Positions 1 to 64,000 of a stretch of DNA of 64,000 nucleotides are shown here, in pieces. A program made the position numbers and the translations under genes. The DNA comes from Coemansia sp. RSA 487 (taxonomy: Eukaryota > Kickxellomycota > Kickxellomycetes > Kickxellales > Kickxellaceae). How positions within the stretch are numbered: the stretch's first letter is position 1; each line of letters opens with the position of its first letter. Where the stretch lies: contig JANBRJ010000072.1 of NCBI GenBank assembly GCA_027577595.1, positions 26,068 to 90,067 of the forward strand, written 5' to 3'. The notes beneath the pieces were generated by a model, which worked only from the letters and a program-made list of their open reading frames with translations, was not told the DNA's origin and made no database searches.

Positions 1-493
1 TGTGACGACGACGGCTCCCCTTGGAATGGCGCGGAGCAGTCCCATCCACCCTTTGCCACCCTCTCGCTCTGAAACAAACCGAGGGGCTGTACTTCGTTTT
101 AATTCCGTGGCTTGTTGCCATTATTCCGGAGGAAAATCTCTGCGAAAACAAGCGGATAACAACATGGCAGCCTCTTTCTCTGGCGTGTCAAGATAGAAGA
201 GCGGCGTTGTCAAGAAGGAGAGAGAAGGAAAGAGGGGAGATCGCAGAAGGCCCACTCTGGCGCAATACGCCAGCAAGCAGGCAAGCAAGCATGTGTCTGA
301 CTCGAAATGCTGGCGGCTTTCGTTTTTTCACGTTTGCTTTTTTGAGCCACATGCTTGTTTTGGGCAAAGAAATCGAGAAAAGAGCACCCCTTTGCTTTTG
401 AAATGCACAGCCGACGCTGCAGTTATTGAAGTATGTCTAAACGGCCTATTGAACGACTCACATTATATCTTGTAGGACCAGCTCCAGGCAGCA
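1..493. other. Upstream region of the RRM-R3H gene
   Basis: No independent gene is supported here. A GT at 431 (GTATGT) and an AG at 474-475 bound a possible 45-bp intron. Because 45 is a multiple of three, splicing would join the open frame from 293 to the frame of the downstream gene and remove the TAG at 473-475. The region therefore holds either a spliced 5' leader or an extra N-terminal coding exon. Confidence 0.4.
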
Positions 494-2323
494 ATGCACC
501 CCCAAAGCATAGTGCCGACGGCGCCGCTGCAGACGCCAGTAACAAGGCTGACCGGCGCCGAGTATGCGCTGATGGCAAATATGCCGGACGACGCCATCCC
601 GAACGCAATCGTCGTGAAGAACATCAATTTTGCTATCAAGCGCGAGGAGCTGCTGCAGACCATTGCGGATCTCGGTCTGCCTCTCCCCTATGCGTTCAAC
701 TACCACTTTGACAACGGCGTCTTCCGCGGCCTTGCCTTTGGAAACTTCCGCACTCCCGAAGAGGCGGCGCGCGTTATCGTTGGCCTCAACGGCCTGTCGC
801 TACTCGGCCGTCCGCTCAAGGTTGAGTACAAAAAGGCTCTTCCTGGTACGGCTCCGCCACCGCATCCCAACACCATTGCGATGATGAACTCTGCAAGCGG
901 TGCTCCGATGGGAGGTGGAGGCGAATCCCAGAATGATGGCGGCGGGTACGGTGGCACCCTGTCTGCGGGGCACATCCAAAACAACATCAACAATAGCAAT
1001 AACCAGCAGTATGACCGCCCGATCCCTCGCCCGCGCCGCAACCAGAACGGCGATGCTTCTGAGCGCCCAAGGTCGATGATGGTGTTCCCGAGCTCCATGT
1101 CTATCCCAGACATAAGCCCCGGCCACCAACACCAGCACCAACAGCATAATATCAAGAGCCCGTCCTCAAACAACGACACAAGCAGCTTGATAGATCTGGA
1201 TGACGAGGGCACGCGCACGCTCTATGATGTGGTCAGTCACTTTAGACACGACAAGAGCATTGCGGAGCTGGAGTTCCCGTGCTCGCTCAACACCAAGCAG
1301 CGCCAGACCATCATGCTGATTGCCGAGCGGTTTGGGCTCAACCACGAGACCAAGAGCGACGCCAACGGCCGCTACATCCGTGTGTACAAGGGGCTCAATA
1401 CTCTTCTTGAGGGTACCGAGGTGCGGCGTCGCTCGATGGCAAGCCTCAGTTCCAACGCAGTATCTGGCGGTGGCAGCCAAACCATGCGCTATGGATCGTC
1501 GTCGCAAGGGCGCTCGCGACCCTCGTCGATGCTGTACCCAGACAGCATGTCGATGGGTGGGATTGCATCGCCACCTCCACAGCAGCAGCAGCAGCAGCAA
1601 CATCAGCAGCAGCAGCAGCGCATGAACTCGTACCACCAGCCCCAGGGCTACCAGCAGCACCACGATTCCACGCGTATGCGGAGCTTCACACACTCCCAGG
1701 CAGGTGCGATGTCGCAGTTCAACGGTGCCATGCAGTACCAGCAACAGCAGCAATACCAGACGACGCAGCCGTTCCCGCGTACCAACGACAACCCAAACCG
1801 TGCCAGCGGCAACTATGGAGGATATCCATCCAGAATGTACCAGGACTCTGTTGTGGTGCCAGTCCGCCATCCACGTGGGCCCGATATGTCACAGAACTTT
1901 GCCACCAGACAGCAGATGTACGCCCAGGAAGAGCGTCACGCACAGCGCCAAGTGCAGCTCAAGGTCTTGCAGCAGATACGTCAGCGCCGCCTATCGTCTG
2001 CTGGCGAGGACGGCTCGTCGGCACCAACAACGCCGCCTGTACAAACAATGCCCTCGCCTGCGTCTAATGGTGGTGGATCCTCTTCTTCTGCGTCTTCTTC
2101 GGGGGCATCTGTGTTTAGAATCGGCAAGCCTGGCAGCAAGGCCATTCCCATTGTCAAGCCCAAGGAGGAAGATGAAGAAGATGAAGGTGATTACGAGCTG
2201 GTGGCGTCGCCGTCATCGTCTCTGTCGCAATCGGCCTCGCAAAAGGCACCGAGTCCGTCCCCATCGTCCTCGATGGCTGCTGGTCAGCGCCAGGAACAGA
2301 CAGTTGGTAGGGATAGTCAGTAG
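494..2323 (+). CDS. RRM and R3H domain RNA-binding protein (Pin4/Cip-like)
   Basis: 609 aa. An RRM spans about residues 37-115, with RNP2-like IVVKNI and RNP1-like FRGLAFGNF. An R3H-like fold follows at about 235-300, around LYDVVSHFRHDKSIAELEF and IAERFGLNHETK. The rest is low complexity: His/Gln-rich, a CAG-coded polyglutamine run near 1580-1620, and an acidic Ser-rich tail. The architecture matches fungal Pin4/Cip1-Cip2 proteins, which bind mRNA and act in stress and cell-cycle mRNA control; that role is family knowledge. In the R3H signature the Arg is present (RQTIM) but Met stands where His is expected. The first ATG after the possible leader intron is used as start; an upstream in-frame exon is possible. 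Confidence 0.8.
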   Translation: MHPQSIVPTAPLQTPVTRLTGAEYALMANMPDDAIPNAIVVKNINFAIKREELLQTIADLGLPLPYAFNYHFDNGVFRGLAFGNFRTPEEAARVIVGLNGLSLLGRPLKVEYKKALPGTAPPPHPNTIAMMNSASGAPMGGGGESQNDGGGYGGTLSAGHIQNNINNSNNQQYDRPIPRPRRNQNGDASERPRSMMVFPSSMSIPDISPGHQHQHQQHNIKSPSSNNDTSSLIDLDDEGTRTLYDVVSHFRHDKSIAELEFPCSLNTKQRQTIMLIAERFGLNHETKSDANGRYIRVYKGLNTLLEGTEVRRRSMASLSSNAVSGGGSQTMRYGSSSQGRSRPSSMLYPDSMSMGGIASPPPQQQQQQQHQQQQQRMNSYHQPQGYQQHHDSTRMRSFTHSQAGAMSQFNGAMQYQQQQQYQTTQPFPRTNDNPNRASGNYGGYPSRMYQDSVVVPVRHPRGPDMSQNFATRQQMYAQEERHAQRQVQLKVLQQIRQRRLSSAGEDGSSAPTTPPVQTMPSPASNGGGSSSSASSSGASVFRIGKPGSKAIPIVKPKEEDEEDEGDYELVASPSSSLSQSASQKAPSPSPSSSMAAGQRQEQTVGRDSQ

Positions 2324-2525
2324 GGGTGAATTTCATAATGATTCTAAGGGTTTATATTTCAGAACAAATCATGAACTTTTTTCTATTCACCCATTTTGTT
2401 TCACGTGGCAATGAAGCTTCAAAAATAGGAAAACAGAAAGAGGAGGAAGTGGCGAAGCTTAGGCAAAAATATGAAGGAATCATTTTGAATATTTATTTGG
2501 AAAGGCTTTGTATGATGCTCTCGCT

Positions 2526-4394
2526 TTAGATAGTGGAATACTCTGGGTTGACGTCGTGGACGATCAGGAGCATACCGTCAAGACGCACATTGGCGACCTC
2601 TAGCTTTGATCGGGTTTCGGAAAGTGCAGCCAGCTCCTTATTCTCGGCGTCAGTCAGAAGACTCTTGTCGGCGATGACGTCGGCGCGCCTGGTTTTGGCG
2701 ACCAGCGGCGCACGAGCAACCAGCTCCTGGTCGAGGCGAGCATAGACATTGGTCATGCTCTTGAAGACATATTGCATTGCGGCGCGGACCTGCTTCTGCG
2801 GGTTGATGTACCACAGGTAGAACATGCGCGAGGGGTTGCGGTCCAGGGTGCGTGCGATTTCGAACGAGTCGATGAAGCCAGCAAGGGACAGATCGTGGAG
2901 GCGCTCGCGACACGCGGCGATGGGCATCATTGCAGCGGTAGCAATGGTCTTTTCGTCCAGCTTGTGCTTCTCGCGCAGCACGCGGATGATCCGGGCGTGT
3001 AGCGAGCCGAACTTCTCGTGTACTAGCGTGTCGAGGCATGTGTCGCGGAGTGCAGTGGCAGCACGGTCAAAGTTGATCTGGTACTGCCCGCCTCCGCGCT
3101 CGTCAACCTTGGTGACTATGCCCGATGCGTCGGACCGCACCACCTCGAGCAGAGCAAAAGCCAGCTCCGTACGCTTGGCTGGCGACAGAGACGAGCCGTT
3201 GGCCCTTCTGGATCCGTGGTTGTGCGTGTCTGATGCGGCCAGGTCCTGGAAAAACATGTCGCTTCCGATGTCGATGGCCTCGGCGAGTGGCACATCATAC
3301 GGAAGTTGGTTGACGATCTGTGCGGCCGAGAGAACGTCGGAGCGCCGGTCGCGGCATGTCTTTGTGCGCGGCTCGGTGATCCGAAGCATAGCCTTGATGA
3401 TGGCTCCTGCGCCCGCGTTGTACTTGTCTGCAAAGTAGTTGATCAGCTGCTGGTTGCGCAAGAAGACGTCGAGCCGGTCATAGTAGACGCGGAAGCACTG
3501 CGTCTGGTCAACTGTGTCCTGCTGCTGTTGCTGCTGCTGCTCCCCATTGGGATCCTCGGAGTGTCCGTTAGCAACCACCAGGGTGCGTCCGTCTGGCCCG
3601 ACCACCACTTTGGACGCGTGTGAACCGGCCGGATCGTTGTCGGCTGCGCGTTTGATGCCGACGACTGTCGCATTGTGGTACTCCTGCTCCTGCATGTCGT
3701 TGATTTTGTGCCTAATGGTCACCAGCTCCTTGGCGGTCGGGAGTACCGCCAGCTTGTCGAGCTCCACAGCCTCGGCCTCCATGATCTTGTCAACCTTTGT
3801 GATCATGTCGATGGGCGTGACCGCCACAATGAACCGCTCGCGCACCAGCCTCCCCACAACAGCGTCCAGCTTGATCTGCGCCGCCTGCGACCACTCACTG
3901 GCACCCAGCTGCTCCTTGACCGCGCCTATCGATATGTTCCCGCTGGCCATGATTGCGCGGAGCACTGACACAGCCTCCTTGCCCATCCGCTCCTCCACCA
4001 GCGCCAAGTAAAGCCCCATACGCTGCAGCCGTAGCACCCCGCGCATGTTTGCAGAGTAGTATGCTACTACGCGCGCTCCACCATCCTTGCTGGTCGCATG
4101 CGTCACCATTCCGTGCTGGATCAGCACCACCAGTGCCTGCTTCACCTCGCGTGCTGTGAGGTTGGTGTTTTTGATTAATAATCCTAGTGGCAGCCGTCCA
4201 TCGCGAATAAGCACTCCCGCGACTATCTATAGTCCTCTCCAGAGCAAGGAAAGTGGTTTGAAACTGACATTAGTTCCTGTGGAATAAGAAAACGAGTAAG
4301 CTGCTCCGAGTAGCTTCTATCTGCTTACCTCTACTATCGGCCCGTAGTATTCGCGAATAAGCCGTTTACTTAAATTGGCTTGTTCTATGTACAT
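2526..4394 (-). CDS. RPC82: RNA polymerase III subunit RPC82 (POLR3C)
   Basis: Two exons: 4329-4394 (ATG at 4394, 22 codons, ending in GPIVE) and 2526-4226, giving 588 aa. The 102-bp intron (4227-4328) has donor GTAAGC and acceptor TATAG, phase 0; splicing produces a start that lines up with human RPC3 (EHFGEIVE then HLIRTG, here EYYGPIVE then VLIRDG). Successive winged-helix segments follow, then a C-terminal coiled region (KLEVANVRLDGM). RPC82 with RPC34 and RPC31 forms the Pol III subcomplex for promoter opening and TFIIIB contact. A short polyglutamine run lies in the middle, encoded near 3517-3540. The gene is convergent with the RRM-R3H gene. Without exon 1 the frame would begin at a GTG, which is not a credible start. 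Confidence 0.9.
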
Positions 4395-6031
4395 TTTCTT
4401 TTTAGCGCTGGAAAGCTGCCTCCCCACCAACTAGAAATACGTTATAGCCGGAAACTATAGGTATTATATGCTGCTATACTAGACCAAAGCTCTATTTGCA
4501 ACAACGGATAAAAACTAAAAGTATGAAAAGTAGACAAGAATTACACCACAAAAAACAAAGGCGTGGGTTGTTGAGTGTTGCTACTTTATTCTTTTGTTTA
4601 TGATTTTTTTCTAAAAAAAAACCCCTTACAATTGAACCCTTGATCCACCCGTAATCCCAGTGGATCTAGAATTGCTTGCTAAAAGGCAAAAAAAGGCAAG
4701 GGGATCAGGGGATGGATGAAAATAAAAAGAGGATTTGTTTTCCATCTTTTTGCGCATACAATTGGGATTGTGTGGAGAGAATTGGTTGGTTGGTTGGTTG
4801 GAGAAGCAAAAGAAGAAAGATTTGCGTCACGGTTTATTAAAAAAGAAAGTGCTCTTGATCCAGAGCTTTGCAGCTTTGGTAGGGATCCGAGAGCAACAGG
4901 TTTTCTGTTCCTTTCAAATAAGTGTGAGCTGCCAACGCATTGATGATGCACAATTAATGGTGCAATGCAAAATAAAGGTCATGTGGGGGCTTGTTTCTTA
5001 AGAAAAACCACCAGCCAACCAGCATTTGTCAAGCGGAAGAAGCGGGGAGAAATGCTTAAATATTTAAATTTTCCAGCTATAAAAAACAACTGACTTGCAA
5101 TCAATTATTTTGAAGGCGTATAAATAATTTTTCACACGAAAAAAGGTCTCTAGCTATTAAAGAGAAAGAGGGCGCATCAAAGCTTTCTCCTGTTGAAGAA
5201 TTGATTATTTTATTTTTCTATTTACGGATTTCCAGCCTTTTTGCGAATTTCTACATTCCAAACCTTGAATAAAGTCCTCCTGCTTACCGTCGTGGTCTAC
5301 CGATAACGCCCATGCAGTCATTCCCAGAACTAAAGAGTAAGCTTTTGTGTTCATTATTTTGCGGATCCTCTGCCAACAGTTTCTCCACATGCCCGCTCTA
5401 TTTGTGTTTCTTGACCTGTCAGCGAAGGAGCTACAAGTGCTGTCAGCACTAACAAATTGGCATCAAAACAAAAACAACAGCAGCGAGAGTGCGAGAGGGA
5501 AACTTGTGGATATATGGCTGAGAGAATTGAAACGACTTTTCTCCTTGGTTCTGTTGAACAAAACAAGGAGAACGAACCGCCGCTTTTTGATGTTTTTTCT
5601 GGAACGCCTTTTTGGGTGTTCATATCCACTTGACAGCTCCTAAAGTATATTTACCTCACTTTTTGGCGTAAAGTCTATTTAAGCATCTCGAGAGGATGGC
5701 GCCAGCCGAATAATCATCATTCTGCGTGGCTCTCCTCCTACTTGTGTGGATGTGGCCTTTGCTCCCTCATTTTTAATATTTTCTCTCACTCTCAGTGTCC
5801 TTTTGTGCACGTTATTTACAAAACGATACTGCCGAAAGCTTTATGTTTTATGCACCTTATGCTTTTACCCCTGCTGCTTTAAAATGCGTTGCTGCATTCC
5901 CTGTTGCATCTATTTTTTCTCCTTGTTTTTTTTTTTCTTTTTCCGACAATTGTATTCTTCCCTTTTTTCTCTGTTTGCCTTGTCTTTTTCTTTGTCTTTT
6001 ACATTATTTTGCTTACTATATATTTCCTATC
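4395..6031. other. Divergent intergenic region between RPC82 and the zinc-finger gene
   Basis: About 1.6 kb, AT-rich with many homopolymer A/T runs. A pyrimidine-rich tract at about 5920-6030 immediately precedes the zinc-finger start and looks like its core promoter or leader. Short open frames exist on both strands (for example minus 5205-5390, which has a donor-like CGGTAAGC near 5285) but none shows a recognisable domain. Confidence 0.5.
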
Positions 6032-6542
6032 ATGAGCTATCTATCGACTTCCCCTGTAGTCAACCACAACCACCCTCGCAGCCCGACACTGCTCATCGGT
6101 CGCCACAGCCCCGGTCGCTCCACCAGCTCTTCGCCTGAGCTGGGCTCAGTCAGCCCCGGCGGGTCCCGCTCCAGCTACAGCCCTGGCCGCTCCGCCTGCT
6201 CCTGTGCAGTCTGTGGCAAGCAGTACAAGCACCGTAGCTGTCTCAACAAGCACCTCTGGGAGCACCACGATGCCTGGGAAGCGTGCCTCAAATACAACCT
6301 CACAAAACACCAGCAAGTCCAGATGATGGAGGTAACGTATCCAACGCCTATACACAGTCTTCTGCTGCTTCTCTTTGCTATTTTCTAGATTAAAGAGTGC
6401 TGTCATGCTAAGTGAGAGTTTTTGCCTGTCTTTTCTGATTCTTCCTTTTCTTTTCCTTGGGTTTCCTTTCCTCTCCCCCCACTTTCCTCCCTTGTAGGCT
6501 GCTCAGGTTCTTGTGGACATGATGGCCGTAAAGTCCAGCTAG
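6032..6542 (+). CDS. Small C2H2 zinc-finger protein
   Basis: Two exons, 6032-6331 and 6498-6542, giving 114 aa. The intron (166 bp) has donor GTAACG and acceptor CCTTGTAG, phase 0. Exon 2 encodes 14 residues (AAQVLVDMMAVKSS) and a TAG. A Ser/Pro-rich N-terminal half is followed by one C2H2 finger, CAVCGKQYKHRSCLNKHLWEHH, in two parts: CAVCG and HLWEHH. Short single-finger proteins with the YKHRSCLxKHxWEH signature are common in fungi; their function is poorly known and DNA binding is inferred only. The ATG chosen directly follows the pyrimidine-rich leader and starts the Ser-rich segment; the frame is open further upstream but in a T-rich, non-protein-like stretch. Confidence 0.72.
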
Positions 6543-7485
6543 AAGCCGCTCGAGATAAAAGAAAAGGAACTGAAGGAGGAGGACCTTTTTTCTCACCTTG
6601 GTTGCTTTGGGATGGGAATATGCTGGGAGAAATAAGGGTCTTGCGCCTCAACGCCGGAAAGCGACTATAACACTACACTCTAGACTGTTTTTATTTTCTT
6701 GTTCGAGTGCGCTTCTCTCAGGCTTTGTTGGCGCAGAGATTCTGGTGTCTGGTGGCAGAAGGAGTAGATAGCAGAGCACGAACCACACAAACACAACCCG
6801 ACGCATGTGCAGTTACTGGCTACAAGGAGAGATAACAACCAAGTTGTAAAGCGGAAGAGGATCGCCTATGTTCGCCCTCGATACTGCTTTATACACTTGC
6901 CTAAGAAAAACTAAGGCGCATCGCCAAGGCCTGTATGGTTTCTCTTTGCCTTTCATGGTGTGTCTGTGCCGGGTTTGTTCTGCTTTGCCTTTCTTGTCGA
7001 TTCTGCCGCAAAACTCCTTTTCTTTTCGTCTCCCATCCCCCTCTGCACATTATCTCCTTCTCTTATTATTCTTTATTACCTCAGGTATATAGCTTCGAAA
7101 AGGGGGTGGAGATGGTGCAGTAACTTTGTCATTATCTCTCCTCTCCCTTTAGCATTTACTGGACCGGCCCTACTAATTATCCTGGCATTATTTTTTCTTT
7201 TGTCGTTCTTTTTCTTTTCTTCTCACTTCATTTTCATCTTTGAATGTATAATAACTGTATTCGCTTTATTCTTCTCACTTGTTTATCTTGCATTTATGCA
7301 TATTTTGAATGGCCAGCGACAGATGAATGGCAGCATAATTTTATGTTCCATTGTCTGTGGACATGTATACATCTGCCAAAGAAGTATCTTGAGTGCAATC
7401 CCTCTAAAGTTTACCAACGGAAAAAACTGCGCTATTCAATGAGTTTCCCTATATAAAACAAGAAAAAGAAATGACAATGAAAGGT
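6543..7485. other. Intergenic region, no gene seen
   Basis: This lies between the zinc-finger gene and the 3' end of the minus-strand ceramidase. It is T/C-rich with short chance frames and no recognisable protein. It should hold the two convergent 3' UTRs. Confidence 0.5.
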
Positions 7486-8663
7486 TTACAACTTCTTTAC
7501 AGCCTTGTCGAGATATGGAACGACAAGGGCGACTCTACGGATACGGTATTGATCGATCGTGTTGAGCTTGACCAACCGCAGGTACTGTTGATATACAATG
7601 GTGACGTAGCATCCAAGGGCAGTGCCGATGTGCCAGTAGGCATGGAGCTGGAACAGGGGGCTGAACAACGGGGGCAATGCGTCTCTAATGGCACGCAGGT
7701 TGCCACAAAAGATATTATCAATATTCCAGAGAATAAAGGCTGCGCCAAACGAGCCAAAGCCAACCCAGAAGAGCTGTGTGAGCTCACCGTATGCGCGCGG
7801 GTTTGTTTTGCGTATCTCTATTTGGTGACGGGTGTTGAGAAATACGATGTAAAACACTTCGATTCCGTAGGCAACTTGGTGGAAGACCGGTTTGCGGATC
7901 TGCACGTACACCAGAGTGACCACTGTCGAATAGGCGACCAGGGCAAGTGACACCAGAATATCTGATCCGACCTTGACATCCGCCCGCAGAGCGCAGTATA
8001 TACAGACACAGGTGCCATAGACCACTATAGTAAATCTCGGAAGGGAGTGGGGGTTTTTTAGAAAGAAGCGAAGCCACACAAGAATTTAAAAAAGCATAAG
8101 ATGGCTCTGTTTAGTAAAATACACAAACAAGACGAAGCCACAGCTACGATTCTATTTTAAAAATGGTCAGCAAAAAAAAACTTTATTTGCAATACTTACT
8201 CGGTAGTTCGTCGGCAAGCTGCCACTGGTATTGAAGCGTCATGTGGAATAGCCATCTACAGATTAAACCGAGGTCATATGCGTAACATTAAGTAAATGTC
8301 CCGAGTTTCATTTTTTTTGGTTGTTGAGAACGAATCCGCTGACGTAGAGAGAAGAGGAGGGAGAGAGAAAAAGTAAAAGGTGGCATTCGTTTGCAAAAAT
8401 AGTACTTACGATCCAAGACCGACGATAAGCATGGCCATGTAGCATATGAGAAAGCGGTTCTCCTGGCCAGTTGTCCGCACCTTGTACATGCCAAGCAGCG
8501 CAAGGGTAAAGAAAACTAGGTTTGTCGACGTGTTCCAAAACTCGGCAATGTACTTGCACACCACATAGTTTTCCTCGCACCAGTCGATGGTTGACGTTGC
8601 ATCTCCCCAGTAATGGATGATCTCGGGTATTGCCCCAGCAATGGGGTGGTCATCTAGTTTCAT
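7486..8663 (-). CDS. YPC1: Alkaline ceramidase, paralogue A
   Basis: Three exons, 8410-8663, 8200-8255 and 7486-8024, giving 282 aa. Both introns have GTAAGT donors and TAG acceptors; phases 2 and 1 join as S-W-L-F-H and D-E-L-P-M-V-Y. This is a seven-helix ER/Golgi membrane hydrolase that cleaves phyto- or dihydroceramide into sphingoid base and fatty acid. By analogy with human ACER3, the Ca site residues are D27, W28, E30, N32 and E41, and the catalytic Zn-site residues are S85, H89, D100, H231 and H235 (HAYWH); all are present, so the enzyme looks active. It is divergently oriented to paralogue B 2.1 kb away. The C-terminus ends in basic residues (AVKKL) that might act as an ER-retrieval signal (inference). 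Confidence 0.9.
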
Positions 8664-10796
8664 ACTGGACGACTGCTTTTTTATAGGTCAAACAAGGGGA
8701 ATAAAACGTGAAAAAGACGAGAAAGAGAAACTGGTAAAAAGAATAATACAAGTGTATAAAATGGCTTCAAGAAAATATGAAAGAAAAAAGAAGGATAGAA
8801 GTGTGATGGCTATAACAGCGTCCCTAGTACACAGTGGTCATATTGTCGTCATCCTTCATCAAAGGCAAATAAAAAATTATAAAGCTGTTTAATTTCTTTG
8901 CATTCTGCTTTCATGCGTATTGGTCACACCACGACCAACAGCAATTGCAGCCAACCAGACCTGGCTTTCACACTCATCAAAAGCAAATAGGTGGACTGTC
9001 TGGACAACAAACTCATTTAGATCACCCAATGTTTCTTATTTTCAGAGTTGTTGAAAAGGGGAAAAGAAGTCGGAGAAAGGAATCCATGGACAATAGCTAT
9101 ACGTTTAGAGTGGTCTTTTCATCTGTACGCACCAATTGCAAAATTTAACAAAGTTTCGAAAGATGTTTGCCAAGACCTTTAACATCACCTATCCACTGAG
9201 ACCAAACATGTCACGTGTAGGCGCAATTGTCCAAGCTAAGCCTTTCAGACTATGCAAGGAAGGCGTGCTTAGGCATGCTTGGCAAAGGGAAAGAGCCTTG
9301 GCAGCGAAGATATATCGATGAACCTGATTAGATAAAGCACGTTGATCGGTTAGATCATTTGTAATATGAACCTTGATATTGTAAACCAAAACATTGCAGT
9401 ATCGCAACTGTTAGTATGCAGGTGAACAGGGCAGTGAATTGAATTATGCGTAGAGGGAGTTCCCTGGATACTAGACAATGGAATGACCATTTTCTGGCCG
9501 CATAGACGTATTTTCTGCTCTTTGATCCGAATAACGAGCACTGCCGCTATGGATTGCGGGATTCGCACTGCACATTGCAAAGCTACTGCAGTCAGCGCGG
9601 ATGCTGAACAAAGGGCGCGGACAAATAATGCACAAGAGACAGGAAAGTCTGAAAAGTATATTAATTTCTTACTTTAATACAAAGAAATCTGGGAAAGCGG
9701 CCATCTCCGCACGACGAGAAGCACGCCATTGTAGTAATTCCTCTTCCCCTTCTTTCTTTGCCCACACGGCCATTGACTGCATGCGCCATTCTTCATCTGG
9801 AGATATCCAGAAGATAACAACTAAAAATTGAACGTGCTTCTTGAAAAAGCGAAAAGCCTAATATTGCATTTTATAAAAACCCTTGCACTGTGGGCACAAG
9901 TTTCCCCTTGTTTCAAATTCCGTCAGCACGCTAGGATAATCCGCATTGAATAGCACAAGAAGCAAGCGGAATTCGCCTTTTAGTCAGGTGCGAGCGTCAT
10001 CCCCAACATCGCTACAGCTACAGCTCGTGTCTCCAGCCTGGCTAAAAAGCACCTTTCTACATGATTTTCCTACCACGACTACAGGAGGCTAGGCAGCGGG
10101 GGAAGGGCAATTCAAAAAGTTGCAGGGCCAAGAATCGTGCGGCTGGTGATCAGCCAACGCAAATAAAGCAAAATACTTCTTCCCCGCTTCTTTCTCTTGC
10201 CCCATCTTCCACAATTTTGCCCCCGCCCCTTTCTTGCTTCTGCTTGTCTGGACATGTTTCTTTTTTTCATTCTATAAGCCCTTATAATTTATTAACAGGA
10301 GAGCTAGCCCCCTTTCTAGCTCCGTTTCTTTTCTTCTTCGTGTGTTATTGGCTCGAAAGTATATGAAAAGAAGCGTTCAAAAGAAAGCATCAACGTCCTT
10401 GACCCTATCTATATGCGTTCGCTCTGGCTCCAGCAAATTAAGCACTTTGCAACTTTTGTTTTGGTCTAGCTTTCGGGATTATCCTTTCTTATTTATATTC
10501 CTCTTTGTTTTGTTTCTAGGCATGCGGCTATATTTCGTTGCATTTTCCCATCCGCTACACTGAGTTTGTTTGGAGACGGCCATCGCATACATTAGTACCT
10601 TCTTTTGGAGTTACTCCTCTTTCCATCTCTGTTACACATTGTTATCTCTTCATATTTTTTATTTTACCCACTCGATTATTAAGCAGCTATTTCTACTGAC
10701 AGACCACGGACGGTATCCAGCATTAAACTAGACCGCTTGAGGCAGAATCGTAAAGGTCTTTTGTTATTCGTTTTCGTAACACAATATTTGCCAAAC
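8664..10796. other. Intergenic region between the two ceramidase genes
   Basis: 2.1 kb between divergent starts; it must contain both promoters. Composition alternates between AT-rich stretches and CT-rich tracts (10160-10680). None of the short open frames on either strand carries a recognisable domain, and no tRNA-like cloverleaf was seen. Confidence 0.5.
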
Positions 10797-12266
10797 ATGG
10801 GAATGATATTGAAAGATAACGTCCGCGACCCAAGTTCCTACTTTTGGGGCAAAAGGTAAGAAGAAATGGCTCCCCTCTATCCAGACCACAAACACATTTT
10901 TCAACCTTTGGCAGAAAATCAATGGCGGGAAGAATGACCTGTGCAGTATATGGGGGGTATGGAATGACAGGAGGTATTTCTTTTGGGTCCAATGATCCAA
11001 GCTCATGCTGTCCAAAATCAGGCTCATTCCTCCGTTGTTTACTGCCTGGTCTACTGCTTGTGAACCCTGTGTGTCGATCGCTGTCGCAATTCCCTTGACT
11101 GCAGATGCTAATTCTGTCGTTTTGTTTTGCCACGTTGAGACCATCAGTTACTAACATTGTTTTCTGTAAACTTTTGTTTGGGGGAGGGGTGCTTTATTTT
11201 TGTCCTAGGACATCCACGCTTGATTGGTGCGAGGTAAGTCGAATGTGATATTTCCTGTTTTTGGTGCCTGAGCAAATTATTATGTGTGACAATAGCTAGA
11301 TCAAATTTTCAAACGACTTTGGTGACCTTTGTATTTGCATGTGTTTCTGATACATGCTATATTTCAATGTATGTATTTCTGCATTGTTCTTAGTCTTGTG
11401 ATCATCTAAAACGTGTAAAGCTCTATTATGTTCGGTCGCTAATGCTATTTATGCGTTCATTTTGTTATTTTGTTTACGCAAAAAAGCGTTTGCTATTATA
11501 GGAAAACTATGCGGTCAGCAACTACATCGCCGAGTTTTGGAACACGCTAACCAATGTCACAATGACGACAATTGCTCTTCTGGGAGTCTACAACTCAATA
11601 AAGCACAGTCAAGGCAAGCGCGTGACTGCTATCTACCTGGCTATGCTCTTGGTGGGTATCGGGTCTGTTTGCTTCCATGCAACGCTCAAATACTCTACAC
11701 AGCTTCTGGACGAGCTGCCCATGCTGTATGTGTGCACGCTGGGCTTCTACTCACTTGTGGAGATTGAAAGGACCATCAGCCACGGATGGAAACTGCCTGT
11801 AGCGCTCGCTGTTTTCCAGACATTCATTACGCTGACGTACATGTTCTGGCTGCAGAATCCAGTGTTCCATCAAGTGGTTTTTGCAGTCACTGCATTCGGC
11901 GCAGGACTCTTTGCCTACAAGCGACTCAACGACCCACGTGTCAGCAACGACGCTCGGCGGCTTCTTGTTCGGTTATTTATGCTTGGGCACATATGCATGC
12001 TCAGTGGGTTCTTTGCATGGAATCTGGACAACATCTTTTGCGATAAGCTGCGCAGCTATCGATCGTATGTGGGAATGCCACTGGATGTAGTGTTTCAGCT
12101 CCACGGTTGGTGGCATATTCTGACAGGGTATGGCTGCGGCTATATGCTTCTACTTGTCCACTATGTAAAGCTTGCGTATATTGGCCATAGCCATCTGTTC
12201 ACTGTAACATACTTTCTAGGTATATTTCCTCATATCACGCTACGCGAACCAAAGAAGATCGACTAA
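10797..12266 (+). CDS. YPC1: Alkaline ceramidase, paralogue B
   Basis: Three exons: 10797-10855, a 25-nt micro-exon 11209-11233, and 11502-12266, giving 282 aa. Intron 1 is phase 2 (AAAAG then GTAAG; acceptor CCTAG) and intron 2 phase 0 (TGCGAG then GTAAGT; acceptor TATAG). The micro-exon encodes TSTLDWCE, the conserved Ca-site segment, so it cannot be skipped without loss of function. Predicted active-site residues: D25, W26, E28, N30, E39, S83, H87, D98, H229 and H233 (HGWWH). The function is the same as paralogue A. Intron positions differ from those of paralogue A, so the pair is not a very recent duplicate. The start was chosen because the exon opens with ATG and runs into YFWGKR before the first donor. 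Confidence 0.88.
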
Positions 12267-13271
12267 CAGAAGCGAAGCCTTACTTTGTTGCCTTTAGCTT
12301 GACGATGTTTTCCCGTACAGTCCCCCCAACTCTCGCTATGCCTATCTAACTGCTATATACTTTTTTTTTATCTTTACATGTACTTGTCAATTTTTTGCTT
12401 TAAAGAATGCGGATGCTATTAGATTTTATGTTGATAAATTATCTTTACTGCAACGGCTGGATGTAAGTTGTTGCTGTTTCGTGTGAATAACATATCGACC
12501 GTTAGCTTGTGTTCATGCATGTTTCAGCTCCATGAGAACACATGCACAAAGCATCATAGCTTGTTGCAGACGATATCAGCTAGTGGACATTCAAGGAGGC
12601 ACCTGGGATTCCCAGCCAGTAAATTGTGTGAAAACTTGTGGCTTTGTTCATGCAAGAAAAAGAAAACAAAGCAGCTGGATTTTTCTACTGTTTTGCCTGC
12701 TTCTTGTTACCCATTGTGGACAAAATTCGGCTTGGTCCTCCACCCCAATTTCACCAAAGTATACATTGTATATTTGAAGCGATTGTTTACAAAATTTGTA
12801 TATCTCCCCCCTCAATCCCTCCCACCTGCGTTTGAAACAGAAACACGGTGTACCTTTCTGTATCTAATCCATTCATTCAGCAAAATAGGAAAAAAGTAGC
12901 CCATTGTTTTCCAGGACGTGCTACATGCAATTTGTTGTCCTTTTCCCCTTTCATTCCACATGGCTTTCCAAAACATTTTCCACCTTGGACGTATATCAGC
13001 AATTTGTCTGTGCCTCGTTTCATAACCTAGCCACAACTACCATGTTGCCTTTTCTTTTTCGTCTTACTACTTGAGTTCTGTTCTTCTTTCGTTTTAAAAG
13101 GGTTTTCATCTTTGCATTTTTTTACCTGCACAATCAAAACATTTTGTAGTTTTTGCCACTGTATCCTCACCATCATACACCCCGTTTGGCACCTGTGGTT
13201 TATTTTTCAACAGTACTTGCCTCCTTTTTCTCGCATAGCATTTAATCATCAACGTAGCTTTAATATTAGCA
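12267..13271. other. Intergenic region, no gene seen
   Basis: 1 kb between the ceramidase stop and the next gene. It is T-rich, especially 13040-13240, which is probably the promoter and leader of the GPI-protein gene. The open frames here look like chance. Confidence 0.5.
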
Positions 13272-13928
13272 ATGCTTGTAAAATCCTATATCTGTCTCGG
13301 CCTTGCAGCAGCCGCCACCGCCGCAGCCGCCGCCTCGCCCAAGCATGACGAAGCCAAGCACGGGGTCCGCATGCTCGGTGGGCCTGCAAAGGCGGCGAAG
13401 GGCAAGAGACACCGGACCGCGCGCGGATCATCGTCGCTAGCGTTCGATCCAAGCACCGCCAACATGGACGAGAAAATCACCGTGTGCAACGACAACTCGA
13501 ATTTCTGCAACAACGTGTGCCTCAACAAAACATGGGGGTCGCCGCTGAACAGCGACTGCGAAGCCAGCGATCTCAACTGGCACTGCACGTGCGGAAACGG
13601 CAAGAACCCAGACCCAGACGTGTACACGTTCCCGGTGATGCATTTTGAGTGCCAGCAGGAGGTTGGCCAATGCCAGAGCAACTGTGCGACAGGCGATATT
13701 CGCTGCACGCAAGAGTGCCAAAGTGACCGTAATTGCACGGCACCGAACGATCCAAATGCCGGAAAGACTGCGGCACCCGAAAGCGATGCTGCCACTGATG
13801 GTTTGGATTCGTCAGAGCCTACTGACCCGGTTAACTTCTTCAGCGCTGCTTCGTACTTGAACATTGGAGGATATGTTGCCCTTGCTACTCTTGTTGCCAC
13901 CTCAATGCATATGCTTGGTTTACCTTAA
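13272..13928 (+). CDS. Secreted, GPI-anchored Cys-rich protein (DUF7707-like)
   Basis: 218 aa. A signal peptide (about 1-21, Ala-rich core) is followed by a basic linker, then a Cys-rich domain at about 70-160 with ordered cysteines (TVCNDNSNFCNNVC, WHCTCG, CQQEVGQCQSNC, CTQEC, NCT). A Ser/Asp-rich spacer and a hydrophobic C-terminal tail (about 195-218) fit a GPI-attachment signal. The cysteine pattern resembles the fungal DUF7707 family of cell-surface proteins, whose biochemical role is unknown. Cell-wall or plasma-membrane location is inferred from the signals. There are no introns. Confidence 0.75.
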   Translation: MLVKSYICLGLAAAATAAAAASPKHDEAKHGVRMLGGPAKAAKGKRHRTARGSSSLAFDPSTANMDEKITVCNDNSNFCNNVCLNKTWGSPLNSDCEASDLNWHCTCGNGKNPDPDVYTFPVMHFECQQEVGQCQSNCATGDIRCTQECQSDRNCTAPNDPNAGKTAAPESDAATDGLDSSEPTDPVNFFSAASYLNIGGYVALATLVATSMHMLGLP

Positions 13929-14187
13929 CTTTGAAAAAAGAGTGTTTGTGTTGACTTTATAGTGGAGCTTGATCCACCTACGCTTTTCTTGCTATTCCTT
14001 TTTTTTTTTTTTGGGAAATTTTAAATAAATCCATATGCTTTGTCAAGGGAGCATATCCAGGCAGAATATGCCACTATATAGGGTTTTTTTTAGCAGTTTG
14101 AATATATTTCATAACTTTGGTTGTATTAAAATTTGACCCAATACCCTTTTCGATAATACAAAAGGATCATAAAAGAGAGAAAAGTTG

Positions 14188-16749
14188 TTACGTCCAGAGA
14201 CGAATCGTGCCATCGGCACCGGAAGATAGCAGCCAGGGCTGGATCGGATGGAACACGCAGTCCAACACGCCAAGCGAGTTGCGGATCTCGTGGCCACGCA
14301 GTATCTTGAGCGGGACAATGAGCGGGTTCTGGTTGAGGTCCTGGTATACCATGCCATGATACACCTGGATAGAACCGTCATCTGAAGCTGTAGCAAACAG
14401 TGGGAACCTGTGGCTGAATTTGACTTGACGGATCGCCTGTGTGTGGTACCGGATGGATTTGTACGGCTTGGCTGAGAGATCCAGATCAAACCAAGAAAGC
14501 TTCTTGTCGTACGATCCAACGATCACGTTGTCGCCCTGAGGGTGGACATCGATGCTAGAGATCCACTTGACACCAGGAAGCAGGGTCTTGACAAGCGCCT
14601 GCTGCATCAGATTGTAGATACGCACATACCGCTGGGTGGTTACCAGGAACCACGGGCGTGTCGGATGGAACCGGATGCTCTGCACCACGCCTTTGAGCCT
14701 GCGGAACGGATGTTGCGACTTGTGCTTGCTTACCTGGTGGATTAGCACAGAGCTCGCGCTACTAGTCGATGCAAGCGTTCCCAGGTAGTCGCCGCGCCTG
14801 TGCCAGGCCACTGACTTTGCCGTCATGTGCATCGAGATGCATACACGGATCCCCGCAGCCTGCTCGGCGCTGGTCGGCATGTCCCAGCTCACCTTGACTG
14901 AGCTGTCATCGACTTCGTCGTCGTCCTTGGCCTGAGTACCAAACCCTGCGCGCACATACTCCTCGGAAACCAGATGCTTCTGGTCGCCGCAGACGCTTGC
15001 TGGCACAACAATCACCACACGGCTTCCAGCTGCAGCAGCAAACATGCATAGATCCGGGTTCGGATTCCACGCAACCATGTGCACCACTTCCTTGAGGTCC
15101 CAGATCCCTGCGCATCGCCCACTAATCAACTCCCAGAGGCGCACCGTACCATCATCCGATCCGGACAAGATCCACAGCCCAGTTGGATCGACTGAGATTG
15201 AGCGGACACGGCCAGTGTGTCCCCGATACACCAGCGACTCGACAGATGGGAACGGCCGGAGATCGCGTGGGTCGGGAAGCTTGGGCATCAGCTCCTCCGG
15301 ATTCAAGCTGGAGGTCTTCTTCTGCGCACGCGGGGCCAAGTACAGATCAAGGCACCGCTGGAACCGCTCCTGAATGAACTGGGAGTAGCCAGGGACCAAA
15401 CGCAGCGACCCAAAGTCTTCAGGCATAAAGCTACGCTTGCGGTCTTCAGGATCTGCCTTCAGCCACTCCTGCTTCTCTTTCTCGGTCGGAAGATACTCGT
15501 CAGGCGGGTGGTAGCTCTCCTCGTGGGTTGGCAGGGCTTGGCGCGGAGCAGGCAGCCGCGGTCTGCGCGCACTCCCCTCCAGCCTCTTTATTTGCTCGCC
15601 AGACTTCTCGGCCTTGTCCCAGATGTCGTAGAACTGGGGCCCCTCGGTATTGGCTGGCCCTGTCCGGGTGATCCGGCCTTGGCGAATAGCCTGGACAATC
15701 TTCATGACGCGTTTGTGCTCCCACTTTGACGGAATGAACCCACGCTTGGCCGGTGTCGCGCTGCTCAGCGGAGTCACCATGGTCTGCGACGTGAACCACT
15801 CGACAGTGTCCTCGTACGGGTTGTAGTTGGCATCGGGAATACTGCCACCCTGGATCCGGCGGACAATATCAATCTCCTCCTCGCTCAGCTTGACGTCCCT
15901 CTGGTTGGTCTCGTCCTTGGCTGTGCGGAACACGTCTGGGTCGTCCATGTTGGCCAGGAACTTGTCAAGCTCGTCGCTGGTCGCAGGCCGCATCACGCGC
16001 TTGCCGTCCACGTCGTACCCGATGTGCGGGTAGTCCTCGTACCATTCGATCGGCACGTTGCCAATCGTGTTGACGGGCTCCTCGGTTGACGAATCGCTTG
16101 CGTAGCCAGCGTCGATTTGCGGCAGAGTCTTACGGTATTCCTTCCATGCCTCCAGATCTCTGCCAAAGTCGCGGATCGTCAGCCGTTCAAAGCCCTCGTT
16201 GGCTAGCTTTTCCGCTTCGTCGTCCTCGTTATCGTTGCTGTGGTCGCTTTCTACTGCCGTATCCTGTCCATCGGTCAGCCTGCTGCTGGCACGCTTGACA
16301 AGAAGCTCGTTTCTTTCAATACTGTCATCATCAGAAATATCAGATCTGAGCTCTTCTTCTTCATCATCATCATCTTCTTCATCTTCCTCTGAGCTAGCGC
16401 CCTCGATATCGCTGCTACGGATATCGCTCTCGTCGTCAGCATCCGATTCATTGCTTTCATCCTCATCCTCGTCATTCTCCGCTTTGCCTTGATCTTGATC
16501 ATCGTCTTCATCCTCTAGGTCCTCATCACCAGAGCTGAACCCTTGGTCCGCTGCCATCTTTTTCAAAACTTCGTCAAAGTCTCCTTCCTCGATATCCTCC
16601 AAGTCCTCGTCATTGTTGTCGGATACCTCTGGATCTGTGGGCATGTCAATGCCAGATGTCTTGGGAAACTCCTCCGCCTCGTCTATAACTTCTTTTTCCC
16701 GTGTCGCTAGGCTGCGTTTGTTTTTGCTCCCTTTGCTCTTTACAACCAT
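14188..16749 (-). CDS. ERB1: Ribosome biogenesis protein ERB1 (BOP1)
   Basis: 853 aa, intronless. Order: basic N-terminus, long acidic Asp/Glu/Ser tracts (about 40-190), the BOP1NT domain (about 220-480, containing IEWYEDYPHIGYDVDGKR and YNPYEDTVEWF), then a C-terminal WD40 propeller from about 500 (RGHTGRVRSISVDPTGLWI, split here for brevity; final IRLWT). Erb1/Bop1 forms the PeBoW complex with Nop7 and Ytm1 in the nucleolus and is required for 27S pre-rRNA processing and 60S assembly. Length and domain order are typical. The start follows an AT-rich leader; the ATG at 16749 opens directly into a lysine-rich stretch as in other family members. Confidence 0.95.
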   Translation of the reverse strand: MVVKSKGSKNKRSLATREKEVIDEAEEFPKTSGIDMPTDPEVSDNNDEDLEDIEEGDFDEVLKKMAADQGFSSGDEDLEDEDDDQDQGKAENDEDEDESNESDADDESDIRSSDIEGASSEEDEEDDDDEEEELRSDISDDDSIERNELLVKRASSRLTDGQDTAVESDHSNDNEDDEAEKLANEGFERLTIRDFGRDLEAWKEYRKTLPQIDAGYASDSSTEEPVNTIGNVPIEWYEDYPHIGYDVDGKRVMRPATSDELDKFLANMDDPDVFRTAKDETNQRDVKLSEEEIDIVRRIQGGSIPDANYNPYEDTVEWFTSQTMVTPLSSATPAKRGFIPSKWEHKRVMKIVQAIRQGRITRTGPANTEGPQFYDIWDKAEKSGEQIKRLEGSARRPRLPAPRQALPTHEESYHPPDEYLPTEKEKQEWLKADPEDRKRSFMPEDFGSLRLVPGYSQFIQERFQRCLDLYLAPRAQKKTSSLNPEELMPKLPDPRDLRPFPSVESLVYRGHTGRVRSISVDPTGLWILSGSDDGTVRLWELISGRCAGIWDLKEVVHMVAWNPNPDLCMFAAAAGSRVVIVVPASVCGDQKHLVSEEYVRAGFGTQAKDDDEVDDSSVKVSWDMPTSAEQAAGIRVCISMHMTAKSVAWHRRGDYLGTLASTSSASSVLIHQVSKHKSQHPFRRLKGVVQSIRFHPTRPWFLVTTQRYVRIYNLMQQALVKTLLPGVKWISSIDVHPQGDNVIVGSYDKKLSWFDLDLSAKPYKSIRYHTQAIRQVKFSHRFPLFATASDDGSIQVYHGMVYQDLNQNPLIVPLKILRGHEIRNSLGVLDCVFHPIQPWLLSSGADGTIRLWT

Positions 16750-17258
16750 GGCTCTATACTATCACCAATGCTCAATTGTTTTTCTATGAGTATCTTGACT
16801 TTTCCAGTAATATTTTATATGTAGTTGGTGCTCCGGAACAGAGAAAATAAAGTATAGGAATAGAGTAAAGCAACAGCGCTAGTAGAATAAGAGAAAGGTG
16901 CTGATGCTTTTCATTGCAAAATGCTGGATGAAAAATATTATTTGGCACTGAAAAAAAAAAGAAATCCATTTGATCAATAAATAATAATCTGGTGATCCAA
17001 GTGATATTTAAAAAAATCTTTTTTTTTCAAGCGAAAGTGGACAAACAGACAAAAAGAGCTGAAAGGTTCCTCAGATCAAGGACCTGTGCACTGCACCTGA
17101 TTTCTCAGCACTCGACAAACCACAAAAGAGCCATTTCGGCAGATAAATTGGAAAAGGTCGTTGTTTTAAATGACTAAAACAAAAACAAAAAACAGTGGCA
17201 GCCTTATAAAAGACAAGCCTCAGTTTGCACTTGCGCAAGACAAATGATTTTCCCAGAC
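16750..17258. other. ERB1 promoter and UBI3 3' flank
   Basis: AT-rich 0.5 kb between two minus-strand genes. It must contain the ERB1 promoter and the 3' UTR of the ubiquitin fusion gene. No other coding potential was seen. Confidence 0.5.
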
Positions 17259-17744
<486 letters not shown>

Positions 17745-18252
17745 CTACAAATATGAAAGAACAGAGTACATACAAGCACCATTTCCAAGCAAAAACCAAT
17801 CGACCAAATACAACAACCACATTTTTCCACACAACCACCACCCGAATTTCGAACAGAAATCGTAAATCGAAAGAAAGCCCCCGAACGACGATTTAAACAA
17901 TCAAGTGAAAGAAAAAAGGTAGTCAAGGGTGTGTGTAAAAATAAATGAAAGTTATATGTAGACGAGAGGAGCACGAGAAATAGCGTAGCAGAAGAAATAA
18001 AAATACAAACGAAAATCGTAAAAATTAGTATAAATGAATCTTGGCAGAATGTGCTTCTTCTCACGCAATAGAGCGACAAACCCCTCCCTCCGTCCTTTCT
18101 CCGCTCCCGCTCCTCGACTGACAGGTATCCACAAGCAGGACAAGTCCCGCCAAATACAGCCAGCAAGAAAAAGAACAGAGTACAAAGAAGAAAGCGAGTG
18201 CCACACTATGGTGTATCAAAGAGTAGAAAAAGAGTATAAAATTGATGTTTAC
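17745..18252 (-). other. Probable 5'-leader intron of UBI3
   Basis: On the minus strand a GCAG/GTAAAC donor (G at 18252) and a TTGTAG acceptor (at 17746-17745), 12 bp upstream of the start codon, bound a 508-bp stretch with no coding potential. Ribosomal protein genes of many fungi carry a long first intron in the leader. This is inferred from splice-site form and position only. Confidence 0.45.
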
Positions 18253-18611
18253 CTGCGCGATCCGCAAATTCTGCACTGAAGAGAGAGACCTCCCACCAAG
18301 AGTTGCTGCTGCGTCCTTTGTTTTATGAGTGAAGGATAGTGGCAAGCACAACTCCTTTTCTTGTTGGAAAAGTTTTTCTTTTTCCTGCTCTTCCTGTCCC
18401 AGCGCAATCAACGTAAATCACCAAATTTAATCACAATTTGTACCCTAAACTCTTTCACGTGATATTAGCGGACTGATGATCTTTGGTTTACATTTCGAGA
18501 ATATTGTTGATAAAAAAGATGAATAGATGTTGAAATTAAAAAGAACTAAACCTCTACATTGGCGAGAAGAAGAAAAAAACCATTTACACCAAATATAGGC
18601 GCAGCAGTGTT

Positions 18612-20368
18612 TTACGAGGAATTAATGTCAAATGCCATAAAGATGTTTGGCGGCTGGTCAGCGTCTGGCTTGACATTTACGTATACATCGCCCATAGCTT
18701 TGAGCGCAACAGCACGCCGTCTCAGCACCTTCTTGTCTGCCTGCTTGTCATGGAGAACAACGTTGCAGGTTTCACGCAGGATGTTTTCGATCTCGAGCCT
18801 GCCACTCTTCCATAGAACGTGGATGGCCTTCTTTGCCGCTGCCTCCTCCAGACGCTGCTTTTCCTCGGCAGAGATATTGTTCTCTTCTGCCTTTGCAAGC
18901 TCAGCGTACGTGCGCTGAAGATCGATCGCCGACTTTATGGTCGAGTACGCGCCACTCATAAACTGTCCGGTTTCCTTGAATGAATGGTACACACCGCGGA
19001 ATCCGCCTAGGAATTCCTGCTTCTCAAGATGCTTTTTGGCCTGCATGCGATAAACGCCGCCAATTGTATGGAGCAGCTCGACGCCCATGGACTCGACCTT
19101 CAGATCCTCAGCTTCTGCAATAGTCTGGGCCTCCCAAGCAGCCAGGGCAGTTGCTGGATCGGCTTCCGTGTTTTCGACGTATATGGATAGCTTCTGTTTG
19201 AGGTTGTCGGACAGTTCCTTTATGCGCATCTTGTTGCGCTCCTCGGCCTCCATGCGCTTCTTGTTAAGCTCCTCCCTCTTCTGCTTCTTTTCCTCTCTTT
19301 CCTTCTCCTTTTCCGAGAGGGCAGTGCTGCTATGTTCGAGTGCATTTCCTTTCTTTGACTCGGACGTTTCTTCCTCGTTCAGTGCCTCGTCAGCAACCTG
19401 GCTAAGCTCGGAAATAATGTTAAGCTCTCCAATCACATTAACAAAGCGCTCACCACCAAAGAGCTGGTTGAAGAAGAACGTAGGATCGATGGCCGCACTT
19501 TCATCTCTGTTCTTCTCTGCACCGAGCTCATTGTACTGTTTGCGCAGCTTGGGGTCTGAAAGTACTTGGTACGCCTCTGATATTTGCTTGAATTTCTCCT
19601 CGGCCTCAGTGGACGGGTTCTTATCTGGATGGTATTTGAGCGCAAGCACGTAGTACTTTTTCTTCAACTCTGCTTGTGTAGCGGTCGGGGTAACTTCGAG
19701 CCAGTCGTAGTATTCGGTTTCAAGCGGGTCTTCATCTACAAGAAACAACAAACATAAAACGAAGCGTAAGGTTGTTTTTCAGTCGAAACGTTTCAAAATG
19801 CGAATGGGATCAAGTAATACGAAGCAATAAAATGCAGGGAGTCTTTAAAATAGTGATGATGCACAAACTGCATGGCATCGTATTTTGTTTTTGTTTTTTT
19901 GTTTTCAGCTGGGCTTGAAATTATCGACTCCTTTGGTACCATAAAAAGGGAATGGACAGCAAACAAAAGAAGATCTAACACTAAGCGTCCTTTGATGATA
20001 GCAAAATCCCAATGCCATGAATGCATAGAAAAGTTACCAAAACTGTTTCTATTTATGAGAAAGTACGTACCTGTTCCCTTTGTTCTTCCACCCTTGCGCT
20101 TTGGTGTTTGTGGAGCTGATCCCGAGGACGAGGGCGAGCCTTGCTTTGTGTCATTTGCAGGGGACGCTGGTACTCCACGGGAAGAGTCTCCTCCGGCCTT
20201 CCAGAACGGAACGTCGCTGACGTCCATCGGAAAATCTTTTTTGCATCCAAAGCAGTTTACAAGACAATGCGATGGCTCGTTGCTCTTGGGCAGGTCAAAC
20301 TCGATGAATTTACCACACGAAGAGCATTGCACTACAATACATGTTGGCTCGCGCGAGGACTTTGACAT
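18612..20368 (-). CDS. J-domain protein (Caj1/Djp1 type) with N-terminal zinc ribbon
   Basis: Two exons, 20071-20368 and 18612-19735, giving 473 aa. The intron (335 bp; donor GTACGT, acceptor TTGTAG, phase 1) recreates an Asp codon. The N-terminus has two CxxC pairs (C15/C18 and C39/C42), a probable zinc ribbon, then a Ser/Pro/Gly linker. The J domain (about 107-170) has intact HPD ([10 protein letters not shown]). A long DNAJ-X-like helical region with Glu/Lys-rich coiled coil follows. J domains stimulate Hsp70 ATPase; Caj1/Djp1 homologues act in protein quality control and in peroxisomal/mitochondrial import. It is divergent from PRE6 over a 758-bp shared upstream region. The zinc ribbon is encoded entirely in exon 1 and the J domain in exon 2, suggesting a modular join. 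Confidence 0.85.
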
Positions 20369-21126
20369 GACAAAAACTTCAATAAAGTGGTATTTGAAAG
20401 TATGAAAGAGAAAAACAATAGGTTATAGAAAAGTGAGCAACAGAAGAGGAGAGAAGGAAGGTGACTTTTTTTTTTTTGGTCCAAGGACAAGAAGTGTCCC
20501 TCTATTTTGTCCCCAAACTTGGAGAGTGTGCAACAAACAGGGCCGCAGGAGCAAAGGTGCCGCCGCCATCAATTGTTATGATAATGGCCGTGCGGAACAA
20601 AGCTGTCATCCCAAAGCAGCGGTTGGTCAAGTATATGTGTGTCTTTCCTTTAGGCCTGAGCCGCTCGCCTGTCTTGGCATTCCGCAGCAGAGCGCAAAGA
20701 CTTTAGGCTACTGGAAAAGTGGTGGGATGTTCTGTGTTACACATCCATTGTTAATGTGTATCAACCAGAACTGTTGCTGCGTTACTACTTGAAAATATAC
20801 AATTTCGGCAAGGAAACAGGGGGCATTTATGCTCATGTGGCGCACAAATCAGAAGTACAGTTTTTCAAGAAAAGTTCGCTTTCCTTATAAAAAAAAAGTC
20901 TATTCCAGTGGCTCGGCTCTTGAGCCGACAGCTTGCCGAGCTGACACGCAATAATGGCTTACGTAGACCTTCATGCATTCGCAAGCAACACACCCCCAAT
21001 TCAAGCAACAGCTTCAAAGAGCAAGTTAACATTCCTTTCTTCTTTTCATAAACACAGTCTGTTTATATATCAAGGCACAATCCAGAAAACCCACCTGTCT
21101 TTGTTTCCATTCTCTCCGTCTGAATA
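20369..21126. other. Divergent promoter region, J-protein and PRE6
   Basis: 758 bp between divergent start codons. TA-rich segments near 20880 and 21060 (TTTATATATC) could serve the PRE6 side. No gene seen. Confidence 0.5.
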
Positions 21127-21980
21127 ATGAGCTACGATCGCGCCCTGACAATCTTTTCCCCCGATGGCCACCTGTTCCAGGTCGAGTATGCCCAGGAGGC
21201 TGTGCGTAAAGGAACCTGCGCTGTAAGTACCCCCAAAAGCAGTGACTTTGTCATTACTTGTGCAGTCATCGCAAATCTCAATGTAAAAACCAGCGTATAT
21301 TTTGCTGTTTACTTCATAACATATAGGTCGGTATCTGCGGCAAGGACGCAGTCGTTCTGGGCGTAGAGAAGAAGGCAGCGCTGAAGCTGCAGGACTCGCG
21401 CACGATGCGCAAGATTCACCAGCTGGACGAGCACATCTTTATTGCCTCTGCAGGTCTTGTTGCCGATGCGCGTGTCCTTGTTGATATGGCGCGCGTAGAG
21501 TGCCAGAACCACAGACTCAACATCGAGGATCCGCCAACAGTCGAGTTCATCACACACTACATTGCATCGATTCAGCAAAAGTACACGCAGAGCGGTGGAA
21601 GACGGCCCTTTGGCATCTCCACGCTTATCGTTGGGTTTGATCCGGATCACACGCCCAAGCTCTTCCAGACAGATCCATCGGGCATATACTACCAGTGGAA
21701 GGCAAACTCGATTGGGCGGAACTCAAAGACTGTACGCGAGTTCCTTGAAAAGCACTACACGCAGGAGATGGGGGAGGAGGATGCAGTAAAGCTTGCGGTC
21801 AAGTCGCTGCTTGAGGTGGTGCAGACGGGCGCCAAGAACATTGAGATCCTGGTTATCACCAAGGACGGCAACCGGACGCCTACCGTCGCAGAGGTCGAGG
21901 ATATCATCAAGGTAATTGAGGCCGAGAAGGCGGAGGAAGCCGAGAAAAAGGCCAAACCCTCGACGTCGTCGTCATCCTAA
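21127..21980 (+). CDS. PRE6: 20S proteasome subunit alpha-4 (PSMA7)
   Basis: Two exons, 21127-21222 and 21327-21980, giving 249 aa. The 104-bp intron has donor GTAAGT and acceptor TATAG, phase 0, joining KGTCA to VGICG. The N-terminal proteasome alpha signature ([20 protein letters not shown]) is complete, followed by the proteasome beta-fold and a Lys/Glu-rich C-terminal extension ending in Ser residues. Alpha-4 is a structural gate subunit of the outer alpha ring. Length is as expected. The start at 21127 gives the conserved Ser-Tyr-Asp-Arg opening. Confidence 0.95.
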
Positions 21981-22601
21981 GCGCTGGGTATGGTGCTTGT
22001 GTGTGAGAAGCCGAGTTTCGTTTTCTTCAAAGTAGCATTTATTTCTTTTCTCTTCTATCTATCTGAGCAAGCAATGTCTTGATATTCCGTAGAATGGTTC
22101 GGCTGATATAAAAAAGGCTTTAGTGCAAATAGCCAACCAAACAGGCATGACGATACAACGAAGCGTTGTTTGTGCCAAAGGAAAAAAGTCACCTGTTTCG
22201 TTCTTCCCAGAAAAAGCAAAGTGGACGAAAAGCAAACCCTTCCTTCTTTCTCTTTCTTTTTTTTTTACCTTGCCAAATTTACCTTTATTCGTTATTATTC
22301 AAAAGTTTTTTCTATACGCTGTCACGCTGCCAGTTTTCCAATTCGTACTTATTCTGCTGAAATTAGACCCTCGTTTATTCTCGTGCGCTCATAGTAGACA
22401 GCAATTTTCTCTACTTGTAGAAAACAGAATCTAGATTCAACTAAAAGCACAAAATCTGCTTTATATTTCTTTCAAATCTCTCAGCAGCTAGCCAACTTGT
22501 CTTACAAGCGCAAAAAGTAAAACTACTTGCATTTACTGGATTCTATCTCTTTTCATTCATTCCCTTTAAGTGCAGCATTCTGAGCGTACAAAACTAAAAC
22601 A
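21981..22601. other. Intergenic region, PRE6 to SCD6
   Basis: 0.6 kb, pyrimidine-rich (22240-22400 and 22490-22570). It should hold the PRE6 3' UTR and the SCD6 promoter. No gene seen. Confidence 0.5.
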
Positions 22602-23888
22602 ATGGTTGGTGATCCCATCTTTCTTATTGGCAAGGACGAGGTGCGTTACTATGGAATGCTCAGCCAAGTCAACGAAGCCGACAGGACAATTACTCTGGAG
22701 CAAGCGCGTTGTCTGGGAACAGAGGGACGCATAGGAAACCCTGTTGAGGAAATCCCACCGTCCAACACCATTTTTGAACTGATTCGGTTTCGTGCAGATG
22801 AGGTAAAGCATGTTGAATTTGTTGCGGATAGTGCTAGTACTGTGCCTGCGGCGCCAAGCCAAGCTGCTCCTGCCAGCGCCATCAGTAACGCTGCTTCTAC
22901 TTACCAGCCTGTCGACGCTTCTGTACAGAATCAACAGCAGCAACAGGCGTATACAGCTCCTGCCAGAGTTGGCCAAAGCCAAGCATCTAGCTCAACCGGC
23001 GCCAGAGCTCCTGCACAAACAAGCGAATACCGAGCGCAGTCGGACACATACCAAGGGCCATCGGAAAAGACTACCGGCGACAGTGGTGGCTATCAGGGGA
23101 ACTACCAGAACCGCCAGGGTGGCGGGTACCAGCGCGGCGGATATAGCCAGCGTGGTGGGCGTGGTGGCTACAACCATCGCGGTAACGGCCCACGCAGGGG
23201 CGGATACCAAGGTCGCGGCGGGCACCAGGGCAACCGCTATGGGCAAAACCGGCGCGTTGAGGTTCCCGAGTCGGACTTTGACTTTGAATCGTCCAACTCC
23301 AAGCTTAACAAGGGTGACCTTGCAAAGGAGTTTGCAAAGCTCAACGTCAAGGTGAACGACAATACTGATGGTTTTGCTGAGGCGTCGGCCAACGCTGGCG
23401 GAGGGTCTTCTGTGACTGCAAACGCACCCTCCTCCGACGCAGCTGTGACTGATTCATATGTGCCGAAAAAGTCGTTCTTTGATGACATCTCGTCGGAGGT
23501 CAAGGAGCGTACGCAGATGCAGGACGGTGGGCTGAGCTATGAGGAGAAGCGCAGCCGCATGAACGCCGAGCGCCAGCAGAACTATGAGACCTTTGGCCAG
23601 ACTTCGGTTGATCCGAACCGCCACCGGTACAACCGCTACAACAACAACCGCGGTAGAGGTGGCGGCAGTGGGTACTACAACCAAGATGGGCATAGCGGAA
23701 ACAGCAGCTGGCGCGGTGGCCGTGGCGGACGCGGTGGATATCACCGTGGGCGCGGAAACTACAATAACAGCCACGGGTATCGGAATCCGAATGCTCCAGG
23801 AAGCTATTCCCAGCAACGAGACAGCTCTGGTGCCAACGCCGGCAACACTAACAGTGGTAGCCTCGTAGAGTCGGGCGCACAGGCTTAG
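22602..23888 (+). CDS. SCD6: LSM14/Scd6 family mRNA decapping and translation regulator
   Basis: 428 aa. An N-terminal Lsm14 domain (about 1-75; FLIGKDEVRYYGML, ARCLGTEGR, FRADEVKHVEF) is followed by a Gln/Ala-rich linker, a first RGG block (about 165-215), the FDF segment (ESDFDFESSNSKLNKGDL), the FFD box (YVPKKSFFDDIS), the TFG box (ERQQNYETFG), and a second RGG block. This is the full order known for Scd6/Sum2/LSM14, P-body proteins that bind Dcp2, Dhh1 and eIF4G and repress translation. The RGG blocks are likely arginine-methylated (inference). No intron. Confidence 0.95.
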   Translation: MVGDPIFLIGKDEVRYYGMLSQVNEADRTITLEQARCLGTEGRIGNPVEEIPPSNTIFELIRFRADEVKHVEFVADSASTVPAAPSQAAPASAISNAASTYQPVDASVQNQQQQQAYTAPARVGQSQASSSTGARAPAQTSEYRAQSDTYQGPSEKTTGDSGGYQGNYQNRQGGGYQRGGYSQRGGRGGYNHRGNGPRRGGYQGRGGHQGNRYGQNRRVEVPESDFDFESSNSKLNKGDLAKEFAKLNVKVNDNTDGFAEASANAGGGSSVTANAPSSDAAVTDSYVPKKSFFDDISSEVKERTQMQDGGLSYEEKRSRMNAERQQNYETFGQTSVDPNRHRYNRYNNNRGRGGGSGYYNQDGHSGNSSWRGGRGGRGGYHRGRGNYNNSHGYRNPNAPGSYSQQRDSSGANAGNTNSGSLVESGAQA

Positions 23889-24504
23889 ATTGAAGACAAG
23901 CCCCATTGTTCTCAAGGCATTATTTTATCTGCTGGTGCAGATGACAAAACAGGACAATGCACAAGCAACCCAGTACTTTGGTTGTGCAAGAAACAGGTCA
24001 GAATTAAGTGACCCTTTCTTCATTTCTCAGCAATTTACAGCTGATTTTTGTCAATAGTTTTGTTTATGTTTTTATTCTCAAAGCTCTAATGAAAATGAGT
24101 ATTTTGCAGTAGCCTGAAGAGCGTATTTCAGCTCATTAAGAGAAACATGATTTTTCGACTGGCAATCTCTTCTTATTTTCGACTTGGAACACGTTGAGGT
24201 CATCATGCATGCCAGTCAGTCTGGAAAATTACTTGCCATGTATTTTTTTTCTTGAAAATGAAGTGGCAGTTAGATTGACAGTAAACAGAAGCGTGGATTG
24301 CATGTGGCAGAAAAACAACGGCCGTTTTGGCACTTTAACGGATCCTCATGTTCAGAGCATTGTTGCAAGAGCTGCAGCACCAGCTATTTTTAATACTTTT
24401 CTATGGATATACTCATCCTTGTTCCCTTTATTGGTTTATCTATTTTTTATTTGGATTTAGACAATTAGAACATAGTGAAATCGGACACATTGCTGTGGAG
24501 ACAA
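23889..24504. other. Intergenic region, SCD6 to PMT
   Basis: 0.6 kb, AT-rich. The PMT frame is open back to a GTG at 24475, and AG acceptor-like sites lie at 24459-24475, so a spliced leader is possible. No independent gene seen. Confidence 0.4.
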
Positions 24505-26802
24505 ATGAGCGGCAGGTACTCGAGAAAAGCAGAGGTGTTCTACGACCAGAGGAGTGGCGGGCAGCCGTTCGACAGCATGCACCTTCCGCGACAGGCGGGC
24601 GGGTTCAGCGCATACCCGTTGGACAAGAGCATGGATAGTCCGTTGGCGGGTCTCGGCAGGCCAGCAAGGCGGACGCGACTGGACAACATCAACGAGCGGA
24701 TTCTGGTTGCTCTGTTGACGCTCATCGCATGCGTGACGAAGATGTACCGCATCGGACGGCGCAACAGCGTTAGCTGGGACGAGGCGCACTTTGGAAAGTT
24801 CGGGGCATACTACCTGAACCGTACATTCTACCATGACGTGCATCCGCCGCTGGCAAAGATGCTGGTTGGGCTGTCGGAGCTTCTGGCCGGACACAATGGG
24901 ACGTTCAACTTCAAGGGCGGCGAAACGTACCCGCCCTACGTCAACTACCATTTCATGCGAGTGTTTAACGCCAGCTTTGGCGTTGCGCTGACGCCCATGG
25001 CATACCTTACATGCCGCCAACTACGGCTGCCGCCGCACTTTGCTGCGCTAGCCGCCCTGTGTGTGACGTTTGATAATGCGCTGTGCGTTATGAGCCGGTT
25101 TATCCTGCTCGACGCGCCGCTCCTGGGGTTCACTGCGCTGGCGCTGACAATGCTGGCGTACTTTTACCGGCAGCGGACGCATGCGTTCAGTGCCGGGTGG
25201 TGGAAGTACCTGTTTCTGACGGGACTGTCGCTGGGGCTGGTGTCCAGCACCAAGTGGGTTGGGTTCTTTGCGGTGGCACTCGTGGGTATCTACACGATTG
25301 TCGAGCTGTACGAGATGTTCTGCAACGTGCGGATGCCCGCACACGCGTACGCCAAGCACTGGGCTGCGCGCATCGTTGCTCTCATTGCCGTGCCCTTGTG
25401 CGTTTACGCGCTGTGCTTCAAAATGCACTTTGCTGTGCTCAGCCGCTACGACGGATCGGCCAACTTTATGCCCATGGGGTTCCAGGTCAAGCTGCGCGGG
25501 AACCCGGTGTCGCGCCAGCCCTACGAGATCCACACGGGGTCGCAAGTGCGTTTCCATTCGCCGCTGTCTGGCACAGGATACTTGCATTCGCATGACCACA
25601 AGTACCCGTCGGGTTCGCAACGCCAGCAGATCACGGGATACGGCTTTGCTGACCAGAACAACCTGTGGAACATTCAGCGCAAGATGGCCGCGGGCTCCTT
25701 CAGATCCGCATCGGATACGTCTGCTACTATGGCAGCTATCGACGGGCCTATTGGTCATGGCGATCTGGTGTCCTTGCATCACAACGGAACCGACACGTTC
25801 CTGTACACAGATTCAATTCATGCGGCGCCGTACAGCAAGGCGAACAACGAGGTCAGCGCGGTTGCTGCTGATGCCAAGGAGGCTGCATACCCGAACACGC
25901 TGTGGGTGGTGGAGATCGTGAACCCAGAGCGGCGCATGGATGACGGACGCATCCACCCGCTCGGCACGCCGCTCCGGCTGCGCAACATCGTGAACAACTG
26001 CATCCTGCGCGCAAGCGGCGAGCGGCTCGACAAGAACTGGGGATGGGGCCAGGCCGAGATCACATGCGATTCCAAGAACACCGATGAGCGTGGTCCGGGC
26101 TACACGTGGGTCATCGAGCGCAACATCAACAAGAATCTGAAGGCAACCGATCTGGGCAAGCACATGTCGTCGTCGTTTGTCAGAGACTTTCTGGTGCTCA
26201 ACAGGCAGATGTGGTTGACCAACAATGCGCTGATCCCCGACCACGACAAGCACAACGTGCTGGAAAGCGACCCAGCGTCCTGGCCCTTCATGCGCTATCC
26301 GATGCGCATGGTCGGCTGGGACGACCACAGCATCAAGTACCTGGAGGTCGGCAACCCGTTCCTGTGGTGGGGCTCGGCCGTCCTGTGCGCCCTGTTCCCC
26401 GTGCAGCTCCTCTACTGGCTCGTGCGCTGGCAGCGTCAATGCGTGGCCTGGCACAAGGGCGAGTTCCGCGACTACATCGACGGCGCAATGTTCCTGTGGG
26501 GCGGCTGGGCGCTCCACTACTTGCCCTTTTTCCTGATGGGCCGCGTCACCTATCTGCACCACTACTTGCCGGCTCTGTACTTTGGCATTCTGTTTACCGT
26601 CTACCAGATATACCACATCGCGTCATGGTACCTGTCCGCAAGAAACGTGCTGCTTGTGCTATATACCGCTACAGCCACTGTTACCTTTGGGTTCTGGTGG
26701 TTCTCGCCACTTACGTATGGATGGGACAAGCCTATTAATGATCTCTGGGGCATGCAGTGGGCGTCGTCCTGGCCTGTTTACCAAGACAAATTTGCGATTT
26801 AG
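24505..26802 (+). CDS. PMT2: Dolichyl-phosphate-mannose-protein O-mannosyltransferase, PMT2 type
   Basis: 765 aa from the ATG at 24505; the open frame extends to a GTG at 24475, which was not used. The GT39 catalytic part comes first, with the catalytic-loop acidic motif SWDEAHFGKFG and DVHPPLAKML, then several membrane helices. A lumenal MIR region (about 330-530) carries GTGYLHSHDHKYPSGS and QQITGYG. A second helical block and C-terminal loop end in QDKFAI. DEAHFGKFG rather than DEVHFGGF favours the PMT2 subfamily. The enzyme transfers mannose from Dol-P-Man to Ser/Thr of secretory proteins in the ER, normally as a heterodimer with a PMT1-type partner not in this window. It is convergent with the CBS gene, only 64 bp apart. 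Confidence 0.93.
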   Translation: MSGRYSRKAEVFYDQRSGGQPFDSMHLPRQAGGFSAYPLDKSMDSPLAGLGRPARRTRLDNINERILVALLTLIACVTKMYRIGRRNSVSWDEAHFGKFGAYYLNRTFYHDVHPPLAKMLVGLSELLAGHNGTFNFKGGETYPPYVNYHFMRVFNASFGVALTPMAYLTCRQLRLPPHFAALAALCVTFDNALCVMSRFILLDAPLLGFTALALTMLAYFYRQRTHAFSAGWWKYLFLTGLSLGLVSSTKWVGFFAVALVGIYTIVELYEMFCNVRMPAHAYAKHWAARIVALIAVPLCVYALCFKMHFAVLSRYDGSANFMPMGFQVKLRGNPVSRQPYEIHTGSQVRFHSPLSGTGYLHSHDHKYPSGSQRQQITGYGFADQNNLWNIQRKMAAGSFRSASDTSATMAAIDGPIGHGDLVSLHHNGTDTFLYTDSIHAAPYSKANNEVSAVAADAKEAAYPNTLWVVEIVNPERRMDDGRIHPLGTPLRLRNIVNNCILRASGERLDKNWGWGQAEITCDSKNTDERGPGYTWVIERNINKNLKATDLGKHMSSSFVRDFLVLNRQMWLTNNALIPDHDKHNVLESDPASWPFMRYPMRMVGWDDHSIKYLEVGNPFLWWGSAVLCALFPVQLLYWLVRWQRQCVAWHKGEFRDYIDGAMFLWGGWALHYLPFFLMGRVTYLHHYLPALYFGILFTVYQIYHIASWYLSARNVLLVLYTATATVTFGFWWFSPLTYGWDKPINDLWGMQWASSWPVYQDKFAI

Positions 26803-26866
26803 AGCCCCCGTTCTTATTCACTTGAAGAAATAAAAAAATACATCCTACGCATTGAAGCGCTTTTAT

Positions 26867-28375
26867 TTAGAATGTGCGTGTGTTGCGGCGAGCCAAAAAG
26901 GTGATCAGGTCCTGCTTTGTAGCTATCCCCAGACAGAACTTGCGCGATGCGTCGGTTACAAACGCAACCGTGTGTGTTTCAAAGAAACGCGCAAGCTCGC
27001 TCAGCGGCGTCTCTGGCGTTATCAGCCAGTACTGTTTACGAATGCTCGACGAGGGTGTTGCCGCCAGAGAAAGCACAGGCGTATACCTTCCATCCGCACG
27101 GTTATCTGTGGCTGGACGACCAGTAAACCGGAGCATAAACTGCTTGACCGGGTCGTGTGCCTTGGCCGCTCCGTTTTCAGCAAGCGTTTGGGCGGCCGAA
27201 AGCGTCAGATACCCAATGAGCCTGCGGTTGGGGCCGGTGATCGGGACCTGCGAAAAGTCGTTCTCCATCATCAGTTCGATAGCAGCGCCCATGGTGTCGT
27301 TCTCGGATACAGTCACAGCCGCCGGCAGCTGCAGATCCTCGATGGATGCGGCGCGGTACTGCTCAATCTGCTTGCGCTGGATATCGCCAAGCATCCGGGC
27401 GTCCAGCAAGTCGTGGGCCAGCATCCAGTCGTCCGAAAGAAGCGTTTCCCCGTAATTCCGTGCCGTGTCCCCCAATATGACTACAACGCGCTGTCCACAC
27501 TGTAGTGCCTCTGACGTTGCGTACATACGGGCAGCAGCAACGGAGGCTCCAGCGGATGGACCGGCAAATACACCAGCTTGGATGAGCTGCCGCGCCATCG
27601 AGTATGCCACGTTGTCGCTGACTTGGATCCACATGTCAATAGAGTTGGCTGCCAACGCACGCGGCGCATACACCCGACCGATATCCTCGCACAACCAGCG
27701 TCGCGCAAGCGGATTCAGCGCGTTTTGGTCGCAGATTGCCGAATTCGAAGGCTCAACGCCAACTATTTGCACGCCGGGGATCTTCTCGCGCAGCGCTCTT
27801 GCTAGATGTGTGGCCGCATTGCCCGTGTCTACGCCCAAGACCAACGCATCAACGTTACCCTTGGTTTGTTCTATGATTTCGGCAGCCAGCTCATTGTAGC
27901 ATTCGCTTAGGTCCCAGTCACCGAGCTCTTCGTCAATGTAGACGGCCCCCTGTTTCTGCTCAACTACCCTTTTGCCAATACTAGACGGATGCTCGGGCGA
28001 TCCAGGCAACGCGCCATCTAGAGTGCGCATTATATCAACTGCACCAGCACACTTGAGTAGTCGCACGCGGTCGGCCGACGTGCGCTCAGGAATAAGGCAC
28101 AGAAGCTTGCGGTGCAACATTGCTAAACTTATAGCCAGGTTTCCAGGCCCGGCCACTACAAGCAGGGCGTCTTTGGACACACCCCTTGCGTCGAGCTGCT
28201 TGACTATGTATTTGGCTACTCGGTCCTTGATGGATGCTCCAGGATTCATGTACTCGAGTTTGCCAACAATATCAGCGGATACCCTGTTCGTTATTCCCTC
28301 AACCCCGGACAGTCTAACCATTGGCGTTCGCCCAATCGTGTCTGTAATATCGGTTATTTCCAAGACGCCAGCCAT
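26867..28375 (-). CDS. CYS4: Divergent cystathionine beta-synthase-like protein
   Basis: 502 aa from the ATG at 28375; the upstream TTG at 28396 was rejected. A fold-type II PLP domain comes first, then two CBS (Bateman) repeats in the last ~170 residues. The PLP lysine is present (NPGASIKDRV, K50), and GPSAGAS and LGDTARNYG keep the late motifs. However, the substrate loop, normally TSGNT followed by G, reads GPGNLA, and the phosphate loop, normally GxGTGGT, reads GVDTGNA. Canonical CBS condenses serine and homocysteine to cystathionine. The altered loops suggest changed substrate use or loss of activity (inference). Other identity: a cysteine-synthase-like paralogue, but the C-terminal CBS repeats favour the Cys4 branch. 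Confidence 0.75.
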   Translation of the reverse strand: MAGVLEITDITDTIGRTPMVRLSGVEGITNRVSADIVGKLEYMNPGASIKDRVAKYIVKQLDARGVSKDALLVVAGPGNLAISLAMLHRKLLCLIPERTSADRVRLLKCAGAVDIMRTLDGALPGSPEHPSSIGKRVVEQKQGAVYIDEELGDWDLSECYNELAAEIIEQTKGNVDALVLGVDTGNAATHLARALREKIPGVQIVGVEPSNSAICDQNALNPLARRWLCEDIGRVYAPRALAANSIDMWIQVSDNVAYSMARQLIQAGVFAGPSAGASVAAARMYATSEALQCGQRVVVILGDTARNYGETLLSDDWMLAHDLLDARMLGDIQRKQIEQYRAASIEDLQLPAAVTVSENDTMGAAIELMMENDFSQVPITGPNRRLIGYLTLSAAQTLAENGAAKAHDPVKQFMLRFTGRPATDNRADGRYTPVLSLAATPSSSIRKQYWLITPETPLSELARFFETHTVAFVTDASRKFCLGIATKQDLITFLARRNTRTF

Positions 28376-28583
28376 TTCTAGATAAATAAGAGCCAAACTA
28401 AATTATATAAAAGTGTATTGAGTTGGTGAAGAGAAACCACAAAGGTACGCAACATCAAAAAAAATACTGACTGCTTTTATACAGTTTTTTTCTGTGGCAT
28501 TTCCCCCTTATCCGAAAGCTGATCATTTAAAGCACAATTGCATCCCTTTTTGTTATGTCAATCAAGCCTTGGGTGCTCCATTT

Positions 28584-29606
28584 TCAGTAACGGCGTCGGA
28601 GGGTTGTGCGAGACGAAAAGGTGCTTACAAGGTTATTTCGCGTGTTATCTCTGGAGACTGGCTGAGAGCGTTGGCTCGGTTTGCCACTGCGTGTGGCTAT
28701 GCGGTCCATTCGCAGCATGGGCATTTTATCAACCAGCACAGAAGCACAAAAAACTATACATAGCAATGCGCCGATTGTCGAGGATGCCGTAAGCATGAAG
28801 AATATGATCTGCTGGTAACGGGCGGCATCGAGGACGCTGGCGCCGCTCAGAACCCACCCAGTCATGGCTCCAGGGATCGAAATGAGCCCAGTGATGCTCA
28901 TGTTGGTGATTGAAGGAAGCATGGCAGCCTTTAGGGCACTGACAGTCACTGGGCGTATGAGCTCCCAGCGGGATGCACCATAGCACATCATCACCTCAAT
29001 ACGATCCCTATGCGTTTCTAGAGATTCCATGACTGAGGACATGCCAATAGAAATACCAATCACGCAGTTACCAAAGAGCATGCCAATTGTCGGAATAAAC
29101 TTGTCAGCAGTATATGCTGGATTCATATTGAGAGAGTATGCATTGCCAAATAGCGCAACAACCATTACACTAATGAGTATAGATAGCAGTGTGCCAGCAA
29201 ACATTCCAGGAAAATTGCTCTTGGCTCGCCAAAATGTCACCTCCACTGATGCCAAAATGCTCATCCCCAGCGTCATGCCAAATATTAACACCGGATTCTG
29301 TGTTAGGAATATATGATTTAACACCATGCTCAGAAGCGTAAGCTGAACGACACAGCGAATAGAAGCAATTACCAGTCCTTTAGTTAGTCCCAAATTCAGC
29401 CACATTGAGACTACAACATTAACCAAGAGCATAGTCGCTGCTACTCCAACATTGCTTAGTGTAAGACGAGGGCTCTTTACTGGTGCTGCTGCCATTTTCT
29501 CATGGCTAAATCCGGTAGATGGCACAGACCATTGTTGTTCTGCAAGCCATTCACAAATCGATTGCACAAATGGCAGACTGTTTGCTATAAAAGTGCCGAT
29601 GAACAT
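28584..29606 (-). CDS. UPF0014 family membrane protein (FetB/STAR2-like permease)
   Basis: 340 aa from the ATG at 29606; an internal ATG at 29495 would give 303 aa and starts nearer the conserved core. About seven hydrophobic helices are visible, with the family segments LTKGLVIASIRCVVQLTLL, SIGMSSVMESLETHRDRIE and ISIPGAMTGWVLSGASVLDA. The last is the coupling-loop-like signature of UPF0014. Bacterial FetB works with the ATPase FetA in iron homeostasis; plant ALS3/STAR2 confers aluminium tolerance. No ABC ATPase gene is nearby, so substrate and partner are unknown. The gene shares strand with CBS, 208 bp upstream of it. Confidence 0.8.
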   Translation of the reverse strand: MFIGTFIANSLPFVQSICEWLAEQQWSVPSTGFSHEKMAAAPVKSPRLTLSNVGVAATMLLVNVVVSMWLNLGLTKGLVIASIRCVVQLTLLSMVLNHIFLTQNPVLIFGMTLGMSILASVEVTFWRAKSNFPGMFAGTLLSILISVMVVALFGNAYSLNMNPAYTADKFIPTIGMLFGNCVIGISIGMSSVMESLETHRDRIEVMMCYGASRWELIRPVTVSALKAAMLPSITNMSITGLISIPGAMTGWVLSGASVLDAARYQQIIFFMLTASSTIGALLCIVFCASVLVDKMPMLRMDRIATRSGKPSQRSQPVSRDNTRNNLVSTFSSRTTLRRRY

Positions 29607-30390
29607 TGCATATGCGCCAATTCTACAATTTGCTGAGCAAGAGAATATATTGACAGAGAAAATATACAAATCTAATGTATAAGGAGAAGAGATTCTGGGT
29701 TTGCCATATTGCAAATTTTACGTTGTGTATTAAGATGTATGGCAGAAAGCTTATATTTTTAGCCATTTTCACTTTACTAAAACGAAAATGGAAATGAAAT
29801 TCAAAAATAATTCTTGCTTAATGATAAACCTCTAGCAGTTGTATCATATCTTTCTGCCATAAAGCACATCTCTGATGCTTTTTTGGCGGCTCTTCCACAT
29901 CGACCAAAAGCACATGAAATATGTGTCATCCACATAATATTTTCATGATTAAAGAAGCAGATATCAGCATAAGCTTCTTTCTGTCTTTTTCGGTTTATTT
30001 GTTGAGGGTAATTTACTTTTGACTACCATGATTTGACACATTTACACTTGTGATAAATAGGAGGTTGTGTAGTTTATGTGTAAAGGTGTCTGACATGAAA
30101 ACTACAGGTTGGAAATATGGCAAGATACTATGCTTATGAAGGAGCAATTGCAATAGTTTGGTTATTAGAAAGTTCAGCAATCTCTTCCCTCCTTTGTAGT
30201 TAAAATGCTTTTATAACACATTGTGGATTGCTTACTTGAAAGCACAATGGCAATATTATAAAGAGATGACTTTACTTTTAATTGATGCCAAGCAGCTAAG
30301 CATAAATTGGGAATATTTATGGCAACCCTGTCTTTTCTTTTTATTCTATTCAATCGTTTACTATCATTATCAAATTTTACAGCAGTGGAA
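29607..30390. other. Divergent intergenic region, UPF0014 to F-box-like gene
   Basis: 0.78 kb, markedly AT-rich compared with the housekeeping blocks. No gene seen. The F-box-like frame is open from 30307 (TTG) and has an ATG at 30319, but the leader-like T-rich composition favours the ATG at 30391. Confidence 0.45.
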
Positions 30391-32124
30391 ATGAACGCAC
30401 ATATAAATTTTCTACCACCTGATATTATGTTAGTTATTTTCGGGGCAACCGTAAAAAGAAAGGTAAACTCTATTAGCGCCGACCTTCAAATAAACTCCGG
30501 TATTACCAAATCATTGCTTAGTTTAAGCCATGTATGCAAGTGTTGGAGGGAAATAATTTTAAATACATTTTGCTCCAGGCATAGTATCTTCAGCGATAAT
30601 CTGTTTGAAAATATTGAACCAGCTGATGGTAGTTATCTAAAATCAAAGGCATTTCTTGCTTCGAATATAATGCGTATCAGATGCCTATATATCGAAATAA
30701 ATTGGCCAAATATCGCTAACAATAATGTACTTCAGCTTTTGGAGTCACCGCTACATTCAAACATTTGCTATAGCTCGGCCACATCAGTGAACGTCTTAAT
30801 ACGTATTGCTGACGATCACTACGACGAGAGTGCAGCAAATGTAATGGATGAGAATTCTACTCGTATAACCCAGGTAATTTCAAAATTGGCTCCCAATTTC
30901 CAAAAGGTTTCGTTTGATTACATAAAAAAGTGGAGGAGTAGTTTTGACAATATGTGCGTTGGTATATATCCTATGTTAGCTGAAAAACTGTGCAAGTATA
31001 AGCCAATCAAACACGCTTCAATTTCCGTCGGCAAGAGTGTATGTATAACCTCATTGGGGCCAAAAATAAGTAACCTTACACGGGTGTACTTATTTTGGAG
31101 TGAGAAAACTGATACCACATTACGTTTTATACGTATAAATGCCAGAACATTGCAAGAAATAAGGATTTCAAATATTTTCACTGATGGAATAGATGGCCTG
31201 TTTAATGACAATGATGCGCCTATAACATATACATACCTTACCAAACTATGGCTTGGCAGTTGCCTTAATGAAGAGCAATATGTTCCAGAACGAAGACCAG
31301 TATTCAGAGACATTGTTCCATTTCCTCGTCTGCAGAATGTCAAAATTGGGATAATATACCCATTTGGAGATGATGTTATATTTAGAGGAAATTCGAGTTG
31401 TTTAAAAGCTCTTGAAATCAAACTCGACAAGGAATCATTGTTTATGCTTTCAAAAAGTATGCAGTTATCCGGAAATACTTTTCAGCGCTTGAAGGTGATA
31501 AAAATGAGCACGTTCATTGATGAGATTGAGGACAATCAAGCATCAATCTTACAGCACACGCAAATGTTGATGTCTGCACGACAAACGGTTGAATATATTA
31601 GTATTCATGATTATGATATTGCTGAGAAATTCACAGCACAGCTTGATCCTAAACAGTTATTTCAGAACATACGTGCTATACATCTGCAATTGTACGAAAC
31701 TTCGCTTCATGACATATTTATATTCCTGAACGTTATGCCCAAAGTTCAAATTATAAGTAGTGGTATTTTGGAACTATCAAATATTGAGCAAGCAGTTACC
31801 ACACCTGGATGGCTCGAAAACTTGCATGCAAAATACGGAACACTTCACAAAAACTTTCAGTATTGGCGACTTCATTTTGATATGGGGGTCATCGAAGATG
31901 GAACAATTAAATATATTTCTAATGTCGACGAGTCGGTTGATTGTATTGTTATATACTCATTGATTCTTGCAATACTTTGTCCCAATTTTAGAGGTATATG
32001 GATAACATCTACACATATAGCAAAGTACATTGAGGGAATAAGAAGGAAAATGGACGAGGCGCCATTTAATGCATACAAACAATGTTTTGAAAAACTCTTT
32101 GGAATAGGGTCTTCCATGCGATAA
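30391..32124 (+). CDS. F-box-like protein of an expanded family, copy 1
   Basis: 577 aa. The N-terminus MNAHINFLPPDIMLVIF followed by LLSLSHVCKCWREIIL has the Leu-Pro and Cys-x-x-Trp spacing of a degenerate F-box. The long C-terminal part has LRR-like short beta/leucine units without regular repeats. A conserved patch, DDVIFRGNSSCLKALEIKL, recurs in the gene at 55550-57247 (DDTIFRGNGDTLKYLFIDI), so the two belong to one family. F-box proteins recruit substrates to SCF ubiquitin ligases; that role is inferred. The gene is AT-rich relative to its neighbours, typical of a fast-evolving accessory gene. Start at 30391 is chosen because it places the F-box at the N-terminus; 30319 would add 24 residues. 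Confidence 0.6.
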   Translation: MNAHINFLPPDIMLVIFGATVKRKVNSISADLQINSGITKSLLSLSHVCKCWREIILNTFCSRHSIFSDNLFENIEPADGSYLKSKAFLASNIMRIRCLYIEINWPNIANNNVLQLLESPLHSNICYSSATSVNVLIRIADDHYDESAANVMDENSTRITQVISKLAPNFQKVSFDYIKKWRSSFDNMCVGIYPMLAEKLCKYKPIKHASISVGKSVCITSLGPKISNLTRVYLFWSEKTDTTLRFIRINARTLQEIRISNIFTDGIDGLFNDNDAPITYTYLTKLWLGSCLNEEQYVPERRPVFRDIVPFPRLQNVKIGIIYPFGDDVIFRGNSSCLKALEIKLDKESLFMLSKSMQLSGNTFQRLKVIKMSTFIDEIEDNQASILQHTQMLMSARQTVEYISIHDYDIAEKFTAQLDPKQLFQNIRAIHLQLYETSLHDIFIFLNVMPKVQIISSGILELSNIEQAVTTPGWLENLHAKYGTLHKNFQYWRLHFDMGVIEDGTIKYISNVDESVDCIVIYSLILAILCPNFRGIWITSTHIAKYIEGIRRKMDEAPFNAYKQCFEKLFGIGSSMR

Positions 32125-32504
32125 TATGCATCCAAAGCGACACGTGCTATCGAGTTCATATCGTTGTGGATAATGTATTATAGAACATAAATTTACCTCA
32201 TTTAGAAAGTGCTCTCTAGCATGCTGTGAACAGGGAAAATTACACCGCTGCCTAAATCATGAAAAATATCTGGACCAAACTGTTTCCCAGTGTATATTTT
32301 GATTTCGTACCACACTCTATAGAAAAGGTCCAATGATGGGTGAATAAAAAGGAAATTAAAACTTTTTTATTTTCAACTTTATTCAGTGTTAAAAAATTTT
32401 CCCGCAAACATTTGCTCTCTCAGCTCCTGTTGCTAGGAAAGGTTAGCATATCTTTTTGTTCTTTTTGGCTGGCTAAATATTTTATATTTTTCTACAAAAT
32501 AAAA
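32125..32504. other. Intergenic region before the purine permease
   Basis: 380 bp, AT-rich. The permease frame is open upstream to 32340 but is T-rich and not protein-like. No gene seen. Confidence 0.45.
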
Positions 32505-34310
32505 ATGAAGCAGAAAATAGCTCGAATAATACAACGCATCGATCAATGGGTGGCCAGCAGCCCCGTTGGTTACTGGTTTCGTCTCGAGGGCTCTGGGGCA
32601 AAACGCGAGCGCATCGGATCCAAATTTATTACCGAGCTGAGAGGAGGAATCGTGACATTTGTGACAATGGCGTACATCATCTCAACATCTGCGCTTATAC
32701 TCACGGACACCGGGGGCACCTGCGACTGCGACCGTACCACATACGGCGCTGACTGTGGGACTGATCCCGAATATACACGCTGCTTGCAAGTGCTCAAGAT
32801 GGATCTGATCACTGCGACATGCACTGTCTCTTGCATCTCATGTGTGCTCATGGGCGCACTGGCAAACCTACCCATCGCATTGGCGCCCGGAATGGGCTTG
32901 ATCTCGTATTTTACGTACACTGTCGTTGGGTACCACGGGACAGGCAAAGTATCTTACCAAAGCGCGCTTGCCGCGGTGCTGATCGAGGGCTTGATATTCT
33001 TTGCGCTATCTGTTGTTGGACTGCGCCAATGGTTTGCGAGGATGATCCCAGCAAGTCTCAAAACGGCAACCGGTACGGGGATCGGTCTATATCTGGCGTT
33101 CATTGGTCTGCAATCGTCAGCAGGAATCGGGCTGATTACGGCCAGCTCGGCTACGCTTGTTGAGCTCGGCGGGTGTCCACCCGAGTACCGCGATGAAAAC
33201 AACGTGTGCCAGAGCCACCACATGCAAGGAGGACCCACATGGATCGGGATCATGGGTCTTATCATCATTTCCATCCTGTCGGCGTACAAAGTCAAGGGCT
33301 CGATCCTTATCGGCATTGTCATTGTATCAATCATCTCGTGGCCTCGTGGCACAACGGTTACATATTTTCCGTACACAGACTCGGGTGACGTGGCATTTGC
33401 TTATTTTAAGAAGGTTGTTACATTCCATCCGATCCAGAACATCATGGGCAAGCCTGAGTTTGCCACCAGTGGCGGGCAGTTCTGGATTGCCCTTATTACC
33501 TTCCTCTACGTCGATATCTTGGACTGCACTGGCACGCTGTTTTCGATGGCCAAGTTTGGTGGGTACATGGATGAACGAACACAAGATTTTGAGGGCTCGT
33601 CAGTGGCCTTCCTCATCGACTCTGTTGGCGTCATTCTGAGCTCAGTGTTTGGACTGGCACCGGTTAGTGCCTTTATAGAGTCAGGTGCTGGTATAGCTGA
33701 GGGGGCCAAAACCGGAATAGCATCCATCGTAACAGGGTTCTGCTTCTTTGTCGCGCTGTTCTTTGCACCGATCTTTGCGTCATTTCCGCCATGGGCCACA
33801 GGGCCGGCGCTTATTCTTGTAGGTGCGATGATGATACAGAATGTGGTCAACATAAACTGGAAGTATGTTGGGGATGCGGTTCCGGCGTTCCTTCTCATAG
33901 TCATGGTTCCGTTTGGATACTCGATTGGGTACGGAATCATTGCTGGCATTGGATCGTACATAGCGATCAATGGGTTTATATGGATTGTTGCAAAGGCGTC
34001 AGGGGACCGCATTGTGCCGCCAAATCGCCGCGACAAGGAGATGTGGTCGGCGTTTATGTCCGACGAAGGTGCCGTTGGCATCTTGCCCGGCTGGCTGCGT
34101 ACGGTTCTATGTATCCGTCGCCGATCTAATGGCGAAGAAATGCAGGAGGAAGGTGCTAGCGTTCAGACCACTGGCACAGCCGATATGAACCAGCAGATAT
34201 CGATCCATCCAATGCAAGGCAAACTTAGCCGCAGACACTCACTTCCTGGCGAAGATTCAAATGAACCACAAACACGTATCGCAACACCTGCAGATTCCGT
34301 CAAAGAGTAA
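32505..34310 (+). CDS. azgA: AzgA-type guanine/hypoxanthine/adenine permease
   Basis: 601 aa. The NCS2-related AzgA family signature is clear: a first helix with GGIVTFVTMAYIISTS, LAPGMGLISYFTYTVVGYHG, the inner gate segment FGLAPVSAFIESGAGIAEG, and about 12-14 helices. A cytosolic tail of about 80 residues follows. It carries proton-coupled uptake of adenine, guanine and hypoxanthine across the plasma membrane (family knowledge). A Cys-containing extracellular loop (TCDCDRTTYGADCG) after helix 1 matches fungal members. The start at 32505 opens with a basic helix before GYWFRLEGSGAKRERIG. It is convergent with NAA10, 78 bp apart. Confidence 0.92.
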   Translation: MKQKIARIIQRIDQWVASSPVGYWFRLEGSGAKRERIGSKFITELRGGIVTFVTMAYIISTSALILTDTGGTCDCDRTTYGADCGTDPEYTRCLQVLKMDLITATCTVSCISCVLMGALANLPIALAPGMGLISYFTYTVVGYHGTGKVSYQSALAAVLIEGLIFFALSVVGLRQWFARMIPASLKTATGTGIGLYLAFIGLQSSAGIGLITASSATLVELGGCPPEYRDENNVCQSHHMQGGPTWIGIMGLIIISILSAYKVKGSILIGIVIVSIISWPRGTTVTYFPYTDSGDVAFAYFKKVVTFHPIQNIMGKPEFATSGGQFWIALITFLYVDILDCTGTLFSMAKFGGYMDERTQDFEGSSVAFLIDSVGVILSSVFGLAPVSAFIESGAGIAEGAKTGIASIVTGFCFFVALFFAPIFASFPPWATGPALILVGAMMIQNVVNINWKYVGDAVPAFLLIVMVPFGYSIGYGIIAGIGSYIAINGFIWIVAKASGDRIVPPNRRDKEMWSAFMSDEGAVGILPGWLRTVLCIRRRSNGEEMQEEGASVQTTGTADMNQQISIHPMQGKLSRRHSLPGEDSNEPQTRIATPADSVKE

Positions 34311-34388
34311 ACGCAGGACATAATATACTAGACTTTTTTAGGACGCGCTTTTCTATTTATTTAATATCAGCCCATGAATTTTTTTTAT

Positions 34389-34886
34389 TCAAAAGTCCAG
34401 ATTTTCCTGTTCCAAGCTATACAGAGCTGTCAGGTCCTTTTTCATCGAGTAAGCGTCTTCGCCATCTGCATAGTATTTAGGTTCGGTGTGGTCGATGTCA
34501 AAGCTAAGCGTGTTCCTGTAAAGCGAGAATGCAGCAATGTTGGAGATACGTACATGCAACGAGACGAATTTGGCGTCAAACACCTCGAACATTGCGCGCT
34601 GTGCTTGGTTCATTAGCCGCTCAGCAATCCCAAGTCGCCGGTAGCTGCGCATGACTGAAAGTGAAGTGATGTGGCCGTCGAGAGGTTCTGTCATATCCTC
34701 GTTCATCTTAGCCAACACGTAGCCGACAACACGGCCTTGCTCATTCTCGGCGACAAAGGACAGCTCAGGCCATGTGGCCAGGTGGTATAAGTAGTACTTC
34801 ATGTGGTAGTTTTCGGGGAGATTTGTCAGGTTGCAGTTCTGCATGGCGATCTCATCGCTGGCCCTGGCCTGTCTAATCGTAATCAT
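34389..34886 (-). CDS. NAA10: N-terminal acetyltransferase A catalytic subunit NAA10 (Ard1)
   Basis: 165 aa GNAT protein. Start [19 protein letters not shown] is followed by the family block [14 protein letters not shown], beta4 [20 protein letters not shown], and the acetyl-CoA P-loop [30 protein letters not shown] contains the usual Arg-x-x-Asn-x-x-Ala motif. With Naa15 it acetylates nascent N-termini starting with Ser, Ala, Thr, Gly or Val. It is shorter than human NAA10 (235 aa) but complete across the fold, with only a short tail. The ATG at 34886 is preferred to the in-frame upstream start at 34964 because the conserved Met-Asn/Ile-Ile-Arg opening falls here. Confidence 0.92.
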
Positions 34887-35093
34887 GGCTAGTTTGTCTC
34901 TTTTGAATTTGGAATGGAGAAGAATCTCTTTAGCAAAAGCGCAAAAATAAAGTGTACGAAACAAGATGCGAAATTTGTATAAAGGCAGAAAAAGAGAAAA
35001 GAAAAAGGAAATAGAAGCTTAATGCACTAAAGCATGAAGGCGACTTTTGTAGCTTTTGTCTGATTTCATGATCTAAAAAAAGATGCTGGATAA

Positions 35094-36824
35094 TCAGCTC
35101 AGTTTGGGAAACAGAGCCGACACGCTGCTGCCAGAAACCTGGTTCGGCACCACTGTTTGCCATCCAGCACCGAACTGCGCATGCTTCCAGCTACGTTCAG
35201 TCTTGCTGACTGACAAATGGTTCAGGAGCAGCTCAGTCTTCATAGGCATCACGGGCTGCAACATGATGGCCGCAATGCGTACTGTCTCCAGCGTGTAGAA
35301 CAGAACAGTTTGCAACCGAACTCTCGATTCTGGATATGTCTGTTTGACTATTTTCCACGGCTCGTTGTCCGACATGTACTTGTTCGCCAGTGCGAGGGCA
35401 TCGAAAACAATACCCAGACCACGGCCAAACTCTCCTTTATCGAATTTTTCCTTTGCCCTGTCTGGGAGCTTGATAAGAATAGCATATATGGCTACGTCTC
35501 TCTCATCGACCTGATCCTGATACCGATCCTGTTGTTGCTCCGCAATAGCATGGAACCCCTCTAGGTCTGCGCAGAGCCTTTTTGACAGACACCGGGATGC
35601 CAGGTTAGCTAGCTGGCCGACAAGGTCTTTTCTGTAGCGCACAAGCACCTCATCAGAAGAATAGTCTCCATCATCCGAAATTCCGCCATTGCGAATGATG
35701 AAGTACCGGATCGGATCAAGACCATACGTCGCGATAGCCTCGAACGGGTCCACAACATTCCCTTTACTCTTCGACATCTTCTGCGCGCCCATCGTCCAAT
35801 GCGCATGCGCAAGGATCCGTTTGGGCAGCGGAAGGTCTGCCGCCATCAGGAGAGCTGGCCAATACACAGCATGGAACCTCACAATGTCCTTGCCCACGAC
35901 CTGGACATTGGGTGGGAAGAAGTTCGGTCGGCCATCGGTGCCTGTGCCGTCGGCGGACCACGGGTAGCCGTTGACAGTGGCGTAGTTTACCAGCGCGTCG
36001 ACCCACACATAGATCGTGTGGTCCGGGTCGTTTGGCACCGGGATGCCCCACTTGAGGCGACTACGCGGGCGTGATACAGACAAGTCATCGAATCCCGAGT
36101 TCAGCCACCCAAGAACCTCGTTACGGCGTATCTCCGGATATATAACGTCTGGATTTGTCTCGATCCACTTTATCAACTTGTCTTTGAACGCAGAGAGCCG
36201 GAATTTGTAGTTCACCTCAGATACCCACTCGACGGGTTGCCCGGACTCGATTGCAAACTTCCCGCGTTTACCAGTAACAGGGTCCACGCGCTCCTCAATC
36301 TGGCTCTCTGTGTAAAACGCTTCGTCAGACACCGCATACCAGCCCTCATGCTTGCCCTTGTAAATGTACCCGCGCTTGACCAGCAGCTTCCAGAAATGCG
36401 ACACTGCTTTGTGGTGCTGCGGATCGGACGTGCGTATAAAGTCCGTGATACTGGCGTTGGACGCCGCCATCAGATCGCGAAACTTGTCCGAGTACCGCGT
36501 GCAAAAGGATAGCGTGTCCTCGCCTGCCTTTTCGGCCGCTTGCTGGATCTTGAGCCCATGCTCGTCTGTGCCTGCTGATAGTTTAGTGTTCTTCCCTAGC
36601 AAATCGGCGTACCGCTTGATCGTGTCTGCAAGAACTATTGTGTAAAAGTGCCCAATGTGCGGAACTGAGTTTACGTAGAAGATAGGTTGAGTCACAAAGT
36701 AGTTGTTTGCATCCTCTTCTCGCCTTTGTATCGAGGAAGCGAATAGACGCCGAGCTTCAACGGCTCTTGTGATGGCGGCCAGATGTGACGCTCTGTGGAG
36801 CCGGCGATACAGACAAGAGTACAT
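35094..36824 (-). CDS. MSM1: Mitochondrial methionyl-tRNA synthetase
   Basis: 576 aa class I aminoacyl-tRNA synthetase. An N-terminal Arg-rich, acid-poor stretch (about 1-38, YRRLHRASHLAAITRAVEAR) looks like a mitochondrial presequence. The HIGH motif is PHIGH at 55-59 and KMSKS is at about 349-353. A helical anticodon-binding domain follows. No C-terminal tRNA-binding extension or zinc-knuckle insertion was seen, as expected for the mitochondrial/bacterial short form. It charges mitochondrial tRNA-Met. It lies on the minus strand downstream of NAA10's start, with 207 bp between. Confidence 0.94.
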   Translation of the reverse strand: MYSCLYRRLHRASHLAAITRAVEARRLFASSIQRREEDANNYFVTQPIFYVNSVPHIGHFYTIVLADTIKRYADLLGKNTKLSAGTDEHGLKIQQAAEKAGEDTLSFCTRYSDKFRDLMAASNASITDFIRTSDPQHHKAVSHFWKLLVKRGYIYKGKHEGWYAVSDEAFYTESQIEERVDPVTGKRGKFAIESGQPVEWVSEVNYKFRLSAFKDKLIKWIETNPDVIYPEIRRNEVLGWLNSGFDDLSVSRPRSRLKWGIPVPNDPDHTIYVWVDALVNYATVNGYPWSADGTGTDGRPNFFPPNVQVVGKDIVRFHAVYWPALLMAADLPLPKRILAHAHWTMGAQKMSKSKGNVVDPFEAIATYGLDPIRYFIIRNGGISDDGDYSSDEVLVRYRKDLVGQLANLASRCLSKRLCADLEGFHAIAEQQQDRYQDQVDERDVAIYAILIKLPDRAKEKFDKGEFGRGLGIVFDALALANKYMSDNEPWKIVKQTYPESRVRLQTVLFYTLETVRIAAIMLQPVMPMKTELLLNHLSVSKTERSWKHAQFGAGWQTVVPNQVSGSSVSALFPKLS

Positions 36825-37427
36825 GAGTGGGGAGATTAGCCAGACTGCTCAAAGTAGATAACAAAAAAGCTGATGCTGAAATGGTTTAAAATTTGGGAAC
36901 AATACAAGTTATCAGCGGTCAAACTATTTCAAGTTTTTTTTTTATCTCAAGTTTGCTGCAGTAAGTGGAAATTTGTGCTGGAATTCGGCCATTCCTGATC
37001 AAATCATGCAATCAAAGACAGATGAAGTACGATATATATGGGTTTTGCGATCTGATTTGGTGCTTGGCATTTGCAAAGTTTATGCACACATGCAGCTTGT
37101 TTTGATTTTTGAGTCTACATTTTGGATTCAAAGTGAGAGCTTATCATGAATGAAAAGAAATATCCAGTTCCGCTTTCAAACAAACCAAAAATACACTTTT
37201 GTCTGTGACTGCTCTTCGTCGAAAAATAGAAGGGATATATATATTTTTTACGCCATTCTTTAGTGTAGTACCCGAAGTAACATATTCTTACATAGTTTTT
37301 GAATAGCCAATATTGTCCATATTTATGACTGGTGTTAGGAACTGTAGTTCTTTCCCTACACTTCCCATTTGTTTTTGAAAAAGTTCCTCAGTTCTAAACC
37401 CGCTTTTTCCCTGGCTCGTGAATACAT
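36825..37427. other. Divergent promoter region, MSM1 and sugar transporter
   Basis: 0.6 kb, AT-rich. Short minus frames overlapping the transporter start have no recognisable domain. No gene seen. Confidence 0.5.
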
Positions 37428-39176
37428 ATGGAAGCCACTTCCTCGCCAGTATCCCCTTCGCGCCCTGGTTTCCGCTTCCTGGACCTGCGCGAGTTTGCCG
37501 ATACAGTGCAAAACATAACTCTGACAGTTGCACTGGGAGGCCTTCAGTTTGTATGGTCGGTTGAAATGGGATTTGGCTCGCCGTACTTGCTCTCGCTGGG
37601 TCTGCACAAGTCAGTTATTTCTCTTGTGTGGCTGGCTGGTCCACTTTCAGGGCTTGTCACTCAGCCGCTTGTCGGGTTTCTAAGCGACAACTGCACATCG
37701 AGACTAGGTCGCCGTCGACCCTACATCATTGGAGCAGCTGTTGTTGTTGTTTTAAGCCTGACAACCATTGGATGGGCTCGTGAAATAGCTGGCAACCGAC
37801 CTGTATTGGCTATATGGCTTGCTGTTATTGCGTTCTACGTACTAGACTTTGCTGTAAACTGCGTCCAGGCCAGCCTCAGGTCTCTCATTGTTGACACATT
37901 ACCTACCTCGCGCCAAAACGACGGCACGGCTTGGGCATCGCGTATGATAGGTGTAGGAAATGTGCTTGGTTATCTCATGGGCTTTCTGGACCTCCCAAGC
38001 CTGCTACCATTCCTTGGCTCCACACATATGCAGGTTCTGACGACGATTGCGTCCGCTGTGCTGTCCCTTTGTGTATTTGCTACTTGCTACAACATTAAAG
38101 AGGTGCCCATCACTCGTCCGTCTGCTCCTGCTATCAGCAGCTTAAAAATGTTTAGCTCGCTTATATCGTCCATGCGTGCGCTGCCTATCATTGTTAAACA
38201 GATATTTCGAGTCCAGTTTTTTGCCTGGATTGGATGGTTCCCATTCTTGTTTTACAGCACGACGTATATTGCTGATCTCTACATTGCAAACCACGGTGGC
38301 TCTGAAAACGAGGTAATCTCTGACTTGGCCACACGCGCGGCATCGCTTGCAATGTTTGTACATGCTGTGGCTTCGCTAGTTTTCTCCATTCTATTACCTG
38401 TAATCACATACTCTGCGGCATCGGGTACGTCTCCCCTGCCCGATCATCCACCTAGTTCTCAGGACACTTCAGAGTCGTTCATGGTGTCGCTTCTTGGAAC
38501 TACTAAGAGTATTATCTATTGCATACAAAAAAGGGTTACTGTGAGCTTACCGACAATGTGGAGCCTGTCTCAGTGCGTTTTTGCAGTGTCCATGTTTTTG
38601 ACGATGGCGGTTTCAACCACAAAGAGTGCAACTCTGTTGATGGGTGCATGCGGTCTTTCGTGGGCAGTGACGATGTGGGTACCCTTTTCGATGCTTGGTG
38701 AGATCATAAGCGGTACCCACGGTCTGTCAGAAAACAACGTGCAAGCGAACCATATCGAAAGCCCTCGCAACGACGATGACTATATGCAAATAGCTGATGA
38801 TGACGATGACACAAACTCTGTTCCCTTGGAAAATATTGAACAGAATGGCCGCAAGGATGTACATCGTAGAAGCACCAGTAGCAGCATCAGCACCAATGAC
38901 GAAGGCACCAGCAGCCGTTCGCTGGAAAACCAAACGTCTACCGAACCTATGTCTGCAGGCACGGTTCTCGGGCTTCACAATGTCTTTGCTGTTGTTCCAC
39001 AATTTATCACTGCGCTGGCCAGCAGTCTGATATTTGCTTTCTTTGAGCATGTAAAGGGTTCTCAACCAAACACTGCTGGAGGACAACATGCCATGGAAAT
39101 AGCTATTGTCTTTTGTATTGGAGGGGCTTCGTCGGCTGTAGCGGCCTACCGTGCATGGAAACTTTCCGATCACTAG
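37428..39176 (+). CDS. MFS sucrose/alpha-glucoside-type transporter (SUT family)
   Basis: 582 aa with about 12 predicted helices. Signatures: GLQFVWSVEMGFGSPYLLSL in helix 1, WLAGPLSGLVTQPLVGFLSD, the loop motif RLGRRRPYI, and WVPFSMLGEI. These match the glycoside-pentoside-hexuronide/sucrose transporter group, including fission yeast Sut1 and plant SUTs, which are proton symporters for sucrose or maltose. An acidic Ser-rich cytosolic loop of about 80 residues (about 440-510) separates the last helices, unusually long for the family. The substrate is inferred from family only. Confidence 0.85.
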   Translation: MEATSSPVSPSRPGFRFLDLREFADTVQNITLTVALGGLQFVWSVEMGFGSPYLLSLGLHKSVISLVWLAGPLSGLVTQPLVGFLSDNCTSRLGRRRPYIIGAAVVVVLSLTTIGWAREIAGNRPVLAIWLAVIAFYVLDFAVNCVQASLRSLIVDTLPTSRQNDGTAWASRMIGVGNVLGYLMGFLDLPSLLPFLGSTHMQVLTTIASAVLSLCVFATCYNIKEVPITRPSAPAISSLKMFSSLISSMRALPIIVKQIFRVQFFAWIGWFPFLFYSTTYIADLYIANHGGSENEVISDLATRAASLAMFVHAVASLVFSILLPVITYSAASGTSPLPDHPPSSQDTSESFMVSLLGTTKSIIYCIQKRVTVSLPTMWSLSQCVFAVSMFLTMAVSTTKSATLLMGACGLSWAVTMWVPFSMLGEIISGTHGLSENNVQANHIESPRNDDDYMQIADDDDDTNSVPLENIEQNGRKDVHRRSTSSSISTNDEGTSSRSLENQTSTEPMSAGTVLGLHNVFAVVPQFITALASSLIFAFFEHVKGSQPNTAGGQHAMEIAIVFCIGGASSAVAAYRAWKLSDH

Positions 39177-39870
39177 CGACAACGTTCAAATATTTAGTTA
39201 AAGTTTGTTTAGGGATACTTGTATAAATACAGCCTCCCGTATTGTGTTTGATTTTGTGGAAAGGGTTTTGGATTAGATGTAATGATGGCTAGTTTGTTAT
39301 GAGCTAATCATTATCGCATCTCCCATATATACATATATTAAGATGAAAGCAGCTACTAATCAAAACCTAACAATTTTCTTATGCAATGTCACGTCGCACT
39401 CGGGTAATTTAATCATAGTCCGACTACCAGTGCTCTGTTGTAACATAAAAGGCCACTTTCCATTTGGTAAACAAACACACACTGAAACCATTCTTTTATA
39501 CGTCAACCACCAGTAAGGAAATCGATTGATTTTGCAATTTCTATTAAAGCCACATTTTAATTATCTTGTTCACAGTTTTCTCTTCGCTGTAGTTTTTTGC
39601 TTATTGCGATAGCAGAGCCGAATCGCAATATGGTTGACTCACGTTGGGTCGATCATATTGTTGGACAGCATATATCGTATGCTATCCAATTATCCAAATA
39701 GTTTTTTTACGGCTATAAAAGGCTATGCTTTGTTATAAAGAAATGCGAAGGAACTTCAGTTCCGTTTGTACTTTGATTATTTTTGTAACAATCAAACCAA
39801 AGGAAAACGCAAGAAGGACCTTATCACAATAATACCGAGCCTTATTTTCCCGTACAAAGGTGGCGACTTC
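39177..39870. other. Intergenic region before the FunK1 relic
   Basis: 0.69 kb, AT-rich. An imperfect hairpin lies at about 39663-39690 (GGACAGCATA against TATGCTATCC, one mismatch). No gene seen. Confidence 0.4.
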
Positions 39871-40530
39871 GAGATGGAGGCTAGCGATGACAGAACAAAG
39901 ATAGATGGCGCGCTGGCGCTTTGCGAACTGTCATCCCCCGATCGAATCGCAAGGCAGCCCGAATTACAAGGACATATTTGCAATCGATAAGCTCAAGCGG
40001 TGGGAAAGCGACTCACTGAAAGCGTCTACACAGCTAGTCGAGTACACACGGAACATTTACGCAAACCGGGACCACCGGTGCTTTACCTGGGGGCTCAGTG
40101 TGCGACACCAAAGTCAGGGACTATCTTTTCGGCCATGACAGTATTCGAACAACATCTGAAATGGATTTTGCAAGCCCCGATGGGAGAGAAAGGCTTGTGG
40201 CACTTCTTGTGCATTGGACCTTTTGCAGTTTCACTCGACTTGGGTACGACACGAACATGACGCGGCCCAAGGAAACAAACGGGTGTGATCAACTGGCAAA
40301 TAAACCAAGAGTATTTATACCTGAAAACCATTATGCAAAGTTGGACGAGTTGATATACTCACATGCTGATATCCAAGAATATCGAACAAATGAAGCAAAG
40401 GCCACTTTTGCACACAAGCAGTACTGCCATCATAGACGCAGCGTTAAATAGAGACTACAGCGATGTGCATATATTTGGTCATGACATTGATTTTTATATT
40501 GTCCCAGATCCTGCAGAACTGATTTTCTGA
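39871..40530 (+). pseudogene. Broken FunK1-type fungal kinase fragment
   Basis: The coding signal passes through three frames. One frame from the ATG at 39871 is lost near 39940. A second gives YKDIFAIDKLKRWESDSLK and LVEYTRNIYANRDHRCFTWG. A third starts near 40098 with VCDTKVRDYLFGHDSI and LVALLVHWTFCSFTRLGYD. The last, from about 40415, ends at TGA 40528-40530. These segments match the N-terminal region that precedes the catalytic domain in fungal FunK1 proteins. The switch near 40095 sits in a TGTG run, consistent with dinucleotide slippage. The catalytic domain (HRD, DxD) is absent. The match is from memory of the family and was not aligned. Confidence 0.65.
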
Positions 40531-40828
40531 TTAGGAATACAGATCTGATTATATGGTGATTAGTGGTATGTGATCTTATCTCAAGTGCAGACATCAACAG
40601 CCCAGAAAAAGTGTGAAAAAGATTGGGTTTTTTTATCTTTAAACGAAGAATGTCACAGCATTTGCGTTAAAAGTACAAACTTAATTCGAGAGATTTGTGA
40701 TTCGTCTTTCCTTTTTTTTTCTCTCTCTCTTTCGTTAAAACTCTTGGTTGTCCTTTTCCTTTTCCATATTTTCTTATTTACTTTCAGTTTCCTTTGCAAA
40801 ACACAAGATTTTGTTTGGGATTGGAATA
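40531..40828. promoter_or_regulatory. Probable Rieske gene promoter and leader
   Basis: A CT-rich tract (40705-40795) with long T runs immediately precedes the Rieske start. Similar pyrimidine tracts precede several other genes in the window. No defined binding site is claimed. Confidence 0.35.
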
Positions 40829-41778
40829 ATGTCGCTAGCGAGCAAACTTTCTGGCGTTGCTGCCACCACAACCAGATTCACCACCAGCGTGGCCCGCTCG
40901 GCGGCACGCGCAGTGTCGGCAGCCGGAATCACACCGTCTGCCAAAGAAGAGCAGAGCTCGTCATACAGCGGTAAGTCGACGGTTGCTGGTGCTGGTAGCA
41001 TCAAGACTACTTATACTGGTAAGGCTCTATGCAAACATGTTTGCTTTGTTTGCCTCCCTACAATAGCATTGCCATTAGCTGCGTGTATGAATTACAACCG
41101 AATCGAGTTTGTTGGACTAATTCAATCCTTACCGTTTTTATTACCCTCTCCCATTTTGCAAAACGAGTAGTTTCGCCAACGGCCTTCAAGCAGCAGCGCT
41201 TCATGTCGGGCTTTGCAGCAGGCCCTGATACCGAAAAGATCCCGTCGTTCGCCGACTACACCAAGGAGCGCTCAGCAGACAGCAGCCGCGCATTCACGTA
41301 CTTTATGCTTGGCGCTTCGGGCGCAGTGCTGACAGGTGCGGCGCAATCGTCGGTGCACGGATTCCTGACCAACATGTCTGCGTCGGCAGATGTGCTTGCG
41401 ATGGCCAAATCCGAAGTGGATTTGTCGACGATTCCGCTGGGAAAGACCGTCACGATCAAATGGCGCGGAAAGCCTGTGTTCATCAAGCACCGCACGCAGG
41501 AGGAAATTGACGACGCTAACGGTGTCAACCTTAAGAGTCTTCCCGACCCACAGGAGGATTCGGCGCGTGTGCAGGTGCCTGAGTGGCTCGTTATTGTCGG
41601 TATTTGCACTCATCTTGGCTGCGTGCCAACTACGGATTCGGGCGACTACGGAGGCTGGTACTGCCCGTGCCATGGTTCGCATTATGATCTGTCTGGCCGT
41701 ATCCGCAAGGGCCCGGCTCCGCTGAACATGGAGGTCCCGGAATATGTGATCGAGGGCGATAAGCTGACTGTTGGATAG
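40829..41778 (+). CDS. RIP1: Rieske iron-sulfur subunit of cytochrome bc1 complex
   Basis: Two exons, 40829-41018 and 41168-41778, giving 266 aa (265 if the acceptor 3 bp later is used). The donor is G/GTAAGG; the acceptor region reads GAGTAG, so both AGs keep frame and differ by one Val. An N-terminal Arg/Ser/Ala presequence precedes a membrane helix (TYFMLGASGAVLTGAAQSSV). The Rieske fold carries CTHLGC and CPCHGSHYD, the Cys/His ligands of the 2Fe-2S cluster (about residues 210-235). It acts in the inner mitochondrial membrane passing electrons from ubiquinol to cytochrome c1. Length matches yeast and human proteins. Confidence 0.95.
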
Positions 41779-42100
41779 ACCCTTCTTTTTTGGCAGCTTC
41801 CTTCCATTCTATTTACGTTCTCTATTTTTTCTCAGTTTTTACAGAAAATACCATTCATTTTTACAGGTTTTTTCGTGTTTAGTGGAGCAAAAATGCGCAC
41901 TTGTTGTTTATCAGCGACTGCCATTGTCATCACTGCTCCAGCTTTCTGTTTTTTTACCCCTTTCTTGCTCTATTTTGCGACACATTTTGTACTTTATTCT
42001 GTTATATTTGCATTTAGGCTCAATCAGCATCGCTATTCTTCATTTCTTGTTTTCTTTTTCTTTTTCCACCAGCAAAAGCAGTCTCTGGAATCAGCAAGAA
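41779..42100. promoter_or_regulatory. CT-rich leader of the CDK8 gene
   Basis: 322 bp, rich in T and C, between the Rieske stop and the kinase start on the same strand. The kinase frame is open through it, but the encoded stretch is Phe/Leu/Ser-rich and not conserved-looking, so it is treated as leader and promoter. Confidence 0.4.
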
Positions 42101-43249
42101 ATGGAGAACTATAAGCGCAAACGCGAGAAGCAGCGGATACGGGTGCGCTCAAAGTACGAGATCATTGGGTTTATCAGTTCTGGAACATACGGGCGCGTAT
42201 ACAAGGCACGACCGCGTGAGGGTCCGCCCATCGAACTGGCGATTAAAAAGTTCAAACCGGAGCGCGAGGGCGAGGCACGGCCAAGCACTGGGATCTCGCA
42301 GTCGGCGTGCCGGGAAATAGGGCTCTGCCGGGAACTGCACCACGAGAACATCGTGGAGCTCTGCGAAGTGATAATGGACGACAACGCTATCCACATGGTG
42401 ATGGACTACGCGGAATTTGATCTGCTTTCGATCATGCAACACCACATGCACCATTTGCGCAAGCCGATGTCGGAGCTGGTGATAAAGTCTATCTTGTGGC
42501 AGCTCATCAACGGCGTGGCGTACTTGCACGCCAACCTTATTCTGCAGCGCGACCTGAAGCCCGCAAACATAATGATCACGTCCAGCGGTGTCGTCAAGGT
42601 TGGCGATATGGGCTTAGCCAGGGTATTCCGCAGGCCGTTCCAGACCCTATACAACGGGGACAAGGTTGTCGTCACCGTGTGGTACCGGGCGCCCGAGCTG
42701 CTTCTTGGGTCGCGGCACTACACGACGGCCATCGACATGTGGTCCATCGGGTGCATTTTTGCCGAAATGCTGGCCCTGCGGCCGCTGTTCAAGGGCGAGG
42801 AAGTCAAGATGGAGAAGAAGCAGATCCCGTTCCAGCGCAGCCAAGTGAACAAGATAATTGAGATTCTGGGCACCCCGACCAAAGAGCAGTGGCCAAAGAT
42901 CGAGCTCATGCCGGACATCCAGCACATGAAGCAGTTCAGACATTACCCGAACTCGCTCAAAACATGGTACACCAATACGGGTCACAAGTCCGAGCTAGGG
43001 CTTCAGCTGCTCTCCAGTTTGCTCGAATACGATCCGGAGCGTAGAATATCAGCCAGCGATGCCCTCGAACATCCGTATTTTAAGGAAGACCCCAAGCCAG
43101 TCAAGCACCCGTTTCTCGAGCAAAACACCAGCTACCCGAAGCGCAGACTTACGCTTGATGATCTGTGCGACGCTAAAACACAGCACTCAAAGCTGCTCGG
43201 CTCAGAGTCTGGTGCGCCTGGATCCGTTACAGCCCACACAGCTACATGA
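42101..43249 (+). CDS. SSN3: Mediator kinase CDK8 (Ssn3/Srb10)
   Basis: 382 aa. An N-terminal KRKREKQ basic stretch is followed by a kinase domain. The Gly loop is ISSGTYGRVYKA, the ATP lysine AIKKFK, the C-helix SQSACREIGLCREL (the CDK8-specific SACRE in place of PSTAIRE), the Mg motif VGDMGLAR, and the T-loop VTVWYRAPELLLG. A CDK8-type insert KGEEVKMEKKQIPF follows. The catalytic loop reads LQRDLKPAN: Gln149 replaces the usual His of HRD, while Arg150, Asp151, Lys and Asn are kept. With cyclin C, Med12 and Med13 it phosphorylates Pol II CTD and transcription factors. The ATG at 42101 is chosen because the upstream frame is a T-rich leader. Confidence 0.92.
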   Translation: MENYKRKREKQRIRVRSKYEIIGFISSGTYGRVYKARPREGPPIELAIKKFKPEREGEARPSTGISQSACREIGLCRELHHENIVELCEVIMDDNAIHMVMDYAEFDLLSIMQHHMHHLRKPMSELVIKSILWQLINGVAYLHANLILQRDLKPANIMITSSGVVKVGDMGLARVFRRPFQTLYNGDKVVVTVWYRAPELLLGSRHYTTAIDMWSIGCIFAEMLALRPLFKGEEVKMEKKQIPFQRSQVNKIIEILGTPTKEQWPKIELMPDIQHMKQFRHYPNSLKTWYTNTGHKSELGLQLLSSLLEYDPERRISASDALEHPYFKEDPKPVKHPFLEQNTSYPKRRLTLDDLCDAKTQHSKLLGSESGAPGSVTAHTAT

Positions 43250-43582
43250 AAAAAAAGCCATGTTGCGGTTGTGAATAAGCTCTGCTTTTTTTCATATTGT
43301 TTGCACACGCTGGAAGCGGTATCAGAGAGGCAAGCCTGTTTTGTCAGCTGCTCCTGAGAGTGACACCTGGGTAAAGGGGGATGCATAATTTCTGCGCAGC
43401 AGCAAAAAAAATTGGATTGTGGTCACTTTTTCCTCCTTTGCTCTCTTTTTTGCTTCTTCGCCTTTATTTTTTTTCCTTGTGCTATTCAACTATCTTCTGT
43501 CCATTTAATATTATATCGATATATTCGCGTTTTTGGGCTCTATTTCATTTGACCATACGAAATAACGAAACAAGGGAAAACA
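43250..43582. promoter_or_regulatory. CT-rich upstream region of the BRCT gene
   Basis: 333 bp between two plus-strand genes; strongly pyrimidine-rich at 43420-43505, followed by an AT segment (ATATCGATATATT). Likely promoter and leader. No gene seen. Confidence 0.4.
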
Positions 43583-44965
43583 ATGCTCGAAGGCACTAGT
43601 AAGCTAGTACAGGACATGCTGGGCGATTCTTCGGACAGCGACACAGATCTGGATCTCCCGGACCCCATCACCTTTCTGCAACCAATATCTAATAGCACCA
43701 AGAGCCCTGCTACCTTGGAGAAGGCTGCGGAAGAAAGTAGACCAAAGCCTATGACAACAACGTACTCTCCAAAAAGAACACCACGATCCAGGCGCTTGAG
43801 CCATCACTATCCACCGCAGTCTCCAAGAAAGAAGAGCATGGGCACAGCAGGTAGTGAAAAGACGCCGGAATGGCAAACCAAGAAGCAGTTCACAGCAATT
43901 GCCGAAAATCAAATTCCGCTGGAAGAGGAAACTCAAAGCAATGCAGCAACAGTGAGCAGATGGATGTCACCAAGGGTAAGTAAACGCAAGCAACCGATAA
44001 TAGTCCGTGAACAAATCGTGGCAAAGGAAAGAAAAAAGAAGAAAAGTGAATTTGAGATCCAGCTAGTTATCCAAACAACTGGGCTGACCGCAACGCAGCT
44101 GAAGCGCACGCAGAATGCAGCCAGCGCCATGTCAAGTCAAATATTCGACAATGTCAAGTACGCAGTGACTGTCCACAGCGACACAAGTTTGTTGAACACA
44201 GCACAAAGAGCATCCAAGGGTAGGCCAAATGCTTCAAAGACACTGTGCACGCATTTGGTTGCGCCAGCTGATAAATGCGGGAGAGCAACACGGACGTTCA
44301 AGTACATGGTGGGGCTGGTGTGCGGGGCCCACGCGGTCACTCCCGAATGGCTCACCGAGTGTGTCAAGGCCCGGCGGTTGTTGCCGGAGAGCGAGTTCTC
44401 TATCTGCGGCGATACCGCGATGCCCGACCGCACGCTAGACGAAAGGCCACTTGAAGTTGGGCAGCTGCTGAAGGGCTACCGGATGCATTTGTGGGGTGGA
44501 GACGCCAAGTGGGGCCACCCATCGAGCGCACATACGCTTGAAGAATTCAAAGCCCTGGCCACTGTTGCCGGGGCTGAGATTATCGACGAGCTCGAGGAAG
44601 AGGAAGGGTCACCGGACAAAGGAGCCCATTCTGGTACTGATGAGATGCCATCATCCGAAGATGAAAATGACGATGCTAATGGTGGTCATGTGATGTCGCC
44701 ACGCTTGCGCCGAAGGTCTGCTGCTGTTGGCAGGGCGGACCGAGATTCGGCTACTGACCTTGTGGGCATCTTGCCCAAAAAGTACCGCAAGATGTTCGAG
44801 CTGCCTGTGAATAAAGGCTCCATGGTTGTTTTGGTTGATCTGGCCGATCTCCACGCTGCCAACCGGTCCTCGTTGCGGTCAATTGCTAGATTCACTGGTG
44901 GAACTGTTCCGTGCAGAACTAAATTGTGGTTATTCGATTGCATATCTGCAAAGAAAGTTTTGTAG
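43583..44965 (+). CDS. BRCT-domain protein (DNA-damage-response type)
   Basis: 460 aa. The N-terminal third is acidic then Ser/Pro-rich (SPKRTPRSRRLSHHYPPQSP), consistent with a regulated linker. A BRCT-like region spans about 150-270, with VIQTTGL, THLVAPADKCGRATRTFKYM and AVTPEWLTECVKARRLLPE, the last holding the conserved Trp. A second BRCT-like block is split by an acidic insert (LLKGYRMHLWGG, LEEFKALATVAGAEIID, then GSMVVLVDLADL and LWLFDCISAKKVL). Tandem C-terminal BRCTs bind phosphopeptides in MDC1/PTIP/Mdb1-type checkpoint proteins; the exact orthologue was not identified. No intron. Confidence 0.72.
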   Translation: MLEGTSKLVQDMLGDSSDSDTDLDLPDPITFLQPISNSTKSPATLEKAAEESRPKPMTTTYSPKRTPRSRRLSHHYPPQSPRKKSMGTAGSEKTPEWQTKKQFTAIAENQIPLEEETQSNAATVSRWMSPRVSKRKQPIIVREQIVAKERKKKKSEFEIQLVIQTTGLTATQLKRTQNAASAMSSQIFDNVKYAVTVHSDTSLLNTAQRASKGRPNASKTLCTHLVAPADKCGRATRTFKYMVGLVCGAHAVTPEWLTECVKARRLLPESEFSICGDTAMPDRTLDERPLEVGQLLKGYRMHLWGGDAKWGHPSSAHTLEEFKALATVAGAEIIDELEEEEGSPDKGAHSGTDEMPSSEDENDDANGGHVMSPRLRRRSAAVGRADRDSATDLVGILPKKYRKMFELPVNKGSMVVLVDLADLHAANRSSLRSIARFTGGTVPCRTKLWLFDCISAKKVL

Positions 44966-45231
44966 AATCCTAATGTGACTAGTAAAAAAAAGATCAATAG
45001 TTGAATAGATACTGTTATGAAATCTAGCAAGCAGAGTAGTTATTTGAAGATAAAAGAAAAAAGCAGAAGCCTATGTCATGGACATTTGCTGTTGTTGTTG
45101 GCTATGTTCAACTAGATTGCAGCAAAACTCACACCCCACATCAACCGTTTCCTTATTCTGTTTGCTACCCGTAACCATTTGGTTTGCTCATACTCAAACG
45201 CGTTGTGGACCAAGGGAAGCGATACAGATAG

Positions 45232-46603
45232 TCAATGTGAGCCAAAGAACATCTTTTTAAAGATGGACATATGGGTAGAGTTGGTGGGCTGATGTTGCTC
45301 CTGCGCCGACTGCTGGTGGTGCTGATCTGGAACAACATTCGCGTTGCTATTGACAGGGCTGGAGCGGATGGACGAGCCAATCATTATTTTGTTGGCGCCC
45401 TTGAAGGCCGACGACCGCTTGTAGCTCTCTGCCAGGTACGCGATTTGGCGGTTGTTGAAGGCCCCCCGCCGCTTGTTCCGCACATGCTCGATGGCGTCCA
45501 GAGGATCCATTCCCCGCTCGATCAGCGCAACTAGAGAAACAAAAATAGGAATAAATCACTTTAGCGTATATACAAGTGACACATGTCGTGCGTTAGTAAC
45601 AAAATGCACACAAACTGATTCGGGAGAAAGGGGTACAATAAAAAATAAGGGGGGGAGGAAAGTACGTTTGCTCAGTTTAGGTGACTTCCAAAAGCAATTG
45701 TGTTGTGCCACCACCGAATAAAAAAGCTCAAGAGGAAAACAAGGACCGACGCGGCATGTGCAACAAAACAACGCGTATGGTGACGAGTTTAAGAACAACG
45801 GTAAATGCACAGTATGTGCATTTACCGTTGTGTCGCTTATTAAGCATACACAGCAAGAGGGAAATGCCGAGAATGATGAAAGCACATGCTTGATCGCATT
45901 AAAGGGGATAGGTTTTGTTTGAAGGTGAGGAGGCAAAACACACAAAGAAAACTTACCAGCAACTAGCACGGGGGCACGGCCAAGTCCGGCCACACAATGG
46001 ACAGCAATGGTGGTGGGGGCCGAGGATTCGCTGGCGTCGTCCTTTGCACTGCTTGTTTTGAACGATTCATGCACGACCTCCAGCCATTGCTTGAGCACAG
46101 ACGAAGGAGGCACATCGCCATCCTTGAACGGCAGGTCGTGGACGCGGACCTTGCGCTGCTCCAGCCGGTCCTTATGGTAAGTGGGCTCACAGACGCGAAC
46201 GACGTCGGTAACGTTTAGACGGTCAAACTCCTACGCTCTGATTTCCCATTATATCCAGTGAAAAAACTGGCTGTTTAGTTTATGCAGCAGACCGAAATGG
46301 CACATTTTGGCGAATGAGCTCAGAAAGCCGGCAACTTTCAAGCACTATCGCAAAAGGCAAAAAGGGGAGGCGCCCCCTTTAGGCCAGGGGTTGGAGAGAA
46401 AGAAAAAAAGCAAGCAAGCGTCTATTTACCTTGATATACAAAGAGATCGTGCTGTCAGTGGGGCAATCCATGATAAGGAAGCGGTGTCCTTTGTCGTACT
46501 CGATCAGCGAAAAGCTAATGGTCAAAGGAGAGGGCCTGCCCAGCGCCTTTCTGCCGTTGATGCCAGGAGTGTGGTAGCTGGAAACTGAAACCATCTTTGC
46601 CAT
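45232..46603 (-). CDS. PRL-type (PTP4A) protein tyrosine phosphatase
   Basis: Three exons, 46430-46603, 45957-46230 and 45232-45530, giving 248 aa. Introns are 200 and 426 bp (donors GTAAAT and GTAAGT; acceptors CGTAG and TCTAG; phases 0 and 1). The rebuilt protein aligns by eye with human PTP4A: RFLIMDCPTDSTISLYIK, VTDVVRVCEPTYHKD, general-acid loop LPFKDGDVPP, P-loop HCVAGLGRAPVLV (Cys137, Arg143), then LIERGMDPLDAIEHVRNKRR and GAFNNRQIAYL. The PRL-specific Ala after the P-loop Arg is present. Unlike animal PRLs it has about 30 extra N-terminal residues and a Gln/Ser-rich tail ending FFGSH, without a CaaX prenylation box. Intron 2 holds a perfect hairpin. Confidence 0.88.
45795..45831. repeat. 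Perfect 17-bp inverted repeat, 3-nt loop
   Basis: The left arm ACAACGGTAAATGCACA (45795-45811), loop GTA, and right arm TGTGCATTTACCGTTGT (45815-45831) pair without mismatch. It lies inside intron 2 of the PRL-type phosphatase gene, so it is in the unspliced transcript and could fold as a stable hairpin RNA. No flanking target duplication was seen. Confidence 0.9.
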
Positions 46604-47691
46604 CTGGAAATAAAAATACCTGATATAAAGGAAATACCAGAGAAAAAAAGCCAAAGATAGAGATGCCAAGTTAAAAAAGAGAAAGTTGGTTTACAGAGTA
46701 GTGGTGCTTCTATAGACTTTAGTGGAGCCTTTGGATAGAGTGCGTTGATTGATGAAGAGTGATTAAGAAATAGGAAACAGGTAGATGGACAGAACCAGTG
46801 ACACACACGCCGCAAGTATACGCGGGAGAGTGAGTGAGAGGGAGCAAAAAAAGAAGCGCCTAACGTTCCTCTCCTGCAAGAAGGGCGAGTGCCGTTTTTT
46901 ATATCAAGTGGCTAGCAAAAGAGCAGGCCACAGTTCTTTGAGTTTGTGCTATGTGCAGATGAGAGTATGGCTATCAAGGAGGACGCCAGCTGCGTAGGGG
47001 AGCGATAAAGCGGGCTACGGTATGAGAGTCCAGTGTGAAGCCGTACGGGCAAAAAGCCTAGCAGCAGATGTTGGTGCAGGAGGGGGAGAGGAAGGCAAGC
47101 GCGTCCTGGCTGAAAGAAACGATGGGCAGCTTAAACTGGGCAGGTTGGCGGCAGCAAAATGCACCACTGTTCATTGGGAGTGGGGAGAAAGTAACGAGAG
47201 AAAAGGTTACAAGTGACCTTGAAAGCCTTTAGATTGGATTGGGTAGTTGGCAAATATGCGGGTCGGTTTGAGCGAACAAACAGTAGAATTCAAAAAAGAA
47301 TGATCCGAATGAGTGAGACAAAAGTGTCGATTTGAAGAAAAGAGTAAAAGAGAAAGGGCAAAGGGAAAGTAGAAAAAAAGCAGAAAATAAATAGGAAAAA
47401 AAAGAGTACGCTTTTGTCTTGAATCCGTGTCAGTATCGTTGGGTATTTTTTCCTCAGAAAAAATTGTTGCACGATCATAATCGATTTGCATTGTGTTTTC
47501 GTTTTTTGGGGGAGTTTTTTTTTTCGCTCATGAGCTGCAACCTAGACTCAGACCTCTGTCTAATGCAGTCAATTTTTGGTCCCAACCATCTTTTGCCTGT
47601 GATTGCATTCTTTTTTGCCTTTGTACAAGTACAAAAAGCCATCATCATAAATATCATTTTTCTTTTATTTTTTCTTTTGAATTCCCAAGAA
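46604..47691. other. Divergent intergenic region, phosphatase and SDF2-like gene
   Basis: 1.1 kb with A/G-rich tracts on the plus strand (46820-47220 and 47330-47410) and a T-rich leader at 47640-47690. Short open frames carry no recognisable domain. Confidence 0.5.
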
Positions 47692-48351
47692 ATGCATCTC
47701 GCAACAGTGCTTGCCATCGTGGGCTGCAGCATTCTCGTTTCGGCAGCACAGCTCGATGCTGCTGCGGCAGCTGAAGCGGGCATCGAAGAGGGCTGGGAGC
47801 ACGTCACAAGCGGAAGTACAATAAAGCTGGCGCATACAAAGTCCAGCGCCCGCCTGACCATGCCTCAAGTAGGGTACGGCACCGGAAGCCAGCAGCAAGC
47901 AGTCACCGCACAGTCAGACGCATCTCTGACAAAGGCCTTCTGGCTAGTCGAGCTTTCTGACAACGACGAGAAGAAGAAAAAGGGCGAGCCTGTACGTGGG
48001 TCGCAAATACCCTGCGGGTCGCAAATACGGTTGGTAAACAGCGATACCAGCCATGCGCTGCATTCGCATGGGAACCACAAGTCGCCAATGTCAGGCAACC
48101 AAGAGGTTTCGGGCTATGAGGGCCGGGACACTGGCGATTTCTGGACAGTCGAGTGCGCTGATAAGAAGGCAAAGTTCTGGATACGCGAAGCACCAGTCTA
48201 CTTCAAGCACATGGAAACCGACAAGTACTTGCAATCGCTGCCGAACAAAAAGTACCGCCACCCGATTGTCGGCCACCAAGAGGTGAGCGCTGGGAAAAAG
48301 GCCGACGCCAATGCGCAGTGGATGGCACTTGAAGGATATTACTTTCGCTAG
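47692..48351 (+). CDS. SDF2-like MIR-domain secretory protein
   Basis: 219 aa. The signal peptide (about 1-19, MHLATVLAIVGCSILVSA) precedes three MIR beta-trefoil repeats: VTSGSTIKLAHTKSSARLTM, GSQIRLVNSDTSHALHSH with GNQEVSGYEG, and VYFKHMETDKYLQSL with GHQEVSA. SDF2 proteins bind ERdj3-type J-proteins in animals and plants and assist ER folding; MIR repeats also occur in the PMT encoded at 24505. No HDEL-type retention signal is present (ends GYYFR), so retention would need a partner. The ATG at 47692 follows the pyrimidine leader; the longer upstream frame is T-rich and non-conserved. Confidence 0.88.
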   Translation: MHLATVLAIVGCSILVSAAQLDAAAAAEAGIEEGWEHVTSGSTIKLAHTKSSARLTMPQVGYGTGSQQQAVTAQSDASLTKAFWLVELSDNDEKKKKGEPVRGSQIPCGSQIRLVNSDTSHALHSHGNHKSPMSGNQEVSGYEGRDTGDFWTVECADKKAKFWIREAPVYFKHMETDKYLQSLPNKKYRHPIVGHQEVSAGKKADANAQWMALEGYYFR

Positions 48352-48462
48352 ACATTCTTTTAACGGTTTTGCATATATTTCAAACTCTCTAATCAAAGCC
48401 TCCATTGGTGTTACTGCTCTTGCCGCGAGGAACGCGGGTGTCACATCTGCGATCTCTTCTGG

Positions 48463-49839
48463 TCATTTGCGCCCAATACAGACAGTCGTGCACTCCATGT
48501 TGCGTAGATTAAGCAGCACAATCTGGTGACTGTCCTTGAAGACTGGCACAGTCAGCACACGTGTCCCTGTGCAATCAGCAGCTTCACTGCCGCCCCCAGC
48601 AGACTCGGCAGCTGCCCAGGCAGCATCTGCAGCTTGCTGGTTTCCAATAAAGTACACGTGCGGCGAGTGCTCGAGGATAAATGGGTCCCTTTCCGTGAAC
48701 GGATAGCACCACAGCGTGTCCGGCGCAGTCGGTGCAATGTGTCGCCACCGCAGGGACTCGGCGGCCAGAAGGCACGCAGACTCGCCATTGGTCGTGTAGT
48801 GCTTGAGGTCGTCGATGTTCTGGCCCGCCGTGCCCAGTATCTCGACGCCGTCGACGCTGAGCCACGCCGGGTTAGTGGTGGATGCAAAGCCCGAGTACTG
48901 GCGACACTGGAAAAACATGTGGCGGTTGATGGGTTGCTGCGGGATCGAGACGTCGGCGGGGTCGCCCTTTCCAGGCATCACGGCGAGCGGCACGCTGGCC
49001 GCAATATCGGCAAGGTACTCGTCGATTTGGGCGACCAAGTTGGCAGCTGCGTGGCGGTCGTTGACCTTCGGGTCCTCTGTATGGCCCAGCGGCGGCGCAG
49101 GCAGCTCCATCAGCCCGCCCGCCACCACCACTTGCACGATCTGCGCACACGCCTTCTGCGTATCGCTTGTGCCCAGGTTGCCCACGATGTATTCGGCCAG
49201 GAGCTGCATCTCCAGCGTCACAGGCTGCTCGATAGTTGCGTTGAATCCTGACACAAACGCCACGTATCTGTCCTCGGTTTGCTTGGGCGTCAGGGACTGG
49301 TCGTGCGGCGGCATCCCGGCAAAGCACATCTCGGCCACATCGAATTCGCCCGTGGGTGTTTCGGCTCCCAGCACGGCGGCCACGATCCCAGAGGCTACGG
49401 TAGCTTTGGCCAGCTCCTTACCAACCAGACGGATCCTCCCAGACTCGTCCTCCAAGTGCACAGTCTCACTAGAGTCCCTGTACTTGCCGCCCGTGACCAG
49501 GGGGTCGGCAATCCAGTGCGTCCTCTCGACCTCGTCCAGCGTGCTGGGCTTTGCGTCGCTATCGATGAATATTGTTCCCACAATGTATGTCAACGACGGG
49601 CCTTCGACGTTCAGAACCTTGGGCGTCAGTTTGACTTTAGTGCTGTCCCAGCGTCGCTTGGCTTGATCCAGCACCAAGGGCTTTAGCTCGTCAAGTCGCT
49701 TGTAGTACAGTTGGTCAAACTGCCGTGTATACACACGTCGCCCGCTTATCCGAAAGCTCTGCAGCCCGTTCTCGCCTGGCGTCTGTGTGTCGAGCATGGC
49801 TTGTTGTGTGCGTTGGATAGTTTGTGGGTCCTCGGTCAT
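48463..49839 (-). CDS. POL31: DNA polymerase delta regulatory subunit B (POLD2, Pol31/Cdc1)
   Basis: 458 aa. The N-terminal block QFDQLYYKRLDELKPLVLDQA is the usual POLD2 opening, followed by an OB-fold (TYIVGTIFIDSDAKPSTLDE, HLEDESGRIRLVG). A calcineurin-like phosphoesterase-type domain that is catalytically inactive in this family follows: YVAFVSGFNA, VQVVVAGGLMELPAPP, DIAASVPLAVMPGKGDPADVS, LPQQPINRHMF-like QQPINRHMF, GTAGQNIDDL and CYPFTERDPFILEHSPHVY. It links the catalytic subunit Pol3 to Pol32 in replication. Complete length, no intron; the start gives a short acidic N-terminus. Convergent with the SDF2-like gene, 111 bp apart. Confidence 0.95.
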   Translation of the reverse strand: MTEDPQTIQRTQQAMLDTQTPGENGLQSFRISGRRVYTRQFDQLYYKRLDELKPLVLDQAKRRWDSTKVKLTPKVLNVEGPSLTYIVGTIFIDSDAKPSTLDEVERTHWIADPLVTGGKYRDSSETVHLEDESGRIRLVGKELAKATVASGIVAAVLGAETPTGEFDVAEMCFAGMPPHDQSLTPKQTEDRYVAFVSGFNATIEQPVTLEMQLLAEYIVGNLGTSDTQKACAQIVQVVVAGGLMELPAPPLGHTEDPKVNDRHAAANLVAQIDEYLADIAASVPLAVMPGKGDPADVSIPQQPINRHMFFQCRQYSGFASTTNPAWLSVDGVEILGTAGQNIDDLKHYTTNGESACLLAAESLRWRHIAPTAPDTLWCYPFTERDPFILEHSPHVYFIGNQQAADAAWAAAESAGGGSEAADCTGTRVLTVPVFKDSHQIVLLNLRNMECTTVCIGRK

Positions 49840-50161
49840 TTTTATCAGTCGAGCTTTTTTTTTTGTTCTGATTCAATATTAAAACTAGCGGTATGTGGAA
49901 ACTACGAGCGAAAGGAAGGAAGGAAGGAAGGAAGAAAAAAAGGTGAATTTGTACAGACGACTCGGCAATAGAACGCTTGTTTACGTTAAAAAATAATAAT
50001 AATATTTTGCACTTGGCATAACCAAGAGTAGAATGCATACTCGCACTGCTTTCGCGTCATTGACAGGAAAGCGCGTTCAGCACCAGCAGTATACACCTTT
50101 TCACAGCCGGGTAATCTGGTAATTTTGTATTGATCGTAGAATCAACGAAAATCTAACGGAG
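49840..50161. other. POL31 promoter region and FES1 3' flank
   Basis: 322 bp between two minus-strand genes. It contains a simple GGAA/AAGG tetranucleotide run at about 49912-49933 and T/A homopolymers. No gene seen. Confidence 0.55.
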
Positions 50162-51091
50162 CTAGCTCAGAATTGTGTCCAGCTCAGAGGTATCCAGATC
50201 GAAACGTGTTTTCATCTGGGTTACAGCACCAGGCAACGCCTTGCATTCGTTAATCGCCTTTTTGCCGTTGTCGGTTGCACCCAGGGCAAGAAGGAAGCCA
50301 GCGATCTGCTCAAACACCATTGTCGAGCCCTCAGGGTCATTTTCCTCGAGCATTTTGCCCAAGACCGCTGCTGTTGTGTCAACAAACCCAAGCTCAGCCA
50401 CCGCATTGGGCAAGTACATGCCAGGACGCAGCTCCTCGGGCGTCTCGGCGTCCAGCGCCTCTTCAATCAGCGAGCGCAGCAAAAAGAAAGACTTTTGGCG
50501 CAGCGCCGTAGCCTTGCCAGCATCGCCCTTGACTTCTTCCAGCTCCAGCATCAGCGTAGACAACCCGCTGTTGGCAATGAACTCGGTCAGCCCTTGGACG
50601 TTGCCACGGATGAAAGACGAGACGCAGTAGAGTGCCTTTGTGCGGACACTCGTGACGGGATCCGATCCAAGCACACGCAGTGCAGCCTCCAGACCCTGAG
50701 CTTTGGAGAACGCTTGCTGTGCCTTTGGGTTATGCTGGACCGCGGTGCCACTAACCCACAGGACGCCCGACCGGACCGCGGGCTCAGCGTCTGTGTACCG
50801 TGCAATAAGGCGTGGCCACATGTTGAGTGGACCCAGGTTGCATGCGTTGTCAATGTTCTCGACAAGCATTTCCAGATCGTCCAGGGCTACTTCCTTGGCT
50901 TCTAGCGGTGTGTCGGCGTGCTCCACAGAGTCCATGCACTCGGTCATCTGCTCGGATGCTGGCCGCCCCAGAATCGCGTCGATGACTGCGGGATCTAGCT
51001 TCTTGGGCGGCTCGCCTGTCCGCGTCGTTGCCGGTGCGTCTTCATTTGCAGTGGCGCCGTTGAGAATCGCCCACTTGAGTAGTGCGTCCAT
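50162..51091 (-). CDS. FES1: Hsp70 nucleotide exchange factor Fes1 (HspBP1)
   Basis: 309 aa. The start MDALLKWAILNG is the conserved Fes1 opening. An Asp/Glu linker and Armadillo-type helical repeats follow (LEMLVENIDNACNLGPLNMW, LWVSGTAVQHNPKAQQAF, ALYCVSSFIRGN, KSFFLLRSLIEEAL). Fes1/HspBP1 triggers ADP release from cytosolic Hsp70 and promotes degradation of misfolded proteins. The open frame runs 82 codons upstream through a Phe/Lys-rich leader that was rejected as non-coding. Slightly longer than yeast Fes1 (290 aa). Confidence 0.93.
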   Translation of the reverse strand: MDALLKWAILNGATANEDAPATTRTGEPPKKLDPAVIDAILGRPASEQMTECMDSVEHADTPLEAKEVALDDLEMLVENIDNACNLGPLNMWPRLIARYTDAEPAVRSGVLWVSGTAVQHNPKAQQAFSKAQGLEAALRVLGSDPVTSVRTKALYCVSSFIRGNVQGLTEFIANSGLSTLMLELEEVKGDAGKATALRQKSFFLLRSLIEEALDAETPEELRPGMYLPNAVAELGFVDTTAAVLGKMLEENDPEGSTMVFEQIAGFLLALGATDNGKKAINECKALPGAVTQMKTRFDLDTSELDTILS

Positions 51092-51522
51092 AAATATATT
51101 TTTAGCTGATTGCTCCTGGTTAAGTAAAGGGGGGAGGTTTGGTTGGAATGAAAGAAAACGGAAAGAGAATATACACTTTATAGCGGAAAATAGAAACAGT
51201 TTGAAAAAGAAAAACGAAAAGGGGGTTTTTGGATAAAGGAGTTCATTTTGTGAAAGGGGCTTGCTTTTTTTTTCTGAAGCTTTAGTGTGTGGAGAAATAT
51301 TTACATTTTTGAACACTGCCAAGAAGTGGTGTTGCATTCTTGTGCTTACGTTTTCTCTCTCTTTTTTGCTCTTTTTGCCCGCCTGATATTATTATTTTCA
51401 TATACTTTTTTTTGCTTTGGGTTTGTTCAAAGGTTGACAAATTAAGGGGTGCCGTTTCTTTCCCGAACCTTGCAGAACCTTGTAGAACCTTGTCTGTTTC
51501 TTTTCCTTCCAATTTCTAGAAT
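51092..51522. promoter_or_regulatory. Divergent promoter region, FES1 and VPS9
   Basis: 431 bp with T/C-rich stretches near 51270 and 51340-51420. A tandem CCTTG(C/T)AGAA motif occurs three times at about 51466-51492. No gene seen. Confidence 0.45.
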
Positions 51523-53044
51523 ATGACAAAGCCAGACGCTGTTGTAGATACCTCCGCCACTGCTGCCGCTGACAGTGAGCCTGCAGAAAAGGCTGATATG
51601 CAGACGACCGCTGCTGAAAACGACTCTGCACTGAAGCAGTCGCCTGGGCCGTCCGAGGGCGTCGCAAAGGAAGATACCGAAAGCACATCCCCAGAGCTCG
51701 CACAGAACAACGATAGCATCGCCGCTACCGATACGGACAACTCCGATAATAACGGCGACAGCAAGTCTCCTGCTGCTGATGCTAATGCTCCCGGTATCAC
51801 AGTGTCTGGAAACATCTCCAGCGAATCTCCAGGCCCAAGTGCACATGTAGTTGCGGCCGACGCGGTGGCAGCGAGTACCGCGGGAGGCGAAAATACACTT
51901 GCGCCGCTGCCGCCATCGTCGCCGCCCCTGATGCCAGGCAAAATGGTGCGGCGCACATCGACCTCGTCGTCATCGTCCAAAGTGCACGACGCCATCCAGG
52001 ACATCATCAGCCAATTCGATCCCCTAAAGGTCAGCGCATCGGCGTCTCAGCTCCCGGCAGACTCCTCGGCACCCTCATCTTCTACGCAGCAGACCGCAGC
52101 AACTGACCTAACAGATTCGATGGACGAAGCTGAGCAGCAAAGGCGGAAACAAATGGACCTCAGATCCAAATTCGAGCCAGAAACCGATGGCTTCAACTAC
52201 AACGACTTTCTCCAGCAACTGCGCCAACCTGCAGCAAAAGTAGTCGCACGCACAGTCAAAAACTTCTTGACCGAGTTCAGTCGGCGGCCGATGACGCTTA
52301 CTGAGCAAGTCCGTTTCGTCCACGACTTTCTTGAATTTGTGGCAGCCAAAATGCGCGAATGCACTATCTGGCAGTCGATGAGTGACAGGGACTTTGATAA
52401 TGCGCGTGAAGGAATGGAGAAACTGGTGATGAACCGGCTGTATCCTCTTTGTTTTTCGCCATCAACGTCCGATGACGCCGATAAAGACCACGTAATTAGC
52501 GAAAAGCTGAGCCTGTTCCGGTGGATCCGCTCTGAGCACTTGGATATCGAACGCACGGAGCAAACAGACTCGTTTTTGCAGTTTGCACGTACCGAGCTTT
52601 TGAAAATCAACAGCTTCAAGTCGCCGCGCGATAAAGTCATCTGCATCCTCAACTGCTGTACGGTGATATACGCGCTATTGCGCAACATGAAGGACCAGCA
52701 GCAAGTTGACGGCGATGTGGGCGCAGACCGGTTCCTCCCGATCCTCATTTACGTTGTAATAGTGGCTAACCCGCCGAAGCTCGTCTCCAATTTGCAGTAC
52801 ATTATGCGGTTCAGATCCTCTGATCGTATGCAGTCGGAGGCCGGCTACTATGTAACCAATTTACAGGGCGCTGTGGCCTTTATCGAATCCATGGATGCAT
52901 CGTGTTTGTCGATCGTGCAGGATGACTTTGACCGCAATATCGAAATGACTATATGGGAGATGGAGATGGAAAAGAGAAGCAAGGAGCGCAGTAAGCAGAC
53001 GCACCAGCGATCAATATCGCAGAACAGATCGGCCGAACCTACTA

Positions 53045-53078
<34 letters not shown>

Positions 53079-54195
53079 CCAGAATGTGCCGTTGCCGCCT
53101 CCTCGTCCGCCTAGACAACAGCCACAACAGAATCTTGGCCAGCAACAGCAATATATGCCGCAGTACCAGGGACAGAATCCAGGCGTGGATGCTAGCGGTG
53201 AAAGGGCGCAATGGTTAATAGACCGTAGCAGCGATTTTGCAAAGACCACACTGGAAAAGACAAACAACTTTGTGGGTCGCCTCATCTCCGAGTTTTCAAC
53301 CCCCACATCAGCCGACAGCGACGGTAGTACCGGTAGCAACCCCCACCACTACCAGCAGCACCAACGTGGACCTTCAAACGCACCCGAACTACATCGACCG
53401 GGCTCTTCCGATAATGAACAACAGCATACTAGTGCGCTAGCAGACGAGGTACATGTCGGCGATGCCGAATTGGTTGGGCATAAAGACTGGAAGGCAAACA
53501 TGATGCTTGTGCGCGACATGTTCCCCAACATTGACGCTGACGTTGTGGAGATCGTATTCGAGTCCAACAGCGGCGTGGTTCCGAGGACAATTGAGCAGCT
53601 GCTGGACATGTCCGCCACAAACGAGGCCCTGGAGGTGGCGAAAACGCAGCAGCAGGCCGAAGAGAATACCAGCAACTTCATACCTGGTAAGGGCTTGAAT
53701 GGCACAAGCTTGCTGCAGAACAGTGCTGGTATCGGTGAAACTGCTGCTGCTGCTAGAGCATTTGAAGACAGTGGCGCCGGTGCTCTTGGCGGTGAGGACG
53801 ATGTGGATGAGATGGAGAAGTGGAAAGGGCAGTGGGCCGACGACGACAGCGATGATGATGATAGGGATGAAGGAGGGCGTGCTGCTGACAAGGCCATTCC
53901 GTCAAAGAGCATGGTCAATTCATCTGAGCCCAGTAGCTCCCAGAAACAGCCGATGCATGAAATCGGCAGTGGTGCAACAAAGGAAGAGCCAGAAAGCAAT
54001 CCCAGTATCGAAATTAAAAACGAAAACAACAGCAACACTGCAAAGGATAATGCTGTTGGAACCAACTCGCAAGCCCAGAACAATACGCCAGAACCTGTTC
54101 CAGACACATCGGGTGACGAGGAGCTGGCTCGCAAGCTGCAGCTGGAGTTTGAGGAGCAGGCTCGCCAAAACACTCAACAGCCTCGCCCAGAATAA
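51523..54195 (+). CDS. VPS9: Vps9-type Rab5 guanine nucleotide exchange factor with CUE domain
   Basis: 890 aa. A disordered Ser/Asp/Ala N-terminus (1-200) is followed by a helical bundle (about 210-300) and a VPS9 domain (about 300-440; VISEKLSLFRWI, SPRDKVICILNCCTVI, DRFLPILIYVVIVANP, YIMRF, EAGYYVTNLQGAVAFIE). After that come a CAG-coded polyglutamine run (about 508), a Pro/Gln linker, a CUE domain (about 650-700; MLVRDMFPNIDADVVEIVFE), and an acidic tail. This is the order of yeast Vps9: the VPS9 domain activates Rab5/Vps21 on endosomes and CUE binds ubiquitin. The protein is about twice yeast length because of the disordered parts. No intron. Confidence 0.92.
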
Positions 54196-54323
54196 CCAAA
54201 CTCTTTTTTGTTTTGAAAACATTCATCACTTTTGTATTACAACAGCAGTTAACTTGTCAAAACACAAAAGTACACCAGCCCAATTCGCAATCAGACAAAG
54301 TGATGATGTTGTGCTGTCCAAAA

Positions 54324-55326
54324 CTAATTGCGCCTAATAAGAAGGGATGCATACATGTTAAATGGCGAAATTTTTGTGGTGGAAATAATGCATCTTGTTC
54401 CAAGAAAAGCCGTTTGCGCAGGCGTAAGATATGCGTCAGTGCAAAACAGAAAAACATGCAAGAGAAAGCACAAATGATTAGTATTATTGTCAAAAGCAGC
54501 CACAGATGTCTATCTCTTCAGCTCTCATTTGAGCACCCACCTGCAAAAGAGACAGCATCAGCATCCTATCCTACAACCAGGATGATTCCTAGAACTAGGA
54601 TTTGCCGTGGCTATAACCTTGACTGAATTTCGTGGTGGTTGTTATTTGTCTGCCCTCACCGTCTTCCTTTTCTGCTTGGGCTACTGCTCATTGGTGGTAG
54701 CAACGGCTGCAGGCTGCCTGCGGCAGAAGCGCTCTGGAGTCCCACCGTGGTCACAAAGACCATGAAAAATATGCCTGAAGTTGAGAACAGCTGTGAGATC
54801 TTGGCTGTATATGCGCGAACGAGGAGTCAAAACACCATCCACTTCCATGGTCCCATACACACTTCGTTGGTGCACCCAGGGAGACCGTGGCAGGGTACTT
54901 CTTTCATCCTCCCTCGTTGGTAGGCAATATTTTCCAACCAAATGCCTGTGTAGTGCTGGCACTGATATGGTCAGGCCGCTGGATACTTCATATACGTTTC
55001 TTGGTGTGTGCCAGCACTGCATCTGGGTTCTTGTTCAAGGTAGTGATGGTATTTCTTCAGATTGCTAGGCATTTTAGGATCAATGTTAACTAACCACATT
55101 GAAAGCACAGACAGAGAGAGACTGAGAAGCCAGTCCACTGCAGTGTGAACCAATAGGCGTGTAGCGAGCAGCTTTCTCCACAAAGCTCAGTTTGCGCCTC
55201 TTACTTCCAAGCGCAAATATAGCACCAGCCGATGCAAACGACTTTTCTTGGAATTCAATGCGTTATCGCCACCGCAAACCTTTCACCACTCGACGCGTAT
55301 ACACCCTTCTTATTCGGTGCAATTAG
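54324..55326. mobile_element. TIR-flanked element, copy 1 (decayed)
   Basis: The ends are inverted repeats: left CTAATTGCGCCTAATAAGAA at 54324 against the complement of 55307-55326, with similarity continuing inward for roughly 100 bp. The interior is collinear with 62276-63541 (for example around GCGGCAGAAGCGCTCTGGAG in both). A minus-strand coding remnant at about 54690-54910 is described separately. It is about 1.0 kb and lacks roughly 230 bp present in copy 2. It sits 129 bp after the VPS9 stop. No clear target-site duplication was found by eye. Confidence 0.72.
54690..54930 (-). pseudogene. TnpB/Fanzor-like C-terminal remnant, copy 1
   Basis: The minus strand reads YSQDLTAVLNFRHIFHGL then DHGGTPERFCR, resembling the last RuvC motif of TnpB/Fanzor nucleases (Arg-Asp-x-x-Ala-x-x-Asn-hydrophobic), here with Gln-Asp. 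In a neighbouring frame just upstream, CTNEVC resembles the second half of the zinc knuckle that precedes that motif. Frames are broken, so no full protein is possible. The family assignment is by motif only. Confidence 0.45.
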
Positions 55327-55549
55327 CATACCACATGTGAATGGTGCTGCATCTTTGTTTGCAAAATCCGCAATAAACCAAGCATCTGCTTGTTATGCAA
55401 TGATTTTTTCTGTTGATTCAGCCTTGGATATCAATTTGTAATTCTGATTTTGTTTTCAATAATTCCTCTTACATTATAAAAGTCAACAGAAAAACGGTTC
55501 CCAAGACAAGGATTCCATTGAAGTAACCAGTCAGCTCGATTAAGGCAGT
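55327..55549. other. Short gap before the second F-box-like gene
   Basis: 223 bp AT-rich flank between the inverted-repeat element and the 3' end of the F-box-like gene. Nothing else seen. Confidence 0.5.
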
Positions 55550-57247
55550 TTACTTACGATAGAAAAGCCGCAGTATCTTTTCTGCATGTTTATCATACAG
55601 TCCACATGAAAGAGCATGTCTAAGCTCGTCGTGGTATTTTGACAGGCTCCTTTCTAGTACAGCTGTAAACGAAAACCTGGGACATAGGACGGCAAGTGTT
55701 ATCGACACAGTGGCCAGCTTGCCTTGAAGCATATAATCTGAACACCAAACACCCCAGGCTTTGAGATTGCGACTAAGCGGATAGTGAGTGGGATATAGGT
55801 AATCCGGTAACGTTTTGGTTTGTCCTTTATCTGATTCCAAACCGATTCCTCCAAAGTGACACCTGAAATCCTTCATATTTGGCAAGAGTCTGATGACATT
55901 GAACATTTCTAGCAGGTTCAGCTTGGTTTTTCGAAGACTAAGGATATGGATGTTTTCTGCGTAGGGACTTGTAGAAATAATACTGACAAACGCATTTTTA
56001 GGAACTTCACTGGGAATTGATATCCAATATGTTTCCGATGAGAGAATACCCAGTGGGAATTTTAGAAAGGATTCTTCGCTCAATTCCCTGCGGGAAACGT
56101 GGTTACGAGCCACTCTTACGTAGCGGAGATGTGGGTATTTGCCATCCGAAAACACTTGGGACTGTTGCAGTATCTCCAAAGATTCGTAGTCAATGTCGAT
56201 AAATAGATATTTCAACGTATCTCCGTTTCCTCTGAATATCGTGTCATCTGCAAATATGTATCTTGAATCCAATATAATATATCTTAGTGCTGGGAACGGA
56301 ATCACAGACTTGTCGGTCCTTATTCTTTTATACTCTTCAGATTCAAATGCTTCAATATCCAGCCTTTTGAGCCTAGGGAATATTACCGGCCGACCATCCT
56401 CGTGAATAAAAAAGGGCCATGCAAGGTGACACTGGAGTTTATCGATAATCATCTTTTTCAAGGTGGAAGCACAGCTCTTGACAATGTAATGATAGGAGCA
56501 TGTGTCATCCGAGCAGTCGCACCGCAAAGTAGTGAGTTGTGGTGTGTCTTGTAGAGCTGATATGTTAGTACTTATACAATCTGTTATCGTCTGGCGCCCC
56601 CACAAACCCCTTGTTATAAGACACTCTGACAAAAGTGTATCCATGCTTGATTTCTTCGAAATAAACGATTGAGCGCTTATTTCCATAATAAAGGGGTCGT
56701 TTCCAAAGCAAACCTTTACACGCCGTAGATTGGGCATTGTCACCTTTATACGATCTACAACCCGGGAGAATACGCTACTGAAGGTGGTTCTGTATCCGGC
56801 ATTGTATGGTATTGCGAGCTGAAAATCAATATCAACAAAAGTTGCCGAAGAAAGTACAAAATCTTCAGGCCAAATACGATCAAATTCCTGCACCTGTTCT
56901 ACGCTTAGAAAGTTCACTGAGTCTCTAAGGTGTATATTGACTTTTCTAACATAGTGGAGAGTCTTGTCGCCTGGATAATAGCTGCTTTTTGTAAAGTTAA
57001 CCTCTCCGAACATGCGCACAAACCGAACTCCCACTAAGGTCAAATCTAGTGATCCACATGAGTAATCAAGAGCAAGTGACCTCCACTGGTGACTAACATC
57101 ATATAGCACTTCCCAAGCCGCCGTCTCTTTCTCATCTTTTCCTTGCTCGCTGTATGAAAAGCAATAACGATTATTGTAGATATAGAACCGAGAAATATTC
57201 CCAGAAATATGCAGAGACAGCGTTTGAAATGGCGCCAGAGCAGGCAT
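55550..57247 (-). CDS. F-box-like protein of an expanded family, copy 2
   Basis: 565 aa from the ATG at 57247; the frame is open to a TTG at 57367 but that part is leader-like. The N-terminus MPALAPFQTLSLHISGNISRF then VSHQWRSLALDYSCGSLDL follows the pattern PFQTLPxxI...W(R)xxAL of degenerate F-box proteins in Kickxellales. The C-terminal two thirds are LRR-like without regular repeats. DDTIFRGNGDTLKYLFIDI and LAVLCPRFSF correspond to DDVIFRGNSSCLKALEIKL and LAILCPNFRG in the gene at 30391-32124. Role in substrate recruitment to SCF ligase is inferred. No frame break, so probably functional. Confidence 0.6.
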   Translation of the reverse strand: MPALAPFQTLSLHISGNISRFYIYNNRYCFSYSEQGKDEKETAAWEVLYDVSHQWRSLALDYSCGSLDLTLVGVRFVRMFGEVNFTKSSYYPGDKTLHYVRKVNIHLRDSVNFLSVEQVQEFDRIWPEDFVLSSATFVDIDFQLAIPYNAGYRTTFSSVFSRVVDRIKVTMPNLRRVKVCFGNDPFIMEISAQSFISKKSSMDTLLSECLITRGLWGRQTITDCISTNISALQDTPQLTTLRCDCSDDTCSYHYIVKSCASTLKKMIIDKLQCHLAWPFFIHEDGRPVIFPRLKRLDIEAFESEEYKRIRTDKSVIPFPALRYIILDSRYIFADDTIFRGNGDTLKYLFIDIDYESLEILQQSQVFSDGKYPHLRYVRVARNHVSRRELSEESFLKFPLGILSSETYWISIPSEVPKNAFVSIISTSPYAENIHILSLRKTKLNLLEMFNVIRLLPNMKDFRCHFGGIGLESDKGQTKTLPDYLYPTHYPLSRNLKAWGVWCSDYMLQGKLATVSITLAVLCPRFSFTAVLERSLSKYHDELRHALSCGLYDKHAEKILRLFYRK

Positions 57248-57590
57248 TGTGAAATATGATGGGCAAATAAATTTAGAGAAAAATGTGAAAAGTACAGAAT
57301 AAAAATATAACAGCTCGTCAGCACATACCAGCAGTGGCTTTTCATGTAAACAGAAAGCACAAGACAAGGGGATCGACTATCGATTAGTTTTATACCAAAC
57401 TGATCAAACGTATCTGGCTATTTTTAAATGTTGCAAATATAATCTTGATTGTTTTCGTTTCTTCCTTTTTCCACTTTCACTTTATCTTTATCTTTATCTT
57501 TATCTTTATCTTTATCTTTATCTTTATCTTTTTTATTTCTTTAAAGCATTGCATTTCACTTGAAGTAGCATGTTCGTCTACTCATGTGTC
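57248..57590. other. Gap with hexanucleotide microsatellite
   Basis: Upstream of the F-box-like gene and of the DHFR relic. It contains the TTTATC repeat described separately. No gene seen. Confidence 0.5.
57480..57530. repeat. Hexanucleotide microsatellite (CTTTAT)8
   Basis: Eight perfect CTTTAT units followed by CTT. It lies about 60 bp upstream of the DHFR relic. Confidence 0.95.
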
Positions 57591-58020
57591 TGTTACAAAA
57601 ACGCTGACCATTACTGTTGCCGCGGCAGTAAAGAATCACGTCATAGCCATACAGAAGGATAATCCCTGGCGTCTACTCAAGGACCTTGCGTATGTTAACA
57701 AAGTTACGGAAACTGTAACCGGAGCATCACTTAGGGAGACAAGCAGAGACAACGATGGAAAGCTTGCGTCAACCTCCGATGTACCCGTTATGAACGCATG
57801 CATCCTGGGCAGAAAGACGTGGGAGGCTCTCCCGAAATGATTCCAGCCATTCAAAGACCGCTACAATATTGTTGTTACCAGCGACCCACATCTCTTGGGT
57901 GAAGAGGGGCCGAAATTTACAGTCACACAGTCGTCTTGAAGAGATTATCTCGTTCGAGGTGCCCAGTGGAATGCAGGTCGATGGAGGGCTCGAGTACAAG
58001 CTCTTGTATGAGAAGGAAAC
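57591..58020 (+). pseudogene. Dihydrofolate reductase relic
   Basis: The N-terminal part reads VTKTLTITVAAAVKNHVIAI, NPWRLLKDLAYVNKVT, ILGRKTWEALPK, then TGA (57838-57840), then FQPFKDRYNIVVTSDPHLLG and a second TGA (57937-57939). These are the cofactor and folate-site blocks of fungal DHFR. The middle of the protein is missing. The C-terminal part resumes in another frame as LEEIISFEVPSGMQVDGG and YKLLYEKE, the usual DHFR end. The first stop replaces a position where Arg or Lys is normal and could be CGA to TGA. It cannot encode active enzyme; a functional copy must exist elsewhere. Confidence 0.8.
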
Positions 58021-58482
58021 TGCCAACGATCAGTGCATTTTATTGTTTGGCTATTTTTTACGGCTTGTTAGTGCAAATATCAGTCACATGAAGGCCAAAT
58101 CGTTTGCGTCGTTCAAGAACGCAGCAGATGCGCTGGAGAGCATCAACGACATATCCGAGGCCGAGTGAAGCGAGAGGCTCAAGGTGTTCCTTGGGTTCAA
58201 TCTGCCCAAGGGTGGCAAGGACGTTCTTGGCGTGAGCGACTGCAATCTGGTAGGCTCGATCAAGCCTGCTGCTGGCGTGCAATTCTCGATCGAGGAGCTT
58301 GCACAGGAGCTGCTCTGCGGTATCCGTTTTCGCGCAGAGAAGATGATCTCGCAAAGACATTTGCCAGTGCCGATATCGACGACGATGATATGGGTGTCGA
58401 ACCGCCGACACCCTCGAAGAAGCGGGCATCTGGCGATGATGACAGTGCTCCTGGCTTTGTCAAGAAGGACAAGAAGAAATAA
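58021..58482 (+). pseudogene. NOP56 relic fused after the DHFR relic
   Basis: The segment SFASFKNAADALESINDISE is the NOP56 N-terminal domain signature, followed by an in-frame TGA (58166-58168), then LKVFLGFNLPKGGKDVLGVS and IEELAQELLCGIR. Next the frame shifts and a Lys/Asp-rich tail (IDDDDMGVEPPTPSKKR ... VKKDKKK) ends at 58482, like the NOP56 C-terminus. The central coiled-coil and NOSIC/Nop domains (about 300 residues) are missing. NOP56 is a core box C/D snoRNP protein. It is in the same frame as the DHFR tail with no stop between, so the two relics are fused. Confidence 0.78.
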
Positions 58483-59169
58483 GCACACTTTCGCTATTCA
58501 ATGTTCTAATCATCTTTATTTGTCGCTTTTCTATTTATTTTCAATTTCAATTGTATATCTTGCAAATATACCCTTCAGCATACTTTGCTGCCACAAAAAA
58601 GAGCTTGAATTAATGACCTAGCACCCTAACTACGATGTATCATGATCAGGTACATTGACAATAACCCCCAGCAATATCTTCACTGTCAAGCAACATTGGA
58701 ACAACAGTCACCTACAAATTACACATATTTGATTCAAGCGGTGAATGATTGTTTGTTATGCTCTATATCCACCACGTATATTTTGACCTTAGCTACCCAG
58801 TACATGGGACACGGCCACATGTATTACAGCTCACATTTCCACAACTATTTTTAACGTTTATATCATATTACAGAGCACAAAATTAAAAAGGCTAATTAGT
58901 TTATGATTTGTTGTTATTTAATTTATAAGCTATTGTACAGATCAGCTTTTTTCATTGTGCAGATCAGTCCACCTCTTCAATATGCTAAACAATCAACAGC
59001 CATAAATGTAAACAAAGCCAACCAATCACCATCCGCTATACATAGGGAAGTAAAAGTGAAGGTGCTCGGCAATAGACATTTCCTGCTTTTCTTTATTTAT
59101 TTTCTATTTAATCTTTTAAAAGTAGCTATTTGTATTTAAAGTTGTGCCTTTCAGTTATTTATATTTATT
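58483..59169. other. AT-rich intergenic region
   Basis: 0.69 kb. Short chance frames only; no domain and no RNA gene recognised. Confidence 0.5.
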
Positions 59170-59658
59170 ATGCCGCGCAGGAATAAAGGAAAATCGCCGT
59201 CACCGGCAAATAGTTCTCCAGACTCAAGCAACCCTTCTGAATTAACCAGCCTTTCTGAATTTAGCAACTTTTCGGAATCAAGAAACTCTTCGGAATCAAG
59301 AAACTCTTCCGATAGATGGTTGGTTCAATTTCTTACCGCCCAACACGCTGCCACAATAGCAATGTTGGAAAGGCAGAACAAGTTTTTCGATAATCTCACT
59401 TTGGCCCAGAAAGAGATAGCTCAGCAGCAAGCAGATGCAGCTCAGCAACGGAAAGAGATAGCTCAGCAGCAAGCAGAGGCAGCTCAGCAGCGAGCAGAGG
59501 CAGCTCAGCAGCAAGCAGCTAAACAAAACGCACTTCTCCAAGGTCTGGTTGACTCGCACAATAGAATACTATCGTCCATTGGCGGCAACTCAGTGCAGCA
59601 AGGATTGCACGATGGTGTCATTTCTAGCTATCCGGTAAGCAGAATAATGAATAAATAG
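59170..59658 (+). CDS. Hypothetical coiled-coil, Gln/Ala-repeat protein
   Basis: 162 aa; not recognised. The N-terminus is basic then Ser-rich, with a tandem FSESRNSSESRNSS duplication (18-bp unit). A segment WLVQFLTAQHAATIAMLERQ then NKFFDNL is followed by a predicted coiled coil made of degenerate 7-residue units of the type AEAAQQQ (about 85-120), and a short tail. The composition recalls gag-like or accessory proteins of the expanded families in this region, but no motif supports that. It precedes the intact FunK1 gene by 127 bp on the same strand. It may be expressed or may be a relic. Confidence 0.4.
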   Translation: MPRRNKGKSPSPANSSPDSSNPSELTSLSEFSNFSESRNSSESRNSSDRWLVQFLTAQHAATIAMLERQNKFFDNLTLAQKEIAQQQADAAQQRKEIAQQQAEAAQQRAEAAQQQAAKQNALLQGLVDSHNRILSSIGGNSVQQGLHDGVISSYPVSRIMNK

Positions 59659-59785
59659 TTGTATGCCTATATATGTCCGTCGTGAACACAAGTATTGACA
59701 ATGAACTAAATATTAGCATATAATATTTCCAAATATCTTACCCACTCACCGCGTACTCCCCCAACTGCCCATGTAGCTGAGTAAC

Positions 59786-62015
59786 ATGCTTGAGACGCCT
59801 GTAAAAAGTAATGCATCCAGGACTACCAATGCACCTCTTTCTGGTAAGTTTTAAGTTATACGAATAATAAGACTTAAAATCCACTTACATGAAAAATATT
59901 AGCACATTTTCTAACGCGGATTTTAAAATATTGGTTCATTTCTATCATCTCAAAACTATATTTCTAGCTACACTTTCGACACCGTTGAAGTTTCCTCCAG
60001 TGACGCAGAAATACAATCCAGCCACGTATATTGCAATTGCGGAAGATAATGCAAGCAATTGTGCTAGGGTGCCTTTCGACACGATTATTGACGAGCTGGG
60101 CGAGAATTGGTCTCAGGCATGGAACTCCTCAAGTGATAATGGGCTCGACGATAGCCATATCAACGAGGTTGTTGCAAATTACTTGGTCGAAGAGCCAAGC
60201 ATTGACCGTTCATCTGGTGATGGTTCGGAGAAGACGTACCAGTCTATGCTGAACGTGCTGATGAAGTCCGTTGAGGCTCACTTGGTATCCAGTTTTAACG
60301 AGCATCTTGATATCAGATGGGTTGACACACACAGCAACCCAATGCCAAACGGACGCAAGCCGGATGGCGCTCTCGTGGTCAGCGGATCGGGGGTTCAACC
60401 GGAATGGTCCTATACAGTAACTACCTTTGAGATCAAAGGATCCAAGGACTCTGCAGGATCCAAGGTGCTTCGAGGCCAGCTTCTTGCAAATCTCAGAGAC
60501 ATGTCCAGAAATCAGCCCCGCCGGTACTCACTCGGATTGACGATCTCGAAAGGAGGCGAGGTGCAGGTTTACCTTTGCACCCTCAGAAAAGTGTTCTATG
60601 CGCCGCTGGGTTGTCTCCCTGTCGCTAACGCCCCAGAGGCAGATGTACGCAGGGTGATCAAGTTCCTTCTCTTGCTTTACAAGCAATTTCCAGGGGAAAA
60701 TTACGGATTCCTTGTTCTCCGGAAGAATGGAATCTTTGATTCGTTTTACACAAACGAAATCCACGGCTACATGCAGGGAAGTGCAGACGAGCTGCTTAAA
60801 ACAGCGAGAATAAGAATCATGGACGATCAAGCATTTAGCGGACGGCGCCGTGCTATTGTTGGTTCGCGTTCTTGGCTTTATAATGTCAAGGTTAGCGACG
60901 ATAGCAAAAGGCAAAGTCAAGAATGCATACTGAAGCTGCATTGGTACTATGGCAATCTTACAGAAGTTCGCGTACATAAGAGGGCTTTAGAAATTGGTGT
61001 GCCACGCATCCCGCAGCTCCTTGGTTCTGCTTCTGTCACCTGTTCCGATAGTAGTATGTATAATGGGGAGATAATTCTTATGGAGGATTCAGGGAAGGAT
61101 TTCAGCCAGTTTTTTAAGGAACTCAGCCCTGGACATGTTTGCAAGGCTGTCGACATGTTTGCTGGCTATCTTCACACTCTTTTGGTTGCGGTTACAGGCG
61201 ATTCGAAAGGCTATTTGTTGCACAGGGACATTTCAGCGCGCAACTTGCTTGTAAAGGATTCCAAACCTTATGTCATCGACTGGGGCAGTGGATTGATTGT
61301 AACGCATGTCGAACCGAGAAAGGTATCACAATCGACCGTAGTCGGGACAGCGCCTTATATGGGCGTTCGCGTTTTGACCAGTGTTGGCAACCGCTCGCTC
61401 TTGGAGGACTTGGAGTCGTTGTTCCTTGTTCTTTCTCACTGCTTGTGGGAGAGGTATGGAAATCGTGCTGGGCGGGACGAGACAAGCCAGTTTGAAGACA
61501 TGTGGAATGGGTCGTTGAGTCCGGAATATCTGTTAGAGGCACGCAGTAGTTGGTTGGCGAGTAGCGAAACCTATTGGGAGAAAATGGAGATAATGCAATG
61601 TCCGGAGATCCTCAAGAGCCTTGCAATCGGTATGTTTATGCTGTTGTTTTCAGATATTAATGAGCCTATCAAAAGGTTTGCTAAAAGGCCAATCGACTCA
61701 CGCCTCTTCAAGTTCAAGGCCGGGAAGTGGGTAGATGTATTCAACAAAGCGGCCGAGCCTACCGAAAAATTCTACTATGATGATTTTACTCATCTGAACA
61801 TACTGCGTGAATACGTGCACAACAATCCAGACTGTGCTCTGGACTGTGGGAACAAAGCAGGATCGTGCGTACAGCAGACATCGTCGATAGCACATGAACC
61901 AGACAATACCAAGAGCGCGGATAGTAGCACTGCCAGCATGCAAGGATTGAAGAGGAGCTCGCATGATAGCGATAATTCACCTCCAGAATCCAAGTCACGC
62001 AGAACAAGCCTATGA
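59786..62015 (+). CDS. FunK1-type fungal protein kinase
   Basis: Two exons, 59786-59843 and 59968-62015, giving 701 aa. The donor is TCTG/GTAAGT and the acceptor TTTCTAG, phase 1. Without the intron the frame would open at an ATG inside it (59889). The N-terminal half (about 20-330) is the FunK1 extension with FEIKGSKDSAGSK (PD-(D/E)XK-like KG.D pattern). The kinase half has ILKLHWYYGNLTEVRVHKRA, catalytic loop LHRDISARNLLV, metal motif VIDWGSG, and GTAPYMGVRVL. FunK1 kinases are a fungal-specific, often expanded family of unknown role. The C-terminal tail is Ser/Asn-rich and basic. No frame break is seen, so it is probably active. Confidence 0.85.
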
Positions 62016-62275
62016 TAGTTTTGTGATAGCTGGCAACCATACAGGCTGTGATGATTATTAGCTCTTTTTAAGCTAACCATATGTTTTTATAGATGTTTGG
62101 ACTGGCTATGGAATGCCATGTTTATTTACAATATAGAAACAGAACTTTAGTCTCGTCAAAATCTACTTTTGTTATTACACAAGTGTCTCTTAACAATGTA
62201 TATGTTTGCTACGATAGGATAATGATAGCCATGCTGTAGCATATTTCTATTTTGCAACTACTGTATTTTGCATAG
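62016..62275. other. Gap between FunK1 and the second inverted-repeat element
   Basis: 260 bp AT-rich. No gene seen. Confidence 0.5.
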
Positions 62276-63541
62276 CTGATTGCGTCGAATAAGAAGAATA
62301 TATACGCGTAGAATGGTCAAAGGTTTGCAGTGGCGATAGCGCATTTTGCATTCCAAGAAAAAGCCGTTTGCGCAAACGTAAGATATGCGTCAGTGCAAAA
62401 CAGAAAAACACACGAGAAAACACAAATGATTAGTGCCATTGCCAAAGTATCATCGCCAAAAAGCAGTCACAGGTGTTTATCTCCTCGGCTCGCATTTGAG
62501 TACCTACCTGCAAAACCGGCAGTATCATATCCTAGAACTAGGATTCCTAGAACTAGTATTTGCTGCGGCTATAATCTTGGCTGGATTTCGTGGTGGTTGT
62601 TATTTGTTCGTCCTTGCCGTCTTTTTTGCGGCTGTCGTATTCCTTTTCTTCTTGGGTTGCTGTTCATCGGTAGTAGTGACGGCAGCAGGCCGACTGCGGC
62701 AGAAGCGCTCTGGAGTCCCACCGTGGCCGTGAAGGCCATGGAAAATATACCTGAAGTTGAGAACGGCTGCGAGATCTCGGTTGTACATGTGTAAACGAGG
62801 AGCCAGAACACCACCCACTTCCACGGGCTCCATACGCAGCTCGTTGGTGCACTCAAGGAGACCGGGGCAGAGCACTTCTTTCATCATCTCTCGTTGGTAG
62901 ATAGCACTTTCCAACCAAATGCCGGTGTAGTGCTGACACTGATATGGTCAGGCTGTTGAATGCTTCACATGGGCCCTTCTTGATGTGTGCTAGCACTACA
63001 GCTGGGCTCTCATTCAAGGTAAGTGGTATTTCTTCAGATTGTTGGTGTCACGCTAGTGATTACTATTAAACCAGCTCACGCAATAACCGAGAGAGCTAAT
63101 GATATCAAACCCTGGTATACATGCAAGGCTTCCCTTTCCTATAAATAAAGGATTAGCGACGAAGGGAATGGAGTTCTGGAGTTTTTCCATTTTTTTAAGA
63201 GTTTGAGAAAAGGAGAAAACAGTTATAAACGACCTTTCCGTCCATCTACACTCGAAGGCCCCAAGAGAATCGTGACAATCAGGGTTTATTAGGAACAATA
63301 CTAACTAATCGCATTGAAAGCACAAACAGAGACTGAGAAGCCAATCCATTTTAGTATAAAATAATAGGCATGTAGCGAACAGCCTTCTCCACAAAACTCA
63401 GTTTGCGCCTCTTGCTTCCAAGTGCAAATATAAGGCCAACCGACGTAAACGCCTTTTGCTTGGAACGCAAAAATGCATTATTGTTACCACAAACCTTTCA
63501 CCATTCGACGCGTATAGATCCTTCTTATTCGACACAGCTAG
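62276..63541. mobile_element. TIR-flanked element, copy 2 (decayed, longer)
   Basis: Left end CTGATTGCGTCGAATAAGAA at 62276 pairs with the complement of the 63520-63541 end (CTAGCTGTGTCGAATAAGAA), and the inverted similarity extends inward for roughly 120 bp (both arms contain TATACGCGT, AATGGT and AAAGGTTTG). The interior is collinear with 54324-55326 but has about 230 bp more (around 63055-63290). It is about 1.27 kb. A minus-strand coding remnant is listed separately. Confidence 0.72.
62600..62940 (-). pseudogene. TnpB/Fanzor-like C-terminal remnant, copy 2
   Basis: The minus-strand open frame runs from about 62940: CQHYTGIWLES, LLECTNELRMEP, then YNRDLAAVLNFRYIFHGL and GHGGTPERFCR, then a Lys-rich tail. 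NRDLAAVLNF fits the final RuvC motif (Asn-Arg-Asp ... Ala ... Asn). CTN with a following Cys (Arg here, Cys in copy 1) resembles the zinc-knuckle end. Further upstream on the same strand, at about 63100, a segment FIGKGSLACIPGFDIISSL may be another piece of the same gene. The full protein is not recoverable. Assignment is motif-based. Confidence 0.5.
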
Positions 63542-64000
63542 TTTTGCAAAATATTGTATTTGTATGCCTCCTCACGTTTTCTCCAAGCAATTCGCTCTGA
63601 CAGATCTGGGAACCGTTTCTTTGTCAATCAGGAAATGGTCGTTGCTGGTTTTGATGGGTGGAGAGCTATTTTACCTAACCCAAGAGCGCTACATGGACTC
63701 GCAGCCTGGGAGACCCACTGTTCTGATGCTGAAGGCAGCCAGGGGATCCTGTACGAAATGGCAATTCCATGTTCAATCGCTGGAAAGCATCATTCGCCTC
63801 TACATCTTTCACCATGGACCGCCGTCTTGATCATTTGCGATTCACATAACCATCAAACGGTGCTAGTACCCAAGACGCCAGGCATCCTTCTATCACGAAC
63901 CAACCACCCGTCCATAACAGACGCTGTCACGCTAGTGTGTTGTCATATGCAGGGCTGATTTCCATACAGATGGGTTGGGGCAACCACTGGTTGTGGACAT
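63542..64000 (+). other. Right-hand flank with unrecognised open frame
   Basis: An open frame at 63554-63958 (134 aa, ending CCHMQG) and an overlapping one in another frame end within the window. Neither shows a domain I recognise. The first could be the end of a decayed gene cut by the inverted-repeat element, or chance. Confidence 0.25.

Follow-up and report, generated by a model that had tools for sequence, protein, structure and literature searches.

In a 64,000-nt stretch of a Coemansia sp. RSA 487 contig (hereafter the window), we found two related elements, A and B, which very probably represent a family of non-autonomous DNA transposons, derived from a Fanzor1-carrying transposon through an internal deletion, whose copies have since decayed. 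The direct support for this reading is the Fanzor1 homology, the same architecture in two copies, the inverted-repeat ends, the frame break in copy B and the absence of codon-position bias. A non-autonomous transposon is recognised by its terminal inverted repeats and by dispersed copies that share their ends; both features are seen here, and the family is known from two copies in one window. The features are listed in Table 1.

Table 1. Positions of the two elements and of the Fanzor1-related features within the window
Feature	Position	Strand	Basis or remark
Element A, inverted-repeat transposon with Fanzor1 remnant	62275-63541	-	Terminal inverted repeat alignment and alignment with copy B; ends approximate, repeat similarity continues to 62255 and 63562
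Terminal inverted repeat, Fanzor 3' side of A	62255-62372		79% complementary to 63444-63562
Terminal inverted repeat, Fanzor 5' side of A	63444-63562		79% over 119 bases
Open frame of copy A, 115 codons stop-to-stop	62600-62947	-	Residues 18-84 align with Fanzor1 C-terminus
PERFCR	62696-62713	-	Within frame 62600-62947
NRDLAAVLNF, RuvC-III-type motif	62753-62782	-	Aligned to NRDQAAVLNF of PpFz1
CTNELR, damaged second cysteine pair of zinc knuckle	62834-62851	-	PpFz1 CKNMSC, SpuFz1 CTNPNC
CQHY, possible damaged first cysteine pair	62927-62938	-	Inference, no template aligned; in both copies
Element B, second transposon copy, orientation of A	54323-55327 (ends approximate)	-	About 217 nt of A absent
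Copy B frame, YSQDLTAVLNF...PERFCR, RuvC-III part	54684-55034	-	Fanzor1 profile 21.0 bits, E=1.4e-5
Copy B frame, CHGLPGCTNEVC, zinc-knuckle part	54830-54970	-	Fanzor1 profile 15.0 bits, E=0.001

Fanzor1 homology of the remnant in copy A

The sequence-only reading had pointed to NRDLAAVLNF, CTNEL(C/R) and PERFCR as signs of a Fanzor remnant with a RuvC-III segment and a zinc knuckle. All three motifs were found as claimed in one minus-strand frame (62600-62947), and the homology was confirmed as being of the Fanzor1 type. When this frame was compared with 177,635 distinct PDB sequences by phmmer, five matches were obtained at E values up to 10. The top match was 9cf0, the Fanzor1 of Parasitella parasitica (PpFz1), with E values of 9.4e-4 for the whole sequence and 0.0037 for the best stretch; frame residues 18-84 and chain residues 1192-1254 were collinear over 67 residues. 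The second match was 8gkh, the Fanzor1 of Spizellomyces punctatus (SpuFz1), with an E value of 0.81 that alone is not significant, and the third to fifth matches were 40S ribosomal protein S19a (E 0.83-1.5). In the three-sequence alignment, the identities of the remnant to the PpFz1 and SpuFz1 fragments were 41% and 34%, respectively, and the columns common to all three were GLL.C.N, NRD, a single N, I, P, F and R. NRDLAAVLNF aligned with both proteins, which bears out its assignment to RuvC-III. A six-frame regular-expression search of the whole window for the RD motif gave two matches. One is the NRDLAAVLNF frame; the other, RDLMAASN near 36479 (-), stands in a frame that looks like a methionyl-tRNA synthetase. 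As for the zinc knuckle, the part with the second cysteine pair is present, but the C4 set is incomplete: this pair is kept in copy B (CTNEVC) and only one of its cysteines is left in copy A (CTNELR).

A profile of the PpFz1 and SpuFz1 C-termini was used to search the 1,216 window ORFs of at least 30 codons, and it scored the copy A frame at 39.6 bits (E=2.1e-11), a score that is somewhat favoured because both query fragments are the spans aligned by the remnant in the PDB search; the rank of the remnant across the whole PDB is independent of the choice of fragments. The inclusion threshold was passed by 3 of the 1,216 ORFs, which were the copy A remnant and two pieces of copy B. The best score of the same profile in 100 order-2 Markov windows was 13.4 bits. 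Used singly, the PpFz1 and SpuFz1 fragments scored the frame at 26.7 and 18.1 bits, respectively, and their best scores in 40 order-2 Markov windows were 11.0 and 13.4 bits, respectively. Pfam and NCBIfam stayed silent: no transposase or TnpB-type match was obtained in the remnant and its neighbouring frames, with a positive control for Pfam alone. In that control, both genuine Fanzor1 C-terminal fragments also missed the TnpB zinc-ribbon model, and one of them showed a weak match to PyrI_C (metal-binding, E=0.061). Because true Fanzor1 fragments miss the TnpB zinc-ribbon model too, the silence of Pfam is uninformative and was not counted against Fanzor.

It could be argued that the Fanzor1 similarity is due to chance, as the PDB E value is only 9.4e-4 (0.0037 for the best stretch), Pfam is silent, and the second Fanzor match (0.81) is on a par with that to a ribosomal protein (0.83). 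We find this explanation hardly credible, since 67 residues align collinearly, the profile and the single fragments score the frame far above the 40 and 100 randomised windows, and the Fanzor1 profile also picks up both copy B pieces. Judged by its sequence, the frame is the decayed 3' end of a Fanzor1 gene, with the RuvC-III RD segment and part of a damaged zinc knuckle.

Structure and decay of the two copies

The remnant had also been placed inside an inverted-repeat element, and this was supported by the two arms given in Table 1. The lengths of elements A and B are 1,267 and 1,005 nt, respectively, the inverted ends of both copies are about 100 nt, and the copies lie about 8 kb apart. For copy A, a TSD candidate of 10 bp with 1 mismatch (62269/63551) and one of 9 bp with 1 mismatch (62275/63541) had scores that were reached by 7 and 19 of 200 random scans, respectively; for copy B, the only candidates were 4 bp exact or 7 bp with 1 mismatch. 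No transposase was found in the element frames scanned. A search of the window with a two-copy profile gave no third copy and returned only A, B and their end repeats. The segment that separates the remnant from the 3' inverted repeat holds, at 62530-62560, two near-palindromic 15-mers in tandem, TCCTAGAACTAGGAT, and a similar stretch is seen in copy B. An exact 13-nt direct repeat, TGTCACGCTAGTG, occurs at 63046-63058 inside element A and at 63925-63937 outside it.

In copy B, the zinc-knuckle and RuvC-III parts lie in different frames, which indicates a frame break, and the R of the RD motif is lost (SQDLTAVLNF). A single-sequence PDB search with the copy B frame 54684-55034 gave no Fanzor match, and single Fanzor1 fragments used as queries scored copy B at 10.0-11.7 bits, inside the range of the random windows. 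The identity of A and B was 83.3% over 996 ungapped columns, gapped columns being left out. Over the 985 ungapped columns between the element ends, there were 131 transitions and 31 transversions (K2P 0.19), a strong transition bias. The observed/expected CpG ratios of copy B, copy A and the window were 0.62, 0.90 and 0.92, respectively; together, the transition bias and the CpG ratio of copy B may reflect methylation-linked decay. The identities of the 3' part (62275-62599), the remnant frame and the upstream part were 83.7%, 83.9% and 83.9%, respectively, and these near-equal values fit uniform decay. The segment of A that has no counterpart in B (63068-63285, approximate) is either an insertion in A or a deletion in B; the open frame across it had no Pfam match, and its PDB matches were to unrelated proteins (E=0.58 or worse).

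Between the copies, substitutions at the three codon positions of 62664-62947 numbered 13, 17 and 14, respectively, a flat distribution (p=0.74) that differs from a 60% share at third positions (p=1.5e-4), the share we assumed for a constrained gene. Because the codon positions are flat and the frame of B is broken, we consider that the copies diverged as non-coding DNA; there is no sign of coding selection between A and B. An alternative reading, a live Fanzor1 gene with introns of which the remnant would be the final exon, draws on the 115 open codons of copy A. This is extremely unlikely, as the element ends about 500 nt beyond the remnant at the upstream inverted repeat (63444-63562), stops occur in this interval in all three minus frames, copy B is frameshifted, and the codon positions are unbiased. 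In copy B, the remnant and the 5' inverted repeat are separated by only about 270 nt. Moreover, no further Fanzor match was found in the PDB for four frames of A (62853-63047, 63056-63304, 63304-63477 and 63354-63497) and three of B (54681-55034, 55089-55262 and 54974-55186), although decayed Fanzor pieces could escape a single-sequence search with such short frames; the PDB matches from these seven upstream or overlapping frames were to unrelated proteins (E=0.58 or worse).

The Fanzor1 motif has been defined as D-X(125,275)-[TS][TS]XX-[C4 zinc finger]-X(5,50)-RD (PMC3627910). Of this motif, the RD in its family context is present in copy A. The C4 zinc finger is incomplete, with CTNELR in A, CTNEVC in B and the putative first pair CQHY in both, and in neither copy were the upstream RuvC-I D, RuvC-II and the [TS][TS] found in one frame. 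In both copies, the intact frames are too short to hold RuvC-I, RuvC-II and the remaining protein. The Fanzor1 remnant makes no nuclease.

The surroundings of the elements were also surveyed. Directly beside element A, the ORF at 59871-62015 (+), with 714 codons, matched PF17667, a protein kinase domain of fungi (E=5.5e-12); N-terminal to this domain lay a DUF6826 match that did not reach its cut-off. Copy B has as neighbours the ORF at 51520-54192 (VPS9 and CUE domains) and the ORF at 55553-57376 (no Pfam match). Among ten other window ORFs, eight had ordinary eukaryotic Pfam matches and two had none; the Pfam matches among the window ORFs included an RNA polymerase III subunit, BOP1, protein O-mannosyltransferase and ubiquitin-S27a, and this gene content is in keeping with a fungal source. 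The window also holds a 47-nt inverted repeat (8529-8575 and 11500-11546, 89% complementary, 2.9 kb apart) and a tandem 42-nt repeat at 59409-59518 within the ORF at 59140-59655, which had no Pfam match.

Guide RNA in the element ends

At Fanzor loci, the omega RNA extends across the 3' inverted repeat and its guide comes from the flanking sequence (PMC10432273). An omega RNA would therefore be expected here on the minus strand at about 62255-62400. The sequence-only reading had suggested that, if full-length relatives exist in the genome, the element ends could encode a guide RNA, and a related explanation is that of a locus which has lost its protein and whose omega RNA, from the Fanzor 3' side and the inverted repeat, guides a Fanzor made elsewhere. 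There is a precedent for this in Spizellomyces, where 134 ghost Spu-1 loci have been reported and ghost omega RNAs work with SpuFz1 (PMC10432273). The most similar parts of A and B are also found on the 3' side: 62377-62419 holds the longest run of identical columns (36) as well as the best 40-column block (39/40), and the best 60-column block falls within 62352-62419. However, the same values were reached by 384, 1,051 and 250 of 2,000 column shuffles, respectively, and the identity over the last 126 nt (62275-62400) was 80.5%, not above that of the rest of the element. In folding, all four 3'-end stretches gave z values of +0.29 to +1.09 and were no better than shuffles. RNAalifold of the 3' end found changes on both sides in 3 of 26 pairs, which with two sequences is too weak a signal. 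No Rfam match was obtained across the whole window at gathering thresholds.

Thus, conservation and folding revealed no guide-RNA block beyond chance, in a comparison of two copies that has low power. There is no evidence for a retained guide RNA in the element ends, the two-copy test being weak, and the suggestion of guide-RNA-encoding ends was not borne out. We consider a locus that lost its protein and still guides a Fanzor very unlikely. A wider form of the same idea, in which many elements across the genome would transcribe omega RNAs that guide a full-length Fanzor1 in trans, with the best-conserved block, at 62352-62419, in the RNA scaffold, is very unlikely in our opinion.

Proposed origin and known relatives

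Very probably, a Fanzor1-carrying transposon was internally deleted and gave rise to a non-autonomous family. In the shared ancestor of A and B, both inverted-repeat ends would have survived, but of the Fanzor1 gene only the 3' end. A transposase from another locus presumably moved the family in trans, and copies A and B have since decayed; we infer both this succession of steps and the superfamily to which the host element belongs. For comparison, the SpuFz1 element has a length of about 2.1 kb and its protein one of 633 aa (PMC3627910), and the smaller sizes of A and B were counted in favour of internal deletion.

With the deletion reading, the remnant is an ordinary relic of a known eukaryotic enzyme that cuts DNA under RNA guidance, and there is no sign of a working or new system. 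It had been taken as a candidate for an undescribed Fanzor lineage; with 41% identity to the P. parasitica Fanzor1, the fragment gives no ground for this. The remnant alone points neither to an active nuclease nor to a novel lineage or guide RNA. What is documented here is a small deletion-derivative family of Fanzor1 transposons in two decayed copies, a further case of such transposons giving rise to non-autonomous derivatives. If intact parents are present in the genome, such copies would test whether ghost elements keep a guide RNA.

Related sequences were also sought in contig collections, which comprise viruses and prokaryotes and say little about fungi. In viral contigs, the remnant, the two-Fanzor alignment and the PpFz1 fragment gave 35, 25 and 8 pattern matches, respectively, and the three-fragment alignment gave 7 in genome contigs; none of these was confirmed. 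The end-repeat pattern had no match in viral or genome contigs. Our literature search gave no report that joins Fanzor with Kickxellomycotina or Coemansia.

Among known proteins, PpFz1 (PDB 9cf0-9cf3) shares with the remnant the collinear C-terminal strings VLC.GLL.C.N, NRD.AAVLNFR.I and P..F.R. In contrast to PpFz1, the alignable part here is limited to 67 residues, the searches gave no further Fanzor segment, and copy A has lost a knuckle cysteine. SpuFz1 (Spu-1 element, PDB 8gkh) shares GLL.CTN, NRD and P..F.RS.PA and is likewise carried by an inverted-repeat element. The inverted repeats of Spu-1 are 30- to 33-nt long and its copies include intact ORFs (PMC3627910, PMC10432273), whereas the repeats here are about 100-120 nt and neither A nor B has an intact ORF. 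The MuDR-type Fanzor1 elements of Rhizopus, Phycomyces and Mucor have MuDR-like TIRs and 9-bp TSDs and are without their own MuDR transposase (PMC3627910). A and B resemble them in having TIRs and in that no transposase was seen in the frames scanned; going by the same source, a MuDR-type element would be expected to combine long inverted repeats with 9-bp duplications, and a mariner-type element to have TA duplications. The nearest published counterparts in the sources consulted are the ghost Spu-1 elements of S. punctatus (Saito et al. 2023, PMC10432273), to which A and B are comparable. Both are Fanzor-related inverted-repeat elements without a Fanzor ORF; the elements described here differ in that the comparison of two copies reveals no conserved region for an omega RNA and in that a C-terminal piece of the gene persists.
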